A DNA stretch of 64,000 nt from Verrucomicrobiales bacterium (GTDB lineage: Bacteria > Verrucomicrobiota > Verrucomicrobiia > Limisphaerales > UBA9464), in assembly GCA_027489875.1 (NCBI GenBank), contig JAIXZE010000311.1, forward strand, positions 1-64,000. The letters are read 5' to 3'. Positions 1 to 64,000 of this stretch are shown here, in pieces (position 1 is the first letter of the stretch; each line of letters starts with the position of its first letter). The notes under the pieces were generated by a model. The model was given only the letters and a program-made list of their open reading frames with translations. It was not told the DNA's origin and did not search any database. The position numbers and the translations under genes were made by a program.

Positions 1-725
1 AGGAGGAGGACCAGATCCATCTCGGCCGGGCCCACGACGAGATCGCCGGGCTTGGTGGCCGTCACCGCGAACTTCCAGATGACCACGCTCCACTGCTGGT
101 TGCCCCGTTGCGTCGCCGCCTGCGTGGGTTGGGTGCTTCTGCCCATCACGAATCCGTCCAGGTCAAAACGCGGAGCCGAAGGACTGCGGATCGATTGGAA
201 GTACAGGTGCAACTCCACCGGAAACGTGTCGCCCACGACCACTTCGTCGCGATCCATGACCAGCTTCAGCCACACCGGTTCCTCGTGGGCTTCGCGCGGC
301 AGGACCCGGATCCGGCCCGGCTGCGTGGTCAGGGTCTGGTTGGCCACCCGCACCTGCATCGGCGGAATCACCACGTCATTGGTCGTGTCCAACGCCAGTT
401 GGTACCGATGTGAAACCCGGACGGTCGTCTGGCCGTTGATGTTCTCCATCTGGCTGGAGGGCCCGAGGTATCGCATCCGAACCCCGGGGATCTGGGGAAC
501 CGTCGGTGTGGCGGTCCGTTGCGTCCCATCGACGACCACCTGCATTCCGACCGTTTCCCCCGCCTCGATCGTCTCGCGGTCGAGCACCAGTCGGGCGTCG
601 AGGGCGAGTGCCGTCCGGGTCAGGCAGACACACGCCAGCAGGAAGGCGAAGAAGCCTCCAAGGCGCGGAACGCCGGCCGACCGGAAGGGATGGAGCGAAA
701 TTGAAATCATGGATCGCGGGAACAT
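1..725 (-). CDS. batD: BatD-like protein, C-terminus beyond the window
   Basis: This is the last visible gene of the Bat aerotolerance cluster, and it runs off the left edge without a stop. About 241 residues are visible. They begin with a basic stretch, a hydrophobic signal segment (FFAFLLACVCL) and then beta-rich Ig-like sequence with the DRETIEAGETV and DRDEVVVGDTFPVELHLYF patterns typical of BatD ectodomains. The chosen ATG at 725-723 shares one base with the TGA of the preceding BatC gene, which suggests coupled translation. An in-frame ATG at 710 is the alternative. In the family, BatD is a periplasmic protein anchored by a C-terminal helix and is thought to work with the BatA/BatB VWA proteins. 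Its exact role is not established. Confidence 0.85.
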   Translation of the reverse strand, partial: MFPRSMISISLHPFRSAGVPRLGGFFAFLLACVCLTRTALALDARLVLDRETIEAGETVGMQVVVDGTQRTATPTVPQIPGVRMRYLGPSSQMENINGQTTVRVSHRYQLALDTTNDVVIPPMQVRVANQTLTTQPGRIRVLPREAHEEPVWLKLVMDRDEVVVGDTFPVELHLYFQSIRSPSAPRFDLDGFVMGRSTQPTQAATQRGNQQWSVVIWKFAVTATKPGDLVVGPAEMDLVLL

Positions 726-1852
726 CACCAGGTCTTCCGTCGTCCGTTGCCCGCCCGTGGATCCTGTGCCGGCGCGGCCGGGCGGAGGATCAACGCGCGC
801 TCCTCGCGCTTGTGTCCATCCAACATCCGCTCGGCAAAACGGATCGCCATGCGTCCATCCGCCGAGTCTTCGCCGGCGTCGGAGGCCATCCCACCGGCAC
901 CGCCGGTGCCGGGCTCGGGAGGCTGGGAGCCACTGCCCTTCTCGCCCGCCCCACCGTCCTTGCCCGATCCAGCCTTCTGGTCGCCCCCCTTGCCCTGCCC
1001 TTGCCCGGCGGCGTCCTTCTGGCCCTTCTCGCGGGGATCCCCGGCCTTGCCCTTCTGTCCGTCCTCGGACTTGTCCTCCTCGCCACCCTTGGCGTCGGAA
1101 TCCTTCGGATCCTTCTTCTCCTTCGATGGATCCTTCTTGGATCCGCGATCCCCCATGCCTTGCTGTTTCTGGTCCTTCCCGTCCTTCCCGTCCTTCGAGT
1201 CGGAGCCCTCCTTGGAATCCTGCTTGGAGTCCTTGGACTCGTCCTTTCCGGATTGCTGTTCGTCCGACTTCCCCGAGTCCTGCTTTTCCTGATCCTTGGA
1301 GTCCTCCTCCTTGTCCTTGTCCTGTTTGTCCTTCTTGTCCTGCTTCTGATCCTTCTGCTGTTCCTGCTGCTCCTTGCGTTCCCGCGCCAGCGCTTCCTGC
1401 GCTGCCTCCAGGTTCGCCCGGGCATCCGTGTCTGCCGGATTGAGTCCCAGCGCCGCCTGGTACTGCCGCACGGCGTCCTCCCAGAGACGGATCTTCTCGG
1501 TGGGTTCCTCGGCTCCCTCGCCCAACCGGAACCGCGCATTGCCCAATCCAAAGAAGGCCCGCTGCTGCAACCGCAGGTCCGCCGATCCCAACGCCGACTC
1601 GTACCGGCGGGCGGCTCCCTCCCAATCCTGCTGCCGGTAGGCAGCCACGCCGGCATTGAACGCCAATCGATGATCGTCCGGCCGTGCGGTCAGCAGCTGT
1701 TCGTACTCCTGTCGTGCCCCCACGACATCGCCCTTCCCAAACCGCTCGAGCGCACTTTCAGCATTCGGACCGGCACACAGCAGGGACGACGTCGTCAGCG
1801 CGGCCGCACCCACGGTCCGAAACCACCTTCGGGATCTTGAATTCGGATTCAT
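725..1852 (-). CDS. batC: BatC-like TPR protein with long charged tail
   Basis: The protein has 375 residues. A signal peptide (GAAALTTSSLLCAG) is followed by about three TPR-like helical repeats at roughly residues 30-145 (VVGARQEYEQLL, GVAAYRQQDWEGAARRYESAL, AVRQYQAALGLNPADTDARANLEAA). Residues ~150-330 are an extreme low-complexity region dominated by K, D, Q, E, S and G. It ends in a short arginine-rich tail. This matches BatC/BatE-type TPR partners in Bat operons, although the charged linker is much longer than the TPR part. The start at 1852 lies 8 bases after the BatB stop. A longer upstream reading is open but would lie inside batB and lacks secretory character. Confidence 0.85.
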   Translation of the reverse strand: MNPNSRSRRWFRTVGAAALTTSSLLCAGPNAESALERFGKGDVVGARQEYEQLLTARPDDHRLAFNAGVAAYRQQDWEGAARRYESALGSADLRLQQRAFFGLGNARFRLGEGAEEPTEKIRLWEDAVRQYQAALGLNPADTDARANLEAAQEALARERKEQQEQQKDQKQDKKDKQDKDKEEDSKDQEKQDSGKSDEQQSGKDESKDSKQDSKEGSDSKDGKDGKDQKQQGMGDRGSKKDPSKEKKDPKDSDAKGGEEDKSEDGQKGKAGDPREKGQKDAAGQGQGKGGDQKAGSGKDGGAGEKGSGSQPPEPGTGGAGGMASDAGEDSADGRMAIRFAERMLDGHKREERALILRPAAPAQDPRAGNGRRKTW

Positions 1853-1860
1853 CGGTTCCT

Positions 1861-2943
1861 TCAGTTTGTCACGCCCAACGCGCCCTTCAACTCCGGGTTG
1901 CCCGCGCCGGTGGACGCCGTGCGCAGCCGACTGCGGCGTTGCTCGGAGACAAGCACGTCCAACACGAGCAGGCCCACGACGAGTGCCAGGGGCCATTGAA
2001 AACGTTCCTTGGGCTGCCGGACCTTGCCTCCCGCGAACTCTCCCTTCGGCAGGGTCGACAGTCCACGGTCGTAGAGCGTCCGGAGGGCCTGCGGATCCTG
2101 CATGGACTGGTAAAACCCGTTGCCGGCCTCCGCGATCTCGCGCAGCAACCCTTCGTTCAACCGGCTCTTCACGACATTGCCCGACTCATCACGGATGAAC
2201 ACTGCGTTGCCGTAAGGATCGGTCGTGCGCAGCAGTTCGCCATCCGCCGATCCCAATCCCAGCGTGTAGACGCGGACTCCATCCTTCGCCGCTTCCCTGG
2301 CCGCCTCCACCGCTCCCTCCTCGTGATCTTCGCCGTCCGTCATGATGACGATCGCCCGGGACGCGCCGGAGTCGCGGCTGAAACTCTGCCGTGCTTCCTG
2401 GATGGCCTCGGCCAGCGCCGTGCCGGCCTCCGGAATGATGTCGGTGTCGAGGGCCGCCACGGATTGCCGGAAGGCCTCCGGATCGAGGGCCAGCGGGCAT
2501 TGCAGGAAGGCGGAACCCGCGAAGGCCACCAGACCGAGGCGGTCGCCCTTGCCAAACCGCGCCAGGTCATAGGCCCCCAGCCGCGCCCGTTGCAGACGGT
2601 TGGGCTTGAGATCCGTGGCCAGCATCGAACGGGAAACATCGAAGCACACGATCACATCCAGGCCCGCGCCGCGGCTCTCCTCCTCGATGTACCCAATCCG
2701 CGGGCGGGCGAGGGACAGCATCAGCACGACGATGGCCAGTCCCAGAATCCAGCGCTTGAACTGCTGCCGCCACGGCGAGACACCGACGGTCAACTGGCCG
2801 AGCAACCGGCTGTTCACGAAGCGCGCGATGGCCCGCTGCTTGGATCGCCATGTCCACCACAGGAACACCACCAGCAAGGGCGTCATCACGACGGCCAGCA
2901 CCAGGAACGCCGGCATGCCGAAAGGGGTCAGATAGGAATTCAT
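1861..2943 (-). CDS. batB: BatB, VWA-domain membrane protein
   Basis: The 360-residue protein has two N-terminal hydrophobic segments (~12-31 and ~65-79), then a von Willebrand factor A domain with an intact MIDAS start DVSRS at residues 102-106 and the downstream TDGEDHEEG element. A further hydrophobic segment (PLALVVGLLVLDVLV) follows near the C-terminus. This is the Bat-family layout, in which the VWA domain faces the periplasm. Its ATG overlaps the batA stop by 4 bases (2940-2943). Order and topology support BatB rather than BatA, since the preceding gene is the other VWA copy. The two are assumed to form a complex with the TPR protein. Confidence 0.9.
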   Translation of the reverse strand: MNSYLTPFGMPAFLVLAVVMTPLLVVFLWWTWRSKQRAIARFVNSRLLGQLTVGVSPWRQQFKRWILGLAIVVLMLSLARPRIGYIEEESRGAGLDVIVCFDVSRSMLATDLKPNRLQRARLGAYDLARFGKGDRLGLVAFAGSAFLQCPLALDPEAFRQSVAALDTDIIPEAGTALAEAIQEARQSFSRDSGASRAIVIMTDGEDHEEGAVEAAREAAKDGVRVYTLGLGSADGELLRTTDPYGNAVFIRDESGNVVKSRLNEGLLREIAEAGNGFYQSMQDPQALRTLYDRGLSTLPKGEFAGGKVRQPKERFQWPLALVVGLLVLDVLVSEQRRSRLRTASTGAGNPELKGALGVTN

Positions 2944-3935
2944 GGCAGCTTCCTCCAGACCGTGTTCGCCAGCATCAGTTCGAGGACCAACAGCACCAGC
3001 GCCGGCACCCCCGCGTACATCATCAACTCCTCATAGGAGGCGAACTTCTGCGTCTCCATTTCCGTCTTCTCCAACCGGTCGATCTCCTCGTAGATCGACC
3101 GCAGCGTTTGCGTGCTGTCCGCACGGAAGTACTTGCCGCCCGTCCGATCGGCAATCTGCGTCAACGTCTCCTCGTCGATGTCCACCGGCACCTGCCGGTA
3201 CACCTTGCGACCGAAGGGATCGTAGCCGACCGGCGTCGGGGCCGTGCCACGCGTTCCCACGCCGATCGTGTAGACCTTCACCCCAAGCGCCTTGGCCGCA
3301 TCCGCCGCCGTGAGGGGCGGGATGCTGCCTGCGTTGTTCTGTCCATCGGTCATCAACACCACGATCCGGCTCTTGGAGGGAAGGTCACGCAACCGGTTCA
3401 CCGCCGTCGAAAGGGCGGATCCAATCGCCGTGCCCTGCTCGTTCAACGTGTCGAGTCGATCCAGGATCCGCAGGAGGAAGTCGTGGTCCAGCGTTGGAGG
3501 CGCAGCGATGTAGGCGCGACTGGAAAAGGCCACGAGCCCGAAGCGGTCACTGGCCCGCTGTTCGATGAAGGCCTTGAGGACATCCTTCGCAATCGCGATC
3601 CGGTTCACGCGCTCGCCGTGCAGTTCGAAGTCCTCCGCCAGCATCGATCCGGAAAGATCGAGCGCCACGGCGATGTCCACGCCGCTGGCCCGGACGGGCG
3701 CACGTCCCTGCCCGGCCTGAGGACGAGCCAACGCGACAAACAGCAGGGCCATGGCGAGCCACCGCAAACCGCGCAGAACCTTGCCCGCACGCGATCGGCT
3801 CAGGGAAGTGATGCCCTTCACCAAGCCGACCGACGAATACACGAACGTCGCCTCGCGGCTCCATCGGCGGTGCGCCCACATCAGCAACGGCACCGCCAGG
3901 ATGCCCAGCAGCCACCAAGGGGATTCAAACCGCAT
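2940..3935 (-). CDS. batA: BatA, VWA-domain membrane protein
   Basis: The protein has 331 residues. It has an N-terminal membrane segment (WWLLGILAVPLLMW), a second at ~57-70, a VWA domain with the MIDAS motif DLSGS at residues 93-97 and TDGQNNAG further on, and a last membrane helix (~308-325). This is typical of BatA. The start MRFESPWW was chosen because the first membrane helix follows at once. The upstream extension is arginine-rich and lies inside the neighbouring gene. It overlaps the DUF4381-like gene by 11 bases and batB by 4 bases, so it belongs to one tightly packed transcription unit. Confidence 0.9.
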   Translation of the reverse strand: MRFESPWWLLGILAVPLLMWAHRRWSREATFVYSSVGLVKGITSLSRSRAGKVLRGLRWLAMALLFVALARPQAGQGRAPVRASGVDIAVALDLSGSMLAEDFELHGERVNRIAIAKDVLKAFIEQRASDRFGLVAFSSRAYIAAPPTLDHDFLLRILDRLDTLNEQGTAIGSALSTAVNRLRDLPSKSRIVVLMTDGQNNAGSIPPLTAADAAKALGVKVYTIGVGTRGTAPTPVGYDPFGRKVYRQVPVDIDEETLTQIADRTGGKYFRADSTQTLRSIYEEIDRLEKTEMETQKFASYEELMMYAGVPALVLLVLELMLANTVWRKLP

Positions 3936-4656
3936 CGCCTCCCCCTTTCTGTGGGTTGCCACCGGTTGGGGCAGCGGACTCCGCCGCCGTCTCCAATGGA
4001 GCCGGTGCCGTTTCATCCACGACCCAGACCGCGGCCGCCTCCAGTCCGTCCAACTCCTGCGCACCCGGCTTCCACCCCGCGAACTTCACCAGATCGCATT
4101 GCTCCAGAAACGCTGCCAATGGTCCTTGATGACGCGGATCCAGTGTCGGACGCCGGCTCAGGTCCGTGAGGAATTCCTCCGTTGTCTGCTCCGGTGCCTT
4201 CAGCCCGAAACGATCCTCGAGATAATGGCGGACGGCATCGGACACCTCGCTGGCGTAGCGGCGCGGTTCACCCATCCACTCGCGCGCGGCTTCGATGCGC
4301 CCGCGGGCCACCGTGGCCGGATCAGGCGCTGGAAGGGGCGCACGCTCGGCGGGCGGACGACGGCTCCATCGCCACCAGGCCAGTCCCGCCGCGCCGGCCA
4401 CCAAGGCGACGAATCCCACCTGGATCGGGCGCTTCCATGGGTCCGGGATTTCCTCCAGACGCTGGACATCGCCGCGCAGTGGAAGCCGTGGGACCACGTT
4501 TGTTCCTCCGGGGGCGGGCGCGAGGATCGGGCCGGGGGCCTGGCTCCGATTCGTCACCGCTCCCTGCGCCATGGCGGTTCCCAGGAACCAAGCGAAGACA
4601 CCGCAGACAGCCGTGAAGCCCAGCCCCCGGAAAAGGCGATACCGGAGAAAGCTCAT
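3925..4656 (-). CDS. DUF4381-like membrane protein of the Bat cluster
   Basis: The protein has 243 residues: a signal peptide (TAVCGVFAWFLGTAMAQG), a linker, one membrane helix at ~80-98 (VGFVALVAGAAGLAWWRW), then a soluble helical part containing the AVRHYLEDRFGL and TTEEFLTDLSRRP patterns seen in DUF4381-type proteins. Such proteins regularly sit between DUF58 and VWA genes in MoxR/Bat loci, as here. It overlaps the DUF58 gene by 4 bases and batA by 11. The biochemical role of the family is unknown. The family assignment rests on position, topology and these short motifs, so it is moderately secure. Confidence 0.75.
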   Translation of the reverse strand: MSFLRYRLFRGLGFTAVCGVFAWFLGTAMAQGAVTNRSQAPGPILAPAPGGTNVVPRLPLRGDVQRLEEIPDPWKRPIQVGFVALVAGAAGLAWWRWSRRPPAERAPLPAPDPATVARGRIEAAREWMGEPRRYASEVSDAVRHYLEDRFGLKAPEQTTEEFLTDLSRRPTLDPRHQGPLAAFLEQCDLVKFAGWKPGAQELDGLEAAAVWVVDETAPAPLETAAESAAPTGGNPQKGGGDAV

Positions 4657-5606
4657 CGTCCCCTCCTTTTCTCGCGGGAATCAAAGAAGTCGGACAACGC
4701 CCGCTCGTACGGCTGGTCCGTGCGCACCCGAAGCGCATCCACGCCACAACTCCCGAACAACCGGTCCAGTTCGTCCTGTGTCTTCGAGGCACGGGCACTG
4801 AAGGCGTGCAACCGGCGTTCGTCGCTCGTGTTGACCTCCACCACCTCGCCGGTCTCTGAATCCTGGAGGAGCAATCGACCCAGCTTCGGCAGCACCATCT
4901 CGAAGGGGTCCACCACCTGCACCGCGACAACGTCGTGCCGGCGCGCGACCTGCCGCAACACGCCCGCGGAAATCCGGCCCAGGGTCTCGCTGTGCAGGAC
5001 CCGACGTTTCAGGTGGGCCATGATCTCGCTGCGGCTGGGATTCGTCTCCGCCAGGAAATCCGAGACCAGCACAACGATCGCCCGGTGCGGCAGGATCCGG
5101 CGCGCGAACTCCAGTGCTCCGTTGATGGAGGTGCCGCGGAACCGCGGCTCATGGCAAAGGATGTCCCGCACCACCCGCAGCACATGGCGCCGCCCCTTCT
5201 GCGGTGGGAGGTAGTGCTCGACCGTCTCCGTGAAGAGGACCAATCCCACCCGGTCCTGGTTCCGGATCGCGCTGAATGCCAGCACCGACGCCAACTCCGC
5301 AGCCAACTCCCGTTTGGACTGCGCCCCGGATCCGAACAATCCCGACGCGCTCACATCCACCATCACCATCACCGTGAGCTCCCGCTCCTCCCGGAACTTC
5401 TTCACGAACGGATGGTTCATCCGTGCAGTGACGTTCCAATCAATCGTGCGGACCTCGTCGCCAGGCTGGTATTCGCGGACCTCGTCGAAGTCCATGCCCA
5501 CGCCCTTGAACGCCGAGTGGTACTGGCCCGCGAGGGAGTCCGCCACGAGCCGGCGCGTCCGGATCTCGATCTGTCGGATCTTCTTGAGCAGTTCCTTGGG
5601 GATCAT
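4653..5606 (-). CDS. DUF58 domain protein (MoxR-associated)
   Basis: The 317-residue protein has the DUF58 signature near its N-terminus (GVGMDFDEVREYQPGDEVRT then IDWNVTARM, residues ~35-65) and a VWA-like fold afterwards (VMVDVSASG, VLVSDF). It has no membrane segments, so it is probably cytoplasmic. In the family it is always near a MoxR AAA ATPase and VWA proteins and is thought to be a client or adaptor of that ATPase. It starts 44 bases after the moxR stop and overlaps the next gene by 4 bases. Confidence 0.9.
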   Translation of the reverse strand: MIPKELLKKIRQIEIRTRRLVADSLAGQYHSAFKGVGMDFDEVREYQPGDEVRTIDWNVTARMNHPFVKKFREERELTVMVMVDVSASGLFGSGAQSKRELAAELASVLAFSAIRNQDRVGLVLFTETVEHYLPPQKGRRHVLRVVRDILCHEPRFRGTSINGALEFARRILPHRAIVVLVSDFLAETNPSRSEIMAHLKRRVLHSETLGRISAGVLRQVARRHDVVAVQVVDPFEMVLPKLGRLLLQDSETGEVVEVNTSDERRLHAFSARASKTQDELDRLFGSCGVDALRVRTDQPYERALSDFFDSREKRRGR

Positions 5607-5650
5607 TGCGGGCAGCGATCAGGCGACGGCGGTGACACGAAAGCCTGCGG

Positions 5651-6640
5651 TCAGGGCACCGGGAGTTCGTCGAAGATCCGCTGCACCACCCACTCCGCCG
5701 TCTTCTCCTCCGCTTCCGCCTCGTAAGTGATGGTGACGCGGTGGCGCAGCACATCCAACCCGATGCTCTTCACGTCCTGCGGCGTCACATAGCCACGACC
5801 ACGGAGGAACGCGTGAGCCCGTGCTGCCAGCGCCAGGGCGATCGTCGCCCGCGGCGAGGCTCCCATCTGGATCATGCCGTCGAGCTTCAGCTTGTAGGCC
5901 TGCGGATCCCGCGTCGCACAGACCACGTCCACGATGTAATCCCGGACTTGCTCGTCCATGTACATCTCGTTGAGCACGGCGCGCGCCTTGAGGATATCCT
6001 CGGGGGTGACCACCGCCTGCGCCGTCGGATGGCCGTTCGTCCGCCCCATCAGGTCCAGAATCTGGCGTTCCTCTTCCCGGGTCGGATAGCCGATCTTCAA
6101 CTTCAGCATGAACCGATCGACCTGCGCCTCGGGCAACACGTAGGTGCCCTCCTGCTCGATCGGATTCTGCGTCGCCAGCACCAGGAACGGTTCCTCCAGC
6201 CGGAAGGTCTGGTCGCCGATCGTCACCTGCCGTTCCTGCATCGCCTCCAGCAGCGCCGACTGCACCTTGGCCGGAGCCCGGTTGATTTCGTCCGCCAGCA
6301 CCAGATTCGCGAAGATCGGTCCCCGACGGATGGAGAAATTGCCCGCATTGGGATTGTAGACCTGCGTGCCGATGACATCGGCGGGCAGCATGTCGGGCGT
6401 GAACTGGATCCGGGAGAAGCGGACGTGCAATCCGGTGGCCAGCGTCTTGACGGAAAGGGTCTTGGCCAGTCCGGGCACGCCTTCGAGCAGGACGTGGCCG
6501 TTCGCCAGAAGTCCAATGACAAGTCGCTCGACCAGGTATCGCTGGCCCACGACACACTTGTTGATCTCGGTAAACAGGGGGCCCAGGAAGGCGGAAGCCT
6601 CCTGGACGGCGGCGTTGGCGGCTGCAGGACCGGAACTCAT
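5651..6640 (-). CDS. moxR: MoxR-type AAA+ ATPase
   Basis: The 329-residue protein belongs to the MoxR family (AAA_3). It has a Walker A motif GVPGLAKT (residues 54-61), Walker B VLADEIN (114-120), a sensor-1 region LATQNPIEQEGTY and the C-terminal AAA lid. Length and motifs are standard for MoxR. These ATPases act as chaperones that mature partner complexes, usually the VWA proteins encoded next to them. Here the partners are the DUF58 and Bat proteins immediately downstream. The start at 6640 precedes a short alanine-rich leader and is consistent with family length. Confidence 0.93.
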   Translation of the reverse strand: MSSGPAAANAAVQEASAFLGPLFTEINKCVVGQRYLVERLVIGLLANGHVLLEGVPGLAKTLSVKTLATGLHVRFSRIQFTPDMLPADVIGTQVYNPNAGNFSIRRGPIFANLVLADEINRAPAKVQSALLEAMQERQVTIGDQTFRLEEPFLVLATQNPIEQEGTYVLPEAQVDRFMLKLKIGYPTREEERQILDLMGRTNGHPTAQAVVTPEDILKARAVLNEMYMDEQVRDYIVDVVCATRDPQAYKLKLDGMIQMGASPRATIALALAARAHAFLRGRGYVTPQDVKSIGLDVLRHRVTITYEAEAEEKTAEWVVQRIFDELPVP

Positions 6641-6709
6641 CTGCGCGTGTATGCCGCACCGACCGCCCCAAGGGCAACGGCGTTCAATCCCGAATTTCGG
6701 TTTATCCCC

Positions 6710-7438
6710 TCACCGACGGGTCCGCCAGAGCCGGAACATCATGGCCAGGATGCCCCACGCAGCCCGGAGGGTACCCGTCAGGTTGCCGGAAATCTTGGAC
6801 TCCCCCGCGCGCCGGGGCCGGAACCGGACGGGAAGCTCGACGATACGGAGTCCCGCCTCGATGGCCCGGACCTGCATCTCCACATTCCACCCAAACCCCC
6901 GATCCGTCAGGCGGAGGCCCAGGAGTGCCCCGACCCGCATCGCCCGCAACGAACCGACATCGCCAAAGGAACGTCCCCAGCCTGCGCGCGCCACCACCCT
7001 GAAGATCGACGTACAGATCCGCTGGGAAGCGTTCATCGCCGCCCGCGATTCGGCGGACCCCGATCGATCGCCAAGAATCAGGTCCGCCTCCCGGGCGACT
7101 GTTTCCCAGCGGCGGCATTCCTCCGGGTCGAGGGCGTCGCTGCCATCGGCCGAACTGAAGAGGACCCACTGGGTCCCCGGGGGCAGGTCCTGCAATCCTC
7201 GCCATGCGGCGGCCCCGTACCCGCGGACGGGTTCGGAAACGACGTCCGCACCCGCTTTGCGTCCCAGCGCCGCCGTGTCATCGGTGCTGCCGTTGTCGAT
7301 CACGCGCACCCCGGCGAAGCCCGCGTCCAACCACTGGCGGACCGTCTGGGTGACGCACTCACGCTCGTTGAGCGCCGGAATCAGCACGAGGCAGGTCTTG
7401 GCAAACCCCGGTTCAGGATGCGGAGGATTTGCCATCAC
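6710..7438 (-). CDS. Family 2 glycosyltransferase (dolichol-P-mannose synthase type)
   Basis: This 242-residue GT-A enzyme has the start [14 protein letters not shown], the nucleotide-binding strand [11 protein letters not shown], an acidic stretch [13 protein letters not shown] in the DXD position, and later [12 protein letters not shown] and [17 protein letters not shown]. The last of these is typical of polyprenol-phosphate glycosyltransferases. A short hydrophobic end ([13 protein letters not shown]) may lie at the membrane. Its ATG overlaps the stop of the upstream sensor kinase by 4 bases. It probably makes a lipid-linked sugar donor; the sugar cannot be told from sequence. A GT-C membrane transferase at 10211 that could use such donors lies nearby on the other strand. 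Confidence 0.85.
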
Positions 7439-9975
7439 TCGGGATTGGCCGTCACCGCTTCGTACGCCCGCACCAAGGCCGAACGCAGCTCTTCCCTCCG
7501 CACCGGCTTGGCCAGGTAGTCATCCATGCCGGAAGCGAGGCAGCGTTCCCGATCTTCGCGCATCGCATTCGCCGTCATGGCGATGATGTGGACCTTGGGA
7601 GCGCCGTTCCGCTCGCGCTCCCGGAGCCGGCGTGTGGTTTCGTAGCCGTCCATTTCCGGCATGAGGCAATCCATCAGGATGATGTCGAAACGGGCGGCTT
7701 CCACGGCATGCAGGACCTCGAGTCCGTTGAGGGCCGTCTCGGCCCGGCAACCGAGTCGCTCCAGCATCTTCACCGCCAGCAACCGGTTCGTCAGGTTATC
7801 CTCCGCAAGAAGGATCCTCAACCGTCCCAGTTCGGAGGGATCAACCACGATTCCTCCTGCCGAATGATCACCGGAACGGGTGGACGGGCGCTTCTGTACA
7901 ACGCCCGGCGGCGGCTCGGAACCGGGCAAGGGTGCCGCCAGTGCCTCGACCAGGCATTGATGCAATTGCGCCCGTTTGACCGGCTTCAACAGGAACACCA
8001 ACAAGCCTGCATCCCGGAGGGCCATGGAGTCCGGCCGTTCGTGCGCCGAGGAGAGCATCACCATGCGGGTCCCACACAACACCGGATCCCGATGGATGCG
8101 ACGGGCCAGCATCATCCCGTCCACCTCCGGCATCTGGAGGTCCAGGACGGCGAGGTCGTACGGTTTGCCCTCGCGAAGGGCTTCCCGCATCCGCGTTTCC
8201 GCGGTGGCAGCGTCTTCCACGGCCTCCGCCAGCACCTCCCACAGTTTCAATTGCTGCAGCAGCAACTGCCGGTTCGTGTCGTTGTCGTCCACGATCAGGA
8301 TCCGGCGGTTCACCAGAGGCGGAAGGACCACGGGAAGCGCCGGTGAACTCGCGGACTGGAAGTTCGCGGTGAACCAGAACAACGAACCGCGCCCAGCCTC
8401 GCTCTCGACGCCGATCTCGCCCTCCATCAGTTCCACCAGGCGCTTGCTGATGACCAATCCGAGTCCGGTGCCGCCGTACTTCCGGGTGGTCGAACTGTCG
8501 GCCTGGCTGAACGGTTGGAACAACCGTGAGCGGACCTCTTCCGAAATGCCGATGCCCGAATCCCGGACTTCAAAACGCAGGCGCGAACCACCATCAGGCA
8601 ATCCGGACTCGAGTTTGACCCGCAACAGGATGTCGCCACGCTCGGTGAACTTCACCGCGTTGCCCGTCAGGTTCAGGATGATCTGCCGCACCCGTGTCGG
8701 ATCCCCCATGAGGTACGGCGGGATCTGTTCATCCATCCAGAGGATGATCTCGAGCCCCTTCTTGTGGGCAGTCACTGCCAGCAGGTCGACGACGCCCTCG
8801 AGCAGGTGGCGAAGGTCGAACGGGGTCATCTCCAGCGTCATCCGGCCTGCCTCGATCCGCGACAGATCCAGGATGTCATTGATGATCGTGAGCAGGCTCG
8901 AGGCACTCTGCTGCACCAATTCCGCATGCGCCCGTTGCTCCGGTTGGAGCGGGGACTCGAGCAGCAGGCTGCTGAAGCCAAGGATGCCGTTCATTGGCGT
9001 CCGGATTTCATGGCTCATGGTCGCCAGGAACTCGCTCTTCGCCCTGCTCGCCGCCTGCGCCTCCCGGTACAGCTCGATCAACTCTTCCTTCTGTTTCTCG
9101 ATGCTGTCGCGGGACTGCGCCAATTGGTCGGCCATCCGGTTGAAACTCCGACCAAGGTCACCAATTTCATCGCTGCGGGTCATCTCGACCCGATGCTGGA
9201 ATTGCCCCTCGCCGAACTGTTGGGTGGCCTTCGCCAGGCGATGGATCGGATTCGTCAGGCTCCGGGCCAGCAACATTGCTCCCAAGGCAGCGATGATCGC
9301 GCTGAACATCGAGCTCACGAGCAGATCCTTGGCTATTTCCCGAGCGCGCTCATCCAGGAAGTCCACCGGCCGGTCCGCCTGAAGGACCGCCACCACGTTC
9401 GAATCCTCATCCTTCACCGGTGCCGCCGCCGAGATCCACCAACCGTACCCATCCCAATACAACCCGCGCGACGTCGCCTGATCATTCAGCGCGGACTCCA
9501 AATGCGGCTGCGTGCCATATCCGTTCCCCACGAAAAAATTCCCGTCCGGCCCGGGATCGGTCATCACCACGAACTCAAAGCGGTTGGTCGGGGAGGCGTC
9601 CTCCCGGGGGCGCATGATGTAGAGCGGACTGTGGAGGCTGTTGGTCAACCGATTGGCATACTTGACCTTCAGCAGGAGCTCGCGGTTCTCGATGAAGTCC
9701 GAATTGTCCGCCTGAAAAACCTCTCCGTTGGTCGGGCTGTTGATGGAACGAAGGGCACCTCCCTTGATTGCCGGAGCCACCGAATTGACCACGGCCAGGA
9801 GTTCGGCCTGCAACTGCTTCTCCAGAAAATCCTTCTGGTACTTGTACGCGGCAAACGACGACACACCGACCGCAAGTCCGATCAAGAGCAGGGAGAAGCC
9901 CACCAGGCGGAAATACAATCCCACCCGGCGCTTACGTCGGACCCCGCGGTTTGCTGGTGTCGTCGATTGCTCCAT
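7435..9975 (-). CDS. Hybrid sensor histidine kinase with two receiver domains
   Basis: The protein has 846 residues. It has a first membrane helix (~20-42), an extracytoplasmic sensing domain to ~215, a second helix (~220-238), HAMP, a HisKA domain with [11 protein letters not shown] (~residue 320), and an HATPase_c domain with LTGNAVKF and GTGLGLVIS. Two receiver domains follow, with phospho-acceptor aspartates in [10 protein letters not shown] (~611) and [10 protein letters not shown] (~767). No output domain or Hpt is visible, so phosphate must pass to a separate protein. The start MEQSTTP at 9975 was preferred because the upstream 64 codons look non-coding and the first helix follows soon. 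The sensed signal is unknown. Confidence 0.92.
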
Positions 9976-10210
9976 TGGAACCCGCCATACCCCGTGTCCC
10001 CAAGCAGCGGCCCAAGGTGTGCGTGCCGGCCCGCCACCAATGGCGGAGCACCCTGAAGAGGAAGGGGCTGGGCCTGTTGTCCGCCGTTTCCACCCCCCGC
10101 GTCCAGAATGAAGACAGCTTCTGTCGTCAATGCCCCTCGAAATTCCAGTGTTCTTCAACCGTCGCACGCGACTTCACCCCGACACTTCGGCTACCTTTCC
10201 ACGCTCCGTG

Positions 10211-11533
10211 ATGGCCAACGACATCCCACGCCCGGAAACGTCGCACGCACGATCCATGCAGATCGTGGGCGCATCGCTTCTCCTCGTCTGGGGTGCGCAG
10301 GTCGTGCTGGCCAATCGTCCCACCATCCCCCCTCTCCTGCTGTTGGGCTGTGTTCAGGCGATCGCGTGGGCCGCGTTCGCCTGGTTGGTTCGCCTGCCCG
10401 GCCCGCTCCCCGGTGCATTGACCTGGGCAGTGGGGTTCCGGCTGCTCGCCTCGTTCACCCAGCCCCTCATGGAAGATGATTGGGCCCGCTACCTGTGGGA
10501 CGGATGGAGGTTCCTGACGACCGGCAATCCCTATCACGCCGTGCCCTCCGCATTCTTCACCGACCCTTCCATTCCCGAACTCCTCCAACGGCGTCTGAGC
10601 GAGATCAACAATCCCGATCTCCCCACGGTCTACGGCCCGGTGTTGCAGATGGGCTTCGCCCTCGCCGCATGGATCGCTCCCGGGGAACTCTGGCCGTGGA
10701 AACTCATCACCCTCGCCGCGGACCTTGGTGTCCTGGGCTTGGTCCATCGCACGTTCGGCATCCGTGCCGCCGCGCTCTACGGCTGGTGCCCCTTGGTCAT
10801 CCACGAGACGTGCGTCAACGCCCATGCGGACGTCCTTGCAATCCTGCCGATGGTCGCCGCCGCATGGGCCCATCAACGCCAACGCCCGTGGACCACCGGC
10901 ATCGGCCTTGGACTCGCCGTCAGCGGAAAAGTCCTCGCGCTGCCCGCCGTTCCATTCCTCCTCGGTGTTCGGAATGTCCGCGGATGGGCCGCATTCGTGC
11001 TCACCGCGGTCGCCCTGCACGCACCGTTCTGGGGTCCGAACGGCCTCGGATCCTCCCTCCAGACCTTCGCTGCCGGATGGGAGTTCAATTCCTCGCTGGT
11101 CGGCATCCTGGGAATCTTCGTGCCTGCCGATCGTGCCAAGGTCCTCGCCCTGGCAATGGTGGCACCGTTCCTGGCGGCCCACTTTTGGAAATGCCTCCGG
11201 AATCCAGAGGTCATGCCGCGGCTCGATGCCGTGTTCGGGGGTGTCCTCGTCGCCTCCGCGGTCGTGAACCCGTGGTACCTGCTCTGGATGGCGCCGTTCG
11301 TGGCCGCCCGCCCTAACCTCACCGGATGGACCGCCATGGCCGCCGTCCTTCTGAGCTATGCCACCGCACTGAACCTGGGCATCAACGCCCCCGGCCCCTA
11401 CTCCCACCCGGTCTGGCTGCGCCCGATCGAGTATGGAATCGTTGCCGCAGCCGCCCTCTGGGACGGTCTGCGGCATCTGCAAGCCCGACGCGCTTCCGTC
11501 AGAACGGAATCGTCATCGATGCGCCCAGGATGA
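10211..11533 (+). CDS. Polytopic GT-C type glycosyltransferase (DUF2029/GT87-like)
   Basis: This is a 440-residue integral membrane protein with about ten hydrophobic helices. The first extracytoplasmic loop contains MEDDWARYLWDGWRFLTTG then NPYHAVP, the acidic loop typical of polyprenol-phosphate-sugar dependent GT-C enzymes. A later loop has VNPWYLLW, as in GT87/DUF2029 proteins. It probably moves a sugar from a lipid carrier onto a cell-envelope acceptor. The start MANDIPRP was chosen over an upstream ATG because the extra 27 residues overlap the divergent promoter region. Its end overlaps the convergent gene by 35 bases. Confidence 0.8.
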   Translation: MANDIPRPETSHARSMQIVGASLLLVWGAQVVLANRPTIPPLLLLGCVQAIAWAAFAWLVRLPGPLPGALTWAVGFRLLASFTQPLMEDDWARYLWDGWRFLTTGNPYHAVPSAFFTDPSIPELLQRRLSEINNPDLPTVYGPVLQMGFALAAWIAPGELWPWKLITLAADLGVLGLVHRTFGIRAAALYGWCPLVIHETCVNAHADVLAILPMVAAAWAHQRQRPWTTGIGLGLAVSGKVLALPAVPFLLGVRNVRGWAAFVLTAVALHAPFWGPNGLGSSLQTFAAGWEFNSSLVGILGIFVPADRAKVLALAMVAPFLAAHFWKCLRNPEVMPRLDAVFGGVLVASAVVNPWYLLWMAPFVAARPNLTGWTAMAAVLLSYATALNLGINAPGPYSHPVWLRPIEYGIVAAAALWDGLRHLQARRASVRTESSSMRPG

Positions 11534-12347
11534 TCTTGTCGCCTGCGTTGCGGCCATCGACGTTGAAGGCACCAAAGATCTGGTAATAGCGCCCGCCGGA
11601 ATCCCGGTAGCCAAGTCCGGCTTCGAAGATCTGATTGATCTCCTTCAACTCCGGAAACGTGAAACCCGGGTCCCCGATGTCCGACCCGCTCAGGCTCTGC
11701 ACGTGCCGGTAAGCCACATTGACGGTGAAGGAACCAAAGGTCTTGTAGGCCCCGATCAACCCAAAGAAATCATCGGGGACGGGATTCTCGCGGAGTCGAT
11801 AGCCGGCCTCGCCGTACAGCCCGAAGCCCGTCTGGCCGATCGCCTTCGCCATCAACACGGAGGCTTCACCGCCATGGGCTCCATCGCCCGCCGACCACGG
11901 GAGACCCTCGTCATAGGATCCAGCCACGATCCCACCCAGGCGCAGCGTGATCGTCGGTGCCCATTTGCAGGTTGTTTCCGCTTCATCGTACACCAACCAG
12001 CGCACACCCAGGCGGGTGTCCGCCAAGCCGTCGTCGTTCTCCTGGTTTCCTCCAAAGGCGGTCGTATCCACCCAGGTATAACCAACGGTCGTATCCAGTG
12101 CGAAGCGTTGGCTCAGACCGTATTCCACCGAGACACTCGCCGTGTGCTGGACGACAGGATCGGTCAGCATTTCGTTGCGGGTACGGCCCATCCAGAAGTC
12201 CTCGAAACTCTGGTAGACATACATCGGCGTGGCCTCGAAGGCACCCGGTGTGGGAAGGTAGGCGGACTGCGCCAGGAGGGGCGAAAGCGGTGCGAAAACC
12301 AAGGCGGCGCCAGCGGCGGCCAACGGGCGGAAAAGCATCTTCTTCAT
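11499..12347 (-). CDS. Outer-membrane beta-barrel-like protein of unknown function
   Basis: The 282-residue protein has a signal peptide (LAAAGAALVFAPLSPLLAQ) followed by alternating strands rich in Y, G and aromatic girdle residues (SVEYGLSQRFALDTTVGYTW, LGVRWLVYDE, GYRL, NVAYRHVQSL). It ends in phenylalanine (SMTIPF), the usual C-terminal signature of outer-membrane barrels recognised by BamA. I cannot name a family. It is downstream of, and probably co-transcribed with, the cytochrome-like small protein, 34 bases apart. Its 3' end runs 35 bases into the convergent glycosyltransferase gene. Confidence 0.75.
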   Translation of the reverse strand: MKKMLFRPLAAAGAALVFAPLSPLLAQSAYLPTPGAFEATPMYVYQSFEDFWMGRTRNEMLTDPVVQHTASVSVEYGLSQRFALDTTVGYTWVDTTAFGGNQENDDGLADTRLGVRWLVYDEAETTCKWAPTITLRLGGIVAGSYDEGLPWSAGDGAHGGEASVLMAKAIGQTGFGLYGEAGYRLRENPVPDDFFGLIGAYKTFGSFTVNVAYRHVQSLSGSDIGDPGFTFPELKEINQIFEAGLGYRDSGGRYYQIFGAFNVDGRNAGDKIILGASMTIPF

Positions 12348-12381
12348 GGTGTGCGTCGGTTATTCCGTGATGGTTTCAGGA

Positions 12382-12738
12382 TTACTGGGCGGCCTTCTTC
12401 AGGTTGTAACGGACTTCAAGAAAGTATTGCAGGGCATCCATCTGTTCAGCGGTCAGTTTTCCCGCAAACGCCGGCAGGTTGACCGTCTTGGCCGCAGCCA
12501 CCGGCAATGCCTTCTGCCAGGCGGCAAGCTTCTCTCCCTGGACTTCCGCATTGCCTGCGCCCGCGGTGGTCGTCGCCTTGCCATTGAACACGGCCTTGCC
12601 GAGTTCGTACTTCGCGGTGATGACCCGCGCAGCCGGGCGAATCGCAGGACCGGGATAGGAACCGGACGCTTGAAGGAGTGTTGGCGCACCTCCACCGATG
12701 AGGAGGGTCGCCGCCAGTGTCAGGATCATTGGGCGCAT
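12382..12738 (-). CDS. Small secreted cytochrome-c-like protein lacking a haem motif
   Basis: The 118-residue protein has an N-terminal signal sequence (ILTLAATLLIGGGAPTLLQA). The mature part resembles a class I cytochrome c in pattern, with YELGKAVFNGKA near the start and LPAFAGKLTAEQMDALQYFL then EVRYNL as the closing helix. However, there is no CXXCH and no cysteine at all. The resemblance is my inference from the pattern only. It could be a haem-free structural relative or an unrelated periplasmic protein. It lies upstream of, and on the same strand as, the barrel protein, and is divergent from the glutaredoxin gene. Confidence 0.6.
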   Translation of the reverse strand: MRPMILTLAATLLIGGGAPTLLQASGSYPGPAIRPAARVITAKYELGKAVFNGKATTTAGAGNAEVQGEKLAAWQKALPVAAAKTVNLPAFAGKLTAEQMDALQYFLEVRYNLKKAAQ

Positions 12739-12835
12739 GGTTCGGGTCTACCATTACAGACCTGCCAGACACAAGCCCGGTCTCGTCCCAAGAGCTGTCC
12801 ATCGCCATTTCCCGCATCCCGTGCGAAGCTGGGGC

Positions 12836-13087
12836 ATGCCAAAGTCCGTTCGATTGTTCATCAAGGCGGGATGTCCGTGGTGCGACGAAGCCATCGACTG
12901 GCTCGACCATCGCCAGATCCAGTACGAGGTGCTGGACGTCAACCGCGATGCCGTCGCGCGCCGCGAGATGCACGACCTCACCGGCCAGTCGAAAGCGCCA
13001 TCCATAGACGTGGATGGCCACATCCTTGCCGACTTCGGGGCCGACGAACTCGAGCGTTGGTGGAAGCAGATGGAGTTTGGCCAATGA
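12836..13087 (+). CDS. Glutaredoxin-like thiol-disulfide protein
   Basis: This 83-residue single-domain thioredoxin-fold protein has the active site CPWC at residues 13-16 and the expected strand-helix order (RLFIKAGCPWCDEAIDWL, then YEVLDVNRDAVARREM). APSIDVDGHIL supplies the substrate-side cis-proline region (usually TVPxVF), with A-P replacing V-P. A typical glutaredoxin is about 80-90 residues. The CPWC site differs from the common CPYC. The start MPKSVRLF gives a family-length protein; longer readings extend into the divergent promoter. It probably reduces protein or small-molecule disulfides in the cytoplasm. Confidence 0.85.
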   Translation: MPKSVRLFIKAGCPWCDEAIDWLDHRQIQYEVLDVNRDAVARREMHDLTGQSKAPSIDVDGHILADFGADELERWWKQMEFGQ

Positions 13088-13192
13088 CCCTGCGTGCTTC
13101 ATCCGCGCCCCGGCACACAGGCAATTGCCAAAAAATGACGTGAAGATCCCCGGATCCCGGGGCATCAGTGGAAACAGTCACTTTCACACCGC

Positions 13193-14662
13193 ATGAGCCA
13201 TCACGCACCGAACCACGATCACCTCGCGCTCACCCGCCGCGGCTTCCTCGAACAGTGCGGCATGGGCATGGGAACGCTCGGGCTTGCCGCGCTGATGGGT
13301 TCGCTCGGTGAAATCGCCCCGCGCCTCCGGGCCGCCAACGCGGTTCCCTCGGGTGGGTTCACCAAACCCCTGACACCCCGCCAACCGCAATTCCTCGGCC
13401 GCGCCAAACGCGTCATCCACATCTTCGCCAACGGCGGTCCATCCCACGTCGACACCTTCGATCCCAAGCCCTCCCTCGACCAATGGCACGGCAAGGAGAT
13501 CCCCATCCGACACCAGACCGAGCGTCGCACCGGCTCGGCCTATCGCTCCCCCTTCGCCTTCCGTCGCTACGGACAATCGGGCATCCCGGTCTCCGATCTC
13601 TTTCCCCACGTCGCCCAGCACGTCGACGACCTGTGCGTGATCCGGTCGATGAAAGCCGATGTTCCCAATCACGAACCGTCCCTGCTGCTCATGAACTGCG
13701 GCGAAGCAAGGCAGGTCCGTCCTTCGTTCGGATCCTGGGTCACCTACGGCCTGGGCTCCGAAAACCAGAACATGCCCGGATTCGTGGTCATGTGCCCTGG
13801 CGGTTACCCGATCCAGGAATCCCAGAACTGGCAGTCGGCCTTCCTCCCCGGCGTCTATCAGGGCACCTACATCAACACCGAGCACACCAAGATCGAGCGG
13901 CTGATCGAGAACATCACCAACCAGTACCATTCCCTGCCCGAACAGCGTGCCCAGCTCGATCTCCTCGCCCAACTCAACGAACGCCACCAACGGGCACGCG
14001 CCGCCGATTCACAACTGGAAGCACGCATCCAGTCATTCGAACTCGCCTACCGGATGCAACTCGACGCCGCCGACGCCTTCGACATCGGCCGCGAGCCCGA
14101 ACACATCCGCAGGATGTACGGCGATGGCACGCAGGGACGCCAGATGCTCATTGCCCGACGGCTCATCGAGCGGGGCGTGCGCTTCGTCCAGGTCTGGCAT
14201 GGTTCCGGCCAACCCTGGGACAATCACGACGACATCGAGGTCAACCACCGCAAGCTGGCCAAGGAATGTGACCAACCCATCGGGGCGCTTCTCTCCGACC
14301 TCAAGCAGCGCGGCATGCTCGAAGACACCCTGGTCATCTGGGGCGGCGAGTTCGGCCGCACCCCGACGGTGGAACTCCCCACCCCGGGCGCCAACGCCGG
14401 GAAGTCCAACGGACGCGACCACAACAACCACGGGTTCACCATGTGGCTCGCGGGCGGCGGTGTCCGCGGCGGCACTGTCTACGGCGCAACCGACGAATTC
14501 GGGTTCGCTGCCTCCGAGAACACCGTCCACGTCCACGACCTGCACGCCACCCTCATGGCCCTGCTCGGCTTCGACCACGAGAAGTTCACCTTCCACCACG
14601 CCGGCCGCGATTACCGTCTCACCGACGTCCACGGAAAGATCGTCCGCGACCTGATGGCATAG
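13193..14662 (+). CDS. DUF1501 family secreted protein (solitary)
   Basis: The 489-residue protein has a twin-arginine signal (LTRRGFLEQCGMGMG) and the DUF1501 landmarks: HIFANGGPSHVDTFDPKP, GSWVTYGLGSENQNMPGFVV, IWGGEFGRTP, GRDHNNHGFTMWLAGGGVRGG and a C-terminal HDLHATLMALLGFDHEKF. The fold is alkaline-phosphatase/sulfatase-like, but the activity of the family is not known. DUF1501 genes are normally paired with a DUF1549/DUF1553 gene, as the two copies at 36896 and 42014 are. This one has no such neighbour. The Tat signal implies export in folded form, possibly with a metal. Confidence 0.92.
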   Translation: MSHHAPNHDHLALTRRGFLEQCGMGMGTLGLAALMGSLGEIAPRLRAANAVPSGGFTKPLTPRQPQFLGRAKRVIHIFANGGPSHVDTFDPKPSLDQWHGKEIPIRHQTERRTGSAYRSPFAFRRYGQSGIPVSDLFPHVAQHVDDLCVIRSMKADVPNHEPSLLLMNCGEARQVRPSFGSWVTYGLGSENQNMPGFVVMCPGGYPIQESQNWQSAFLPGVYQGTYINTEHTKIERLIENITNQYHSLPEQRAQLDLLAQLNERHQRARAADSQLEARIQSFELAYRMQLDAADAFDIGREPEHIRRMYGDGTQGRQMLIARRLIERGVRFVQVWHGSGQPWDNHDDIEVNHRKLAKECDQPIGALLSDLKQRGMLEDTLVIWGGEFGRTPTVELPTPGANAGKSNGRDHNNHGFTMWLAGGGVRGGTVYGATDEFGFAASENTVHVHDLHATLMALLGFDHEKFTFHHAGRDYRLTDVHGKIVRDLMA

Positions 14663-15031
14663 AAGAAGGCCACCAACGACACGAAACTGCCCCACGCAAC
14701 GCCCTCCCAATCCGTGGTCCCAGGCCCGTAGGGCCGCCAGACGATGGCCCAGCGGCACCCGTAATGTCCCTTTCCCTGTCTTCCTCAGCGCCTCTGCGCC
14801 TCTGCGCGAGAAATCTGCTGCATGGAATCGGCTCAGATGCTGTGGCGGAACAGGGCGCTTCGGATATGGCCACAACCGCGATGCGGTTGGTTCGCGCGTT
14901 GGGATCAAACCCAGGGTTGTCCTCGTTCCTCGGCCTACCCTGGGCTCGGGGTCTCAACGCCGTTGGCGTTGGCAAGGCATGGAACCGGCAGAGTGAAGAA
15001 CCCGTTCGTTCAGTCCGAGCCACGGAGCTGT

Positions 15032-15050
15032 AGGCCGGGTGCCCTCACCC
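15032..15050. repeat. 19-bp direct repeat, copy 1
   Basis: The sequence aggccgggtgccctcaccc here recurs exactly at 15108-15126, 76 bases further on. This first copy is followed by agcgg, so the right arm of the hairpin seen in copy 2 is incomplete. Confidence 0.8.
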
Positions 15051-15107
15051 AGCGGGATTGCGGATGCGCCGCGTTGGGTCACGCGGCCTTCAATGGCTCG
15101 AGGTTGA

Positions 15108-15129
15108 AGGCCGGGTGCCCTCACCCGGC
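15108..15129. repeat. 19-bp direct repeat, copy 2, forming a perfect hairpin
   Basis: The second copy of the 19-base repeat extends to 15129 and forms a perfect inverted repeat at 15110-15129: an 8-base arm gccgggtg, a 4-base loop ccct, then cacccggc. There is no T-run beside it, so it does not look like an intrinsic terminator. Confidence 0.75.
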
Positions 15130-15570
15130 GCATGCAATGAAGACCGCCAGTTCATTGCTGCAAAACACCCTTTCTGTAAGGGGTCGGTTCTTCGCGTGAG
15201 GTATCAGCGCATGGGAGCATGCCGCGTCCATCGCCCCGCTGGGGCTGGTGATCCGTGGGGATCCGGGACTCACAGCTGACGCCGTGGGCTATCGTCTGTG
15301 GGTGCTCCGCGCCTGCCGGCTCGGTTGGAGATCAGCCATTGCACCTCCAGGCCAACGGCAGCCCCAAAGCACAAAGGACGTATCTTGTCCCCCCCTGTGG
15401 GAAAGGTTTCGGGGCGGCGCTATCCTCATCGCTCTGAGAAAGGCTTTGAATCGGCGACGAGGACGTCGCCACCCCGTTTCATGCGGGGGCGGGGTCCAGA
15501 TAGGCCCAAGCACCGAGCAGGAAAAAGACTCCGCTTGTCCGCGATGTGATGGCCCCGACTTTCTACCTCA

Positions 15571-15609
15571 CCAAAGAAAGAGGGCGGCCAGGCTTTCGCC
15601 TGACCGCCC
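15571..15609 (-). terminator. Intrinsic terminator of the giant secreted protein gene
   Basis: On the minus strand a 12-base stem (gggcggtcaggc / gcctggccgccc, loop gaaa) spans 15609-15582 and is followed by tctttctttgg. The single non-Watson-Crick position is a G-U pair in minus-strand RNA but a C-A mismatch in plus-strand RNA, so it is built for the minus-strand transcript. It sits 35 bases past the stop of the gene at 15645. Confidence 0.85.
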
Positions 15610-15644
15610 CTGAAGCAGTCCTGCCGGGGATCACCCAGGCCGGA

Positions 15645-18600
15645 TCAGTAGCGGATCACCAGACGGCCACCGACGATCTGGATGCTCTGGACGGTCACAG
15701 CCGGGGTCAGCGTCAGGTAACCCTGCTCGCTGCCAGCCGGCACGTCCGCCGAGATCGTGCGGGTCGCGGTGTCGACGATGATGTTGGTCAGGGTCGCACC
15801 ACTGAGGCCGACCGGAGGAACGCCAGAGGCCGACTGGGCCGGAGCCGCAGTGATGAGGGCCTGGCCAGCGTTGCCCTTGGTGTAGGCGCGGACGATTTCC
15901 TCGTCGGAGAGGATGCGGTTCCAGATGGCGACCTCATCCATGTCGGCGTTGTGGAACACGCTGCCGCCATCGGTGTAGGAGCCGGTGCCATCCTGGCCGA
16001 TGTTGAGTTCGAGCGTCGCGGTGTCGAGCGACTGGCCGGCGTTGGCCACGATGCTGGAGGAGTTGAGGCGGACGCCGTCGATCCAGGACTCGACATTGCC
16101 GGCGCGGTCGAAGCTGACCACAACGTGCTTCCAGGTGGCGAGCGGCAGGGTGTTGGCTGCGGCGTCGAAGTCCTTGCGGGCTCCACCCTCGGTGTTGAGG
16201 TTCCACTGGAAGTGGTTGTCGCCGGCGCTGGCGATGACGAAGCCGACGTTGCCGCCGCTGTTCCAGTTCTTGTTACCGAGGAAGGACGGATCGCCGGTGT
16301 TGGAGTTGACCTTCACCCAGAACGCCGTGGTGAAGTTCACGTTCGTGCCGAACAGGATCTGACGGCCGAGGCTGACGTAGCTGAACTCGCCACCGGTGAC
16401 GGTGCGGACGTTGACGGCCTGGCCGACCTTGCCCGCCACGAAGGACGGGGTGCCACGGGCGGCACCGTTCACGCCCTTGCCGGACGCGTCGGTATAGTTG
16501 CCATCAAACGGCAGGTAGGTCGCGAGACCGTCCGCGAGGGAGTCGTGGCCGACCTTGTCGCCGGAGACCACGATGTTGTCGATCGCCCACCACCAGTTGT
16601 TGCCGGCGTCGATGTACCCGAAGGTGATCTTCATCTTGCTGGCCGTGGCGGGGTTGTTGATGCGGAACGAAACGGTCTCGTTCTGGTTGTCCGCATGGAA
16701 CGTCGGACCGGCTTCCGCAGTCCAGCGCAGGACTTCGATCGGGGCGGCTCCGTCGAAGGAGACGCGGATCACGGCCTTCTGCGGGGCTTCCGGACGCCAG
16801 CTGGAGTCGAACTTCAGCACGACGCTGTTCGCGGCGAGGCCGGCGACGTCGATGTCCTTGGTCGTGAGGAGGGTGTTCATCTGACCGGCAGCGCGGGGCT
16901 GGTCATCCCATTCGTCACCGTCAGCGATGGCGACCGTGCCCGTGCCCTTGAGGAAGCGGGTACGGGTCTGGTCGCCGGCGGTGGAGGCCCACCACGCGCG
17001 GTCGGCGAAGCTCCATCCGGCCCACTCAACCACGCCGTCCGTGGCGGAATTGCCGAGACCATTCATGCCGCTGTTGTCGACCACCCAACCGGCCGGGGCC
17101 GTCTTGGTGACGACCGCTTCACGGGCTCCGCCGGAACCGGTGATGATGCCTTCCTCGACGTTCGGCCCGAGGACAAGGGATTCGAAGTTCTCGCTGAGGA
17201 GGATCTGGGAGCGCGTGCGGAGAACCACGGAAACGCTGGCAGCGCTGGAGGTGTTCGTACCGCTCACGTTGGACACGCGGACGGTGTAGGCACCATCGTT
17301 GGCCGCCGTCACCTTGCCGAGGGTCAGCTCAGCGCGGGTCGCGCCAGGGATGGCAGCGCCGTCCTTCAACCATTGGTAGGCGATCGGGGCGTCGCCATTC
17401 GCAACAACGGCGAGCGTGGCCGAGTTGCCTTCGACGACTTCAACCGACTTCGGCTGGCTGACGATGGTCGCGGGAACCTGGGTCAGGGTCGGCTCAGGCA
17501 CCGTGCGGCGGCGATACGCCTTGAGGGAGCCGGTCTGCTGGCCGCCGACGAGGGCGCTCGTGCCATTGGCGTTGACCGTGTACCACTCCACGGAGGCTCC
17601 ACCGCCGCCTTCGAACCACAGCATGCGGAACAGGTAGACCCCGGCCTTGGTGGCCTGGAAGTAGAATTCCGTCGGACCATCGCTGCGGCCACCATCGAAC
17701 GCGCCCAACACCTGGAACAAGGGGTTGGTGAGATTGCCGACGGAGACCTGGAAGCCGTCGTCCGAACGAACGACCATCGTGTAGATGCCGGGCGCGGGAA
17801 TCTCAACGAAGGTCAGCGCCTCGCCGGCGATGTTGTCCGTCGAGAGCGAGCCATCGGGCAAGGTGCCCGGAATGCCGGGAATGAGCTGATCCGTCACGCC
17901 GAGCTCGTCCAGACCGGTGGAGCGGAAAATGCCCGCGTCCGTACCCGTCTGCTCGAAGTTGACCTCGGCGATGTCGAAGTAGCCGGCGGCATTCTGGCTG
18001 AAGGTATCGTGGATCGACGCACCCAGTTCGCCGCGGAGCTGCTCTTCCACGACGGAGATGGAGTTCGCCCGGCCCGTGGCCAGCTGGCGGGTCTTCCAGC
18101 GCATGCCGGGTTCGGCGCCGGTTCCGAGTGCGGTGCCGAGGTCGGCCGACAGGGTCTTGTAGTCCGCCGCCGTGAAGGTCACGGCGTCGACCACCTGACG
18201 GTTGCCGTCCGTGGTGAAGGTCACTTCGAGGACGTGCTGGCTGTTCGGCGCCAGCGCGCTGGTGAGCGCGTACCGAACCTGCAATCCCGACGTGAGCCCC
18301 GTGTTCGCATCGACCGTCGGGGTCACCGAGGTCGGCGTCACGCTGACACCGTCGAGCTTCAGGGTCACAGGCTTGGTCTCATCCACGGAGAAGAACAGCG
18401 GGTTGGTGATCGTCGCGGTTACGATCGCCGGCGTCGAAGACACCGTGGTGTAGCTGGGAGCGACGAATGAACCGCCGTCCGTCACCTGACGTCCGTCCGT
18501 CGACGTGAACTTCACGGCGACGGTGTGGCGGGAACCGGGCTTGTAAACGTCCGGAGCCTGGGAGTAGCCAACAAAGACGAGGCTGCCGTCACGGGTGATC

Positions 18601-19577
18601 GTGGCGGGGCTGACGACGCCGCCGTCGATCTCGAGGGTGATGGGTTTGGTTTCGTCCACGTTCTTGCCGAGGGCTTCAGCAATACGCGCACGGACAGACA
18701 CACCATTGCCGCTCACACCGGTCACCAACGGAGGAACACCGATGGCAATGTTATCAACCGCCCACCACCAGTCATTCGCGGCCTCGATCATGCCGAACGT
18801 CAGCTTGACGCTGGTTGCGCCGGCGAGGTTGTTCAGGGGGATGATGAACGGCTCGTTGGTATTCGAGACCTCGTCCGGGTTGGTGGTGTCCTGCTTGGTC
18901 TTGTCCTCCTTGAAGAAGGGATTGTCGGAACCGTCCAGGAGGGTCCGCGTGGATTCCCAACGAATGATCTCGTTGGTCGTTCCCGCGTTGTAGGTCACCC
19001 GCACCAAGCCAATCTGGTTGTTGATCGCCGAACCATCTTCCGCCGTCGGGAAGCTGGCACCCGCGTCGTCGCGTCCTTCCGGCCGCCAGCTGGAATCGAA
19101 GGCGAGGACCAGCGAGTTCGCGGCATACCCGGAAAGAGCGATTTCCGGGGTCGCCACGAACGAGTTGAAGAATCCCTTCGCGTGCGCCGCGTCATCCCAT
19201 TCGTCGGGATCGGCGATCATGACGTTGCCCTGTCCGAAGGTGAAATCGGCCCGGCGCTGATCGCCTGCGGTACGGATCCACCACTCCTTGTTGGCGAAGC
19301 TCCATCCAGCCCACTCCACCACACCATCGGTGGCAGCATTGCCAAGACCCGGCATTCCGGAATCGTCCTGGGTCCATCCGGCAGGGGGGGTTTTGGTCCA
19401 GACCTTCAGACCAGCAAGGCCTTCCTCGCGATTCGGACCAAGGATCAGACCCTCGAAGTCCTCAAAAAACGCCTTCTGAGCGAAGGCGCACGATGCAGCA
19501 CCCAGCAGGGCGCCAAGGGCAGCGGCGCGCACAAGTGCGCGACCCGACCCGGTTAGGTTCATAGGTTTCATGTACAT
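15645..19577 (-). CDS. Giant secreted multidomain protein (PA14-like, Ig-like, LamG)
   Basis: The 1310-residue protein has a signal peptide (ALGALLGAASCAFA). In order it shows: a first jelly-roll-like module (~37-278, from FFEDFEGLILGPN to NDWWWAVDNIAIG); two beta modules each carrying VDETKP (~290-490); a PA14-like region (~505-690) with YTMVVRSDDGFQVSVG; an Ig-like domain (~700-785) with YQWLKDGAAIPGA and NDGAYTVRVSNVSG; a second copy of the first module (~792-1005); and a LamG/concanavalin-type domain (~1015-1232) with DMDEVAIWNRIL. There is no sorting tail or enzyme domain. It is probably an extracellular glycan-binding or surface protein. The start MYMKPMNL has close in-frame alternatives at +2 and +5 codons. 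Confidence 0.88.
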   Translation of the reverse strand: MYMKPMNLTGSGRALVRAAALGALLGAASCAFAQKAFFEDFEGLILGPNREEGLAGLKVWTKTPPAGWTQDDSGMPGLGNAATDGVVEWAGWSFANKEWWIRTAGDQRRADFTFGQGNVMIADPDEWDDAAHAKGFFNSFVATPEIALSGYAANSLVLAFDSSWRPEGRDDAGASFPTAEDGSAINNQIGLVRVTYNAGTTNEIIRWESTRTLLDGSDNPFFKEDKTKQDTTNPDEVSNTNEPFIIPLNNLAGATSVKLTFGMIEAANDWWWAVDNIAIGVPPLVTGVSGNGVSVRARIAEALGKNVDETKPITLEIDGGVVSPATITRDGSLVFVGYSQAPDVYKPGSRHTVAVKFTSTDGRQVTDGGSFVAPSYTTVSSTPAIVTATITNPLFFSVDETKPVTLKLDGVSVTPTSVTPTVDANTGLTSGLQVRYALTSALAPNSQHVLEVTFTTDGNRQVVDAVTFTAADYKTLSADLGTALGTGAEPGMRWKTRQLATGRANSISVVEEQLRGELGASIHDTFSQNAAGYFDIAEVNFEQTGTDAGIFRSTGLDELGVTDQLIPGIPGTLPDGSLSTDNIAGEALTFVEIPAPGIYTMVVRSDDGFQVSVGNLTNPLFQVLGAFDGGRSDGPTEFYFQATKAGVYLFRMLWFEGGGGASVEWYTVNANGTSALVGGQQTGSLKAYRRRTVPEPTLTQVPATIVSQPKSVEVVEGNSATLAVVANGDAPIAYQWLKDGAAIPGATRAELTLGKVTAANDGAYTVRVSNVSGTNTSSAASVSVVLRTRSQILLSENFESLVLGPNVEEGIITGSGGAREAVVTKTAPAGWVVDNSGMNGLGNSATDGVVEWAGWSFADRAWWASTAGDQTRTRFLKGTGTVAIADGDEWDDQPRAAGQMNTLLTTKDIDVAGLAANSVVLKFDSSWRPEAPQKAVIRVSFDGAAPIEVLRWTAEAGPTFHADNQNETVSFRINNPATASKMKITFGYIDAGNNWWWAIDNIVVSGDKVGHDSLADGLATYLPFDGNYTDASGKGVNGAARGTPSFVAGKVGQAVNVRTVTGGEFSYVSLGRQILFGTNVNFTTAFWVKVNSNTGDPSFLGNKNWNSGGNVGFVIASAGDNHFQWNLNTEGGARKDFDAAANTLPLATWKHVVVSFDRAGNVESWIDGVRLNSSSIVANAGQSLDTATLELNIGQDGTGSYTDGGSVFHNADMDEVAIWNRILSDEEIVRAYTKGNAGQALITAAPAQSASGVPPVGLSGATLTNIIVDTATRTISADVPAGSEQGYLTLTPAVTVQSIQIVGGRLVIRY

Positions 19578-19902
19578 TCAATGGGATGACAGACGCCCAC
19601 CTTGAACCCTGTCCTCCCCATTCAACGCAACCCACGAAACCCGCTTCGCACCGTCTTTGCCCTTCTGCCGCACATCTGCCGCCAATGTTGCAGGATCGAC
19701 ATCGCGGCATCCCCTGAATCTCACCCGCGATCGAACGTTCCGATTCCGGCGAATCACGTTCGGGACAACCGCGGCATCACGGATGCCGTGAATCTTCCAT
19801 CCTGGACCGGGTGCCCAACCTTCGCCCTTCCGTTTGCCACTTCACCCCACACCGAAGAAACCCACTTGGCGATTTCGCGGAACAGGATTAGTACGTCTGC
19901 GT
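19578..19902. promoter_or_regulatory. Divergent intergenic region
   Basis: These 325 bases separate the giant secreted protein gene (minus) from the halogenase-like gene (plus), so promoters for both should lie here. The best match to a sigma-70 promoter for the plus gene is ttggcg at 19866 and ttagta about 16 bases later, very close to the start codon. It is weak. No gene or repeat is visible. Confidence 0.4.
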
Positions 19903-21177
19903 ATGAATCGAACCGAGTCCTTCGACGCCGTGGTCGTCGGCGCCGGCCCCGCGGGCACCGCCACCGCCACCGCCCTCGCCCAGCACGGCCGGCGCGTCCT
20001 TGTCCTCGAACGCGAGAAGTTCCCCCGCTACCACATCGGCGAATCCCTCATCCCGTTCACCTACCACGCCCTGGACCGGCTCGGAATGATTCCAAGGCTT
20101 CGGAAGTCATCCTTTCCCAAGAAGTACTCCGTCCAGTTCGTCAGCCCTTCTGGCCGCGCGTCCCAACCCTTTTATTTCTTCAACCGCTACGACCGTGAAA
20201 CAGTCGCCCAGACGTGGCAGGTCCTGCGTTCCGAATTCGACCAGATGATGGTCGAGAATGCCCGCGAGCAGGGTGTCGACGTGCGCGAAGAAACCGAGGT
20301 CACCGAACTCTTGAAGGACGGGGACCGTTACGTGGGCGTTCGAGCCCGCTCAAAGGATGGGCGCGAATTCACCGTCCACGCTCCCGTCACCGTCGATGCC
20401 ACCGGCCGTGAAGCGATGGCCGCCACACGCAACGCCTGGCGGCGGGGCGATCCAAAGCTGAACAAGGTCGCCGTATGGACGTATTACGACAACGCCCTGC
20501 GTGATCCTGGCATCGACGAAGGAGGAACAACCGTCGCGTTCATCCCGGGCAAGGGTTGGTTCTGGTACATTCCACAGCACAACAACCGCGTCAGCGTCGG
20601 CGTGGTGAGTGACGGGAAGTACCTCACGCGGGACGGGATCAAGGATCCCAAGACCATCTTCCATCGGGAGGTGAAGGAGAACCGCTGGATCGAGGAGCAT
20701 CTCGCTCAGGGAACCTGCTGCGGCGAATACTGGCTGACTGCGGAGTACACGTTCCGCAGCCAGTACTGCGCCGATGACGGTCTGGTCCTCGTGGGCGATG
20801 CCTACGGATTCCTGGATCCTGTGTTCTCGAGCGGACTCATGCTGGCGTTGAAGAGCGGTGTCCTCGCGGCCGATTCGATCCACGCCGCGCTGACCATCGG
20901 CGACACTTCTGCGGCACGGTTCTCAGGATATGCGACCGAGATGACCGAGAGCATCGAGAACATGCGGAAGCTGGTCTACGCCTTCTACGACCCCAACGTC
21001 AGCTTCAAGACCGTCGCCGAGAAGTTCCCCAGCGTCGCTGATGACCTGACCGATTGCCTCTCCGGCGACGTGAACAAGGACTTCAGCCGGATGTTTGCCG
21101 CCTTCTCGGAGTTCACCGAGATCCCGGAGTCCCTGCCTTACGGCGCTCCCCGATTGAAGACTGCTTCCGTCGCTTGA
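19903..21177 (+). CDS. Flavin-dependent halogenase-like / FAD monooxygenase
   Basis: The 424-residue flavoprotein has a Rossmann dinucleotide motif GAGPAG (13-18) and the segment EREKFPRYHIGESLIP, which is shared by FADH2-dependent halogenases and related reductases. The motif GWFWYIP (~216-222) corresponds to the GWxWxIP halogenase signature, and LVGDAYGFLDPVFSSGLMLA is the second FAD motif. A lysine pair (FPKKYS) lies in the region where halogenases carry their catalytic lysine, but I cannot align it with certainty. A geranylgeranyl-reductase-like role is possible. It is followed after 37 bases by a GT4 glycosyltransferase, so the pair may modify one product. The start MNRTES was chosen just ahead of the Rossmann strand. 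Confidence 0.8.
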   Translation: MNRTESFDAVVVGAGPAGTATATALAQHGRRVLVLEREKFPRYHIGESLIPFTYHALDRLGMIPRLRKSSFPKKYSVQFVSPSGRASQPFYFFNRYDRETVAQTWQVLRSEFDQMMVENAREQGVDVREETEVTELLKDGDRYVGVRARSKDGREFTVHAPVTVDATGREAMAATRNAWRRGDPKLNKVAVWTYYDNALRDPGIDEGGTTVAFIPGKGWFWYIPQHNNRVSVGVVSDGKYLTRDGIKDPKTIFHREVKENRWIEEHLAQGTCCGEYWLTAEYTFRSQYCADDGLVLVGDAYGFLDPVFSSGLMLALKSGVLAADSIHAALTIGDTSAARFSGYATEMTESIENMRKLVYAFYDPNVSFKTVAEKFPSVADDLTDCLSGDVNKDFSRMFAAFSEFTEIPESLPYGAPRLKTASVA

Positions 21178-21214
21178 GATCCGGAGCCGTCGAAGGCACC
21201 GTTCCTCTCCACGG

Positions 21215-22537
21215 ATGAACTTCGTCCAGATCACCCCCGGCGCGGGCGGGATGTATTGCGGAAACTGCTTTCGCGACAACGCCCTCGTCGCCGCGCTTCG
21301 CCGGCAGGGTCACGAGACCTTGATGGTCCCCTTGTACTTGCCGATGACGCTGGACGAATCGGCGGCCCACACCGGAACCCCGACCTTCTTCGGCGGGATC
21401 AACGTCTTCCTCTCCCAGAAGGTCCCGGGCTACAGCCGCGCGCCGGCGTGGTTCCGAGCGCTATTTGACTCCCCCCGCCTCCTGAAATGGGCGGCAGGCA
21501 AGGCAGCCAAGACGCGCGCCTCCGACGTCGGCGAACTGAACCTCTCCATGCTGCGTGGCGAGGAGGGCGGCCAGACGCGGGAACTGGAGGACCTGATTGC
21601 TTGGTTGGCGACCCAACCCCACCCGGACGTCGTCTTCCTGTCGAATGCCTTGCTGGTAGGGTTCGCCCGTCGCCTCAAGGAAACTCTGAACACGCGCGTC
21701 ATCGTGTTCCTCCAAAGCGAAGAAGCCTTTCTGGACTCCATCCCGGAACCCTGGCGCAGCCAAAGTTGGAAGACCCTCGCCGACCGCAGCCCCGACATCG
21801 ACGGATGGATCTCACCCACACGCTATTTCGCCGACCGCATGCAGCAGCGCATGGGGGTTCCCGCAGACCGCATCCGCGTCGTCCCGAACGGCATCAAACT
21901 CGACGGCTACGACCGTGTTCCGGAACGCGCGGCAAAGGCTCCAGGTGAACCGCTCATCCTGGGATTCTTCGCACGACAGTGCGCCGAAAAAGGCCTCGAT
22001 ATCGTTGTGGATGCGTTTCTGGAGCTGAGACGGGATGCCGCCTTCAAGAACGTTCGGCTGAAGGTCGGCGGCGGTTGCGGTCCCTCGGACATTCCTTTCG
22101 TCGAGGAACAGAAGCAGAAGCTCGGCAAGGCTGGCCTGTTGGCGGACGTTTCCTTCCACCCCAACGTGAGCCGGGAGGAAAAGGTGGCCTTCTATGCCTC
22201 CTGCGACGTGCTCTCGGTTCCGGGCCGTCATTCCGAAGCCTTCGGCCTGTACCAGATCGAATCCATGGCGGCAGGCACTCCCCTCGTCCAACCCGCATCG
22301 ATCACCTATCCCGAGATTCTGGGCGACACAGATGGAGGCATCCTCTGCGGCCCAAACACGCCAGCAGCGCTGGCACAGGCCCTCCGCCCCCTCCTCGCCA
22401 ACCCGGCCCGATTGCGGGAACTCGGAGATGCTGGCCGCCGGGCGGTCACTCACCGGTATACCGACGAAGCCATGGCTGCCGGGGTCTATACCGCTGTTCG
22501 TGAGCTCCTTTCAGCAAGCTCACAGAATTCCCGCTAG
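21215..22537 (+). CDS. Family 4 glycosyltransferase
   Basis: This 440-residue GT-B enzyme has an N-terminal acceptor half beginning MNFVQITPGAGGMYCGNCFRD and a C-terminal donor half with RIRVVPNGIKLDGYD, ILGFFARQCAEKGLDIVVDAF and VPGRHSEAFGLYQIESMAAG. The last is the E-x7-E type signature of GT4. It has no signal or membrane segment. It lies 37 bases after the halogenase-like gene on the same strand, so co-transcription is likely. Donor and acceptor are unknown. Possible products include a glycosylated pigment, lipid or secondary metabolite. Confidence 0.87.
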   Translation: MNFVQITPGAGGMYCGNCFRDNALVAALRRQGHETLMVPLYLPMTLDESAAHTGTPTFFGGINVFLSQKVPGYSRAPAWFRALFDSPRLLKWAAGKAAKTRASDVGELNLSMLRGEEGGQTRELEDLIAWLATQPHPDVVFLSNALLVGFARRLKETLNTRVIVFLQSEEAFLDSIPEPWRSQSWKTLADRSPDIDGWISPTRYFADRMQQRMGVPADRIRVVPNGIKLDGYDRVPERAAKAPGEPLILGFFARQCAEKGLDIVVDAFLELRRDAAFKNVRLKVGGGCGPSDIPFVEEQKQKLGKAGLLADVSFHPNVSREEKVAFYASCDVLSVPGRHSEAFGLYQIESMAAGTPLVQPASITYPEILGDTDGGILCGPNTPAALAQALRPLLANPARLRELGDAGRRAVTHRYTDEAMAAGVYTAVRELLSASSQNSR

Positions 22538-22565
22538 GCCAAAGCAGCTTTCCTGCCGCTGGATT

Positions 22566-23789
22566 TCAGCGCGTCGCCGACTCCGACGCTTCGTCAGGCG
22601 GCAGGCTCAGCTCTTCCCATGGGGCGTGAACCCAGTAGCCACCCTTTCGCCCCATCCGCTCACCCAACTGGAACAGTCGTTTCATTTCGCCGGCGTCAAA
22701 GTCCTTCTGAGAACGCCGTTGATACTGCTGCGGAATCCCCGTCAGGCTGTAGCGGCAACGATCCCGCCCCGCATAGACGAACATCCGGTAGAAGTCGCCC
22801 TCCGCCTGATGGTGCGTGAGCGCCCGCAATGAATTCATCACGATGGGGAGCGCCTTCGGGCGCACCGGGTCGTAGTGGGATCCAAGATCCCCATTGCGTA
22901 CGATGTACAACTCCGCCGGCCGATCCCGCCAAAGTTCCCCCAGTGAGCGTCGGATCTCGTCGAGATGCAGGACGGGGCCGTAAGCGAAAGCCTGCCGCCC
23001 CACACCGCCATCCACATGCATTTCGTCGTATAGCGTGCCATCCGCCTCAACCGAAAAGTAGACGGGGGGAAAGGCTCCGGGAACAGCCGAGGACGCCATC
23101 ATCACCTGAAGGAAGAGCTCCGCAGCATCCGCCCGCCCGGTGGCCGCTATGGCACCCATGTCCCAGATCACGGGGCGACGCGCGTCGAGGTTGGCCGTGC
23201 CGATCCACAGCCGACGCCCCCGGGCATGTTCCCGGGAAACGGCGGCAACAAAATCGGCGGTGATGTAACGCTTCAACAACTGCCGCAAGGGCGCCGTATC
23301 CAACGCGGAATCGTCCCGCAGGATCCGTAGGACTCCCTTCCTTCGGAAAAGGTCGGCAGGCCTCAGGTTCGCGTGGATCTCGCGTAATGCTGCATCCTGA
23401 TCGGGCCCAAGGAAGGCAAAGGGTGCCAAAAGTGCTCCGGCACTGATACCGGTGACAAAGTCAAACTCGGGACGCGATCCATGTTCCGACCACCCACAAA
23501 GCAAGCCAGCCCCGAAGGAACCGTTCATCCCGCCGCCCGAAAGCGACAGGTACTGGATGGGTTTCTGAACTGTCCCGGTGGCTTGGATGGCCTCGGTCCG
23601 CAAGGCGGCTTCCACGCTACGCTGGAGCACGGGACTGAAGTGATCGCCCCAATCCCGGATCCCCGAATAACCCGGGAGATCTGCCTTGCCAACAGACGTG
23701 GCCGGCAACGGATTGCGCGGATGCAGGACGCTGCACCCCGTTGCCAGAACTACACAGGCCAAGAACGCGAAGCCGGCGCGCAGGTTCAT
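22566..23789 (-). CDS. Patatin-like phospholipase lipoprotein
   Basis: The 407-residue protein has a lipoprotein signal (FLACVVLATGC, lipobox LATGC with Cys19). The patatin domain shows the oxyanion motif SGGGMNGSFG (~84-93), the nucleophile elbow GISAG (Ser116) and the catalytic aspartate in the DGG motif (VDGGVG, ~residue 262). All three patatin elements are intact, so it should be an active serine acyl hydrolase on lipids at the membrane. The start was set at MNLRAGF so that the signal peptide is N-terminal. It converges on the GT4 gene with a 28-base gap. Confidence 0.9.
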   Translation of the reverse strand: MNLRAGFAFLACVVLATGCSVLHPRNPLPATSVGKADLPGYSGIRDWGDHFSPVLQRSVEAALRTEAIQATGTVQKPIQYLSLSGGGMNGSFGAGLLCGWSEHGSRPEFDFVTGISAGALLAPFAFLGPDQDAALREIHANLRPADLFRRKGVLRILRDDSALDTAPLRQLLKRYITADFVAAVSREHARGRRLWIGTANLDARRPVIWDMGAIAATGRADAAELFLQVMMASSAVPGAFPPVYFSVEADGTLYDEMHVDGGVGRQAFAYGPVLHLDEIRRSLGELWRDRPAELYIVRNGDLGSHYDPVRPKALPIVMNSLRALTHHQAEGDFYRMFVYAGRDRCRYSLTGIPQQYQRRSQKDFDAGEMKRLFQLGERMGRKGGYWVHAPWEELSLPPDEASESATR

Positions 23790-23808
23790 AGCGTGCCGAT
23801 CCGACGGC

Positions 23809-24864
23809 CTAGAAATCGTCCTCGTTGGGTTCCAACGGCGGCCGGACACCGTACTTCTTCTGCAGTGCCTGGACTACGGCAAGAGGCTTCATGCCTCCCG
23901 TGCAGGTCGGATCACTCAACGAGGCAGCGGCGGCGCATACCGCCGTCAGCATGCACTTCTGGAGATCCCAGCCCTCATGCAAACCGTACAGGGCACCGGC
24001 GCAGAATGCGTCACCGGCACCGGCCGTACCTGCAATGGCCTTCGCCGGCACCTTGAGGGACGGCTGCCAATGATCCTTGCCATCCCGCGTCCGGGCAAAG
24101 CAGCCCTCCGGGAAATGGATGATCACGAGCTCTTTGACGCCGTGCTGGAGGATGGCCCCTGCCGCATGACGCAAGGAAACGGTATCCAGGACGCCTTCCT
24201 TGCGGATCTTGAAGCCGGTGACCATCCCTGCCTCATATTCGTTGATGATGGCATAGTCACAGTGCTTCAGCGCCGGGGTAACCACCGCCTTGAACCGGTC
24301 GCTGGCCTCGCTGACCACATCAATGCAGGTCTTGATGCCTGCCGCCTGTGCCGCCGCCAGAAGCTTGGCCGCCGGGGTGATGCCCTCCTTGTTGACCACG
24401 TCCATCTTGTCGAGCAGGAGAAGGTAGCCGAGGTGGAAGATCTTCGCCTTGGTCTTGGTGAAATCCAGATCCTTGGCGTCCCAGAGCGCATTGGCCCCAC
24501 GATGGTGGAAGAAGGTACGCTTGCCTGTCCCCGCCACGGTCATGACATCCGTGAACGAGGTGGGCGCTTCCGCCGTGCTCTTGAGGTACTTGGTCTCGAT
24601 CTTGTGCTTGCCGCAATCCTCGAGGATCTGCTGGCCCAGGGCGTCCTTGCCCACCAGACCGGCACCGTGCAGCGGGAACTCAACCCCCAGCTTCGCCAGA
24701 TTCAGCAACACGTTGTAAGGCGATCCACCCGTGCCTTGGTGTTGCGACTTGATGTTGGCGAGTTGCTCGAGACCCGGGTAGGTGTCGATGATCTTGACTT
24801 GGTCAATGATCCAATTGCCACCGGCAAGGATGCCGGTGCGCTTTGAGGCTGGAGAGGCTTTCAT
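23809..24864 (-). CDS. PfkB-family carbohydrate kinase
   Basis: This 351-residue ribokinase-superfamily protein has the N-terminal LAGGNWIIDQVKIIDTYPG, the substrate motif GGSPYNVLLNLAKLG (PfkB signature 1 region) and GTAGAGDAFCAGAL (~281-294), which carries the catalytic aspartate of the GAGD motif. The length is typical. The substrate cannot be read from the sequence; sugars or nucleosides are both possible. It is upstream of the patatin gene on the same strand with a 19-base gap. The start MKASPASK was chosen over a longer reading without family similarity. Confidence 0.88.
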   Translation of the reverse strand: MKASPASKRTGILAGGNWIIDQVKIIDTYPGLEQLANIKSQHQGTGGSPYNVLLNLAKLGVEFPLHGAGLVGKDALGQQILEDCGKHKIETKYLKSTAEAPTSFTDVMTVAGTGKRTFFHHRGANALWDAKDLDFTKTKAKIFHLGYLLLLDKMDVVNKEGITPAAKLLAAAQAAGIKTCIDVVSEASDRFKAVVTPALKHCDYAIINEYEAGMVTGFKIRKEGVLDTVSLRHAAGAILQHGVKELVIIHFPEGCFARTRDGKDHWQPSLKVPAKAIAGTAGAGDAFCAGALYGLHEGWDLQKCMLTAVCAAAASLSDPTCTGGMKPLAVVQALQKKYGVRPPLEPNEDDF

Positions 24865-25041
24865 TCGCGCCGAAAAAAGGTCGTCCCAATGGTGGAGCAC
24901 ACCGCGTGACGAGTCTGCGAAGATTAGCCGAAAGCACCACCCACTGTCTCCATCGAATTGCAACGACCCCGTAAAGCATCCCAAAAACCCCTGTTCGGAA
25001 ACCGCTTACCTTCGTCGTGCCGCCCAAAGTGGTCTTGCACG

Positions 25042-26778
25042 TCAACCGCTCCGAGCCTCCAGAAACGCCTTCAACTCACCAGCCAACCGCTCTCCGAACC
25101 CCGGCACATCCGCAATGTCGTCCACCGTGGCCAGCTTCAGCCTCTGGACCGAACCGAATTTCTTGAGCAGCGCCTGCTTCCTCGCTTCCCCGATGCCGGG
25201 AAACTCGTCCAGGACCGACTCGCTGATCCGCTTCAACCTCAACTGTGCGTTGTACGTGTTCGCAAACCGGTGGGCCTCATCACGCACCCGTTGCAGGATC
25301 TTCACGGCGGCACTGTCCAGACCCAGCCGTAACGGTTCGGCCCGATCCCTGAGGTGGATCTCCTCGTACTCCTTCGCCAACCCCAGCACCGGGATATGCC
25401 CGAGGCCGAGCCGATCCAACTCCGCACAGGCGGCATTCAATTGGCCGCGCCCACCGTCGATCAGGATAAGATCCGGAAAGCGTGGCTTCGCGGGCACCGC
25501 TGGAACCCAGGGGGCCTTCAACTCCGCCGAAGGCTCCAATCCCGCACCCCCGTCAGCCTCGCCCGCCATGGCTCCGTCTTCCTCCAGGTCCATCCCGGGA
25601 GAGGCTGCAGCATCCGTCATCAACCCCGCCGCGCCGCCCTTCAGCTTCTTGCCGATGTCACGGATTGCATGGCGCAGTTCATCGACACTCGCCTCGCCGC
25701 CGGCTTCGCTCCCTGAGTCCTCCCGGTCCACACGCCCATTTCCCACTTCCCGGGACAGTCGGGCGTATCGGCGCCGGACCGTCTCCGCCATGCAGGCAAA
25801 ATCGTTCTGCTCGGTCACCGACTTCATGCGGAAGCGCCGGTAACTCGCGCGATCGGGCCGCCCGTGCCAGAAGCTCACCATGGAGGCCACCATGTAGGTC
25901 CCACTGATGTTGGAAATATCGAATCCCTCGATCCGACGTGGCGGTTCCCCCAGCCCGAGCACCCGCGCCAGTTCCCTCAGGTCCGACTCCGGATTGATGG
26001 CCACCGGGAGCTTGTACGGGACCCTCTCGAACTTCTCCGTCTTCTGCGTCGCCCGCGTCAGGTCAGCGATGGCATCCCGGAGCTGTGCCGCCTTCTCGAA
26101 CTCAAGGGCGGCAGCGGCCTTGCGCATCTCCGCTTCCAATTCCCCCCGCATTTCCTCCGCACAACCCTGAAGGAACTCAATTCCCGCCTTCACCTGCTCG
26201 AGGTACTGGTCGCGGGCGACGTTCCCGATGCACGGTGCCGTGCAATTCTTCAGGTTGGCGAAGAGGCAATGCCGATAATCCGATTCCGTCGGGGTCAAGG
26301 GCCGGCACCCACGCAGCTTGAACTTGCGCCGCATCATCGTCAGCGCCCGCCGCACACTGCCGCTGTGCGCAAACGGCCCGAAATAGACGCTCCCGTCATC
26401 CTTGCGCAACCGCGTCAGGGTGAATCGGGGAATGGGATCGTTCAGGTTGACCTTCAACAGCAGGAACCGCTTGTCGTCCCGGAAGTCGATGTTGAACCGG
26501 GGGCGCATCTCCTTGATGAGCTTCCCCTCCAGGAGCAACGCCTCGGCCTCGCTCTTCACCACGTGCCAATCCACATCGTGGATGGCCTCAACCAAGGCAT
26601 TGAACTTCAGATCCCACCCCATCCGACGCGACGGATGGAAGTATTGCGAAACCCGCTTCCGGAGATCCCGCGCCTTCCCAACGTAAATCACCGTGCCGAA
26701 CCGGTCCTTGTGCAGATAGATCCCCGGCCGGTGAGGCACCTGCGAGAGCTTGTTCCGGATGTGATCGGTCAGAGGCAT
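25042..26778 (-). CDS. uvrC: UvrC, excinuclease ABC subunit C
   Basis: This 578-residue nucleotide-excision-repair nuclease has the GIY-YIG domain at the start (GIYLHKDRFGTVIYVGKARD), a UVR UvrB-binding motif (AALEFEKAAQLRDAIADL, ~215-232), the RNase H-like 5'-incision domain (IEGFDISNISG and DLILIDGGRGQLNAA) and a C-terminal helix-hairpin-helix pair (FPGIGEARKQALL, VPGFGERLAGEL). Between the two halves of the RNase H-like domain there is a low-complexity acidic and alanine/glycine-rich insertion of about 85 residues (~345-432). The overall frame is intact. It works with UvrA and UvrB, which are not in this window. Confidence 0.95.
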   Translation of the reverse strand: MPLTDHIRNKLSQVPHRPGIYLHKDRFGTVIYVGKARDLRKRVSQYFHPSRRMGWDLKFNALVEAIHDVDWHVVKSEAEALLLEGKLIKEMRPRFNIDFRDDKRFLLLKVNLNDPIPRFTLTRLRKDDGSVYFGPFAHSGSVRRALTMMRRKFKLRGCRPLTPTESDYRHCLFANLKNCTAPCIGNVARDQYLEQVKAGIEFLQGCAEEMRGELEAEMRKAAAALEFEKAAQLRDAIADLTRATQKTEKFERVPYKLPVAINPESDLRELARVLGLGEPPRRIEGFDISNISGTYMVASMVSFWHGRPDRASYRRFRMKSVTEQNDFACMAETVRRRYARLSREVGNGRVDREDSGSEAGGEASVDELRHAIRDIGKKLKGGAAGLMTDAAASPGMDLEEDGAMAGEADGGAGLEPSAELKAPWVPAVPAKPRFPDLILIDGGRGQLNAACAELDRLGLGHIPVLGLAKEYEEIHLRDRAEPLRLGLDSAAVKILQRVRDEAHRFANTYNAQLRLKRISESVLDEFPGIGEARKQALLKKFGSVQRLKLATVDDIADVPGFGERLAGELKAFLEARSG

Positions 26779-26804
26779 CGCAGGCAGTTCATCCGAAGCT
26801 CCGC

Positions 26805-27368
26805 TCAGGCCCCGGCGTTCTCGATGAAGGCATAGCACAGCAGGTGAAGAATGTGCATCTGAACATCTTCGACCCGGCCATAGTGCGTGTCGCCGACCAC
26901 CACCACCTGCTCTGCCAACTCGGCCATCCGTCCCCGTTTGCCACCCACCAGTGCGATGGTCCGCAGGTCATTGGCCTTCGCCCACTCATGCGCTTTCACA
27001 AGATTCGGGGAGTTTCCGCTGACGCTTACCCCAATGAACACGTCACCGGCCCGCCCGTAGTTCATCAACTGCTTCACGTAGACGTCGTCGTAGGAATAGT
27101 CATTGCCCAGGGCCGTGATCCAGGCGGTGTTGTCCGTCAACGAAAGCACACGGAAACGACGCGCCAGCTTGTCGGAGGCCCCCTTTCCGAGATCCACGGC
27201 AAAGTGAGACGCATTCGACGCGCTGCCACCGTTGCCGGCGATGAAGATCTGCCGATCCGACGCATGCGCCTCCTTCAAGGTCTCGACCAAACCCACGAGC
27301 TGGGCCGGGTTCAGGCTGTCCACCGCCCGCTTCTGCGCTTCAAGATATGCTTCGATCCATTGCTTCAT
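26805..27368 (-). CDS. gmhA: SIS-domain phosphoheptose isomerase-like protein
   Basis: This 187-residue single SIS domain has the GmhA pattern: FIAGNGGSASNASHFAVDL, LTDNTAWITALGNDYSYDDVY, VSVSGNSPNLVKA and VEDVQMHILHLLCYAF. GmhA converts sedoheptulose-7-phosphate to heptose-7-phosphate for LPS core or S-layer glycan synthesis. Length and motifs fit well. A related SIS isomerase such as DiaA cannot be excluded without alignment, because no other heptose gene is next to it. The stop lies 26 bases before uvrC. The start MKQWIEAYL was chosen as the family-like N-terminus. Confidence 0.82.
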   Translation of the reverse strand: MKQWIEAYLEAQKRAVDSLNPAQLVGLVETLKEAHASDRQIFIAGNGGSASNASHFAVDLGKGASDKLARRFRVLSLTDNTAWITALGNDYSYDDVYVKQLMNYGRAGDVFIGVSVSGNSPNLVKAHEWAKANDLRTIALVGGKRGRMAELAEQVVVVGDTHYGRVEDVQMHILHLLCYAFIENAGA

Positions 27369-28228
27369 GCCCACAGCCTGCCGCATTCCATCGATCGAGG
27401 TCGAGCCCGCCGAAACGAGCCATGAAGACCGCTCCCATTTTTCGAGAGGGGCATCCCACACCGCCTACGGTCGGCTTGTCGCGATTCCAAAACCCCGAAA
27501 AGGCGCAGCCACGCCCCCCGGGCAGGCCACGGAACGCGTCGAAATCCCGCCGTTCAGGCCAGAGATCAGGTCATTTTGCTGTCCTAATATTCCCTACAGA
27601 TCGCCAATTGTGTCATGTCACGAAATCCGTGAATTCTCAAAAAGCCCAATAAATTCACACATTTCATGTCAGCAAAGCAGCCCCTCTAGGAGAGTTTGAA
27701 CAAAGGTTGGAATTTATACTTGTTGAGAAATCCCATGCCCGGGAACAACTTGGCCCTGCTGTGCAAGCTAGGGACTGGTTCCGGACAGGGGTGTCCGGGG
27801 CGCCGGTACCCCGGCGTCTATTCAAGGAGAGTCGCAGTACATTCAGTGAAGCAGGAGGGAATCGCGGAACCCCCATCGACCGCGCCCCTCAAGAGGATCC
27901 TTCCGGGATCCGCGCCTTGAAGGCGGGCATCCCCACCAACGAGGACATCAGTTCCCGGACCCATCGGAGTCCCACGTCGGCAACTTCGCCCACGACCGCT
28001 TCCACGTTTCCCATCCGATCTGATTCCGCACCGGACGCACCATGCCGTCCGGATCCCATGGCTGTCCCGTCGCAGGGCATCCAAACCCATCACGGCCGTT
28101 GCACCGGCCGGTCCCAATCACAACGGGGATTTCCCCTCCCCGCCCTACACACCGACCTCATGGTTTGCTGGTCCGCCTTCCCCGGCGGAGTTTCCCGTCC
28201 GATCTGGCATCTCAACCCCATCATCCCC
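27369..28228. other. Long gene-free divergent region with an AT-rich island
   Basis: About 860 bases separate gmhA (minus) from the secreted protein at 28229 (plus). A stretch at ~27585-27725 is clearly AT-richer than its surroundings and has an inverted repeat, gtgaatt at 27629-27635 and aattcac at 27652-27658. The rest is GC-rich with no convincing frame on either strand. Promoters for both flanking genes are expected here. I see no match to tmRNA, RNase P RNA or SRP RNA core sequences. Confidence 0.5.
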
Positions 28229-28828
28229 ATGAATGCCCGTCGTGTTCTTCCCATTGGCTGGCTGGCCCGTTTGGCCACAATTCTTGTCCTCCTGTTCTGG
28301 GTCGCAACCCGAGCAGAAGCCGGTCGTCCCCAGGCTGAAAACATCATCTTTGGATCCATCTGGGCCAACGGCCGGCCGGTAACGACCACCAACCTCGTCA
28401 TCGAAGCGCGTCGCGGAGACGTGGGACCGGTGGTGGCCCGCTATCGACTCGGTGATGACCCCGGTGCTGGAGACCTGTTTTTCCTCAAGATCCAACGGGA
28501 GACGGCTCCCGCCCTGTCACCGGTCAGTGTGGACTCCAGCGAACCACTCACACTGGTCGTCACCGTCGCCGGCAAGCGTTCCTTCCTGTCCCGTGTACAA
28601 CTGCCTTCGCCCGGTCGATGCGTCCGTGTCGACTTCGGGCGCCAAGCCGAAGGATCCATGGTGACCCTGGTCGCGTTGCCGCCCGCGAACATCCCCGCGC
28701 CCACGGTGCCTCCGACGCCAGCATCCACACCCAGGCGGGGACGCAGCACCGAGGAAACACCGACTCACCCCACCGCTCTGGCCTCGACCGTGATGCCCTT
28801 GGTTGGCCGTCGGTGGGTCCTTCGCTGA
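28229..28828 (+). CDS. Secreted protein of unknown function
   Basis: The 199-residue protein has a long signal peptide (WLARLATILVLLFWVATRAEA). The mature part starts with ENIIFGSIWANGRPVTTTN and LVIEARRGDVGPVVARYRLGDD, which looks like a small beta-sandwich. It ends in a proline/threonine-rich tail (PAPTVPPTPASTPRRG). I do not recognise the family. The start was chosen for the signal peptide; the frame is open upstream for 174 more codons, but that part has no protein-like character. It converges on the next gene, with only 47 bases between the two stops. Confidence 0.65.
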   Translation: MNARRVLPIGWLARLATILVLLFWVATRAEAGRPQAENIIFGSIWANGRPVTTTNLVIEARRGDVGPVVARYRLGDDPGAGDLFFLKIQRETAPALSPVSVDSSEPLTLVVTVAGKRSFLSRVQLPSPGRCVRVDFGRQAEGSMVTLVALPPANIPAPTVPPTPASTPRRGRSTEETPTHPTALASTVMPLVGRRWVLR

Positions 28829-28875
28829 GCCTTTTGTCCGTCGGTGGCGATCGAAGGATCGAACGGTCACCAGGC

Positions 28876-29598
28876 CTATTTTGATTCCAACTCCGCCTTG
28901 GCTTCTTCGGATCCGGAACGGGCGGCTGCCTCAAGCCAGACACGGGCAACGGCGGGATTGGCCTCCACGCCCTGCCCCGCCGAATAACGCCGGGCCAGAG
29001 CCAACTGGGCCGAAGGGGAGCCGTTCGCCGCCTGCTCCTTTTGGAAAGCAAGGAGTCGTTCCTCGACCAATGCCGGATCAACCGGTGCCGCATGAGGGAT
29101 GATGGACGGGCGCGCCATCGCCGAGGATGTCATTCGGGCTGCCGAAGCATCCATGGCAGCAGAAGACTCTGCCTGGGGAAGGCTTCCTGCGGATGCCACC
29201 TGTGCGCCAGATACCGCACGGGTGCTGCCAAGGCCTCCGAACGTCCGACCGCCAGTGGCTGCTCCGCCCTGCGCGCCACCACCTCCTGCCGCATTCCCGT
29301 TGAGAAGATGGGGCATGAACATGCCCGCCGCCCCGACCCAGTTGGGATTCACCATCGCCCCGCCGCCACCTCCACCACCGCCAACTCCGCCCAGACCCCC
29401 AACAGGGCCGGCCATGAGCATGGGGCGCGTCACGCCCGGGATTCCCAACGTATGGGCGGCCACGTAGGGGATTGTGAAAATCCCGCCCTGTCCTCCCTGC
29501 ACACCGGACAATCCCGAAGCGGGTGCCTGGGCGAAGACGGACAGTGGCAGCGAAAGGAAGGCGACCCACTGAGCGTACTTACCAATTCTTGGTGACAT
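28876..29598 (-). CDS. Secreted glycine-rich protein with Sel1-like repeats
   Basis: The 240-residue protein has a signal peptide (WVAFLSLPLSVFAQ), a middle part very rich in glycine including a run of eight (~residues 68-120), and a C-terminal Sel1/TPR-like motif (PSAQLALARRYSAGQGVEANP and ARVWLEAAARSGSEEAKAELE). Sel1 repeats mediate protein contacts. The function is unknown. It lies 49 bases downstream of frr on the same strand, so it may be read from the same transcript. Confidence 0.7.
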   Translation of the reverse strand: MSPRIGKYAQWVAFLSLPLSVFAQAPASGLSGVQGGQGGIFTIPYVAAHTLGIPGVTRPMLMAGPVGGLGGVGGGGGGGGAMVNPNWVGAAGMFMPHLLNGNAAGGGGAQGGAATGGRTFGGLGSTRAVSGAQVASAGSLPQAESSAAMDASAARMTSSAMARPSIIPHAAPVDPALVEERLLAFQKEQAANGSPSAQLALARRYSAGQGVEANPAVARVWLEAAARSGSEEAKAELESK

Positions 29599-29647
29599 GA
29601 TGGACTCCTACGCCCGTCGACCGGATCTGCCAAGCCCCCCTCCCCCC

Positions 29648-30208
29648 TCAGACTGTCAGGATTTCCTTTTCCTTGTGCGCGACGTGGTCATCCACGCGCT
29701 TGATGTATTGATCCGTGAGCTTCTGGACCTCGGTTTCCGCATCCTTGATGTCGTCCTCGGAAACGCCCGCCGCCCCCTTGAGCTTCTTGAGGGCTTCGAT
29801 CGCATGCCGACGCTCGTTCCGGACCGCCACACGCCCATCCTCGGCCATGCGCTTGATCAACTTCACGAATTCCTGCCGTCGTTCGTTCGACAATTCAGGA
29901 AGGATCACCCGGATGAACCGGCCTTGCGTGGCCGGATTCAATCCCAGACCGGACTGCTGGATCGCCTTCTCGACCGCCTTCATCGTGCTCTGGTCAAAGG
30001 GTTGGACCATCAGCATGCGCGGTTCGGGCACCGAGATCGTGGCCAACTCCTTGAGGCGCATGTTCGAGCCGTAGGCTTCCACCTGGACGTTCTCGATCAG
30101 GCTGGGAGAGGCCTTTCCGGTACGCACCCCCGAGAACTCGTGGACCACGTGGTCCTCGGTCTTCAGCATCTTCTCCTCGGTTTCGAGCAGGATTTCGTCA
30201 ATCGACAT
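29648..30208 (-). CDS. frr: Ribosome recycling factor
   Basis: This 186-residue cytoplasmic protein is full length for RRF. It shows the family landmarks HEFSGVRTGKASPSLIENVQVEAYG near the N-terminus, LKELATISVPEPRMLMVQPFD, and LPELSNERRQEFVKLIKRMAEDGRVAVRNERR in the hinge and helix region. It releases ribosomes from mRNA after termination together with EF-G. It follows pyrH by 66 bases, the usual pyrH-frr order. The normally preceding rpsB and tsf are not upstream here. Confidence 0.97.
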   Translation of the reverse strand: MSIDEILLETEEKMLKTEDHVVHEFSGVRTGKASPSLIENVQVEAYGSNMRLKELATISVPEPRMLMVQPFDQSTMKAVEKAIQQSGLGLNPATQGRFIRVILPELSNERRQEFVKLIKRMAEDGRVAVRNERRHAIEALKKLKGAAGVSEDDIKDAETEVQKLTDQYIKRVDDHVAHKEKEILTV

Positions 30209-30274
30209 GGCAGGTATCAGGTTGTGGAAAGTTGGTTTTCAGGGCTGTGTGGCCGGTCGGCTCTGCGTTAGCAG

Positions 30275-31012
30275 TCAGGTGGTGACCAACGTCCCCACCG
30301 TTTCGCCCAGAACCACGCGGCGCAGGTTGTGCTCCGCGAAGAAATCAAACACCACGATGGGCATCTTGTTGTCCATGCACAGGGCGAAGGCCGCGGCGTC
30401 CATGACCTTCAACTGCTTCTCCAAGGCCTCGCGATAGGACACCTGCTCGTAGCGGACCGCATCCTTGTGCTTCTTCGGATCCTTGTTGTAGATGCCGTCC
30501 ACCTTGGTCGCCTTGAGGATGACCTCCGCCCCCATCTCGTTCGCGCGGAGCGCTGCCGCGGTATCCGTGGAGAAATACGGATTTCCAGTGCCCGCTCCGA
30601 AGATCACGACCCGCCCCTTTTCGAGGTGCCGGACAGCGCGGCGCCGGATGAAGGGCTCCGCAATCTGAGCCATGGTGATCGCACTCTGAACCCGGGTGGG
30701 AACGCCCTGCTTCTCCAACGCGTCCTGCAATGCCAACGCGTTGATCACGGTGGCCAGCATGCCCATGTAATCTCCCGTCGCTCGTTCAATGCCGCGCTCG
30801 CTACCGGCAAGACCGCGGAAGATGTTCCCGCCGCCCACCACCACCACTACTTCGGTACCCAACTCCCGTACCTCGGCAACCTGTCTCGCCATGTCATGCA
30901 CGGCTTCAGGTGATATGCCATTGCCTTCCTTGCCGCCCAGCGCTTCACCGCTGAGCTTGAGGAGGATTCGACGATACTTCGGTGCAGGGGACTTGGGGGT
31001 GCGCGACTTCAT
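30275..31012 (-). CDS. pyrH: UMP kinase
   Basis: This 245-residue amino-acid-kinase-fold protein has the bacterial UMP kinase motifs: [63 protein letters not shown] and [11 protein letters not shown]. It phosphorylates UMP to UDP as a cytoplasmic hexamer and is usually controlled by GTP and UTP. The stop is 66 bases before frr. It is preceded on the same strand by the S9 peptidase gene (gap 54 bases). Confidence 0.97.
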
Positions 31013-31066
31013 CGTGTACCCAATGAATACCAGTCATGGCGGATGGGCGTCAACGCAGCGACCGGC

Positions 31067-33361
31067 TCACCGTGGACCGGGAGGCAGTTTCTCCTTCAGG
31101 AAGGAGGTCATCAGAGCCCGAAGGTGGATCGTCGTCCCTGCGCCTTCGCTGATGCTGTGTGAGCGGTTCGGGTAAGCCATCAGCTGAAAGGGCTTCTCGT
31201 GCCGGATCAGTTCGTCCACCAGCGCCTCCGCCCCCTGATAGTGGCAGTTGTCGTCGCCGGTGCCGTGGATCAGCAACAAGTCCCCCTTGAGTTGATGGGC
31301 GAAGTGGATCGGAGAGCCGTTGCGGAACCCGTCCACGTTGTCCGCCGGCAACCCCATGTAACGCTCCTGATAGATCGTGTCGTAAAAGCGCTGGTTGGGG
31401 ACCGAGGCGATCGAAATCCCGGCCCGGTACAACTCCGGATACTTGAAAAGGGCATTCAGGGTCATCGAACCACCCCCGCTCCATCCCCAGACACCGATCC
31501 GCTCGGGATCCACCGAAGGCTGGCTGGCCAGAACCGCACGCACCGCACCCGCCTGTTCGGTCGGAGCGAGGATTCCTACCTGGCGATAGATCACCTTCTG
31601 CCACGCCCGACCTCGGGGAGCACTCGTCCCCCGATTGTCGAAACTCATCACGATGTACCCCTGCTGCGCCAACATGGCGTGCCAAAGGTGGGACTTGCCA
31701 CCCCACGAATCCGTGACCGTCGATCCTGCAGGCTCGCCATACACGTAAACCAGCAACGGATACTTCTTCGCCGGATCGAAGTCCGGGGGCCGGACGGCCC
31801 AGGCGTCGATCTTGACCCCGTTCGTCAGGGTCACCTGGAAGAACTCCGTCTTCGGCTGGGCCAGCGCCGCCAACCGATCCTTGAGCTTCTGATTGTCCAC
31901 CAGCACACGGACCACCTTGTGGTCCGGCAGGCTCACCAACTCCGTCACCGGGGCCTCATCAAATCGCGACCGCGTATGGAAGGCATGGGATCCGTCCGGG
32001 GATACCCGATAGGAATGCGTGCCCGGCTGGTCGGCGGGCGTCACCCTCTCAAGGGAGCGTCCATTCGTGCGCACCCGGTAAAGGTAACGCTGGGTGGCAT
32101 TCGTCGGCGAAGCCATGTAGTACACCCAATCCTGGCCAACATCCGCGTGGACCAGGTCAGTCACATCGAACTCGCCGGCAGTGAGGGTCCGAACCTTTCC
32201 GCCCTTCCGCCCAACGGTGTGCAGGTGACGCCATCCATCCCGCTGGCTCCAGAAGAGCAACTGCTTGCCACCATCGAGCCATTTCAGGTTCTGGTGTCCG
32301 TCGACCCACGCCTCATCCCGATCCACGGCCAGTTGCCTCGTGCGTTCCGTCGCAGGATCCGCGAGCAGGATCCGGTTGGTGTTCTGCAGCCGGTTCAATT
32401 GTTGCAGCAGCAACTCTCCCCCGGTTGCAGTCCAATCCAGATCGAAGAGGTAATGATTCCGTGGGTCGCCCGCCACGTCGACCCAGCGGGTCTCTCCCCC
32501 GGTGGCCGCCACCACACCGACACGACAGGCCGAGTTCACCTCCCCCACCTTGGGGTAAGGAATCCACTGCACCTTGGGGTACAACCCGTCCACGTTGTCG
32601 ACCAAGGGCACCTCCCGCAGCCCTTCGGAATCCAACTGCCAGTAGGCAATGCGCGTCCCGTCGGGGCTCCACCGGAAGCCTTCGCGCAACCCAAACTCCT
32701 CCTCGTACACCCAATCGAACGTCCCGTTGATCACCGTCGGCGAGGTCGTCCGGGTCAATGCGGTGATCTCATGGGTCCGGACATCCTCCACGTAGATATT
32801 GCGTTCGCGGACGTAGGCCACCCGCGTGCCGTCCGGAGAAAAACGCGCGAACATGAGGCTCGACGCCGGCGCGTCGCCGCCCAGCTTCCTCAATTCACGC
32901 GCCGTGCGGTCCAGTACCCAGTAATCCCCTCGGCTGTTCGTCCGCCACACCCGCTTGGAACGGGTATAGATCAGAAGTCTCGAACGATCCTTGGACCATT
33001 CATGGCCTTCGACGGAGAGCGGGCCCGACTCGCCCTTCGGGATGAAGTCCGCCGCAGGAATCAAGACCTCACGAGTTCCCGTCAGCACGTCATGGCGAAC
33101 GAGGTCCCGACCGCCGGAGGAGTTGGTTGGAGACTCGAACGTCGTGTACCCGCCGCCGCTTTCCAGCCATCGACCGGAAAACGAATCCCCGTTGAATTCC
33201 CCGCCACTGAAAATCCGCTGGAGGGTCAGCGTGGGTGATGCCGCAGCGTTGGTTCCGGCTTCCGCCGCATTTATCTCGCGACCTGCCAAAAGCAGGACGA
33301 GAGCAACACGCACCAACCAATGCCCACAGCCACCCCCAAGCAACGTCGAGATCTGTTTCAT
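31067..33361 (-). CDS. S9-family prolyl oligopeptidase (dipeptidyl peptidase IV type)
   Basis: The 764-residue protein has a signal peptide (WLVRVALVLLLAGREINA), a beta-propeller DPPIV N-terminal domain (with FDWVYEEEFGLREGFRWSPDG, the EE pair that binds the substrate N-terminus in DPPIV) and a C-terminal alpha/beta hydrolase. The catalytic serine is in GWSGGGS (~Ser628), the aspartate in GTGDDN (~702) and the histidine in NRSHSI (~734). It is probably a periplasmic exopeptidase releasing X-Pro dipeptides. The start MKQISTLL was chosen for the signal peptide; an open extension of 108 codons upstream lacks such features. Confidence 0.92.
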   Translation of the reverse strand: MKQISTLLGGGCGHWLVRVALVLLLAGREINAAEAGTNAAASPTLTLQRIFSGGEFNGDSFSGRWLESGGGYTTFESPTNSSGGRDLVRHDVLTGTREVLIPAADFIPKGESGPLSVEGHEWSKDRSRLLIYTRSKRVWRTNSRGDYWVLDRTARELRKLGGDAPASSLMFARFSPDGTRVAYVRERNIYVEDVRTHEITALTRTTSPTVINGTFDWVYEEEFGLREGFRWSPDGTRIAYWQLDSEGLREVPLVDNVDGLYPKVQWIPYPKVGEVNSACRVGVVAATGGETRWVDVAGDPRNHYLFDLDWTATGGELLLQQLNRLQNTNRILLADPATERTRQLAVDRDEAWVDGHQNLKWLDGGKQLLFWSQRDGWRHLHTVGRKGGKVRTLTAGEFDVTDLVHADVGQDWVYYMASPTNATQRYLYRVRTNGRSLERVTPADQPGTHSYRVSPDGSHAFHTRSRFDEAPVTELVSLPDHKVVRVLVDNQKLKDRLAALAQPKTEFFQVTLTNGVKIDAWAVRPPDFDPAKKYPLLVYVYGEPAGSTVTDSWGGKSHLWHAMLAQQGYIVMSFDNRGTSAPRGRAWQKVIYRQVGILAPTEQAGAVRAVLASQPSVDPERIGVWGWSGGGSMTLNALFKYPELYRAGISIASVPNQRFYDTIYQERYMGLPADNVDGFRNGSPIHFAHQLKGDLLLIHGTGDDNCHYQGAEALVDELIRHEKPFQLMAYPNRSHSISEGAGTTIHLRALMTSFLKEKLPPGPR

Positions 33362-33563
33362 GCCAGAATGCCACTGTTCGATGAACCGGGAGTTTCCCCA
33401 GCGCTTCGACCACTCTCCGATCGGCCGCGCAAAACGCCAGCCCGCAGTCATCCGCAGGGCGAAATCCACCCAAGCCCGCTTCATCGCATCCCCTGTTTTT
33501 GATCCGTCCACCCCGCAAATCTCGTTCGCCCAGCACATGGTTCCCGCGTAGTCTTTCTCCATC

Positions 33564-36500
33564 ATGCCGTCTGAGTCGCACCCCCTGCCGTGGATGCTCC
33601 GTTGGATGGCCCGCTTTGGGGCCATTGCCGCGTCCCTTGCAGCTTCGTCGCCTGCGGCTGCCAACGACTTTTTCGAGGCCCGCATCCGGCCGGTCCTCGT
33701 CGAGCATTGTCAGTCCTGTCACGGACCTGAGAAACAGAAGGCTGAGCTCCGCCTCGACTCCCGGGCCTTCCTCCTGAAAGGCGGCGAAAGTGGTCCCGCA
33801 CTCGTTCCGGGAAATCCCGAAACCAGCCTGCTTCTCAAGGCCGTCTCCCACGCGGATCCGGACCTCGCCATGCCACCCAAGAAGCCGCGCCTTCCGGACG
33901 CGGTGATCGCGGACATCACGACATGGATCCGCGACGGGGCCCCATGGCCTGCCACCTCGGCAGACTCCAGCACCACCCCCAGGGAATCTTTCGATCTCGC
34001 TTCCCGCAAATCCCGCCTTCCCTGGATCTGGCAAACCCCACAACGCCACCCTGTCCCCACGATCTCAGGCCCCAAGCCGGCCACTGACGTGGACCACTTC
34101 ATCCGGGCCAAGCTCGATGCAGCACGCCTCCAACCGGCCGCCCCCGTCGACCCCGGCACTTGGCTCCGCCGGGTCCACTTCACCCTCACCGGGCTTCCTC
34201 CGTCCCGTGCGGAACTGCACGCCTTCCTCGCCAATCCCTCGCCAGAACAACGTCGCCAGATCGTTGATCAATTGCTCGCCTCGCCAGCCTACGGCGAACG
34301 CTGGGGCCGCCACTGGCTCGACCTCGTCCGATACGCCGAGAGCCGCGGCCACGAATTCGACTACACCATCGCCAACGCGTGGCAGTACCGCGATTACGTC
34401 GTCCGCGCGCTCAATTCAGACCTTCCCTACGACCGCTTCGTCGCCGAACACGTCGCCGGCGACCTGCTCCCACCCCGAATCAACCCCACCACGGGCGCCA
34501 ACGAATCCGTCCTCGCCACCGGTTGGGCCTTCCTCGGCGAGGAGACGCACAGCCCCGTCGACATCCGGCAGGACGAATGCGAACGGCTCGACAACAAGGT
34601 CGACGTCCTTTCCAAGACCTTCCTTGGCCTGACCGTCTCCTGCGCCCGTTGCCATGACCACAAGTTCGACGCCATCACCCAACGGGATTACTACGCCCTG
34701 AGCGGGTTCATCTCCGCCGCCAGTTACCGTCAGGTGCGCTTCGAGACGATGGTCCAACACGAGCAGGTCGCCGCGGACCTGGACCGGATCCGGCGCACTC
34801 ATGTCCCGAAAGTGGCCGCGCAATGGGCCAACCTCCTCCGCCCGGGCGTCCAACAAACCGCAAGCCAACTCCTCGCGGCCCTCACGCTTCGATCCACCGG
34901 ACAGGTCTCCGCACCCACGCCCTCCGCGTGGACGAACCAACTCGAAGTCGCGGCCGCGGATCCATCCCATCCGCTTCACCTCTTCGCCAAACTCCCCGCG
35001 GACGCCGCAACGGCCGGGCCCGATGCCTTCCCCGGTCTCCTCGCGAAGGCCCAACCTTCGCCTGGCTCCAACACGCTTCCGTCAGGATCCCGCATCATCG
35101 CCGACTTCACGCGGCCCGGAGCCACCCCATGGAAGACCGACGGTCCATCCTTCGGCTCCGCCCCCCTTCCCGCAGGTTCGCTCGTGCTGGACCCCACCAA
35201 CACCAACCAACCGATTTCCATCGCGGCCACCACCGCCGCCTCCCGGGATCCGTTCTGGAACCGGCTTTCCCTCGCTCCGGGCACGGAACCGGATTCCGGG
35301 GGACTCGGTGCCCACCACCGCTCGGGACGCATGCTCCGCACCCCGCGCGTCCCCCTCGAATCCGGCCGCATCCACTACCTCCTCCGCGGCAAGGCCCGCA
35401 TCTATGCCGCGGTGGATGCCCATCTGATGCTCGCCGGTCCGCTCCATGGTCGCCTCGTCACCACCCTCGATGCCGGCCCCAACCCACGCTGGCTTTCGCA
35501 CGACCTGACCCCATACGCCGGGCATCGCGCCCATTTCGAGTTCGGGCCGGAAGGCGACCAACCGCTCGATGTCCTCATGGTCGTGGAGTCGACCGAGACG
35601 CCAACCTTCCATCCAATCCCTCGGTGGAAACCGGAGGGCCGTCCAACGTCCCTCGCCGCGCTCGCCGAAACCTTCCAGCGCGATCTGCTCCAGGCTCTCG
35701 ACGCTCTCGGCCAGAACCAACTCACGCGTTCTCCGGAACTCGCGCCACTCGCCGCCTGGATCCTCCGTCAACCAGCCCTCTTCGGGCATCCGTCCCCGAC
35801 GGCCATCGACACCTTCGTTGCCGCCCGTCAGGACCTCGATGCCCTGGCCAACTCCACGCGATGGACCTCGGCCACCGCCCCCTCGCTCTTCGACGGAACC
35901 GGCACCGATGAACACCTGCTCATCCGCGGCAAGCCCACCCGCCCCGGCAGCCTCGCCCCACGCTCGCTTCCCGCCGCGTTCGGCCTGGAACCCATCCAGG
36001 TTCCAGACTCCTCCGGCCGCCTCGATCTAGCACGGCAACTCATCCACCCAAACAACCCGCTGGTCGCGCGCGTCATCGTCAACCGGGTCTGGCAACACCT
36101 TTTCGGGCGCGGTCTCGTGCCAACGCCCGACAACTTCGGTTACCTCGGCGAACGCCCCACGCACCCCGAACTCCTCGACCACCTCGCCTGGCAATTCATC
36201 CATCAGGATCAATGGTCGTTGAAGCAATTGATCCGCCGCCTCGTCCAGACCGACACGTTTGCCATGGGATCCGCCGCCACAGAACTCGCTGCCGCCGCCG
36301 CTGCTGAGCGCGATCCCGCCAACCTGCTCTGGCACCGGGTCCCTGTACGCCGCCTCGAAGGCGAGATCATCCGCGATTCCATCCTCGCCGTCTCCGGCCG
36401 TCTCAATCCCGCCACCGGCGGCCCGCCGATCCCGATCCACCTGACCTCATTCCACGACGGCCGCGGCCGCCCGGACAGATCCGGCCCGCTCGACGGCGAC

Positions 36501-36899
36501 GGGCGCCGCAGCCTGTATGGATCCGTCCGTCGGAACTTCATGCCTTCGATGCTGGTCGCCTTCGATTTCCCCACGCCCTTCAGCACGATGGGCCGACGGA
36601 ATCGGACCAACGTCCCCGGCCAGTCCCTCGTCCTGCGCAACGATCCCTTCGTTCACGAGCAGGCACACACTTGGGCCACCCGATTCCTCCAAGCCACCGC
36701 CGGGTTACCCGACGACGATCGGATCCGGCAACTCTTCGAGTCCGCGTTTGCCCGTGTCCCGGCAACCGAGGAGTCGGAGTCGTGCCGCGATTCCCTCGCG
36801 GATCTGCGCAAGCTCCACGGCAACGGCAACGAGGTCGACGTGTGGTCCGACTTCTGCCACGCGCTGTTCAACGCCAACGAATTCATCTTCCTTCCATGA
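33564..36899 (+). CDS. Planctomycete-type cytochrome, DUF1549/DUF1553 protein A
   Basis: The 1111-residue secreted protein has a signal peptide, a haem-binding CQSCH (residues 49-53) in a PSCyt1 domain, a DUF1549 domain (~175-400, RVHFTLTGLPPSRAEL, AYGERWGRHWLDLVRYAES) that carries a second CARCH site, a beta-rich insertion (~500-680), and a C-terminal DUF1553 domain (~825-1090, NRVWQHLFGRGLVPTPDNFG). Its stop overlaps the start of the DUF1501 gene by 4 bases (ATGA), the usual pairing. The pair is thought to act in the periplasm on complex substrates with electron transfer, but no activity is proven for the family. Confidence 0.92.
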   Translation: MPSESHPLPWMLRWMARFGAIAASLAASSPAAANDFFEARIRPVLVEHCQSCHGPEKQKAELRLDSRAFLLKGGESGPALVPGNPETSLLLKAVSHADPDLAMPPKKPRLPDAVIADITTWIRDGAPWPATSADSSTTPRESFDLASRKSRLPWIWQTPQRHPVPTISGPKPATDVDHFIRAKLDAARLQPAAPVDPGTWLRRVHFTLTGLPPSRAELHAFLANPSPEQRRQIVDQLLASPAYGERWGRHWLDLVRYAESRGHEFDYTIANAWQYRDYVVRALNSDLPYDRFVAEHVAGDLLPPRINPTTGANESVLATGWAFLGEETHSPVDIRQDECERLDNKVDVLSKTFLGLTVSCARCHDHKFDAITQRDYYALSGFISAASYRQVRFETMVQHEQVAADLDRIRRTHVPKVAAQWANLLRPGVQQTASQLLAALTLRSTGQVSAPTPSAWTNQLEVAAADPSHPLHLFAKLPADAATAGPDAFPGLLAKAQPSPGSNTLPSGSRIIADFTRPGATPWKTDGPSFGSAPLPAGSLVLDPTNTNQPISIAATTAASRDPFWNRLSLAPGTEPDSGGLGAHHRSGRMLRTPRVPLESGRIHYLLRGKARIYAAVDAHLMLAGPLHGRLVTTLDAGPNPRWLSHDLTPYAGHRAHFEFGPEGDQPLDVLMVVESTETPTFHPIPRWKPEGRPTSLAALAETFQRDLLQALDALGQNQLTRSPELAPLAAWILRQPALFGHPSPTAIDTFVAARQDLDALANSTRWTSATAPSLFDGTGTDEHLLIRGKPTRPGSLAPRSLPAAFGLEPIQVPDSSGRLDLARQLIHPNNPLVARVIVNRVWQHLFGRGLVPTPDNFGYLGERPTHPELLDHLAWQFIHQDQWSLKQLIRRLVQTDTFAMGSAATELAAAAAAERDPANLLWHRVPVRRLEGEIIRDSILAVSGRLNPATGGPPIPIHLTSFHDGRGRPDRSGPLDGDGRRSLYGSVRRNFMPSMLVAFDFPTPFSTMGRRNRTNVPGQSLVLRNDPFVHEQAHTWATRFLQATAGLPDDDRIRQLFESAFARVPATEESESCRDSLADLRKLHGNGNEVDVWSDFCHALFNANEFIFLP

Positions 36900-38320
36900 A
36901 CGCGCTTCCCCTTTCCCGCCGCGCCCTGCTGTCCCGAGCCGCCAACGGCTTCGGAGCGCTCGCCCTGGGAGCCCTGCTCCAACCCGCCTCCCGCGCCCTC
37001 GCTGGCCCCGGCCCTGACCCACTCACCCCACGCCCCGCCCACTTCCGTCCCCGCGCACGCAATGTGATCTTCCTCTTCATGGAAGGCGGCGTGTCCCAGG
37101 TGGACAGTTTCGACCCCAAGCCACGCCTCACCCGCCACCACGGCGAGGACCCGCGCAAGGCCATCGGCAAACTCGAGAAGACCCAGTTCGAAAACGTCGG
37201 CACGGTCTTCAAGTCCCCGTGGGAGTTCAGCCAACACGGCCAGTCCGGCCTCTGGATCTCCAACCTCTTCCCGCACGTCGCACGCCACGCCGACAAGCTT
37301 TGCGTCCTTCGCTCCATGACGTCCGCCTTCCCGGAGCACACCAGCGCGAATTACTTCCTCCATAGCGGCCTGGGCCTCCAGGGCCGCCCCTCCATGGGCG
37401 CATGGGTCGCCTACGGACTCGGCAGTTCCAACCACGACCTCCCCGGCTTCGTCGTCCTCAACGGCGGTCTCATCCCGCCCGGCGGCGTCGACTGCTTCGG
37501 CAACGGCTTCCTCCCCGCCACCTATCAGGGAACCCTCGTCAACGCCGTCGGCGCTCCCCTCCCCAACGTCGCCGCCATCGAAAAGGACCCCGCCCGCCAA
37601 TCCGCCAAGCAACGTCTCGCCCAACGACTCAACCGCGCCGGTCTCCTCCGCACCCCGGGAGACGACGCCCTCGAAAGCGCCATCGCCAACGCCGAACTCG
37701 CCGGACGCATGCAGTCCGCCGTCCCCGACTTCCTTGATCTCTCCGGCGAATCCGAGGCCACGCGCCAACTCTACGGCTGCGACGCCCCCTACGCCCCCAC
37801 CCGCATCTACGCCCGCGAGTGCCTCCTCGCCCGCCGTCTCATCGAACGGGGCGTCCGCTTCGTCGAACTCACCATCCCGAAGATCGACGGCCTCGACCGC
37901 TGGGACGCCCACTCCGACATCCTCAAGAACCACGGCAACAACGCCCGCGCCGTCGACCAACCCATCGCCGGACTCCTCTCCGACCTCCAGGCCCGCGGTC
38001 TCCTCGACGACACGCTCGTCGTCTGGTCCGGCGAATTCGGTCGCACCCCCTTTGCCCAGGGTTCCGACGGCCGCGACCACCACGAACACGCCTTCTCCGT
38101 CTGGCTCGCTGGCGGTGGTACGCGCGGTGGCTTTGCCTACGGACAGACCGACGAATGGGGCTATCGCATCGTCGAAAACCCGCTCCAGATGCACGACCTC
38201 CACGCCACCATCCTCCATCTCCTCGGCATGGACCACACCCGCCTCACCTACCGCTTCGGCGGCCGCGACATCCGCCTGACCGACGTCCACGGCGAAGTCA
38301 TCCAAGCCACCCTCGCATGA
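36896..38320 (+). CDS. DUF1501 family secreted protein A
   Basis: The 474-residue protein has a twin-arginine type leader (LSRRALLSRAANGFG). DUF1501 motifs are intact: FLFMEGGVSQVDSFDPKP, GAWVAYGLGSSNHDLPGFVV, VWSGEFGRTPFAQGSDGRDH and FSVWLAGGGTRGG. It is translationally coupled to the preceding DUF1553 gene by an ATGA overlap, and its own TGA overlaps a possible ATG of the next gene at 38317. The length is typical. The role is unknown beyond its alkaline-phosphatase-like fold and obligate partnership with DUF1549/DUF1553 proteins. Confidence 0.93.
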   Translation: MNALPLSRRALLSRAANGFGALALGALLQPASRALAGPGPDPLTPRPAHFRPRARNVIFLFMEGGVSQVDSFDPKPRLTRHHGEDPRKAIGKLEKTQFENVGTVFKSPWEFSQHGQSGLWISNLFPHVARHADKLCVLRSMTSAFPEHTSANYFLHSGLGLQGRPSMGAWVAYGLGSSNHDLPGFVVLNGGLIPPGGVDCFGNGFLPATYQGTLVNAVGAPLPNVAAIEKDPARQSAKQRLAQRLNRAGLLRTPGDDALESAIANAELAGRMQSAVPDFLDLSGESEATRQLYGCDAPYAPTRIYARECLLARRLIERGVRFVELTIPKIDGLDRWDAHSDILKNHGNNARAVDQPIAGLLSDLQARGLLDDTLVVWSGEFGRTPFAQGSDGRDHHEHAFSVWLAGGGTRGGFAYGQTDEWGYRIVENPLQMHDLHATILHLLGMDHTRLTYRFGGRDIRLTDVHGEVIQATLA

Positions 38321-38338
38321 CCTCTGCCAATCCCAGTC

Positions 38339-38361
38339 GATCAGACCGATCAGACCGATCC
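38339..38361. repeat. 9-bp tandem repeat at a gene junction
   Basis: The unit gatcagacc occurs twice in a row, followed by a partial third copy (gatccg). It lies exactly between the stop of the DUF1501 gene and the signal-peptide start of the next gene. In the longer reading of the next gene it would encode Ser-Asp-Arg repeats. Confidence 0.75.
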
Positions 38362-38373
38362 GTCGGATCGCCA

Positions 38374-41300
38374 ATGCCCCTCCGGCAACTCGTCGGTGCC
38401 CTCTGGCTGCTCGTTGCGCCCCTCCTCACCGCCGCTCCCTCCGAGCCCGACTTCACCCGCGAGGTCCGTCCCATCCTTTCCCGCCACTGCTTCAAGTGCC
38501 ACGGCCCGGACGAAACCACGCGCAAGGCGAAGCTCCGTCTCGACGAACGCGCCAGTGCCGTCCAACCCGCCAAGTCCGGAGCCATCGCTCTCGTCCCCGG
38601 AAAGCCTGAGGCCAGCGAACTCATCGCCCGCATCGTCACCGACGATCCCGACGAGATCATGCCTCCCCCCAGCACGAAGATGCCGCTGACCGCCGCCGAA
38701 AAGGACATCCTCCAACGCTGGGTACAGGCCGGCGGCGAATACCGCGCCCACTGGGCTTTCGTCCCACCCGTGATGACCGCACCTCCCAAGGTCCAGGACG
38801 AATCATGGACGCGTTCGCCCCTCGACCGCTTCGTCCTCGCCCGACTCGAAAAGGAGAAGCTCCGCCCGGCACCGCCCGCGGATCCCTACACGCTCATCCG
38901 TCGCGTCTCCTACGACCTGACCGGCCTTCCGCCCACGCCTGAGGAAGCCGACGCCTTCGCCGCGAACCCTTCCGATGCCGCATACGAGGCGCTCGTCGAT
39001 CGTCTGCTTGCCTCGCCCCGCTACGGCGAACGCTGGGGACGCCGTTGGCTCGACCTCGCCCGCTACGCCGACACCAACGGATACGAAAAGGACCGCAACC
39101 GCTCGATCTGGCCGTGGCGTGACTGGGTCATCCGCGCCCTGAACGACGACATGCCGTTCGACCAGTTCACCATGGAGCAACTCGCGGGCGATCTCCTCCC
39201 GAACCCGACGCGCGACCAGATCATCGCCACGGGTTTTCACCGGAACACGATGCTCAACGAGGAGGGTGGGATCGATCCGCTGGAGTTCCGCTTCCACGCC
39301 ATGACCGACCGCGTGGCCACCACGGGCACCGCTTGGTTGGGGCTCACGCTGGGCTGCGCGCAGTGCCACACCCACAAGTACGACCCCATCCAGCATCGCG
39401 AGTACTACGGCGTGATGGCTTTCCTCAATAACGCCGACGAACCCGACTACGACCTGCCCGAACCTGGATGGGAGGAAAAGCATCAGGCCAGACTCGCCCA
39501 GGCGGCCAAGCTCCTCGCCGACCTTCCCAACCGACTCCCAGTGGGCACGCGGTCCTGGACAACGCCCAAGCTCATCAGCGCCACCAGCGCCAGCGGCGAG
39601 ACGCCCACACGGCTCGAGGACCAGTCCGCGCTCTTCAGCGGCCCAACCCCTGAACACGACACCTATACCCTCGTCGTCGAGACCGATGCCTCCGGCTCCG
39701 ACGCCCTCCGCATCGAAGCCCTCGCCGATGATCGCCTTCCCGCCAAGGGGCCGGGACGCGTGAAGCACGGCAATTTCGTCCTCAGTGAAATCACGGTCAC
39801 GGCCGCCCCGAAATCCAACCCGACCGCCTCCCAACCGGTCGCCCTGACCCGGGCCGAAGCAGACATCGAACAATCCGGCTATCCCGCCGCCCACGCCATC
39901 GACGGCAACACGTCCTCCGGTTGGGCCATCCATAACGGCGACGGTGCCCTTGGCCATCCTCACTCGGTTTCCGTCCAGTTCGACAAACCAGTTGGTTTCC
40001 CCGGTGGCACCCGCTTCACCATCCGCCTCGATCACCGGAGCGCCGGCCAACACCTCATCGGCCGCCCACGCATCAGCCTTGCCGAGCCAACCTCAGACTC
40101 CCCATCCATCGCCGAACGCCGTCGCGAGACCATCAACCGGCGCTTCGAGGAATGGTTGGCCAAGGAACGTTCCCGCACCGTCCAGTGGACTCCCCTGCGC
40201 CCACACTCCGCCACTTCCAACCTCCCACTGCTCACCGTCGAGGCCGATGACGCCGTTTTCGTCTCCGGCGACATCACCAAGCTCGACACCTACGACCTCG
40301 GCTTCCGCACCGGTATCCGCGGCATTACCGCGGTCCGTCTCGAGGCGCTGCCCGATGACCGCCTCCCACGGCACGGTCCCGGCCTCGCCTATTACGAAGG
40401 CCCCAAAGGGGACTTTTTCCTGACCGAGTTCACCCTCACCGCCAACGGCAAGCCGGTGACATTCGGAAAGCCCTCCGCCAGTTACTCGAAGAACAACTTC
40501 GGAAGCAGCGCCTCTGCCGGCATGGCCACCGATGGCGATCCGCAGACGGGATGGTCCACCGCCGGCCGCGAAGGGGAACGCCACATCGCCATCTTCCCGC
40601 TCGAGACACCGCTCGCGGACGCCAGTGAATTGTCCCTGCGGATGCTCTTCGGCCGCCACTACGCCTGCTCGCTCGGCCGCTTCCGGATCTCCGTCACCAC
40701 GGCCACCGGAGAGATCACAGCACGCGACTTCCCCCATGGAATCGAAGACCTGCTGCTCATCCCAGACGCGCAGTTGACCGCCGCACAGCGCCAGTCGCTG
40801 ATGGAAACCTTCCTCCTCGCCCAACCCGAATTCGCCAAGGCCCGCGAGGAAATTGCCCGTCTGCGCAAGCCGCCCACCCACACCACGACCCTCGTCTTCC
40901 GCGAACGCCCCTCCGGCAACACGCGCCCCACCTTCCTCCACAAACGCGGCGAATACCTCCAACCCACCGATCGGATCGAACCTTCCGTCCTTTCCGCCGT
41001 GGCTCCATTCCCGCAGGACCTGCCCGTCAACCGACTCGGATTCGCCCGCTGGCTCGTGTCCACCAACAACCCACTCACCGCCCGCGTCACCGTCAACCGG
41101 CAGTGGCAGGCCTTCTTCGCCCGCGGCATCGTCCGAACAACCGAGGACTTCGGACTGCAAGGCGAGGCCCCCAGCCACCCGGAACTCCTCGATTGGCTCG
41201 CCATCGAGTTCATGCGCCAGGGTTGGTCGCTCAAAAAGCTGCACCGTCTCATCGTCCTGAGCGCCACGTATCGTCAGTCCTCCCGGGTGTCCGCCGAAGT

Positions 41301-41946
41301 GGCCGCTCTCGATCCCGACAATCATCTCCTCTCCCGCGGCCCACAGGTCCGCCTCGAGGCCGAGATCATCCGCGACGCCGCACTCCGTGCCAGCGGTCTG
41401 CTTTCGACCAAGATGGGCGGCCCCGGCGTCTACCCGCCCCAACCTTCGGGCGTCACCGATGTCGCCTATGGCGGCGGTTCCTGGAATGCCTCGGAGGGTG
41501 AAGACAGGCACCGTCGTTCGGTTTACACCTTCACCAAACGCACCGCGCCCTTCGCAATGTTCAACACCTTCGACGCACCCACCGGCGAGTCCTGCATCGC
41601 GCGTCGCGACGTCTCCAACACCCCTCTCCAGGCACTCACCCTCCTGAACGATGTCTTCTTCATGGAAGCTTCCCAGGCCATGGGTCGCCTCCTCGCTACG
41701 CAGTCCGGGTCCGATGAGGACCGCATCCGAAGCGCCTTCCGTCGCTGCCTCACGCGACCACCAGCCCCCACCGAACTCGACGTACTCACCCGCTTCCTCC
41801 AGACACAGCGCTCCCGGTTCACCTCCGGCCATCTGGACCCAGCCCCCATCGCCGGCCCCGGCGAGACTCCGCCTGCCGAACGCGCCGCCTGGACCACTCT
41901 CGCCCGCGCCCTTCTCAACACCGACGAGATGATCACCAAGGACTGA
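38374..41946 (+). CDS. Planctomycete-type cytochrome, DUF1549/DUF1553 protein B
   Basis: The 1190-residue secreted protein has a signal peptide ([16 protein letters not shown]), a PSCyt1 haem site CFKCH (39-43), a DUF1549 domain with [20 protein letters not shown] and a second CAQCH site, a long middle part with an F5/8C or LamG-like beta region ([17 protein letters not shown]) and a repeated [30 protein letters not shown] segment, then DUF1553. The start at 38374 puts the signal peptide first. An ATG at 38317 overlapping the previous stop would add 19 residues containing a Ser-Asp-Arg repeat. It pairs with the DUF1501 gene at 42014. Confidence 0.92.
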
Positions 41947-42013
41947 TGAACCCTCCGATCGTGACATCGGTAAACACGTCGATGCCCATCATCTGCGGAC
42001 GCCCAAGCCTTCC

Positions 42014-43459
42014 ATGAATCCCCTCCAGCAACACTGCCTCGACGTCACCCGACGCCACTTCCTCCGCGGATGCGGCGTGGGCCTCGGCAAGATCGCCCTC
42101 GCCGGCCTCCTCACGGACAAACTCGCCGGGCACGCCCTCGCCGCCAACGTCAACCCGGGGCCGTCCCTCCTTCCGCGACAACCCCACTTCACCCCCAAGG
42201 CCAAACGCGTCATCCATCTGTTCATGGCCGGCGCACCCAGCCAACTCGAACTCTTCGACAACAAACCCGAACTCTCCCGCCTCGAGGGCAAACCCCTGCC
42301 GCCTTCCGTCATCGGCGGCCAACGCTATGCCTTCATCCGGCCCGACGCCGCCGTGCTCGGCCCCCGATTCAAGTTCGCACGCCACGGCAAGTCCGGCGCG
42401 GAACTCTCCGAGATGCTCCCGCACCTCGCGAAGATCGTCGACGACATCACCCTCATCCGCTCCGTCCACACGGACCAGTTCAACCACGCCCCGGCGCAGA
42501 TCTTCTTCAATACCGGATTCTCCCAGCCCGGCCGTCCCTGCATCGGATCCTGGGCCCTCTACGGCCTCGGCGCGGAAACCCAGAACCTACCCGCGTTCGT
42601 CGTCATGAGCACCGGATCCGGCCTCTCCGGCGGATCCGCCCTCTGGTCCTCAGGCTTCCTGCCCACCGTTTACTCCGGCGTGCGGCTCCGGAACCAGGGT
42701 CCGCCCATCCTCAACGTCAACAGCCCCGCCGGCGTCGACCCACAACTCCAGCGCGACACCCTCGACGTCGTCGGTGCCCTCAACCGCAAGCGGATGACCG
42801 ACGCTTCCGCTCCCGAGGTCGCCACCCGCATGGCTTCCTATGAGATGGCGTTCCGACTCCAGACCTCCGCCCCCGAACTCATGGACCTCAAGGGCGAGTC
42901 CCGCGAAACCCTCGCCATGTACGGATGCGATCCCGACAAGCCCTCGTTCGCCCGCGCCTGCCTTCTTGCGCGCCGCATGATCGAACGAGGTGTCCGCTTC
43001 GTGAACATCTACCACGAAGGCTGGGACGCCCACTCCGACGTTGCCGGCAACGTGAAGGGGAACGCCGCCACCACCGACCAGGCCAGCGCTGCCCTGGTCA
43101 CCGACCTGAAGCAACGCGGCCTCCTCGACGACACCCTCGTCGTCTGGGGCGGCGAGTTCGGTCGCACCCCCATGGTCGAGTTCAACCCAGCCCTGGGACG
43201 CAACCTCGGACGCGATCACCATCCCCAGGCCTACACCATGTGGATGGCCGGCGGCGGCATCCGTGCGGGACTCACCTATGGGGCCACCGATGACCTCGGC
43301 TTCCACGTCGTCGAGAACCCCGTCCACGTCCACGACATCCAGGCCACCCTCATGCACTGCCTCGGTTTCGACCACGAACGCCTCACCTACCACCACGCCG
43401 GACGCGACTACCGTCTCACCGATGTCCACGGCCAGGTCGTGAAGGCCCTGCTGGCCTGA
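42014..43459 (+). CDS. DUF1501 family secreted protein B
   Basis: The 481-residue protein has a twin-arginine leader (DVTRRHFLRGCGVGLG). DUF1501 motifs are LFMAGAPSQLELFDNKP, GSWALYGLGAETQNLPAFVV, VWGGEFGRTPMVEFNPALG and RDHHPQAYTMWMAGGGIRAG. It begins 67 bases after its DUF1549/DUF1553 partner. It resembles the solitary copy at 13193 more than copy A in the AGRDYRLTDVHG ending, although all three share that region. The role is unknown; it is expected to be periplasmic. Confidence 0.93.
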   Translation: MNPLQQHCLDVTRRHFLRGCGVGLGKIALAGLLTDKLAGHALAANVNPGPSLLPRQPHFTPKAKRVIHLFMAGAPSQLELFDNKPELSRLEGKPLPPSVIGGQRYAFIRPDAAVLGPRFKFARHGKSGAELSEMLPHLAKIVDDITLIRSVHTDQFNHAPAQIFFNTGFSQPGRPCIGSWALYGLGAETQNLPAFVVMSTGSGLSGGSALWSSGFLPTVYSGVRLRNQGPPILNVNSPAGVDPQLQRDTLDVVGALNRKRMTDASAPEVATRMASYEMAFRLQTSAPELMDLKGESRETLAMYGCDPDKPSFARACLLARRMIERGVRFVNIYHEGWDAHSDVAGNVKGNAATTDQASAALVTDLKQRGLLDDTLVVWGGEFGRTPMVEFNPALGRNLGRDHHPQAYTMWMAGGGIRAGLTYGATDDLGFHVVENPVHVHDIQATLMHCLGFDHERLTYHHAGRDYRLTDVHGQVVKALLA

Positions 43460-43472
43460 GCCACCTGCCGCC

Positions 43473-44006
43473 ATGACCGGATTCCAGGCACTCCGGATTG
43501 CGGGTTCCATCGGGCTCTTCTGCCTCCGTCACGCCGTGGCAATGGCGCTGACGATCGCCATTCCCTGCCTGCTCTGGACCGTGGCCTACCTCGGCCTCCT
43601 CCTGTACGCGACGGTCACTGGCGGCGGCCCTGGAGGACCGTTGGCCTATCCTGTGGGCTTGCTCTTCGTCCTGGCAGGGGCCGCGGGCGCCTGCCTCGTA
43701 CTTCTCTTTCCCGCCACCGCCGCTGCTGAGTGGATCGCACGACGGCTTTCCCTCCCCATCCTCGCCCAGATTCCCATCAGCATCGGGTTCCTTGCGATCC
43801 TCAGCCTCCTTTTAACCCTGATATTGGGCCAACGATTCCCACAGGCCTTACCCCTCGCACCGGGCCAGAAACTGAATCCGGTCATCACCGCAGCAGCCCT
43901 TTTCTCCGCCCACCTCCTTCCCCTCGGTTTCTATTGGTGGATCGCCCAGATCGGCCCCCTCCTCTCCGCCCTGTTCGCCCGCCTCCGTTTCCTCTTCCCG
44001 CGCTGA
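43473..44006 (+). CDS. Small polytopic membrane protein of unknown function
   Basis: The 177-residue protein has about four hydrophobic helices (AVAMALTIAIPCLLWTVAYL, LLFVLAGAAGACLVLLFP, IPISIGFLAILSLLLTLILG, AALFSAHLLPLGFYWWIAQI). I do not recognise a family and see no catalytic motif. It starts 13 bases after the DUF1501 gene and is likely read with it. It is the last gene before the palindrome-bearing region. Confidence 0.65.
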   Translation: MTGFQALRIAGSIGLFCLRHAVAMALTIAIPCLLWTVAYLGLLLYATVTGGGPGGPLAYPVGLLFVLAGAAGACLVLLFPATAAAEWIARRLSLPILAQIPISIGFLAILSLLLTLILGQRFPQALPLAPGQKLNPVITAAALFSAHLLPLGFYWWIAQIGPLLSALFARLRFLFPR

Positions 44007-44106
44007 TAGGGGTCGCCGCAGACACCCACGAGGGGCCCGCATCCTTCGCTCCCCGTCAAAAACACCCCGCCAGCCCCGACCGCCTTCAAACTCGTTCCGG
44101 CCTCCA

Positions 44107-44146
44107 TTTGCAACTGCACGTCGCATATGCGACGCGCAGTTGCAAA
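44107..44146. repeat. Palindrome A (module 1, left)
   Basis: This is a 40-base inverted repeat with a single mismatched pair (44118/44135). The core cgtcgcatatgcgacg is a perfect 16-base palindrome at 44119-44134. The outer arms are tttgcaactgc and gcagttgcaaa. It is not followed by a T-run, so it does not look like a terminator. Confidence 0.92.
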
Positions 44147-44179
44147 ACCCCTTCCGAATACCCCCCATTCAGTGCCCCA

Positions 44180-44219
44180 TTTGCATCCGGACGTCGCATA
44201 TGCGACGTCCGGATGCAAA
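44180..44219. repeat. Palindrome B (module 1, right)
   Basis: This is a perfect 40-base palindrome with the same 16-base core as palindrome A but different outer arms, tttgcatccgga and tccggatgcaaa. Its centre is 73 bases from that of palindrome A. It is identical to palindrome D at 45450-45489. Confidence 0.95.
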
Positions 44220-44544
44220 CCGCGCCCCTTCCACAACACACCTGAGCCGGTTTCCCGGCGTGCCCGACCCGGCCGAAAGCGACCGGGCACATGTCGGTTC
44301 CCTAAAACGGCTAAATCACCGTCATCTGCCCTGCATCAGGCCTGTGTGAGGTGTCCTCATGCAAAGCATGGAAACCAGACGGACGGATGTGACCGCTCGC
44401 CATGCAGGGTCGACATTCAAGGCCAGGCTTGCCTGCGCCAACTCGGCTGATGGGTGGCCTCCAGTTGGGACCGCCAGGGCTGCCGGCGCGGAAGTCCCCG
44501 CAGAAAAGGATGCATCAGGTCCTGGACGGCACTACCCGTTCCAC

Positions 44545-45330
44545 ATGCAACCCAAGACCGAATTGCTCCTTTACCACCTGCTGTGGCATCTCGACCGGGT
44601 AACCCGGCCAACCTTCCGGAACCTCACAGACTCCTACGAAGGCTGGGCCTACCGGCGCGGTTTCCTGCACCAGATCCGACGTCTGGAAGCGCAGGGCTTC
44701 CTTGAACGACAGCCGGATGCCGTCTGTCCCATCTATCGATTGAGCGATACGGGACGCGTTGCCGCCTTGGGTGGACGTGATCCTGATCAGGCTTGGGAAC
44801 GTCCATGGGACGGTCTCTGGCACACGCTCGTATTTGACGTGCCAGTGGTCCACGACAACGCCCGTGCCCGGCTACGCCGACGATTGAAGGCATCCTGTTT
44901 CGGGTATCTCCAGAATAGCGTCTGGATCTCGCCGGACCCTTTCCCCGACGATCTGGAGAGCCTTGTTGAGGAAGTTGAGAATGTGGAGTTCATCACCCGC
45001 TTCACCGCACGGGCAACCGAACTGAAGACCGACCTCCGCATCGCTCAGGCGGCGTGGCCATTCGAGGAGATCAACCGCAGGTACAGTCGGTGCAAGGAAA
45101 TCCTCAACAACTTCCCAGTCGAGGAGACCGAACAGGAGTTTTCACCCGAGCGCTTGCTGGACTGGTCGAAAGCAGAGCATGCCGCCTGGAAGCGGGTGCT
45201 GGAAATCGACCCATTTCTGCCCTTGGCACTCCTTCCACCGGGATACCAAGGCTGCGAGGTCTGGAACCTGCGACGAAGCGTGCTCGCACAGGCCGGGGAA
45301 TCAGTGCTGAGCCTGGGCTGCATTGCCTGA
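44545..45330 (+). CDS. PaaX-type transcriptional regulator with Cas2-like domain
   Basis: The 261-residue protein has an N-terminal winged-helix region (1-75, LLLYHLLWHLDRVTRPTFRN, RRLEAQGFLERQ), a middle ferredoxin-like domain (88-170) with WDGLWHTLVFDVPVVHDNA, LRRRLKASCFGYLQNSVWIS and a final ITRFTAR strand, and a C-terminal helical part from ~171. This is the PaaX layout. In that family the middle domain is structurally related to Cas2, and known members repress degradation operons by binding palindromes. It sits alone between two copies of a palindrome module. The start MQPKTE fits the winged helix; an ATG at 44359 with a better Shine-Dalgarno is the alternative. No phenylacetate-pathway genes are nearby. 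Confidence 0.78.
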   Translation: MQPKTELLLYHLLWHLDRVTRPTFRNLTDSYEGWAYRRGFLHQIRRLEAQGFLERQPDAVCPIYRLSDTGRVAALGGRDPDQAWERPWDGLWHTLVFDVPVVHDNARARLRRRLKASCFGYLQNSVWISPDPFPDDLESLVEEVENVEFITRFTARATELKTDLRIAQAAWPFEEINRRYSRCKEILNNFPVEETEQEFSPERLLDWSKAEHAAWKRVLEIDPFLPLALLPPGYQGCEVWNLRRSVLAQAGESVLSLGCIA

Positions 45331-45377
45331 CGAAGCCTTGGCAACCGCCCGCAGTCATCGGCGGCAAGCCCCGTCCA

Positions 45378-45417
45378 TTTGCAACGGCACGTCGCATATG
45401 CGACGCGCCGTTGCAAA
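45378..45417. repeat. Palindrome C (module 2, left)
   Basis: This 40-base inverted repeat matches palindrome A except for one base in each arm: actgc/gcagt becomes acggc/gccgt. The two changes compensate each other, so pairing is kept. The same single a/c mismatch beside the core is also kept. Confidence 0.92.
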
Positions 45418-45449
45418 ACGCCTCCCAAACACCCCCGATTTACCCTCCA

Positions 45450-45489
45450 TTTGCATCCGGACGTCGCATATGCGACGTCCGGATGCAAA
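45450..45489. repeat. Palindrome D (module 2, right)
   Basis: This perfect 40-base palindrome is identical to palindrome B. Its centre is 72 bases from that of palindrome C, nearly the 73-base spacing of module 1. The linkers between palindromes in the two modules are also recognisably similar, for example accccc followed by gattta or cattca. Confidence 0.95.
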
Positions 45490-45917
45490 CGACTCCGCAG
45501 GGGTCTCAACGTCCGCTGGCGATGCAATGCCCGCGACGCAACGGCCCCGCAGCGGCCCCGCAACGGCGGCGCACCTGAGGCTTCCCCCTCCGAATGCAAC
45601 CGGCGGACTCGTCGTGGCGCTGATGGGGCGGGCACACGGAGCATTCCTTTCCTGGCTGCCCTCTGCTGGCCGCTGTCCACTGGCCGCCCAGCACTCGCAC
45701 CGCATCGCGCCTTCCACCAGCTGACGGGGAGCGGCTTCCAGGCGTACGGAATCAGTTGGGCGTGGATGTCGCCCGCCCCGGATGCCAGAGCCGCCATCGA
45801 CACACAGGGCATAAGCCACCTGCGATCCATCCGGAAAATCTTGAGCGACGTGCCCTCCCCAGGATCCCACCGAAGCCGGATTCCTGTCAGGTACGGAGCC
45901 ATGCAGGGTACGGACTC

Positions 45918-47045
45918 ATGGCACGTTGCGAAGTCCAAGTCGTCCTCGATCCGGCAAACACTTATCGCGCACTCGAACCCCTCCGCGGGATCGTCCGGGT
46001 GGATGCGCAGGAATCCACGCCCTCGAAGGCCGTTATTGTCGAACTCCGCTGGAGGGTTCGGGGCCGCGGCAACCCCGGCAGTCAGGTCATCGACACCCGA
46101 ACCCTCCACAACGGCCCCATTGAGGGGGCTCACGAGTTTCCGTTTGAATTCCCATTGCCGAACGGACCCGTCTCGGTCGCCGGCCAGCTCATGAAGATCG
46201 AGTGGAATGCGGAGGCTCGGGTGGATGTTGAATGGGCCGTGGATCCGAAGGCTTCGGCCACCTTCGCCCTCCTGCCCAACTCGCACGCAGGCGAACCCTA
46301 TAATCATGGGTCCAACGTCCCTCAACTCGGCGCGGACAGCAACCAGACGGGGGAATTCAAATTCGGCCCGGTGGGCTGGATCATGGCTGGATTCGGCATG
46401 ACCGCCTTGTTGTTCGTCATCCAGGCGATCCGGAGCCGGGACTGGGGTGCCCTCATGGTCAGCGGCGTGTGCCTCGGGATCATGACGACCGGGATGATCC
46501 TCGGCTGGCGCATTCCGCGCCGTCTTGCTGAACGACGACTGGGCAAGGTCCGTGTCGATGTGGAACCCCTGTCTCCACGGCCCGGACAGGAAGTCCGGAT
46601 CCGCTTGAGGGCCACACCCCGTCCTGGAACCCGCATCGGCGAAGTGCACGCCATCCTGAGCGGCGAAGAGCGGGTGGCGCGCGGAACCGGCAAGAACCGC
46701 CGAACAACAGAGCATGCGCTCCACAAGTCAACCACGTGCCTCCTGCCGCTCGGGTCAGCGCTGGTTCCAGGCAGCGAGTCGCTCTGGGAAACCACGATCC
46801 GCATTCCTTCCGACGCCCTGCCGAGCTTCTGGGAGACCGACAACCAGATCACATGGACTCTGGCACTCCGCATGGACGTTCCGGGATCCCTCGATTGGAC
46901 AGACACGGTGAGGCTCGGCGTGGTACCCGGGCCTGACGGCATTCCGTGTGCGACGGCATTTCATACCCGGCCGCAGGACGCGGCTGTATTCCGCGAAGCG
47001 ACCGCGGCAGGTTCCATGTCATTTCAGATTCCAGCCGGGTTTTGA
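45918..47045 (+). CDS. Membrane protein with two arrestin-like beta domains
   Basis: The 375-residue protein has an N-terminal beta-sandwich (~1-125, EVQVVLDPANTYRALEPLRG, VIVELRWRVRGRG, AHEFPFEFPLPNGPVSVAG) that resembles arrestin-like folds. Two adjacent membrane helices follow (~152-198, IMAGFGMTALLFVIQAI and LMVSGVCLGIMTTGMILG). A second beta-sandwich comes next, beginning VRVDVEPLSPRPGQEVRIRL and including ESLWETTIRIPSDALPSFWE. The fold assignment is inference from patterns. It has no signal peptide, so both soluble domains may be cytoplasmic. The function is unknown. The DUF3500 gene follows 35 bases later. Confidence 0.65.
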   Translation: MARCEVQVVLDPANTYRALEPLRGIVRVDAQESTPSKAVIVELRWRVRGRGNPGSQVIDTRTLHNGPIEGAHEFPFEFPLPNGPVSVAGQLMKIEWNAEARVDVEWAVDPKASATFALLPNSHAGEPYNHGSNVPQLGADSNQTGEFKFGPVGWIMAGFGMTALLFVIQAIRSRDWGALMVSGVCLGIMTTGMILGWRIPRRLAERRLGKVRVDVEPLSPRPGQEVRIRLRATPRPGTRIGEVHAILSGEERVARGTGKNRRTTEHALHKSTTCLLPLGSALVPGSESLWETTIRIPSDALPSFWETDNQITWTLALRMDVPGSLDWTDTVRLGVVPGPDGIPCATAFHTRPQDAAVFREATAAGSMSFQIPAGF

Positions 47046-47080
47046 GTTGCTCCGAAAACCAGGAAACGGAAACTCGTCGT

Positions 47081-48094
47081 GTGAAACCCCTTCGATTTCT
47101 GGCGGCAGCCCTCCTGTGCTGTCGTCTGGCGGCAGCGGATCCCGCTTCGGACATGGCCGATGCTGCGACCCGCTTCCTCTCCGCACTCTCCGACGAACAG
47201 CGCAGCAAGACCACGTTTGCGTGGACCGACGACGAGCGGATGAACTGGCACTTTATCCCCAAGGATCGAAAGGGAATCCAACTGCGAGAACTCGGAGTCG
47301 CGCAGCAGCACCTCGCACAAGGATTGCTGGGCTCAGCGCTCAGCCAACGCGGACTCCTGAAGGCAACCACGATCATGAGCCTGGAACAGGTACTCCAGGA
47401 CATGGAGGGACCTGGACGCCGGTTCCCCCGCGACCCCGGCATGTACCATGTCAGCATCTTTGGAACGCCCGGCGCAAAGGGCACCTGGGGGTGGCGGTTC
47501 GAGGGACATCACCTCGCCTTCAACTTCACGATCATCGACGGAAAGGTGGCCGCGGGAACCCCGACGTTCATGGGCACCAACCCGGCTGAGATCCGGAAGG
47601 GGCCGCGGGCCGGCCTGCGGACATTGGCCGCGGAGGAGGATCTCGGGCGCCAACTCGTGACTTCGCTCCCCGAAAAGCTTCGCACCAAGGCCATCATCGA
47701 CTCGAAAGCGCCGGATGACATCCTCACGGTCGCGGACCGAAAGGCAAAGCTCGAAGATCCAAGGGGAGTCACCCTCGGAGAAATGCCCGCGGCCCAGCGT
47801 GAACTCGCGATCCAACTGATTCAGGAATACATCGGCCGTTTGCGGGGCGAAATCGCCGAAGCGGATATGGCCAAGATCCGCAAGGCAGGACTCAACAAGG
47901 TCCGATTCGCCTGGGCGGGCGGGCTGAACAAGGGCGACCGCCACTACTACCGAGTCATCGGACCGACGTTCCTCCTCGAGTACGACAACACCCAGAACGA
48001 CGCCAACCACGTGCACGCCGTGTGGAGAGACTTCAACAATGACTTCGGCCTCGATGTCCTTGCCGAGCATTTGAAGTCGAGCCACGCCAAATAG
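47081..48094 (+). CDS. DUF3500 family secreted protein
   Basis: The protein has about 337 residues from a GTG start, chosen because the signal peptide (KPLRFLAAALLCCRLAAA) begins there and aggaaacgga lies upstream. The mature part has DUF3500 features: FAWTDDERMNWHFIPKDRKGI, PGMYHVSIFGTPGAKGTWGW, RFEGHHLAFNFTIIDGKV, and the C-terminal HYYRVIGPTFLLEYDNTQND and ANHVHAVWRDFNNDFG. The repeated histidines suggest a metal site, but the activity of the family is unknown. It lies directly downstream of the arrestin-like gene. Confidence 0.85.
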   Translation: MKPLRFLAAALLCCRLAAADPASDMADAATRFLSALSDEQRSKTTFAWTDDERMNWHFIPKDRKGIQLRELGVAQQHLAQGLLGSALSQRGLLKATTIMSLEQVLQDMEGPGRRFPRDPGMYHVSIFGTPGAKGTWGWRFEGHHLAFNFTIIDGKVAAGTPTFMGTNPAEIRKGPRAGLRTLAAEEDLGRQLVTSLPEKLRTKAIIDSKAPDDILTVADRKAKLEDPRGVTLGEMPAAQRELAIQLIQEYIGRLRGEIAEADMAKIRKAGLNKVRFAWAGGLNKGDRHYYRVIGPTFLLEYDNTQNDANHVHAVWRDFNNDFGLDVLAEHLKSSHAK

Positions 48095-48126
48095 GATCCG
48101 GCAACTTCAGTCCGTTGCCTGAAGCC

Positions 48127-48567
48127 TCAGCGGGGAGCCTTCGACTGCTGGGGAGGGGGCGGTGCACTCCGGGCTTCGCGTGCCCGCTTCTGGCCCTCGG
48201 TGAAGAGCACCACGCCCGCACCGAGGACGATCAGCAGCACCCCGCCCCATCGAAGGGCAGAGACCTTCTCGTCCAGAATCCATTTGGCGGTGATCGTCGT
48301 CACCACCAGTGAAAGCGAAGTCAGAGGCCAGACGAAGCTCACGTCGGCCCTCGACAGAAGAAACAGGAGGCAGCCGAAGAATCCTGCCTCCAGGGCAACT
48401 CCCATCAATAGATGACGGTTCGTGGCGGCTTCCAGGGCGAGGTTCCAGACCGCGCGGAGTTCGGGCCGGAAAACACCCTGAATCTCCTTCTGACCTTTGC
48501 TGATGAGCACAACGCCGGCGGCTTCGAGCACCAATCCCACCGCCAGCACCAGAACCATTCGGATCAT
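48127..48567 (-). CDS. Small EamA/SMR-like membrane transporter
   Basis: The 146-residue protein has four hydrophobic helices (VLVLAVGLVLEAAGVVLI, LLMGVALEAGFFGCLLFLL, FVWPLTSLSLVVTTITAKWIL, WGGVLLIVLGAGVVL), with DVSFVWPLTSLSLV then ILDEKVSALRWGG as in half-size DMT-superfamily proteins. The C-terminus is basic and proline-rich. Half-size EamA proteins near lipid-carrier genes can act as flippases, as ArnE/ArnF do. Here the ATG overlaps the hpnK stop by 4 bases, so transport of an isoprenoid lipid or head group is a reasonable guess. Confidence 0.78.
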   Translation of the reverse strand: MIRMVLVLAVGLVLEAAGVVLISKGQKEIQGVFRPELRAVWNLALEAATNRHLLMGVALEAGFFGCLLFLLSRADVSFVWPLTSLSLVVTTITAKWILDEKVSALRWGGVLLIVLGAGVVLFTEGQKRAREARSAPPPPQQSKAPR

Positions 48568-49409
48568 GGGCGACCTGCCAGATCCTGATAGCGGACCAAC
48601 TCGATGCCTCGATCCGCGATCAACTGCTTCACCTTGGGACTGCACAGCGCCTCGACCTCCGCAACGCCATCCTCGGTATTCGGATGACAATAGAGCTCGT
48701 AGGTTCCAGGTCTGAGTTCCTGCAGCAACCGGAGCAGATACTTCTCCGTCACCCGGCCGTGCTGGAGCAGGCCGAAGACGCGGTCGGTCTGAACAATTCC
48801 CCTGCGATCCAGGGTCCCGCGGACGCGTGAAGAGAGTCGGCCGAAGATCAACGCGTGGGTGAGTCGGTAGAAATACCTTCCGCCAGCAATGCGGAGGTTC
48901 ATCAACAGTGGGTCATCTGTAACCCGGATGGATCGCACCCCCCAGTCGCGCGCATGACGCTTGATCATCGCGAAGATGGTCGGGTGCAAGTGCATGTTGC
49001 AATGCCCGTTCAGATGGTCGAGCCGCAGGCCAATCGTCCGGAACTCACGGATCTGGGCATCGATTTCCTGCAGGATGAAATGCCGGATCTTGCGATTGAA
49101 AAAGTACTTCAGGCCGGCAAAGACCGGACTCGTCGAAAACTCGTACCGGTGGTTCACCAGCCCCGATGTTTCCGAGGGTTTGAGGGTGGATTTACCGCGA
49201 ACGAGGGTGATGTGGATCCCCACTCCGAGTCGGGGATTCTCATGGGCACCGCGCACGGCATGATCCAGGGCATTGCCGTTCACCATGAGACTGGCACTGG
49301 TCAGGATTCCCTCCTTATGTGCCCGCAAAATCCCGTGGTTCGCCGCATGCGACGAACCAAAGTCATCTCCGTTGACGATCAATCGTATCCGTTTTTTCTC
49401 CTCAACCAT
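48564..49409 (-). CDS. hpnK: HpnK/ChbG-type carbohydrate or lipid head-group deacetylase
   Basis: The protein has 281 residues from the ATG at 49409. This YdjC/ChbG-fold protein has IVNGDDFGSSHAANHGI (metal-binding DD), GVGIHITL and LDHLNGHCNMHLHPTIF (histidine ligands), and a C-terminal TYELYCHPNTED. HpnK is named from its place in hopanoid clusters; its substrate is not firmly known, although a deacetylase activity is expected. The start overlaps the hpnD stop by 8 bases. A second ATG at 49430 would add 7 residues. The hpnD neighbour supports the hpnK name over plain chbG. Confidence 0.85.
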   Translation of the reverse strand: MVEEKKRIRLIVNGDDFGSSHAANHGILRAHKEGILTSASLMVNGNALDHAVRGAHENPRLGVGIHITLVRGKSTLKPSETSGLVNHRYEFSTSPVFAGLKYFFNRKIRHFILQEIDAQIREFRTIGLRLDHLNGHCNMHLHPTIFAMIKRHARDWGVRSIRVTDDPLLMNLRIAGGRYFYRLTHALIFGRLSSRVRGTLDRRGIVQTDRVFGLLQHGRVTEKYLLRLLQELRPGTYELYCHPNTEDGVAEVEALCSPKVKQLIADRGIELVRYQDLAGRP

Positions 49410-50271
49410 ACGTGGTGACCCCCAGCCCAAGTTTCCACCGTATCAGTGCGGAGAGCACCATCCCTATCTTTCGTCCACGACTCAAGCGTAGCGGCTTTGC
49501 CGCGAGCACGGGAAAAGAGGCGCGCTCGAGCTTCAACAGCAGCTGCCAATAGACGGCACCCATGAGCTCGGCGGAAATCATCGCGTCCCGGTCAGCCGGC
49601 GGCAGCATCCGTCGAGCTTTCTCGAAATAATCGCGGGCCCGCCTGTCGATGGCGCGCGCCAAGCCCTGAAAGCGATCCGAATCCTTCCCTTCCAGGATCT
49701 CGGCCTCCGTCACCCCATGAGCCTTGAGGTCTGCCAACGGCACGTAAATCCGTCCACGCTGCGCATCATTGCCGACATCCCGCAGGATGTTGGTCATCTG
49801 AAGGGCTTTTCCCAATGCATCGGCATATTCGCGGCAGCCAGGATCCCGATACCCGAAGATCTCAATGCTCAGCAGACCGACCACCGAAGCCACACGGTAG
49901 CAGTATTCGTCCAGCGCAACCTGATCCGGGTATCGTACGGTGACCAAATCCATTTCGACACCAGCAATCAGTTCGTCAAAAAGCCGGAATGGAAGCCGGT
50001 AGCGCTCAATGTACGGCTTCAACTCCTTGATCACCGGCAATTCCGGGTCGAAGCCCTCGCAGGCCCTGCGAGTTTCTTCACGCCATCGGCGAAGTTCCCC
50101 TGCCCGCCGATCGATGCTTACCGAGTCCTCATCGGCAATGTCATCCACCTGCCGGCAATAGGCATACAATGCGGTCATGGCCGCTCGCCTGTCCTTGGGC
50201 AGCAGGACGAGGGCGAGCGCCAGATTGGATCCGCTCTTCTTGGTGATCTGGTCGCTGACCGGTGGGTTCAC
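49402..50271 (-). CDS. hpnD: HpnD-like presqualene diphosphate synthase
   Basis: This 289-residue squalene/phytoene synthase family protein has both aspartate-rich motifs: YAYCRQVDDIADE and LGKALQMTNILRDVGNDAQRGR. In the HpnCDE route HpnD joins two farnesyl diphosphates to presqualene diphosphate, after which HpnC and HpnE give squalene for hopanoids. The partners HpnC and HpnE are not in this window. A phytoene synthase role cannot be ruled out by motif alone, but the hpnK neighbour favours HpnD. It overlaps the upstream small membrane protein gene by 4 bases and hpnK by 8. Confidence 0.87.
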   Translation of the reverse strand: MNPPVSDQITKKSGSNLALALVLLPKDRRAAMTALYAYCRQVDDIADEDSVSIDRRAGELRRWREETRRACEGFDPELPVIKELKPYIERYRLPFRLFDELIAGVEMDLVTVRYPDQVALDEYCYRVASVVGLLSIEIFGYRDPGCREYADALGKALQMTNILRDVGNDAQRGRIYVPLADLKAHGVTEAEILEGKDSDRFQGLARAIDRRARDYFEKARRMLPPADRDAMISAELMGAVYWQLLLKLERASFPVLAAKPLRLSRGRKIGMVLSALIRWKLGLGVTTYG

Positions 50272-50627
50272 GGCTTCGTGGAAGGCGGTTGGGGCAACTT
50301 CTTCAATTCCGGCAGTCCCCCGGTCTCCGCCAGCGTTGGATTTCGCCCGGCGTGTTCCCGCTTTCTTCGCCGCCGACGCCCTCCCCGGCCGGAACTTTCT
50401 GCGGAGCCCGAAGGAGACTTGTCCACCAACCGTCCACGCTCGGATGAACGGGCAGGCTTACGGATGAAGACGGCCCACAAGACGACCACCAGGACCACGA
50501 CGAAAACCGCCATCAAGACCGCGGCCACCATGCCGCTGGAGTCCGGCCCAGTACGCAACGCCTTGGCGACACCGGGAATCTCCGGAATGTCCGCCAACAA
50601 TGCTCCCACCCGTGCTGCAAGCCTCAT
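50268..50627 (-). CDS. Single-helix membrane protein with basic tail
   Basis: The 119-residue protein has one strong membrane helix (MVAAVLMAVFVVVLVVVLWAVF, ~33-54), then a cytoplasmic-type tail rich in Arg, Lys, Gly and Ser (GRGGRRRRRKREHAG) and a proline-rich end. I recognise no family. It overlaps the response regulator by 4 bases on one side and hpnD by 4 on the other, so it is a genuine member of this operon. The basic tail could bind acidic lipid or nucleic acid, or anchor a partner. Confidence 0.7.
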   Translation of the reverse strand: MRLAARVGALLADIPEIPGVAKALRTGPDSSGMVAAVLMAVFVVVLVVVLWAVFIRKPARSSERGRLVDKSPSGSAESSGRGGRRRRRKREHAGRNPTLAETGGLPELKKLPQPPSTKP

Positions 50628-52054
50628 CGCTCGGGCAGTCTAGCCGGGGCAACCCCTACGTCGTCAACGACTCCCCCGCTCAACTGCAAGCGGGCCATGC
50701 GGAATCGCAGCGCGGGCAACGACAGTCCCAACTGTGCAGCCGCGGCATCAAGGTCGCCCCCGCTCTGTTGCACCGCGGATTGGATGAGGTCCCGTTCGTA
50801 CGTGATGAGGTGGTCCCCGATGGTTCCTGCGAGGCTCGGAGCCTGTCCATGACGCCCGGCTTCCGGACGGCGCAACCGCGACTCCACCTCGAAGTCGGGA
50901 AGGCTTCCAGGCTGCACTTCCACGTGGCTTTCAAGGATCACGGCCCGTTCGATCACGTTTCTCAACTCGCGGATGTTTCCGGGCCAGGAATGGGCCAGCA
51001 AGGCTCCACGCGCGGCCTGGCTGATCCCCGCGATGGATTTCCCGAGACGTAGATTGAAGCCGCGCAGGAAGTGGTCCGCCAGCAACAGGACGTCCTCGCC
51101 CCGCTCACGAAGCGGCGGAGGTCTAAACTGCATCACATTCAGGCGGTGAAACAGGTCTTCGCGAAACTCATCCTTCCGGATCGCATCCACGATGTTCCGG
51201 TTCGTGGCCGCGATCAACCGGACGTTGACCTGAAGCTCCTGCGTGCCACCCACGCGGGTAAAGGATCCATCTTCCAGAAAGCGCAGGAGCTTCGCCTGCA
51301 ATGGGCGGCTCATGTCCCCGATCTCGTCCAGGAAGATGGTTCCCCCATCCGCCTCCTCCACGTATCCCCGCTTTGTTCGATGCGCTCCGGTAAAGGCCCC
51401 CTTTTCATGCCCGAACAGCTCGCTTTCAAGCAGGGTTTCCGGAATCGCAGCACAGTTGATGCGCACGTAATTCTGTCCCGCACGACGGCTCAGGCTGTGG
51501 ATCGCACCCGCGATCAACTCCTTTCCCGTGCCGCTCTCCCCGAGGATGAGCACGGTCGCATCGGTCGGAGCCACCGTCTGGATCAGCTGGCGCAACTCCC
51601 GGATCTTCGGTGATTCCCCGATGATGTGTTCCACCCGGTACGGTTCCCCGGCACGTGCCTTGAGCGCTGCATTCTCAGCAATCAAGCGATGACGTTCGGC
51701 ACAGCGCGCGACGGCATGCAGCAGCTCATCCGGCTCGAACGGCTTGGCAAGATAATCAATGGCCCCCGCCTTGATGGCTTCCACGGCCAGCTTGGGCGTC
51801 GCGTAAGCGGTGATCATCAGGATGGGCAGACCCGGCTTCAAACGGGCGGCCTCCTTGAGGAACTCGTACCCACTCATCCCCCCGAGACGGGCATCGGTGA
51901 CGACCATGAAGAACTCCTCGGCACCGAGCAGCTTGACCGCGGCCTCGGCGGAATCCGCCAGTCGCACCTCATAACCCTCGGCGCGGAGGACAGTCTCCAA
52001 CGATAGGCGCATGTTCTTCTCGTCATCCACGACGAGCATCGGCGGTAGGTTCAT
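50624..52054 (-). CDS. Sigma-54-dependent response regulator (NtrC family)
   Basis: The protein has 476 residues. It has a receiver domain with phospho-acceptor Asp54 (VVTDARLGG) and an acidic pocket at DD10-11. A sigma-54 AAA+ domain follows, with Walker A GESGTGKE (~172-179), the GAFTGA loop that contacts sigma-54 (219-224) and Walker B FLDEIGDM. The C-terminal Fis-type helix-turn-helix covers ~420-460. All key residues are intact, so it should activate sigma-54 promoters when phosphorylated. Its partner is the sensor kinase encoded just upstream with a 4-base overlap. Its likely targets include this operon or other envelope-lipid genes, but I could not find a convincing -24/-12 site nearby. 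Confidence 0.93.
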   Translation of the reverse strand: MNLPPMLVVDDEKNMRLSLETVLRAEGYEVRLADSAEAAVKLLGAEEFFMVVTDARLGGMSGYEFLKEAARLKPGLPILMITAYATPKLAVEAIKAGAIDYLAKPFEPDELLHAVARCAERHRLIAENAALKARAGEPYRVEHIIGESPKIRELRQLIQTVAPTDATVLILGESGTGKELIAGAIHSLSRRAGQNYVRINCAAIPETLLESELFGHEKGAFTGAHRTKRGYVEEADGGTIFLDEIGDMSRPLQAKLLRFLEDGSFTRVGGTQELQVNVRLIAATNRNIVDAIRKDEFREDLFHRLNVMQFRPPPLRERGEDVLLLADHFLRGFNLRLGKSIAGISQAARGALLAHSWPGNIRELRNVIERAVILESHVEVQPGSLPDFEVESRLRRPEAGRHGQAPSLAGTIGDHLITYERDLIQSAVQQSGGDLDAAAAQLGLSLPALRFRMARLQLSGGVVDDVGVAPARLPER

Positions 52055-53427
52055 CGGCGCATCCTCATGATAGATCGGGCTGGCAACGTTACGATGAACG
52101 TCGCCCCCTGTCCAAGGACCGACTCCGCCCTCGCCGTCCCGCCATACAGTTCGGTGTTGTGTTTCACGATGGCGAGCCCGAGTCCCGTTCCCCGTTCCTT
52201 GGTGGTAAAGTAGGCGTCAAAGAGCTTTGGCAGCACGTCCGGCATGATTCCGGGGCCAGAGTCCCGGATCCGGACCTCCACCTCGTAGTCCGGAGTCGCA
52301 CGGGCTGAGATCTCGATTCTCCCCCGCCCGTCCATCGCCTCCCGGGCATTCGTCAGGAGGTTGAGGAAGATCTCGGAGAAATGCCCGCGCTGCCCCAGCA
52401 GGGTGGGAATGGCAGGCCCATAGTTCCTGCGGACCTCGACCGAATAATTGGCGCCGGGAGGAAAGGCTTCCTCGACGGCACGATCAATCTCATCCGTTAC
52501 GGACAGACGTTCCACCTTGCCCTCCGCGAGCTGCGCGTAACCCATCAACTCCGTCAGGATGCGATCCGAGCGGCTGACCTCCTCACGGATGATGGAGATC
52601 TGCTGGGTGATGGTTTTGCCTTCCCGAACCGTCTTTTGAAGGGTGTAGGCGGCGTTGTTGATGATGCCAAGGGGGTTCTTCAGCTGGTGTGCGATTTCAG
52701 CAGCCAGTCGACCTGCCGCCTGCAACTGCTGCTGCTTCAGCATGAACTCCTGGGCCTCCGCCTCCTCCCGCCTCCGTCGATCCAACAGGACCTGAAGCGC
52801 GTAACAGCAGACAGCCAACAGCAACAGGAGCAGCAAGCGCAGGACCAGTGACTCCACAGGCTCCCGTGAGGTGTCCTCACTGGACGAAAGCAACACACCA
52901 CGTCCTGTGGATTCGATGATCTCAACCTCCGCACGCTCCAGCATCGGATGGAGGACTCCCGCGAGGGCGTAGAAGCCGGCAACCGAGAAATTGACCATGA
53001 TCTGCACGTCAGCGCGCGGAATGACCGCCGCATTGCGCAGGATGAGTCCCGGGAACAACCAGTAGAGGATGCTGCCAAAGCCTCCGGTGACCAGCGTGAG
53101 TGCCGCCATGAAGATCGTGTCCAGCAGGGCTACGGTATAGACCACGCGTTCCACCAGCCGGACGGACAATTCCTCCATTCCCCAGACCACGATGGCCGCG
53201 CCTACGTTCGCGCAGAAGTAGATGAGGTAGAAGGTCCTCAGGAGGTTCCAGGCGTCCTCCTGCAACGGGGTCAGGTTCCGGAACCAACGGCTGACGAAGA
53301 GCAGGTACAGCAGCACCACCATCATCACCATCTTCGCCGGAAGCGTGACGCCGCGCTCCACGAAGGAAACACGCTGGAGGAACACCGAGTCCTCCGGCGG
53401 TGGCGCGTCCAGCAGATCCCGCCACAT
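52051..53427 (-). CDS. Membrane sensor histidine kinase, NtrB-like output
   Basis: The protein has about 458 residues from the ATG at 53427. The N-terminal half carries around six hydrophobic helices (VVLLYLLFVSRWF, FYLIYFCANVGAAIVVWG, VVYTVALLDTIFMAALTLV, VAGFYALAGVL, LLLLLLLAVCCYALQVLL). It is followed by HisKA with AAEIAHQLKNPLG and HATPase_c with NLLTNAREAM, DSGPGIM and GTGLGLAIVKHN. There is no PAS or HAMP domain. Alternative starts are GTG at 53469 and 53517. The ATG was favoured for ggggtgg at a suitable distance. It should phosphorylate the sigma-54 regulator downstream. The membrane-embedded sensor part suggests a lipid or membrane-state signal, which is inference. Confidence 0.9.
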   Translation of the reverse strand: MWRDLLDAPPPEDSVFLQRVSFVERGVTLPAKMVMMVVLLYLLFVSRWFRNLTPLQEDAWNLLRTFYLIYFCANVGAAIVVWGMEELSVRLVERVVYTVALLDTIFMAALTLVTGGFGSILYWLFPGLILRNAAVIPRADVQIMVNFSVAGFYALAGVLHPMLERAEVEIIESTGRGVLLSSSEDTSREPVESLVLRLLLLLLLAVCCYALQVLLDRRRREEAEAQEFMLKQQQLQAAGRLAAEIAHQLKNPLGIINNAAYTLQKTVREGKTITQQISIIREEVSRSDRILTELMGYAQLAEGKVERLSVTDEIDRAVEEAFPPGANYSVEVRRNYGPAIPTLLGQRGHFSEIFLNLLTNAREAMDGRGRIEISARATPDYEVEVRIRDSGPGIMPDVLPKLFDAYFTTKERGTGLGLAIVKHNTELYGGTARAESVLGQGATFIVTLPARSIMRMRR

Positions 53428-53567
53428 CTGGAGCCACCCCAGACCACGCTGGACCCTGGATTCTTTCACAACACAGTCCCGTTCCCCAATCCGCCCCACA
53501 ACCCCACTTCCAGCCACCGAAGCCGAAATGAAACCTCAACGTGGCAGCAGCAATCCATGGCCACACC

Positions 53568-54161
53568 TTAGCTGTTCCCGTGCCGACGCGCCCGCAGCAC
53601 TTCCAGAACCCTCTCGGCAATCTGATCCACCGGAAGCAGGCGCCCCACTCCCTCGTACCCGCAGGAAAGCATTCCACGGTCGGGTCCCAGGATCTCGGCC
53701 CCGCGGGAGACAAGGATCGCGACGTTCGATTGCGTGGCTGGGTGCATCCACATCTTGCCGTTCATCGCCGGAGCCACCAGCAGAGGCACGCCCGGATTCA
53801 GGGCGAGGGCAACGCATCCCAGTGCATCCTCCGCCATGCCGTGCGCCAACCGTGCCATGGTGTTTGCCGTGGCCGGGGCGATGACCATCAGATCAGCTTC
53901 GTCAGCGACGCGAATATGGGACGGTTTCCACCCTTCCTCCTCGTCGTAGAGGTCTGTGATCACCGGCCCCCTCGACAGGGTCTTGAAGGGGAGATCTGTG
54001 ACGAACCGTTGCGCATCGGCGGTCATCACCACGCGGACGACGCACCCGGCCTTCACGAGGAGGCTGGTCAGATCCACGGCTCGATGCGCCGCGATGCTGC
54101 CCGTCACGCCAAGCACCACTGTTCCCAGGCTTTCACCGGAACCGTTCACAGAACCCTCCAT
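53568..54161 (-). CDS. coaC: CoaC-type flavoprotein (phosphopantothenoylcysteine decarboxylase domain only)
   Basis: This 197-residue HFCD-family flavoprotein has VLGVTGSIAAHRAVDLTSLL, VIAPATANTMARLAHGMAEDAL and LVAPAMNGKMWMHPATQSN, which carry the conserved histidine/asparagine features of PPC decarboxylases. In most bacteria this domain is fused to the CoaB synthetase; here the protein stops after the first domain. It overlaps the 3' end of gmk by 16 bases, so it is part of the yicC-gmk unit. It probably acts in coenzyme A synthesis with a CoaB encoded elsewhere. Confidence 0.85.
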   Translation of the reverse strand: MEGSVNGSGESLGTVVLGVTGSIAAHRAVDLTSLLVKAGCVVRVVMTADAQRFVTDLPFKTLSRGPVITDLYDEEEGWKPSHIRVADEADLMVIAPATANTMARLAHGMAEDALGCVALALNPGVPLLVAPAMNGKMWMHPATQSNVAILVSRGAEILGPDRGMLSCGYEGVGRLLPVDQIAERVLEVLRARRHGNS

Positions 54162-54769
54162 CCATCCAGTGCCACCCGGTGCCTGCGCGCCTTCTCGGCT
54201 TCGTAAATGGATTGGACACGGCGCAGATCCCATTCCCGCGTCTCACTGACCACCAGATAATCAAAATGCACCGCCTCGGCGACCTCGGCTGGGGCTGCGG
54301 ACAAACGTCGGGCAACGACCTCCTCGGATTCCGAGCCACGTCCACGCAACCGGGATTCCAGTTCAACCAGGGTCCGGGGCGTCAGGAAGACCGTCGCCAA
54401 TGCAGACCGGATCTCAGGGTCTGCCTCGGCCACCTTTCGGATCGAAGCCGCCCCCTGCACGTCGATGTTGAGGAGCACGTCGGAACCCGACCGCAGAACA
54501 TCCACCACACTCGACCGAAGGGTTCCGTAGCGGTTCCCGTAGACAAGGGCCTGCTCCAGGAACTCGCCGGCCGCCATGCGGCGCTCAAACTCGGGCATCG
54601 ACAGGAAATGATAGTCCTGCCCATTGACCTCCCCAGGCCGGGGCGAGCGGGTGGTACAGGTGATCACACGCTTCAACGCCGGGTTCTGGGTCAGCATGGA
54701 GGCACAGACGGTCGTCTTCCCTCCACCGGACGGTGCCGAGATCAACAAGAGGACTCCGGACTTCGTCAT
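54146..54769 (-). CDS. gmk: Guanylate kinase
   Basis: The protein has 207 residues from ATG at 54769, chosen because ggag lies 9 bases upstream and the length fits the family. It shows LLISAPSGGGKTT (P-loop), TCTTRSPRPGEVNGQDYHF (GMP-binding region), YGNRYGT and LLNIDVQGAASIR. It converts GMP to GDP with ATP. Upstream in-frame ATGs at 54784 and 54799 also exist; the last would overlap the yicC stop. The yicC-gmk order is widespread in bacteria. Confidence 0.95.
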   Translation of the reverse strand: MTKSGVLLLISAPSGGGKTTVCASMLTQNPALKRVITCTTRSPRPGEVNGQDYHFLSMPEFERRMAAGEFLEQALVYGNRYGTLRSSVVDVLRSGSDVLLNIDVQGAASIRKVAEADPEIRSALATVFLTPRTLVELESRLRGRGSESEEVVARRLSAAPAEVAEAVHFDYLVVSETREWDLRRVQSIYEAEKARRHRVALDGWRVL

Positions 54770-54788
54770 GCTTTCTGGCTCCATGGTT

Positions 54789-55664
54789 TCACTCGACATT
54801 CTGCGCCTGCTCGCGGAACCGCTCCAGCTCCGTCTTCAATCGCACCACCTCGGCCGAAATCAGCGCGTCATTCGCCTTGGATCCAATCGTGTTGATCTCG
54901 CGGTTCATTTCCTGCGCGAGGAAGTCCAGCGTCCGGCCCACGGCATCCTTCGAACGGCGACAATCCTCGAACTGCTGGAAGTGGCTGGCCAACCGGGCGA
55001 GTTCTTCCGAGATGTCAGACCGGTCCGCATAGACGACCAGTTCCTTCAGGATCCGCTCGTCCTCGACGGAAATCCCCTCCAGCCCTGCCGCCCGCAACCG
55101 CTGGGTCAGGGCCTCCCGATACCGGACCATGACCTGCGGCGCGCGTTCGCGAACGCGTTCTGTCGCTTCTCGAAGCAGGCGGATACGATCCGAAAGATCG
55201 GAAGCAAGCGCCTCTCCCTCGCGCCGGCGCATCTGATCCATCGATCCCAACGCTGCCCGAAGGGCTTCTTCGAGCGTGCCCCAATGGATCTCGGCGTCGC
55301 TTCCGCCCGATCCGGCTTCAAGAACACCCGGGCACCGGATCAGGACCTCCAGTGAAGGCACTTCAGCACGGCCCAACTCCATGGCGAGCCGGGCGAGTTC
55401 CGCAGCGTAAGCCTTGGCGACCGCAACATTCACCCGGGCAGGTGCCATGCCTCCCGGCAGCTCCAGCTGAACACGAACCTCGCAACGTCCGCGGGACACC
55501 ATGGTTCCAACCAAGTCCCGAACCCGGGCTTCCAGAGGGACCAGCAACTCAGGCAATTGAACCATGATCTCCGTCTGGCGACGGTTCACGGCGCGCAACT
55601 CCACCACCACCCGCACGCCATCCCGCGTGCATTCACCCCGGCCTTGGCCGGTCATCGATCGCAT
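54789..55664 (-). CDS. yicC: YicC family endoribonuclease-like protein
   Basis: The 291-residue protein begins MRSMTGQGRGE, the hallmark N-terminus of YicC. It has the ELRAVNRRQTEIMVQLP region and ends with the DUF1732 domain (ISVEDERILKELVVYADRSDISEEL, EELARLASHFQQF, GRTLDFLAQEMNREINTIGSKAND). E. coli YicC has been described as an RNase. Linkage to gmk supports the call. The upstream methionine six codons earlier is less like the family. Confidence 0.93.
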   Translation of the reverse strand: MRSMTGQGRGECTRDGVRVVVELRAVNRRQTEIMVQLPELLVPLEARVRDLVGTMVSRGRCEVRVQLELPGGMAPARVNVAVAKAYAAELARLAMELGRAEVPSLEVLIRCPGVLEAGSGGSDAEIHWGTLEEALRAALGSMDQMRRREGEALASDLSDRIRLLREATERVRERAPQVMVRYREALTQRLRAAGLEGISVEDERILKELVVYADRSDISEELARLASHFQQFEDCRRSKDAVGRTLDFLAQEMNREINTIGSKANDALISAEVVRLKTELERFREQAQNVE

Positions 55665-55733
55665 GCGGAAACCCTGCGGCAACCCGCGCCGGAGCGGGAA
55701 GGATTATTCCCTGCGGGTGCCGCGGCTCCGGAA

Positions 55734-57167
55734 TCACCCGATCCCGCCAAAGTCTGCCGTTGGCCTCGGCAGCGCGCGTTCCGTCTCCCCCATGCGGTGG
55801 CCGAACCCGGTTCCCCGGATGGTTTCCAATCGGATGCACCCTCCCCGGCGCCGGTACAGATCCGGGTGGATGGCCGCCTCGGGCGTGCTCGCCTCGGGAT
55901 AGAACTGCATCGAGTTCGTCTCAACCCCCATGATGGTTGGAACATGGGCAGCCAGCAGGGCATGCGTCACCTGGGCCAGCATCGGATTCGTCAGGTCCTG
56001 CACCATCAAGGTCATCCCGTGCGCCTGGGCCCAGCACGCCGAGAGAAGTGCACCGGTCTGCGTCTTGCACGTTTTGAGTGCTACCCCCGTCCAACCCAAC
56101 TCCTGCCCCCGCCGAACCTGCGTCCAGTCATGCGCGCTTTCATCCAGGAAGAGGGGCTTGCGCGCTGCGACCGAATGCACCGCGATCGGATGCTCCGCCA
56201 GCTCATAGGGGAACGGTTGTTCGACGTAGAGAAGGCTCCCGTAAAGCCTCGGGTGTTCGTCACGCAATCGGTCGAGGATCGCAGTGACATAGTCTGGATC
56301 CGAAACCGTGCAGTTGAAGTCCGCCGTCAGCCACTCCACGCCCTCGGCTTCGGCAACTTTCCAGACCTGGATCAGCCGTGCCTCGTCCCAATTCTGATCG
56401 GTTCCGCGCAACTTGACCTTGAGGCATGTGAGACCGTCCCGGCGTATCCAGTCCCGAAGCAGCACAGGATGCGCGTCATTGGGCTCCGTTCCGGTCAACT
56501 CCTCCTCTGTCACGGGATCAAGTCCCCCCACCAGATGCCATGCTTTCAAGGCTTCCACCCGTTGTGGCCGGAGGAACTCACGAACCTCACGTCCGGTGAA
56601 TCGGACGGCAGATCCGGCAGCCGGGGCAAGGAAGTCGGAAAGTGCACGCCGCATCCAACCGCTGCGATACGTCTCGTAGGTCGGCACGCAGTGCAGCCGT
56701 CCGTACGCATCATGCAAGGCGAGGTCGAATGCAGAACACGCGACGAGCGCAGCCAGCCAAGGCATGGGTTGGACCGCCTCCCCGGCATGCGACAAGCGGC
56801 TCGCGTTGAAATCCGACCAGAGCCGCGGAAGCAACAGCGTGATGAAATCGTGGCCGAGTTCCATCGGATGTCCCCAGTCTCCGAAGTTGGCCCAGGAATG
56901 GGCCAGCAGTTCCGTGAAGAGGCAGAGCGCCGCATGCCGTGGAGCGTACGGCGCGGCCGATGGCCAAACCCATTGCACGCTCAGGGGCGTCTCTCCCCAA
57001 CCATCCGCAATCCGGCCATCGCGCCCCACGACCCGCACGCGCACCCGCGCACACGTCACTGAGGTCAACGCCTCCGTGCCGAACTTCAAGGGAACCCGAG
57101 TGGTCACAGGCAACAACCACAGGGTTGCCCCCGTCACCCGAAAGTCGGTGGGATTCTCATGCTCCAT
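55734..57167 (-). CDS. Enolase-superfamily (mandelate racemase/muconate-cycloisomerase-like) enzyme
   Basis: The 477-residue protein has the superfamily catalytic elements: KVKLRG with the KxK base, TADFN as first metal ligand, YVEQPF as second, LDESAHDW as third region, and ALKTCKTQTGA with the opposing lysine. The N-terminal capping domain is longer than usual. These enzymes abstract a proton next to a carboxylate; the substrate is not predictable here. It follows the rhomboid gene by 63 bases on the same strand and ends 69 bases before yicC. Confidence 0.82.
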   Translation of the reverse strand: MEHENPTDFRVTGATLWLLPVTTRVPLKFGTEALTSVTCARVRVRVVGRDGRIADGWGETPLSVQWVWPSAAPYAPRHAALCLFTELLAHSWANFGDWGHPMELGHDFITLLLPRLWSDFNASRLSHAGEAVQPMPWLAALVACSAFDLALHDAYGRLHCVPTYETYRSGWMRRALSDFLAPAAGSAVRFTGREVREFLRPQRVEALKAWHLVGGLDPVTEEELTGTEPNDAHPVLLRDWIRRDGLTCLKVKLRGTDQNWDEARLIQVWKVAEAEGVEWLTADFNCTVSDPDYVTAILDRLRDEHPRLYGSLLYVEQPFPYELAEHPIAVHSVAARKPLFLDESAHDWTQVRRGQELGWTGVALKTCKTQTGALLSACWAQAHGMTLMVQDLTNPMLAQVTHALLAAHVPTIMGVETNSMQFYPEASTPEAAIHPDLYRRRGGCIRLETIRGTGFGHRMGETERALPRPTADFGGIG

Positions 57168-57230
57168 GACGGTGGACTACCCCCGATGGCGTCTCGGGCA
57201 CAATCACGGATTCCGCGACCATCGCAGACT

Positions 57231-58070
57231 TCACCCCCCGGACCGGGAACTGTCCTGCAACTTGCGTCGTTCATCAGCAGTGAGGGAACCAATCCCTCTC
57301 CGCGCAATCTTCTCCAGGATCCGGTCGATTTCCTCCCGAGCCTCACGACGCGCCCGATTTTCATCGAGATGCCCAAACCGACCCGCAGGGGGTGTCGCTG
57401 GAGCCTTCCGGAAGCGGGCCACGGTGCTCCGCCAGTTGACAATGTCCCGACCGAGAACCAACAGGCACGTGATCGAAAAAGCCAGAGCCCCGGCGAACAA
57501 CCAAGGACTGCGCAGGCAGGCTTGGGAGTCGATGAGAAGGGCCAGGAGGAGCCCCACCGCTGCACCTCCAAAGTGCGCGTCGTGCCCGATCCTTCCCCCG
57601 CCCTGCTTCAAGGCAATGAACGTCCCCACCAGATACAACAGGGCGAAGATCGGTCCCGGCACAGGAATGGGTATCAGGAACAGCATCACATCTGTCCCAG
57701 GAACCAGAAAGATCGCGGCAAACATGACACCGCAAACCCCGCCGGACGCCCCGAGCGCGGAATATTCCTCATTCCGATGAAGCCACAGTGAAAGGAGGGA
57801 TCCGCCCAGGATCGACACCACATAAATGAAGACCAGCACCCACGGGCCATGGCCCAACTCCAAGGCCTTTCCAAAGGAATGGAGTGCCATCAGGTTGAAG
57901 ATCACATGCATCCAGTCCGCATGGATCAACGCCGAGGTCAGGAGGCGGTGGTACTCCTTCCGGACCAGGATATCGCGCGGTCGGAAGAGCAACCGGTCGG
58001 TCCAGATCGGCTTTTGGAAGGCAATCAGCGTCACGATCCCCGTGATGACGACAATGAAGAGGGTGGCCAT
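57231..58070 (-). CDS. Rhomboid-family intramembrane serine protease
   Basis: The 279-residue protein has about six helices, with the rhomboid features HADWMHVIFNLMALHSFG (HxxxxHxxxN), the nucleophile in GASGG (Ser109) and the catalytic histidine in HDAHFGGAAVG (His166). The dyad is intact, so it should be an active intramembrane protease. A cytoplasmic C-terminal tail from ~215 is basic and helical (ENRARREAREEIDRILEKIA, LTADERRKLQ). It is divergent from the Nudix gene and upstream of the enolase-family gene. Confidence 0.9.
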   Translation of the reverse strand: MATLFIVVITGIVTLIAFQKPIWTDRLLFRPRDILVRKEYHRLLTSALIHADWMHVIFNLMALHSFGKALELGHGPWVLVFIYVVSILGGSLLSLWLHRNEEYSALGASGGVCGVMFAAIFLVPGTDVMLFLIPIPVPGPIFALLYLVGTFIALKQGGGRIGHDAHFGGAAVGLLLALLIDSQACLRSPWLFAGALAFSITCLLVLGRDIVNWRSTVARFRKAPATPPAGRFGHLDENRARREAREEIDRILEKIARRGIGSLTADERRKLQDSSRSGG

Positions 58071-58214
58071 GCGTTCAGGATTCCGCTGCAGATCAGCGTG
58101 CGAACGTTGTTAGCCCAACCCACCCGAAAGCACCGGGCAAGCCTGTTCTCAGGCACTTCGAAAACCACTCATCGCTTTCTCTCCCATCGTCACCCCGGTA
58201 CAAGAGCCGCCTTC

Positions 58215-58784
58215 ATGGATCCTGAATCATCCATCCGTCCGTGGCCGCGCCTGAGCACCCGACCCGTCGGGGACTTCCGGATCTTCACGATCCGCTCCGA
58301 CGTCAAGGTCGCCCCCAGAACCGGCAAGGAACACGACTTCTACGTCATCGACTGCGTCAACTGGGTGAATGCCTGCGCGGTCACCAAGGACCGCAAACTC
58401 GTGATGATCGAACAGTACCGGCATGGATCCGACACCATCGAACTGGAGGTCCCCGGAGGCATGCTCGATCCTGATGAATCTGACCCTGTCATCGGCGGCC
58501 AGCGCGAACTGCGCGAGGAAACCGGCTACACGGGACAGCGGGCACGGGTGATCGGCGAAATGTTCCCGAACGCGGCCATCATGAGCAACCGGTGCCACAC
58601 CCTTCTCGTCGAGGACGCCCAACTGACCCATCCAACCGAGTTTGACCATGGCGAGGACATCCGGGTTGTGTTGGTGCCCCTCGAGGACATCCCGCGCCAT
58701 ATCGCCTCGGGGCGGATCCGTCACGCCATCGTTCTTGCGGCCTTGCACCACTTCGACCTCTGGCAACGAGGGTACATCCCCTGA
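58215..58784 (+). CDS. Nudix hydrolase (ADP-ribose pyrophosphatase type)
   Basis: This 189-residue protein has the Nudix box GGMLDPDESDPVIGGQRELR followed by EETGY, with the REL-EE-G core intact for metal binding. An upstream beta half (DFYVIDCVNWVNACAVTKDRK, LVMIEQYRHGSDTIELEVPGG) has the pattern of ADP-ribose pyrophosphatases. It probably hydrolyses ADP-ribose or a related nucleotide sugar. The start MDPESS gives a family-length protein; the open frame upstream overlaps the divergent rhomboid gene. Confidence 0.88.
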   Translation: MDPESSIRPWPRLSTRPVGDFRIFTIRSDVKVAPRTGKEHDFYVIDCVNWVNACAVTKDRKLVMIEQYRHGSDTIELEVPGGMLDPDESDPVIGGQRELREETGYTGQRARVIGEMFPNAAIMSNRCHTLLVEDAQLTHPTEFDHGEDIRVVLVPLEDIPRHIASGRIRHAIVLAALHHFDLWQRGYIP

Positions 58785-58832
58785 CGCAGCGGGCGGACCG
58801 CTAATCCAGGAGTGGTTCAAGCCCCAGCCATT

Positions 58833-61451
58833 TCAGGGACCAAACACCCGGACACGGACGAAGATGTTGCCGGCCTCGGGTAACGGCACCTCGACGTCCT
58901 CATCCGTAGCCGTCCATCGCGGCCGATTCGAAGGATGGTCCACGGCGACCCAGGGCCCGTGCATTGTTCCCGCCGTTTCAACGCGGAAATCCCGGTGGGC
59001 CTTTCGCAGGAAGCGCACGGAGGGAGCCCGACCCCGGCCTGCCACAACTTCCGGACGCCATCGATCCACCGCGTACTGTGGGAGGGTACCGACGAGAAAT
59101 TCATGTTCATTGGAATCCCCGTCCTGATCCGGATCCGCATCAGGCTCACGATCGAGGGAAGTTCCAGATGCCAATTGCAAGGCCACCCAATTGGTGAACG
59201 ACGGCCTCTGCGGAAGCGAATTGGTGATCCATTGCCCCAGCAGACTGATCGCTTGCGTGTTCAGAACGGCGGTGCCCAAAGGCGGCATGTGCAGCGGCCC
59301 GAATTCACTCAACCGGCGATACATGATGGAGCCTTCCGTCGATCCCACTTCGACGATGTTGGTGGCGAAGATCTGATACCCGGTGCTGGCCTGGTGGATG
59401 GCCAACTGGCCAACGATTGATGCCTTTGCCAAGGGTGTTTCCACCCGAGAGTCCCACAGGGATCGATTGCCGCTTCCGGGTTGATGGCAAGAGCTGCAGT
59501 TGACTGCCAGGTAGGAGCGAACGCGATGCTCGAGAGACACGCTCTCATCCTCGAGGGATGGATGGGCGGGAAGAAGGTTTGGTTGGATCACCGGACTTCC
59601 CTCGAAGTAACCCGCATGAAGCAGGGCCAGAAGCTGGTTGGTTCCTCCGGCCCCGGGACGGTTCAACTGGGCCACGTTAAACGAGAGGGAATGGCCTCCG
59701 ATGGCCGTGTGGCAGGTGAGACACTCCGTCCTGCTGGGATAGCGCCAGCGCTGGACGCGGCGCCCGTTGGGGGTCTCGATCTCCAGATCTTCCTCGCCCC
59801 CGGATGCGTCCACCAGCTCCGCATCGGTTCCAGCCACATTCCACCGGTAGGTCACCCCATACACCCCATCCTCCGTGCGAACGATGACCCGGGTCTCCAG
59901 ACGCCTCCGAAGCTCGGGATCCACTTCGCTGATGGGAAAGTCAAAGTGCTTCACCCAAACCGATCCGACCGGCGAGTTCCAGTTGCCGTTCGCGTTGAAC
60001 TCGATGCGCTCCGTGCCTTCGGGCAGGCCAAACCATCGACTCTTGATCGCGTGATCCGACCAGAACGGTTGATTCACGTCGTAGCCCACCAATCCGACCG
60101 CGGGCTTCAGCGTTGTCGTTGATTCAAACAGACCGGTCTCCGAAAGCATTCGCGGAAGGACCACCGTGTTGGTCACCCGTACCAAACGCTTGAGGACCGC
60201 ACCTCCGAGAAGAATGCTACCGTCCAGCGGGTCCTTCGCGATCGTGGCGATGTTTTCCACGAAGGCCAGCATCTCAGGAGGCCCGTGGCGGCCGTCCGCC
60301 AGAAGTGGCATGGCGTAGATTTGGCCGGTCCAGTCCGCAAAAAGGTACTTTCCGTCGAGCTCGGGTTGTCGAGGATCCCGATACAGGTGGCTGCCCGTGA
60401 TCGCGACACGGGCTTCGGTGTGCTCGTACTCGTAGATCGGATCGGCCAGGCCACTCCTCGGGACGAAGAAAGGCCATGGATTGGACCCCTCCTTCCAGTA
60501 CCACCCGTGATGCTTTCCGCGGCCAACGATGTTGATCTCCTCCCGGTGGGAAACACCCACGTCGTTCGCGTAAAGATCCCCCGTCTCACTATCGAACGAC
60601 ATCCGCCACGGGTTGCGGAAACCGACCGCCCAAAACTCGGTCCGCAGGTTCTCAAGCCGCATGTCGAAGTTCAGATTGTCCTCACCGATGATGTAATTCG
60701 TCCGGTTGAAGTAGGGGTTGTCCGGCGGAACCAGATAAGTCCCCGGATGAACGGAAGGATGCGGGTTCGGTGGAAGCCCCCCCGGACGTTGATCCGGATC
60801 GATGCGGAGGATGGCCGAGAAAAAGTTGGAATCCCATCGACCCGCATTGTCCCAGCCGTAGGTGTAGCCTTCATCCCCGAGCGAGACGTAGAGGTACCCG
60901 TCAGGACCAAAGTGCATGTCCCCGGCGTAGTGCAATCCTCCGCGGTGCAATTGCGTGATCAATGGCCATTCACTGTCCGGAAGGGCACGCTCCGGATTCT
61001 GCGGATCGACCGAAAACCGGGAAAGGCGGACGTAGATGTTCGTCGAACCCTCCGGTTGAAGGCAGTAGTACACGAAGAAGTACCCGTTGGTGCCATATCC
61101 TGGGTGAAAGACGATGGAACACAGCCCGCTCTCGCCGCCGGTCACCACCCGGTCCTGGAGGTCGAGAAAGACGTTGGTCCGGTTACCTTGTGACCGGTCC
61201 AGACTGCGGATCACCCCGCCCAACCCCGCGGTGATGAGCACCTGCGGCCGCCCTGGCAGCGAGGTGATTGTCACCACGGGCGTTTTGATCTCCAAAGGCA
61301 GATCCTCAGCAATCCATCCCGCCGTCGGCGCTTCGAAAGGCATGCTGTGGTCCACCCGTCCTGGAGCAGCCCAAGCCAATCGAAAGCAAGCAGCGAAAAG
61401 GAATGACAAGAAGAGCAGCCGACCCGGTCCCACGCGTGTCCGTCTGTTCAT
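58833..61451 (-). CDS. Secreted soluble-glucose-dehydrogenase-like propeller fused to di-haem region
   Basis: The 872-residue protein has a signal peptide (LLFLSFLFAACFRLAWA). The N-terminal ~60-440 is a GdhB-like six-bladed propeller (GGESGLCSIVFHPGYGTNGYF, HFGPDGYLYVSLGDEG, FWAVGFRNPWRMSFD, GHHGWYWKEGSNPWP-type motifs). The C-terminal ~480-780 resembles the cytochrome-like SO2930 family, with CLTCH and CSSCH haem sites. A calcium-loop-like segment (DREPDADPDQDGDSNEHEF) and a final beta region follow. It is probably a periplasmic sugar or alcohol dehydrogenase passing electrons to its own haems; PQQ binding is inference. The start was set by the signal peptide. Confidence 0.85.
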   Translation of the reverse strand: MNRRTRVGPGRLLFLSFLFAACFRLAWAAPGRVDHSMPFEAPTAGWIAEDLPLEIKTPVVTITSLPGRPQVLITAGLGGVIRSLDRSQGNRTNVFLDLQDRVVTGGESGLCSIVFHPGYGTNGYFFVYYCLQPEGSTNIYVRLSRFSVDPQNPERALPDSEWPLITQLHRGGLHYAGDMHFGPDGYLYVSLGDEGYTYGWDNAGRWDSNFFSAILRIDPDQRPGGLPPNPHPSVHPGTYLVPPDNPYFNRTNYIIGEDNLNFDMRLENLRTEFWAVGFRNPWRMSFDSETGDLYANDVGVSHREEINIVGRGKHHGWYWKEGSNPWPFFVPRSGLADPIYEYEHTEARVAITGSHLYRDPRQPELDGKYLFADWTGQIYAMPLLADGRHGPPEMLAFVENIATIAKDPLDGSILLGGAVLKRLVRVTNTVVLPRMLSETGLFESTTTLKPAVGLVGYDVNQPFWSDHAIKSRWFGLPEGTERIEFNANGNWNSPVGSVWVKHFDFPISEVDPELRRRLETRVIVRTEDGVYGVTYRWNVAGTDAELVDASGGEEDLEIETPNGRRVQRWRYPSRTECLTCHTAIGGHSLSFNVAQLNRPGAGGTNQLLALLHAGYFEGSPVIQPNLLPAHPSLEDESVSLEHRVRSYLAVNCSSCHQPGSGNRSLWDSRVETPLAKASIVGQLAIHQASTGYQIFATNIVEVGSTEGSIMYRRLSEFGPLHMPPLGTAVLNTQAISLLGQWITNSLPQRPSFTNWVALQLASGTSLDREPDADPDQDGDSNEHEFLVGTLPQYAVDRWRPEVVAGRGRAPSVRFLRKAHRDFRVETAGTMHGPWVAVDHPSNRPRWTATDEDVEVPLPEAGNIFVRVRVFGP

Positions 61452-61608
61452 TTCCAGTTTCCGAAAGTGCAGCAAGCCTAAGGCCATCCTCCCCAATGAC
61501 AAGGAGGCCACCCCAAAAGACCCGAGACATTCCTTCCACCCATGACGGCGCTGGCGGAGCAATGGTTTCAAACTCGATAAGTCTTTTGTCTCCGGTAGTC
61601 TGTCCGAC

Positions 61609-62541
61609 ATGTCCGCAGGGGGCCTGCTCTCGATCTACATTGCCGTCGTGTTCCTCGGAGGAGCCATGCTCGCTCCCTGGGTCTGGCATGCCGTCCAAAG
61701 CCTTGCGAACCTCTTGCCGGCACTCCATGGCATCGCGGACCAACCGTTCCATCGCTATGTCAATCGTTGCCTCCTTGTTCTGGCGCTGGGTGGACTCTGG
61801 CCCCTCTTCAGGCGTTCCGGCATCCATTCGCGGGCCGGGATTGGCTGGACCGGGCCGTGGGTCAGGCCGCTGATGGCTGGATCTACCCTGGGTTTGCTGG
61901 CCATGGGTGGGGTCGCGGTGATCGCCATCTCCTGTGGTGGCCGCCAGTGGGTCCCTCCATCTGAGTTTCTGACTTGGCTTCGACGCCTTGCCTCCGCTGC
62001 CGGTTCGGCGGTGGTTGTGGCCTTCATGGAAGAACTGCTGTTCCGCGGCTTCCTGCACAGCCTTCTCCGGCGCTCCTATGGATTCCTCACCAGCGCCGCC
62101 GCCAGCAGCGCGGTCTACGCCTGGGTGCATTTCTTTGAGCGCCCTCCACAGGCAGAGTCGGTACACGCGTGGACCGGGATCGCAACACTGGGACAAATGC
62201 TGCGCGGGTTCACGGACCTGCACTCGATGCTGCCTGGATGGCTCAGTCTGGTGGTTGCTGGGGGCTTGCTGGCCTTGGCGCGGGAGCGCACAGGGAGTCT
62301 GGCGTTTGCCATCGGGTTGCACGCGGGATGGATCTTTTGGCTCAAGGTCTACGGCTTCGCCACCGCCGCAGCGCCGGCAACCAATGCCTGGATCTGGGGT
62401 TCAGGGCGCCTTTTTGACGGATGGGTGGCTTTTGGACTAATGATCGTGCAAGCGGTCGTGGTGGCCGCCCTCCTTCAACCCAGCCGATGCCCAGCCCCTC
62501 CCGACTCAGAGCCCCCTTTAGGACAGCCTTCCACGCCTTGA
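61609..62541 (+). CDS. CPBP-family intramembrane metalloprotease
   Basis: The 310-residue protein has about eight helices and the CPBP (Abi) motifs: MEELLFRG (Glu141, Glu142, Arg146), YAWVHFFE (first histidine) and LHAGWIFWL (second histidine). All key residues are present. Related proteins (Rce1, type II CAAX proteases, bacteriocin immunity proteins) are membrane proteases or protective factors. The role here is unknown. Its 3' end overlaps the ComF-like gene by 55 bases in another frame. Confidence 0.88.
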   Translation: MSAGGLLSIYIAVVFLGGAMLAPWVWHAVQSLANLLPALHGIADQPFHRYVNRCLLVLALGGLWPLFRRSGIHSRAGIGWTGPWVRPLMAGSTLGLLAMGGVAVIAISCGGRQWVPPSEFLTWLRRLASAAGSAVVVAFMEELLFRGFLHSLLRRSYGFLTSAAASSAVYAWVHFFERPPQAESVHAWTGIATLGQMLRGFTDLHSMLPGWLSLVVAGGLLALARERTGSLAFAIGLHAGWIFWLKVYGFATAAAPATNAWIWGSGRLFDGWVAFGLMIVQAVVVAALLQPSRCPAPPDSEPPLGQPSTP

Positions 62542-63239
62542 TTGGTCTGCTGTACCCGGAACGATGCCAACTCTGCCTCGCCAACCACGCACGTCCGACG
62601 GATGGGTTGGTCTGCGCCGACTGCCGGGCATCAGTGATTCCCATCCGCCCGCCGGCCTGTGAGCGCTGCGGGCTTCCCTTCCAGGGAGCCTTGACGAACG
62701 GATTCACCTGTCCGAATTGCCACGATCTGGTCCCCGCCTACACCAGAGCCCGCTCCGCCGTGCATGCCAAGGGCTCGGCCCGGGATGCCATCCACCTTTA
62801 CAAGTATCACCGGGCCTATTGGCTCGAACCCTTCTTCTCGGACGTCTGGGTACCCCTCGCCGTCCATGACTTGGGTTCGGAACGTTGGGATGGCATCGTC
62901 CCCGTCCCCCTCCATCCAGTACGGGAACGCGAGCGGGAGTTCAATCAGGCCGAACGTCTTGGACGCCTCCTCGGGTCCGCCCTCCACATACCCGTCCGGA
63001 AGGACTTGGTCATTCGGAGCGAAGCCACTTCAACCCAGACCCGGCTTTCCCGAGACGAACGCGCAAGGAATGTCCGTCGCGCCTTTGCGCCCGTGGCCGG
63101 ACTCTCGATCCCGAACACCCGCTGGATCGTCGTCGATGACGTCCTGACCACAGGTTCCACCACGGATGCCGTGGCCCGGGTGCTGCGCTCGGCCGGGGCC
63201 GAGGAAGTCGTGGTCTGGACGGTGGCCCGTGGCGTGTGA
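62487..63239 (+). CDS. comF: ComF-like phosphoribosyltransferase-domain protein
   Basis: The 250-residue protein has an N-terminal double zinc finger-like set of cysteines (CQLC, CADC, CERCG, CPNC) and a C-terminal PRTase fold with the PRPP-binding signature WIVVDDVLTTGSTTDAVA. This is the ComF/GntX layout. ComF members are needed for DNA uptake in competent bacteria, but many have no proven role. The start MPSPSRLR is 55 bases inside the upstream CPBP gene and fits the family. It converges on rsmA with only two bases between the stops. Confidence 0.87.
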   Translation: MPSPSRLRAPFRTAFHALIGLLYPERCQLCLANHARPTDGLVCADCRASVIPIRPPACERCGLPFQGALTNGFTCPNCHDLVPAYTRARSAVHAKGSARDAIHLYKYHRAYWLEPFFSDVWVPLAVHDLGSERWDGIVPVPLHPVREREREFNQAERLGRLLGSALHIPVRKDLVIRSEATSTQTRLSRDERARNVRRAFAPVAGLSIPNTRWIVVDDVLTTGSTTDAVARVLRSAGAEEVVVWTVARGV

Positions 63240-63241
63240 AC

Positions 63242-64000
63242 TTAACCCGCGGGGTTCATCGGCGTCCGGGACAGGATCCGCGCCAATTCCATGAATTGCT
63301 CCCTTGATACTCGTTCGGCACGCTCCGTCAGCTCGATTCCTGCCGTCGCAAAGGCTGATGCCACCGCATCGCGCGGCCAAAGTCCGGCCAGCAATTTGAA
63401 CATCATCTTCCGTCGTTGGCCGAACCCTGCCTTGACTGCGGCGGCGTAGGTCGACGTCACACCCGGATCCAACTCCACCCCGGGCCTCAGTTCGAGGACG
63501 GCACAGGCGGATTCCACATCCGGAGCTGGAAAGAAGCAGTCGCGAGGCACCTTGAAGGTTTCCTTCACTGAATACCGGAGCGCGAGCAGGAGGGTGAGAA
63601 CACCATACTCGGGAGTGGCCGGCCGCGCAGCGATCCGCTGGATCACCTCGGCCTGCAACGTCACCACCATCCGCCGGGGTGGAGCCTCCGCGAGTGCCAG
63701 TTCGACGAGGATGGGAGAGCCGACAGAGTAAGGAAGATTCGAGACCAGCTTCCAGCCAGTCCAGTCCCGGGGATTGTCCCGCAGCCAATCGAGGGCGTCG
63801 GCAAGCACGAGCACCAACCGCTCATCCGCACCGAATCGATCCTTGAGGACCTCGACCAGGCGAACGTCCTTCTCGATCGCGAGCACCTCCGCTGACTTTG
63901 CCAGAAGGTGTTCGGTCAGCGGCCCCAGCCCCGGGCCAACCTCCAGCACACGGTCTGATTCCACCAGGTCTGCGGCAGCCGCAATGCGCCGTATCTGGTT
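63242..64000 (-). CDS. rsmA: RsmA/KsgA 16S rRNA dimethyladenosine transferase, N-terminus beyond the window
   Basis: About 253 residues are visible, and the frame stays open to the right edge. It has the SAM-binding VLEVGPGLGPLTEHLL, an acidic second strand (VLAIEKDVRLVEVL) and NLPYSVGSPIL, the catalytic NLPY motif of adenine N6-methyltransferases. The C-terminal domain (GFGQRRKMMFKLLAG) follows. It dimethylates two adjacent adenines near the 3' end of 16S rRNA. A GTG at 63964 would give a shorter protein, but family-like sequence (RRIAAAADLV) continues upstream, so the start lies outside. Confidence 0.95.
   Translation of the reverse strand, partial: NQIRRIAAAADLVESDRVLEVGPGLGPLTEHLLAKSAEVLAIEKDVRLVEVLKDRFGADERLVLVLADALDWLRDNPRDWTGWKLVSNLPYSVGSPILVELALAEAPPRRMVVTLQAEVIQRIAARPATPEYGVLTLLLALRYSVKETFKVPRDCFFPAPDVESACAVLELRPGVELDPGVTSTYAAAVKAGFGQRRKMMFKLLAGLWPRDAVASAFATAGIELTERAERVSREQFMELARILSRTPMNPAG

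Follow-up and report, generated by a model that had tools for sequence, protein, structure and literature searches.

A single PaaX/Cas2-like gene, surrounded by four 40-bp palindromes of the design TTTGCA-N6-CGTCGCATATGCGACG-N6-TGCAAA, was found at positions 44107–45489 of the window, the whole 64,000-nucleotide stretch of DNA that was analysed. The arrangement is probably best explained as a REPtron-like unit, in which a gene for a winged-helix, Cas2-fold protein of the PaaX type is framed by its presumed recognition palindromes and the same palindromes are dispersed elsewhere. The initial annotation had described two modules of about 112 bp in the same orientation, each with an A-type and a B-type 40-bp palindrome around an identical core, and this was confirmed, with module lengths of 113 and 112 bp. 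The features of the island, with the evidence for each in brackets, are as follows.

44107–44146, no strand: B-type palindrome of the 5′ module, TTTGCA-ACTGCA-core-CGCAGT-TGCAAA, with one unpaired position (sequence, folding)
44147–44179, plus strand: linker of the 5′ module, 33 nt (doublet comparison)
44180–44219, no strand: A-type perfect palindrome of the 5′ module, TTTGCA-TCCGGA-core-TCCGGA-TGCAAA (sequence, folding)
44545–45330, plus strand: PaaX/Cas2-like gene, 261 aa (Pfam, genome-wide search, family alignment, AlphaFold/Foldseek)
44836–44838, plus strand: codon of Asp98, motif F-D-V-P (alignment of 99 proteins)
45378–45417, no strand: B-type palindrome of the 3′ module, TTTGCA-ACGGCA-core-CGCCGT-TGCAAA (sequence, folding)
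45418–45449, plus strand: linker of the 3′ module, 32 nt (doublet comparison)
45450–45489, no strand: A-type perfect palindrome of the 3′ module, identical to 44180–44219 (sequence)

The palindromes pair up as two B-A doublets, one on each side of the gene, with spacings of 73 bp (5′) and 72 bp (3′). The exact 16-mer CGTCGCATATGCGACG is common to all four, and its chance expectation in dinucleotide shuffles was 0.01 matches per window, even at 2 mismatches. The two modules share 90% identity over 118 bp, a similarity that ends about 4 bp outside them. The A-type palindromes (TCCGGA arms) are perfect (20+20), and each stem of the B-type ones contains a single unpaired position (A opposite C). 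Folded as single strands, the modules form two hairpins each, with folding energies of −44 and −45 kcal/mol and z values of about −12.7 against shuffles. The 5′ module lies 325 bp from the gene, and both the doubled module and this long 5′ gap are peculiar to the source genome. When compared with Rfam, the island gave no accepted match, only sub-threshold microRNA hairpin look-alikes, and its reading as a terminator or sigma-70 promoter was dropped after searches that included a sigma-70 consensus scan returned no match. Upstream, at 37819–43459 of the window, a planctomycete-type cytochrome c/DUF1549/DUF1553 gene that long opposite-strand ORFs overlap is followed by a DUF1501 gene.

The sole gene between the modules encodes, as had been proposed, a winged-helix protein with a Cas2-like domain. 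Its only Pfam matches were PaaX_M, the Cas2-like domain (E 2e-18; 66.7 bits against a curated cut-off of 24), and PaaX_C (24.4 against 22 bits), without Y1_Tnp, and the domain order is a winged-helix N-terminal part, the Cas2-like middle and PaaX_C. The whole-genome search returned one gene with a PaaX_M match in the source genome. The start was placed at 44545 by family alignment and not at the first ATG (44359), and the AlphaFold model of the resulting 261-aa protein had a mean pLDDT of 81. Foldseek matched this model to E. coli PaaX (8a39) and Rv0674, followed by Cas2 and VapD for the middle domain, E. coli PaaX 8a39 being the best solved match both by sequence and by fold. Asp98 (motif F-D-V-P), located where the first strand of the Cas2-like domain ends, is Asp in 99 of 99 proteins, with Arg107, Gln123 and several Trp also invariant or nearly so; E. 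coli PaaX and Rv0674 lack an Asp at this position, the one where Cas2 proteins have their first-strand Asp. Conservation of Asp98 gives a reason for testing nuclease activity but is no evidence of it, and the residue could be structural.

Several other identities were considered for this protein. Classical PaaX was not supported, with a TIGR02277 score of 75.2 bits (cut-off 264.55) and no pathway genes among the scanned neighbours. The earlier remark that such genes are missing nearby thus held: the PSCyt1/DUF1549/DUF1553 gene, the DUF1501 gene, a 177-aa ORF, an arrestin-N-like protein and a DUF3500 gene were scanned, and none was a phenylacetate gene. A stand-alone CRISPR Cas2 was not supported either, given the length of 261 aa, the winged helix and PaaX_C, and PADLOC Cas2 models that matched residues 95–128 only, weakly (E 5e-4). 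A defence or phage origin was likewise dropped, with nothing beyond this weak Cas2-domain match and with the window protein lacking a PHROG match. Among plasmid relatives of the protein, one distant match was found.

In the source genome the core was counted 74 times at ≤1 mismatch, 59 of them exact, with 17 strict doublets, all spaced 72–73 bp. The 70 palindromes read in 828 kb carried 0–2 changes over 28 fixed positions and none had 3–9, the copies outside these 828 kb being counted and not read base by base; nearly all 70 copies have the ends TTTGCA and TGCAAA. The linkers measured 32–33 nt in all 28 doublets examined, with a mean mutual identity of only 41%. The palindromes are thus strongly conserved, whereas the linkers drift freely. 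With respect to genes, 31 of 39 elements were clear of crudely called genes and 8 overlapped a called ORF; 12 lay in tandem, 6 in divergent and 1 in convergent intergenic regions, against 149, 55 and 41 for all intergenic regions, so that the classes did not differ clearly and no clear preference for promoter-type regions was observed. The exact core was not found in 8 congeners and 49 further relatives (57 genomes), and the exact-core family is therefore considered lineage-specific.

Many contigs of the source genome, G000, stop at most a few hundred bases away from a palindrome (C46, C53, C76, C180, C226, C236, C282, C283, C359 and C379; loci L025, L027, L030, L037–L041, L047 and L048). The repeat therefore appears to break the assembly, and more copies probably exist than were counted. 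A subfamily of the modules is embedded in a longer conserved repeat of about 250–400 bp with shared flanks on both sides (L024, L025, L026, L028, L036, L046, L082, L088 and others). Two further repeats occur in dozens of places in G000: an unrelated, partly self-complementary one of about 137 bp (e.g., L088:16526–16661) and another of about 200 bp.

Single palindromes are best read as joined remnants of doublets, on three grounds. Locus L024 is flanked like an L028-type doublet, but its single palindrome consists of the left arm of the first member and the right arm of the second. The arms of doublet members are complementary at 4.79 of 6 pairs, compared with 3.15 in shuffles, whereas isolated singles show no excess (3.2 against 3.45 of 6). 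Finally, among the relatives, L210 and L216 have two palindromes and about 225–235 bp of extra sequence where L220 and L212 have one. Such core-to-core deletion could be explained by ordinary slippage between repeats, without any protein.

The copies do not always flank PaaX-type genes, a point on which the initial annotation had asked for a check: just 4 of the 74 cores in the source genome adjoin the gene. This low fraction is what would be expected if a common dispersed repeat had come to lie on both sides of an unrelated gene, and many copies with no PaaX link, which had been held to indicate such a coincidence, are indeed partly what the source genome shows (74 cores, one gene). The argument fails across genomes, where the link is strong and gene-specific palindrome framing of PaaX-type genes recurs in dozens of genomes. 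Chance landing was rejected, and its probability is considered negligible, because related PaaX-type genes have their own matched palindromes and palindrome-rich genomes are mostly PaaX-positive. The search of related genomes suggested earlier had a divided outcome, the exact core being absent from the 57 searched for it and palindromes of other sequence framing PaaX-type genes in other Verrucomicrobiota.

In the relatives the design of the framing is the same and the sequence is different. The palindromes are usually single and close to each gene end, typically ending about 36 bp upstream of the start codon and 5–10 bp downstream of the stop codon, and the resulting unit of about 900 bp has room for the PaaX-type gene only. 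Two partly overlapping sets of loci were evaluated, with flanks defined as 250 bp from the strand-corrected gene ends and palindrome thresholds chosen by the analyst. In the first (48 loci, all from the same order), 23.5 kb of gene flanks contained 61 palindromes and 170 kb elsewhere contained 12 (2.59 versus 0.07 per kb), with palindromes on both sides in 21 of 48 loci. In the second, formed by the best 80 of 133 named loci, the densities were 2.63 and 0.10 per kb; at least one side carried a palindrome in 60 of 80 loci, both sides in 36, and neither, at the threshold used, in 20. Enrichment beside the genes was thus 25–37-fold over the rest of the same loci. The 80 loci are apparently all from Verrucomicrobiota (Limisphaerales/Pedosphaera, Akkermansiaceae, Opitutaceae, Kiritimatiellae and Methylacidiphilum) and came from a scan of named genomes with the family alignment, which reaches close relatives only; the same genomes scanned with the single island protein gave no match. 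An identical palindrome test at the ends of E. coli paaX was negative.

The two palindromes of a locus are matched, agreeing at 25.4 of 28 positions within the same locus and at 14.4 of 28 between different loci; none of 100,000 permutations reached the within-locus agreement. Palindrome identity also tracks protein identity (Mantel r 0.676; 0 of 5000 permutations), which is taken as a sign of co-inheritance and not of recognition, since shared descent of gene and flank gives the same correlation. One subfamily is often located near ubiD or a fragment of it, which suggests long residence rather than frequent jumping; the gene, which we presume to be ubiD, was named by inspection of its sequence. 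In L106, L113, L158, L193, L207, L265 and L272, PaaX units or remnants have fragments of its 3′ end (C-terminal 30–120 residues) nearby; L113 has two such fragments, beside the 3′ palindrome. A full ubiD is found close to the unit in L190, L195 and L211.

Operators on both sides of the gene had been another of the proposed readings. PaaX of E. coli is a DNA-binding repressor, palindromes suit a dimer, and the intergenic regions that hold elements in the source genome are mostly tandem (12) or divergent (6), with 1 convergent, all of which would agree with an ordinary repressor whose flanking palindromes are its own autoregulatory operators and whose dispersed copies are the operators of a regulon. 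This explanation is nevertheless rather unlikely. Palindromes are about as frequent 3′ as 5′ of the genes (46 and 50 of 80 loci), often within 10 bp after the stop codon; the element classes are not clearly different from all intergenic regions; absence of the exact family from all the congeners and other relatives searched would be unusual for a regulon; and the sigma-70 scan of the island found no promoter-like site. Additionally, doublets of fixed spacing, hybrid singles and the duplicated unit and empty site described below are not expected of operators. A regulatory role alongside the repeat role is possible, and to this extent the operator reading is retained; of the three proposed readings, a mobile or REP-like unit with the modules as its ends is the best supported.

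Dispersal of cognate palindromes was also observed in other genomes, nearly all of them fragmented metagenome assemblies. The pattern TTGTYGCANNTGCRACAA (≤1 mismatch) was present in 71, 21, 18, 11 and 9 copies in five PaaX-positive relatives, and the reversed-pattern control was 0 everywhere. Among 245 genomes drawn evenly from the order, TGTYGCANNTGCRACA reached 4 or more copies in 19 of the 37 that matched PaaX_M strongly, compared with 5 of 208 others (Fisher p 5e-14, the genomes not being independent). The remaining 18 of the 37 had fewer than 4 copies of this core, the one searched, and other cores are dispersed in other positives, such as TTGTAACAATTGTTACAA in G116 and TTGTCCCGATCGGGACAA in G263; these were revealed by the loose pattern TTGTNNCNNNNGNNACAA, which is too permissive for counts. 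Among the five palindrome-rich genomes without a strong PaaX match, G117 and G090 have PaaX remnants beside palindromes, G166 is 75% complete, and G085 and G128 have 26 and 7 core copies and no convincing PaaX-type gene, for which a lost partner, an assembly gap or another enzyme are the candidate readings.

A role in organising the chromosome, like that of ParB/parS or of Noc with its sites, would make the palindromes a host function and not selfish repeats, and would agree with their strong conservation, their location between genes and their number, tens per genome. This is very unlikely in view of the patchy presence of the system, the differences in sites between related genomes, the PaaX remnants and a copy number that ranges from few to 74.

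Signs of mobility were found at a small number of loci. Contigs C5 and C61 of G090 both end within an identical PaaX 3′ end; they are identical from the outer edge of the palindrome onwards (141 of 141 bp), and their flanks are unrelated. The simplest reading of this pair would be a collapsed recent duplication of the unit. The initial annotation had also raised the question of empty sites, and one was found for a palindrome of the relatives: at an orthologous intergenic site, 64 bp with the palindrome lie between conserved flanks in G146 and are absent in G166, a difference that may reflect gain or loss, in either direction. In the comparison made as for insertion sequences, the two G090 copies shared the palindrome end and elsewhere single or diverged copies were seen; no target duplication was found among the units compared, which come from fragmented assemblies. 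Between families, the similarity of units tends to begin and end near the palindrome edges, with unit identity of 85–90%. This identity was dropped as proof of horizontal transfer, because the ubiD or ubiD fragment near some units is equally similar. In L282 (G090:C23), palindromes at 9387 and 10157, 770 bp apart, have longer similar flanks, and no PaaX was detected between them.

The palindromes might instead be spread by another enzyme, for example a transposase of the IS200/IS605 or RAYT type, with the PaaX-type gene as a passenger or silencer. The enzymes of IS200/IS605 are HUH transposases, hairpins are typical substrates of such enzymes, and three genes of the Y1 type, including a RAYT-like one, are present in the source genome. 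Not even half of the core or arm motif was found at any of these Y1 loci, however, the unit of about 900 bp in typical relatives fits the PaaX-type gene only, and the association across the phylum is with PaaX-type genes, all of which makes this explanation distinctly unlikely; a RAYT partner was dropped, there being no palindromes beside the three Y1 genes. The RAYT-like Y1 gene is that of L019 (G000:C449:544–873), which matched NF047646 with 59.8 bits, below the cut-off of 80.

In the preferred REPtron-like reading, the palindromes are dispersed as small non-coding elements, here mostly as doublets with 72–73 bp spacing. The PaaX-type protein would bind them as double-stranded or hairpin DNA, probably in the form of a symmetric dimer, and would drive their spread, exchange or excision, with Asp98 of the Cas2-like domain presumably taking part. 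The gene is usually single or low in copy while its palindromes multiply, as in RAYT/REPIN pairs. That the protein binds, cuts and spreads the palindromes is inferred. In a stronger and tentative form, doubtful at present, the PaaX-type proteins of Verrucomicrobiota may be Cas2-fold enzymes that cut or join hairpin palindromes via Asp98 and so spread, exchange and excise their own REP-like repeats. If true, this would be a system of mobile repeats that does not depend on HUH transposases, and the folds of CRISPR adaptation would be connected to mobile DNA by a second route besides Cas1/casposons. Whether this fold handles DNA hairpins is a question raised by its retained Cas2-type Asp, and one that bears on the origin of Cas2. 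A PaaX branch annotated as a transcription regulator is recast as a likely partner of dispersed DNA. As another protein family, with palindromes that match and diverge along with it, it offers a new class of candidate and a protein–site pair open to direct testing.

The closest known system is the REPtron (RAYT with REP/REPIN), with which the unit shares a low-copy gene framed by hairpin repeats, copies dispersed as intergenic singles and doublets, conserved repeat ends, a variable spacer and gene-specific repeat families. A gene flanked by a repeat that is dispersed genome-wide, by which REPtrons are recognised, was found both in the source genome and in relatives. The REP doublets of SBW25 are commonly spaced by 71 and 110 bp, and its singlets have been interpreted as remnants (PMC3116915). 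The enzyme of REPtrons is an HUH tyrosine transposase and the REP tag is GTAG, and CGTC-tagged REPs are dispersed short palindromes, often dimers, for which no dedicated transposase was found (PMC3733652). The present unit differs in its protein, which is PaaX/Cas2-like, with no Y1/HUH REP-associated tyrosine transposase in the unit, and in its repeat, an almost perfect palindrome whose ends carry no GTAG or CGTC tag. The dispersed, often paired short palindromes resemble CGTC-tagged REPs, but here CGTC lies within the stem and not at one end, and the palindromes frame a gene. Fold and domain order are those of classical PaaX (TIGR02277; 8a39), from which the protein is set apart by its low TIGR02277 score, the absence of paa genes nearby and the presence of Asp98, and, unlike E. 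coli paaX, the gene has flanking palindromes. Palindromes at the ends of a short element are shared with IS200/IS605, whose HUH transposase is not encoded in the PaaX units, and with palindrome-associated transposable elements, a term that occurs in PMC3119063. A literature search that covered few subscription journals returned no paper linking PaaX with palindromic repeats or describing REPs of Verrucomicrobiota. Because the architecture is REPtron-like while the REPtron enzyme and repeat tag were tested for and found absent, the unit is classed, with caution, as a new kind of repeat-and-protein partnership that appears to work like a REPtron but is not one, its mechanism being inferred.
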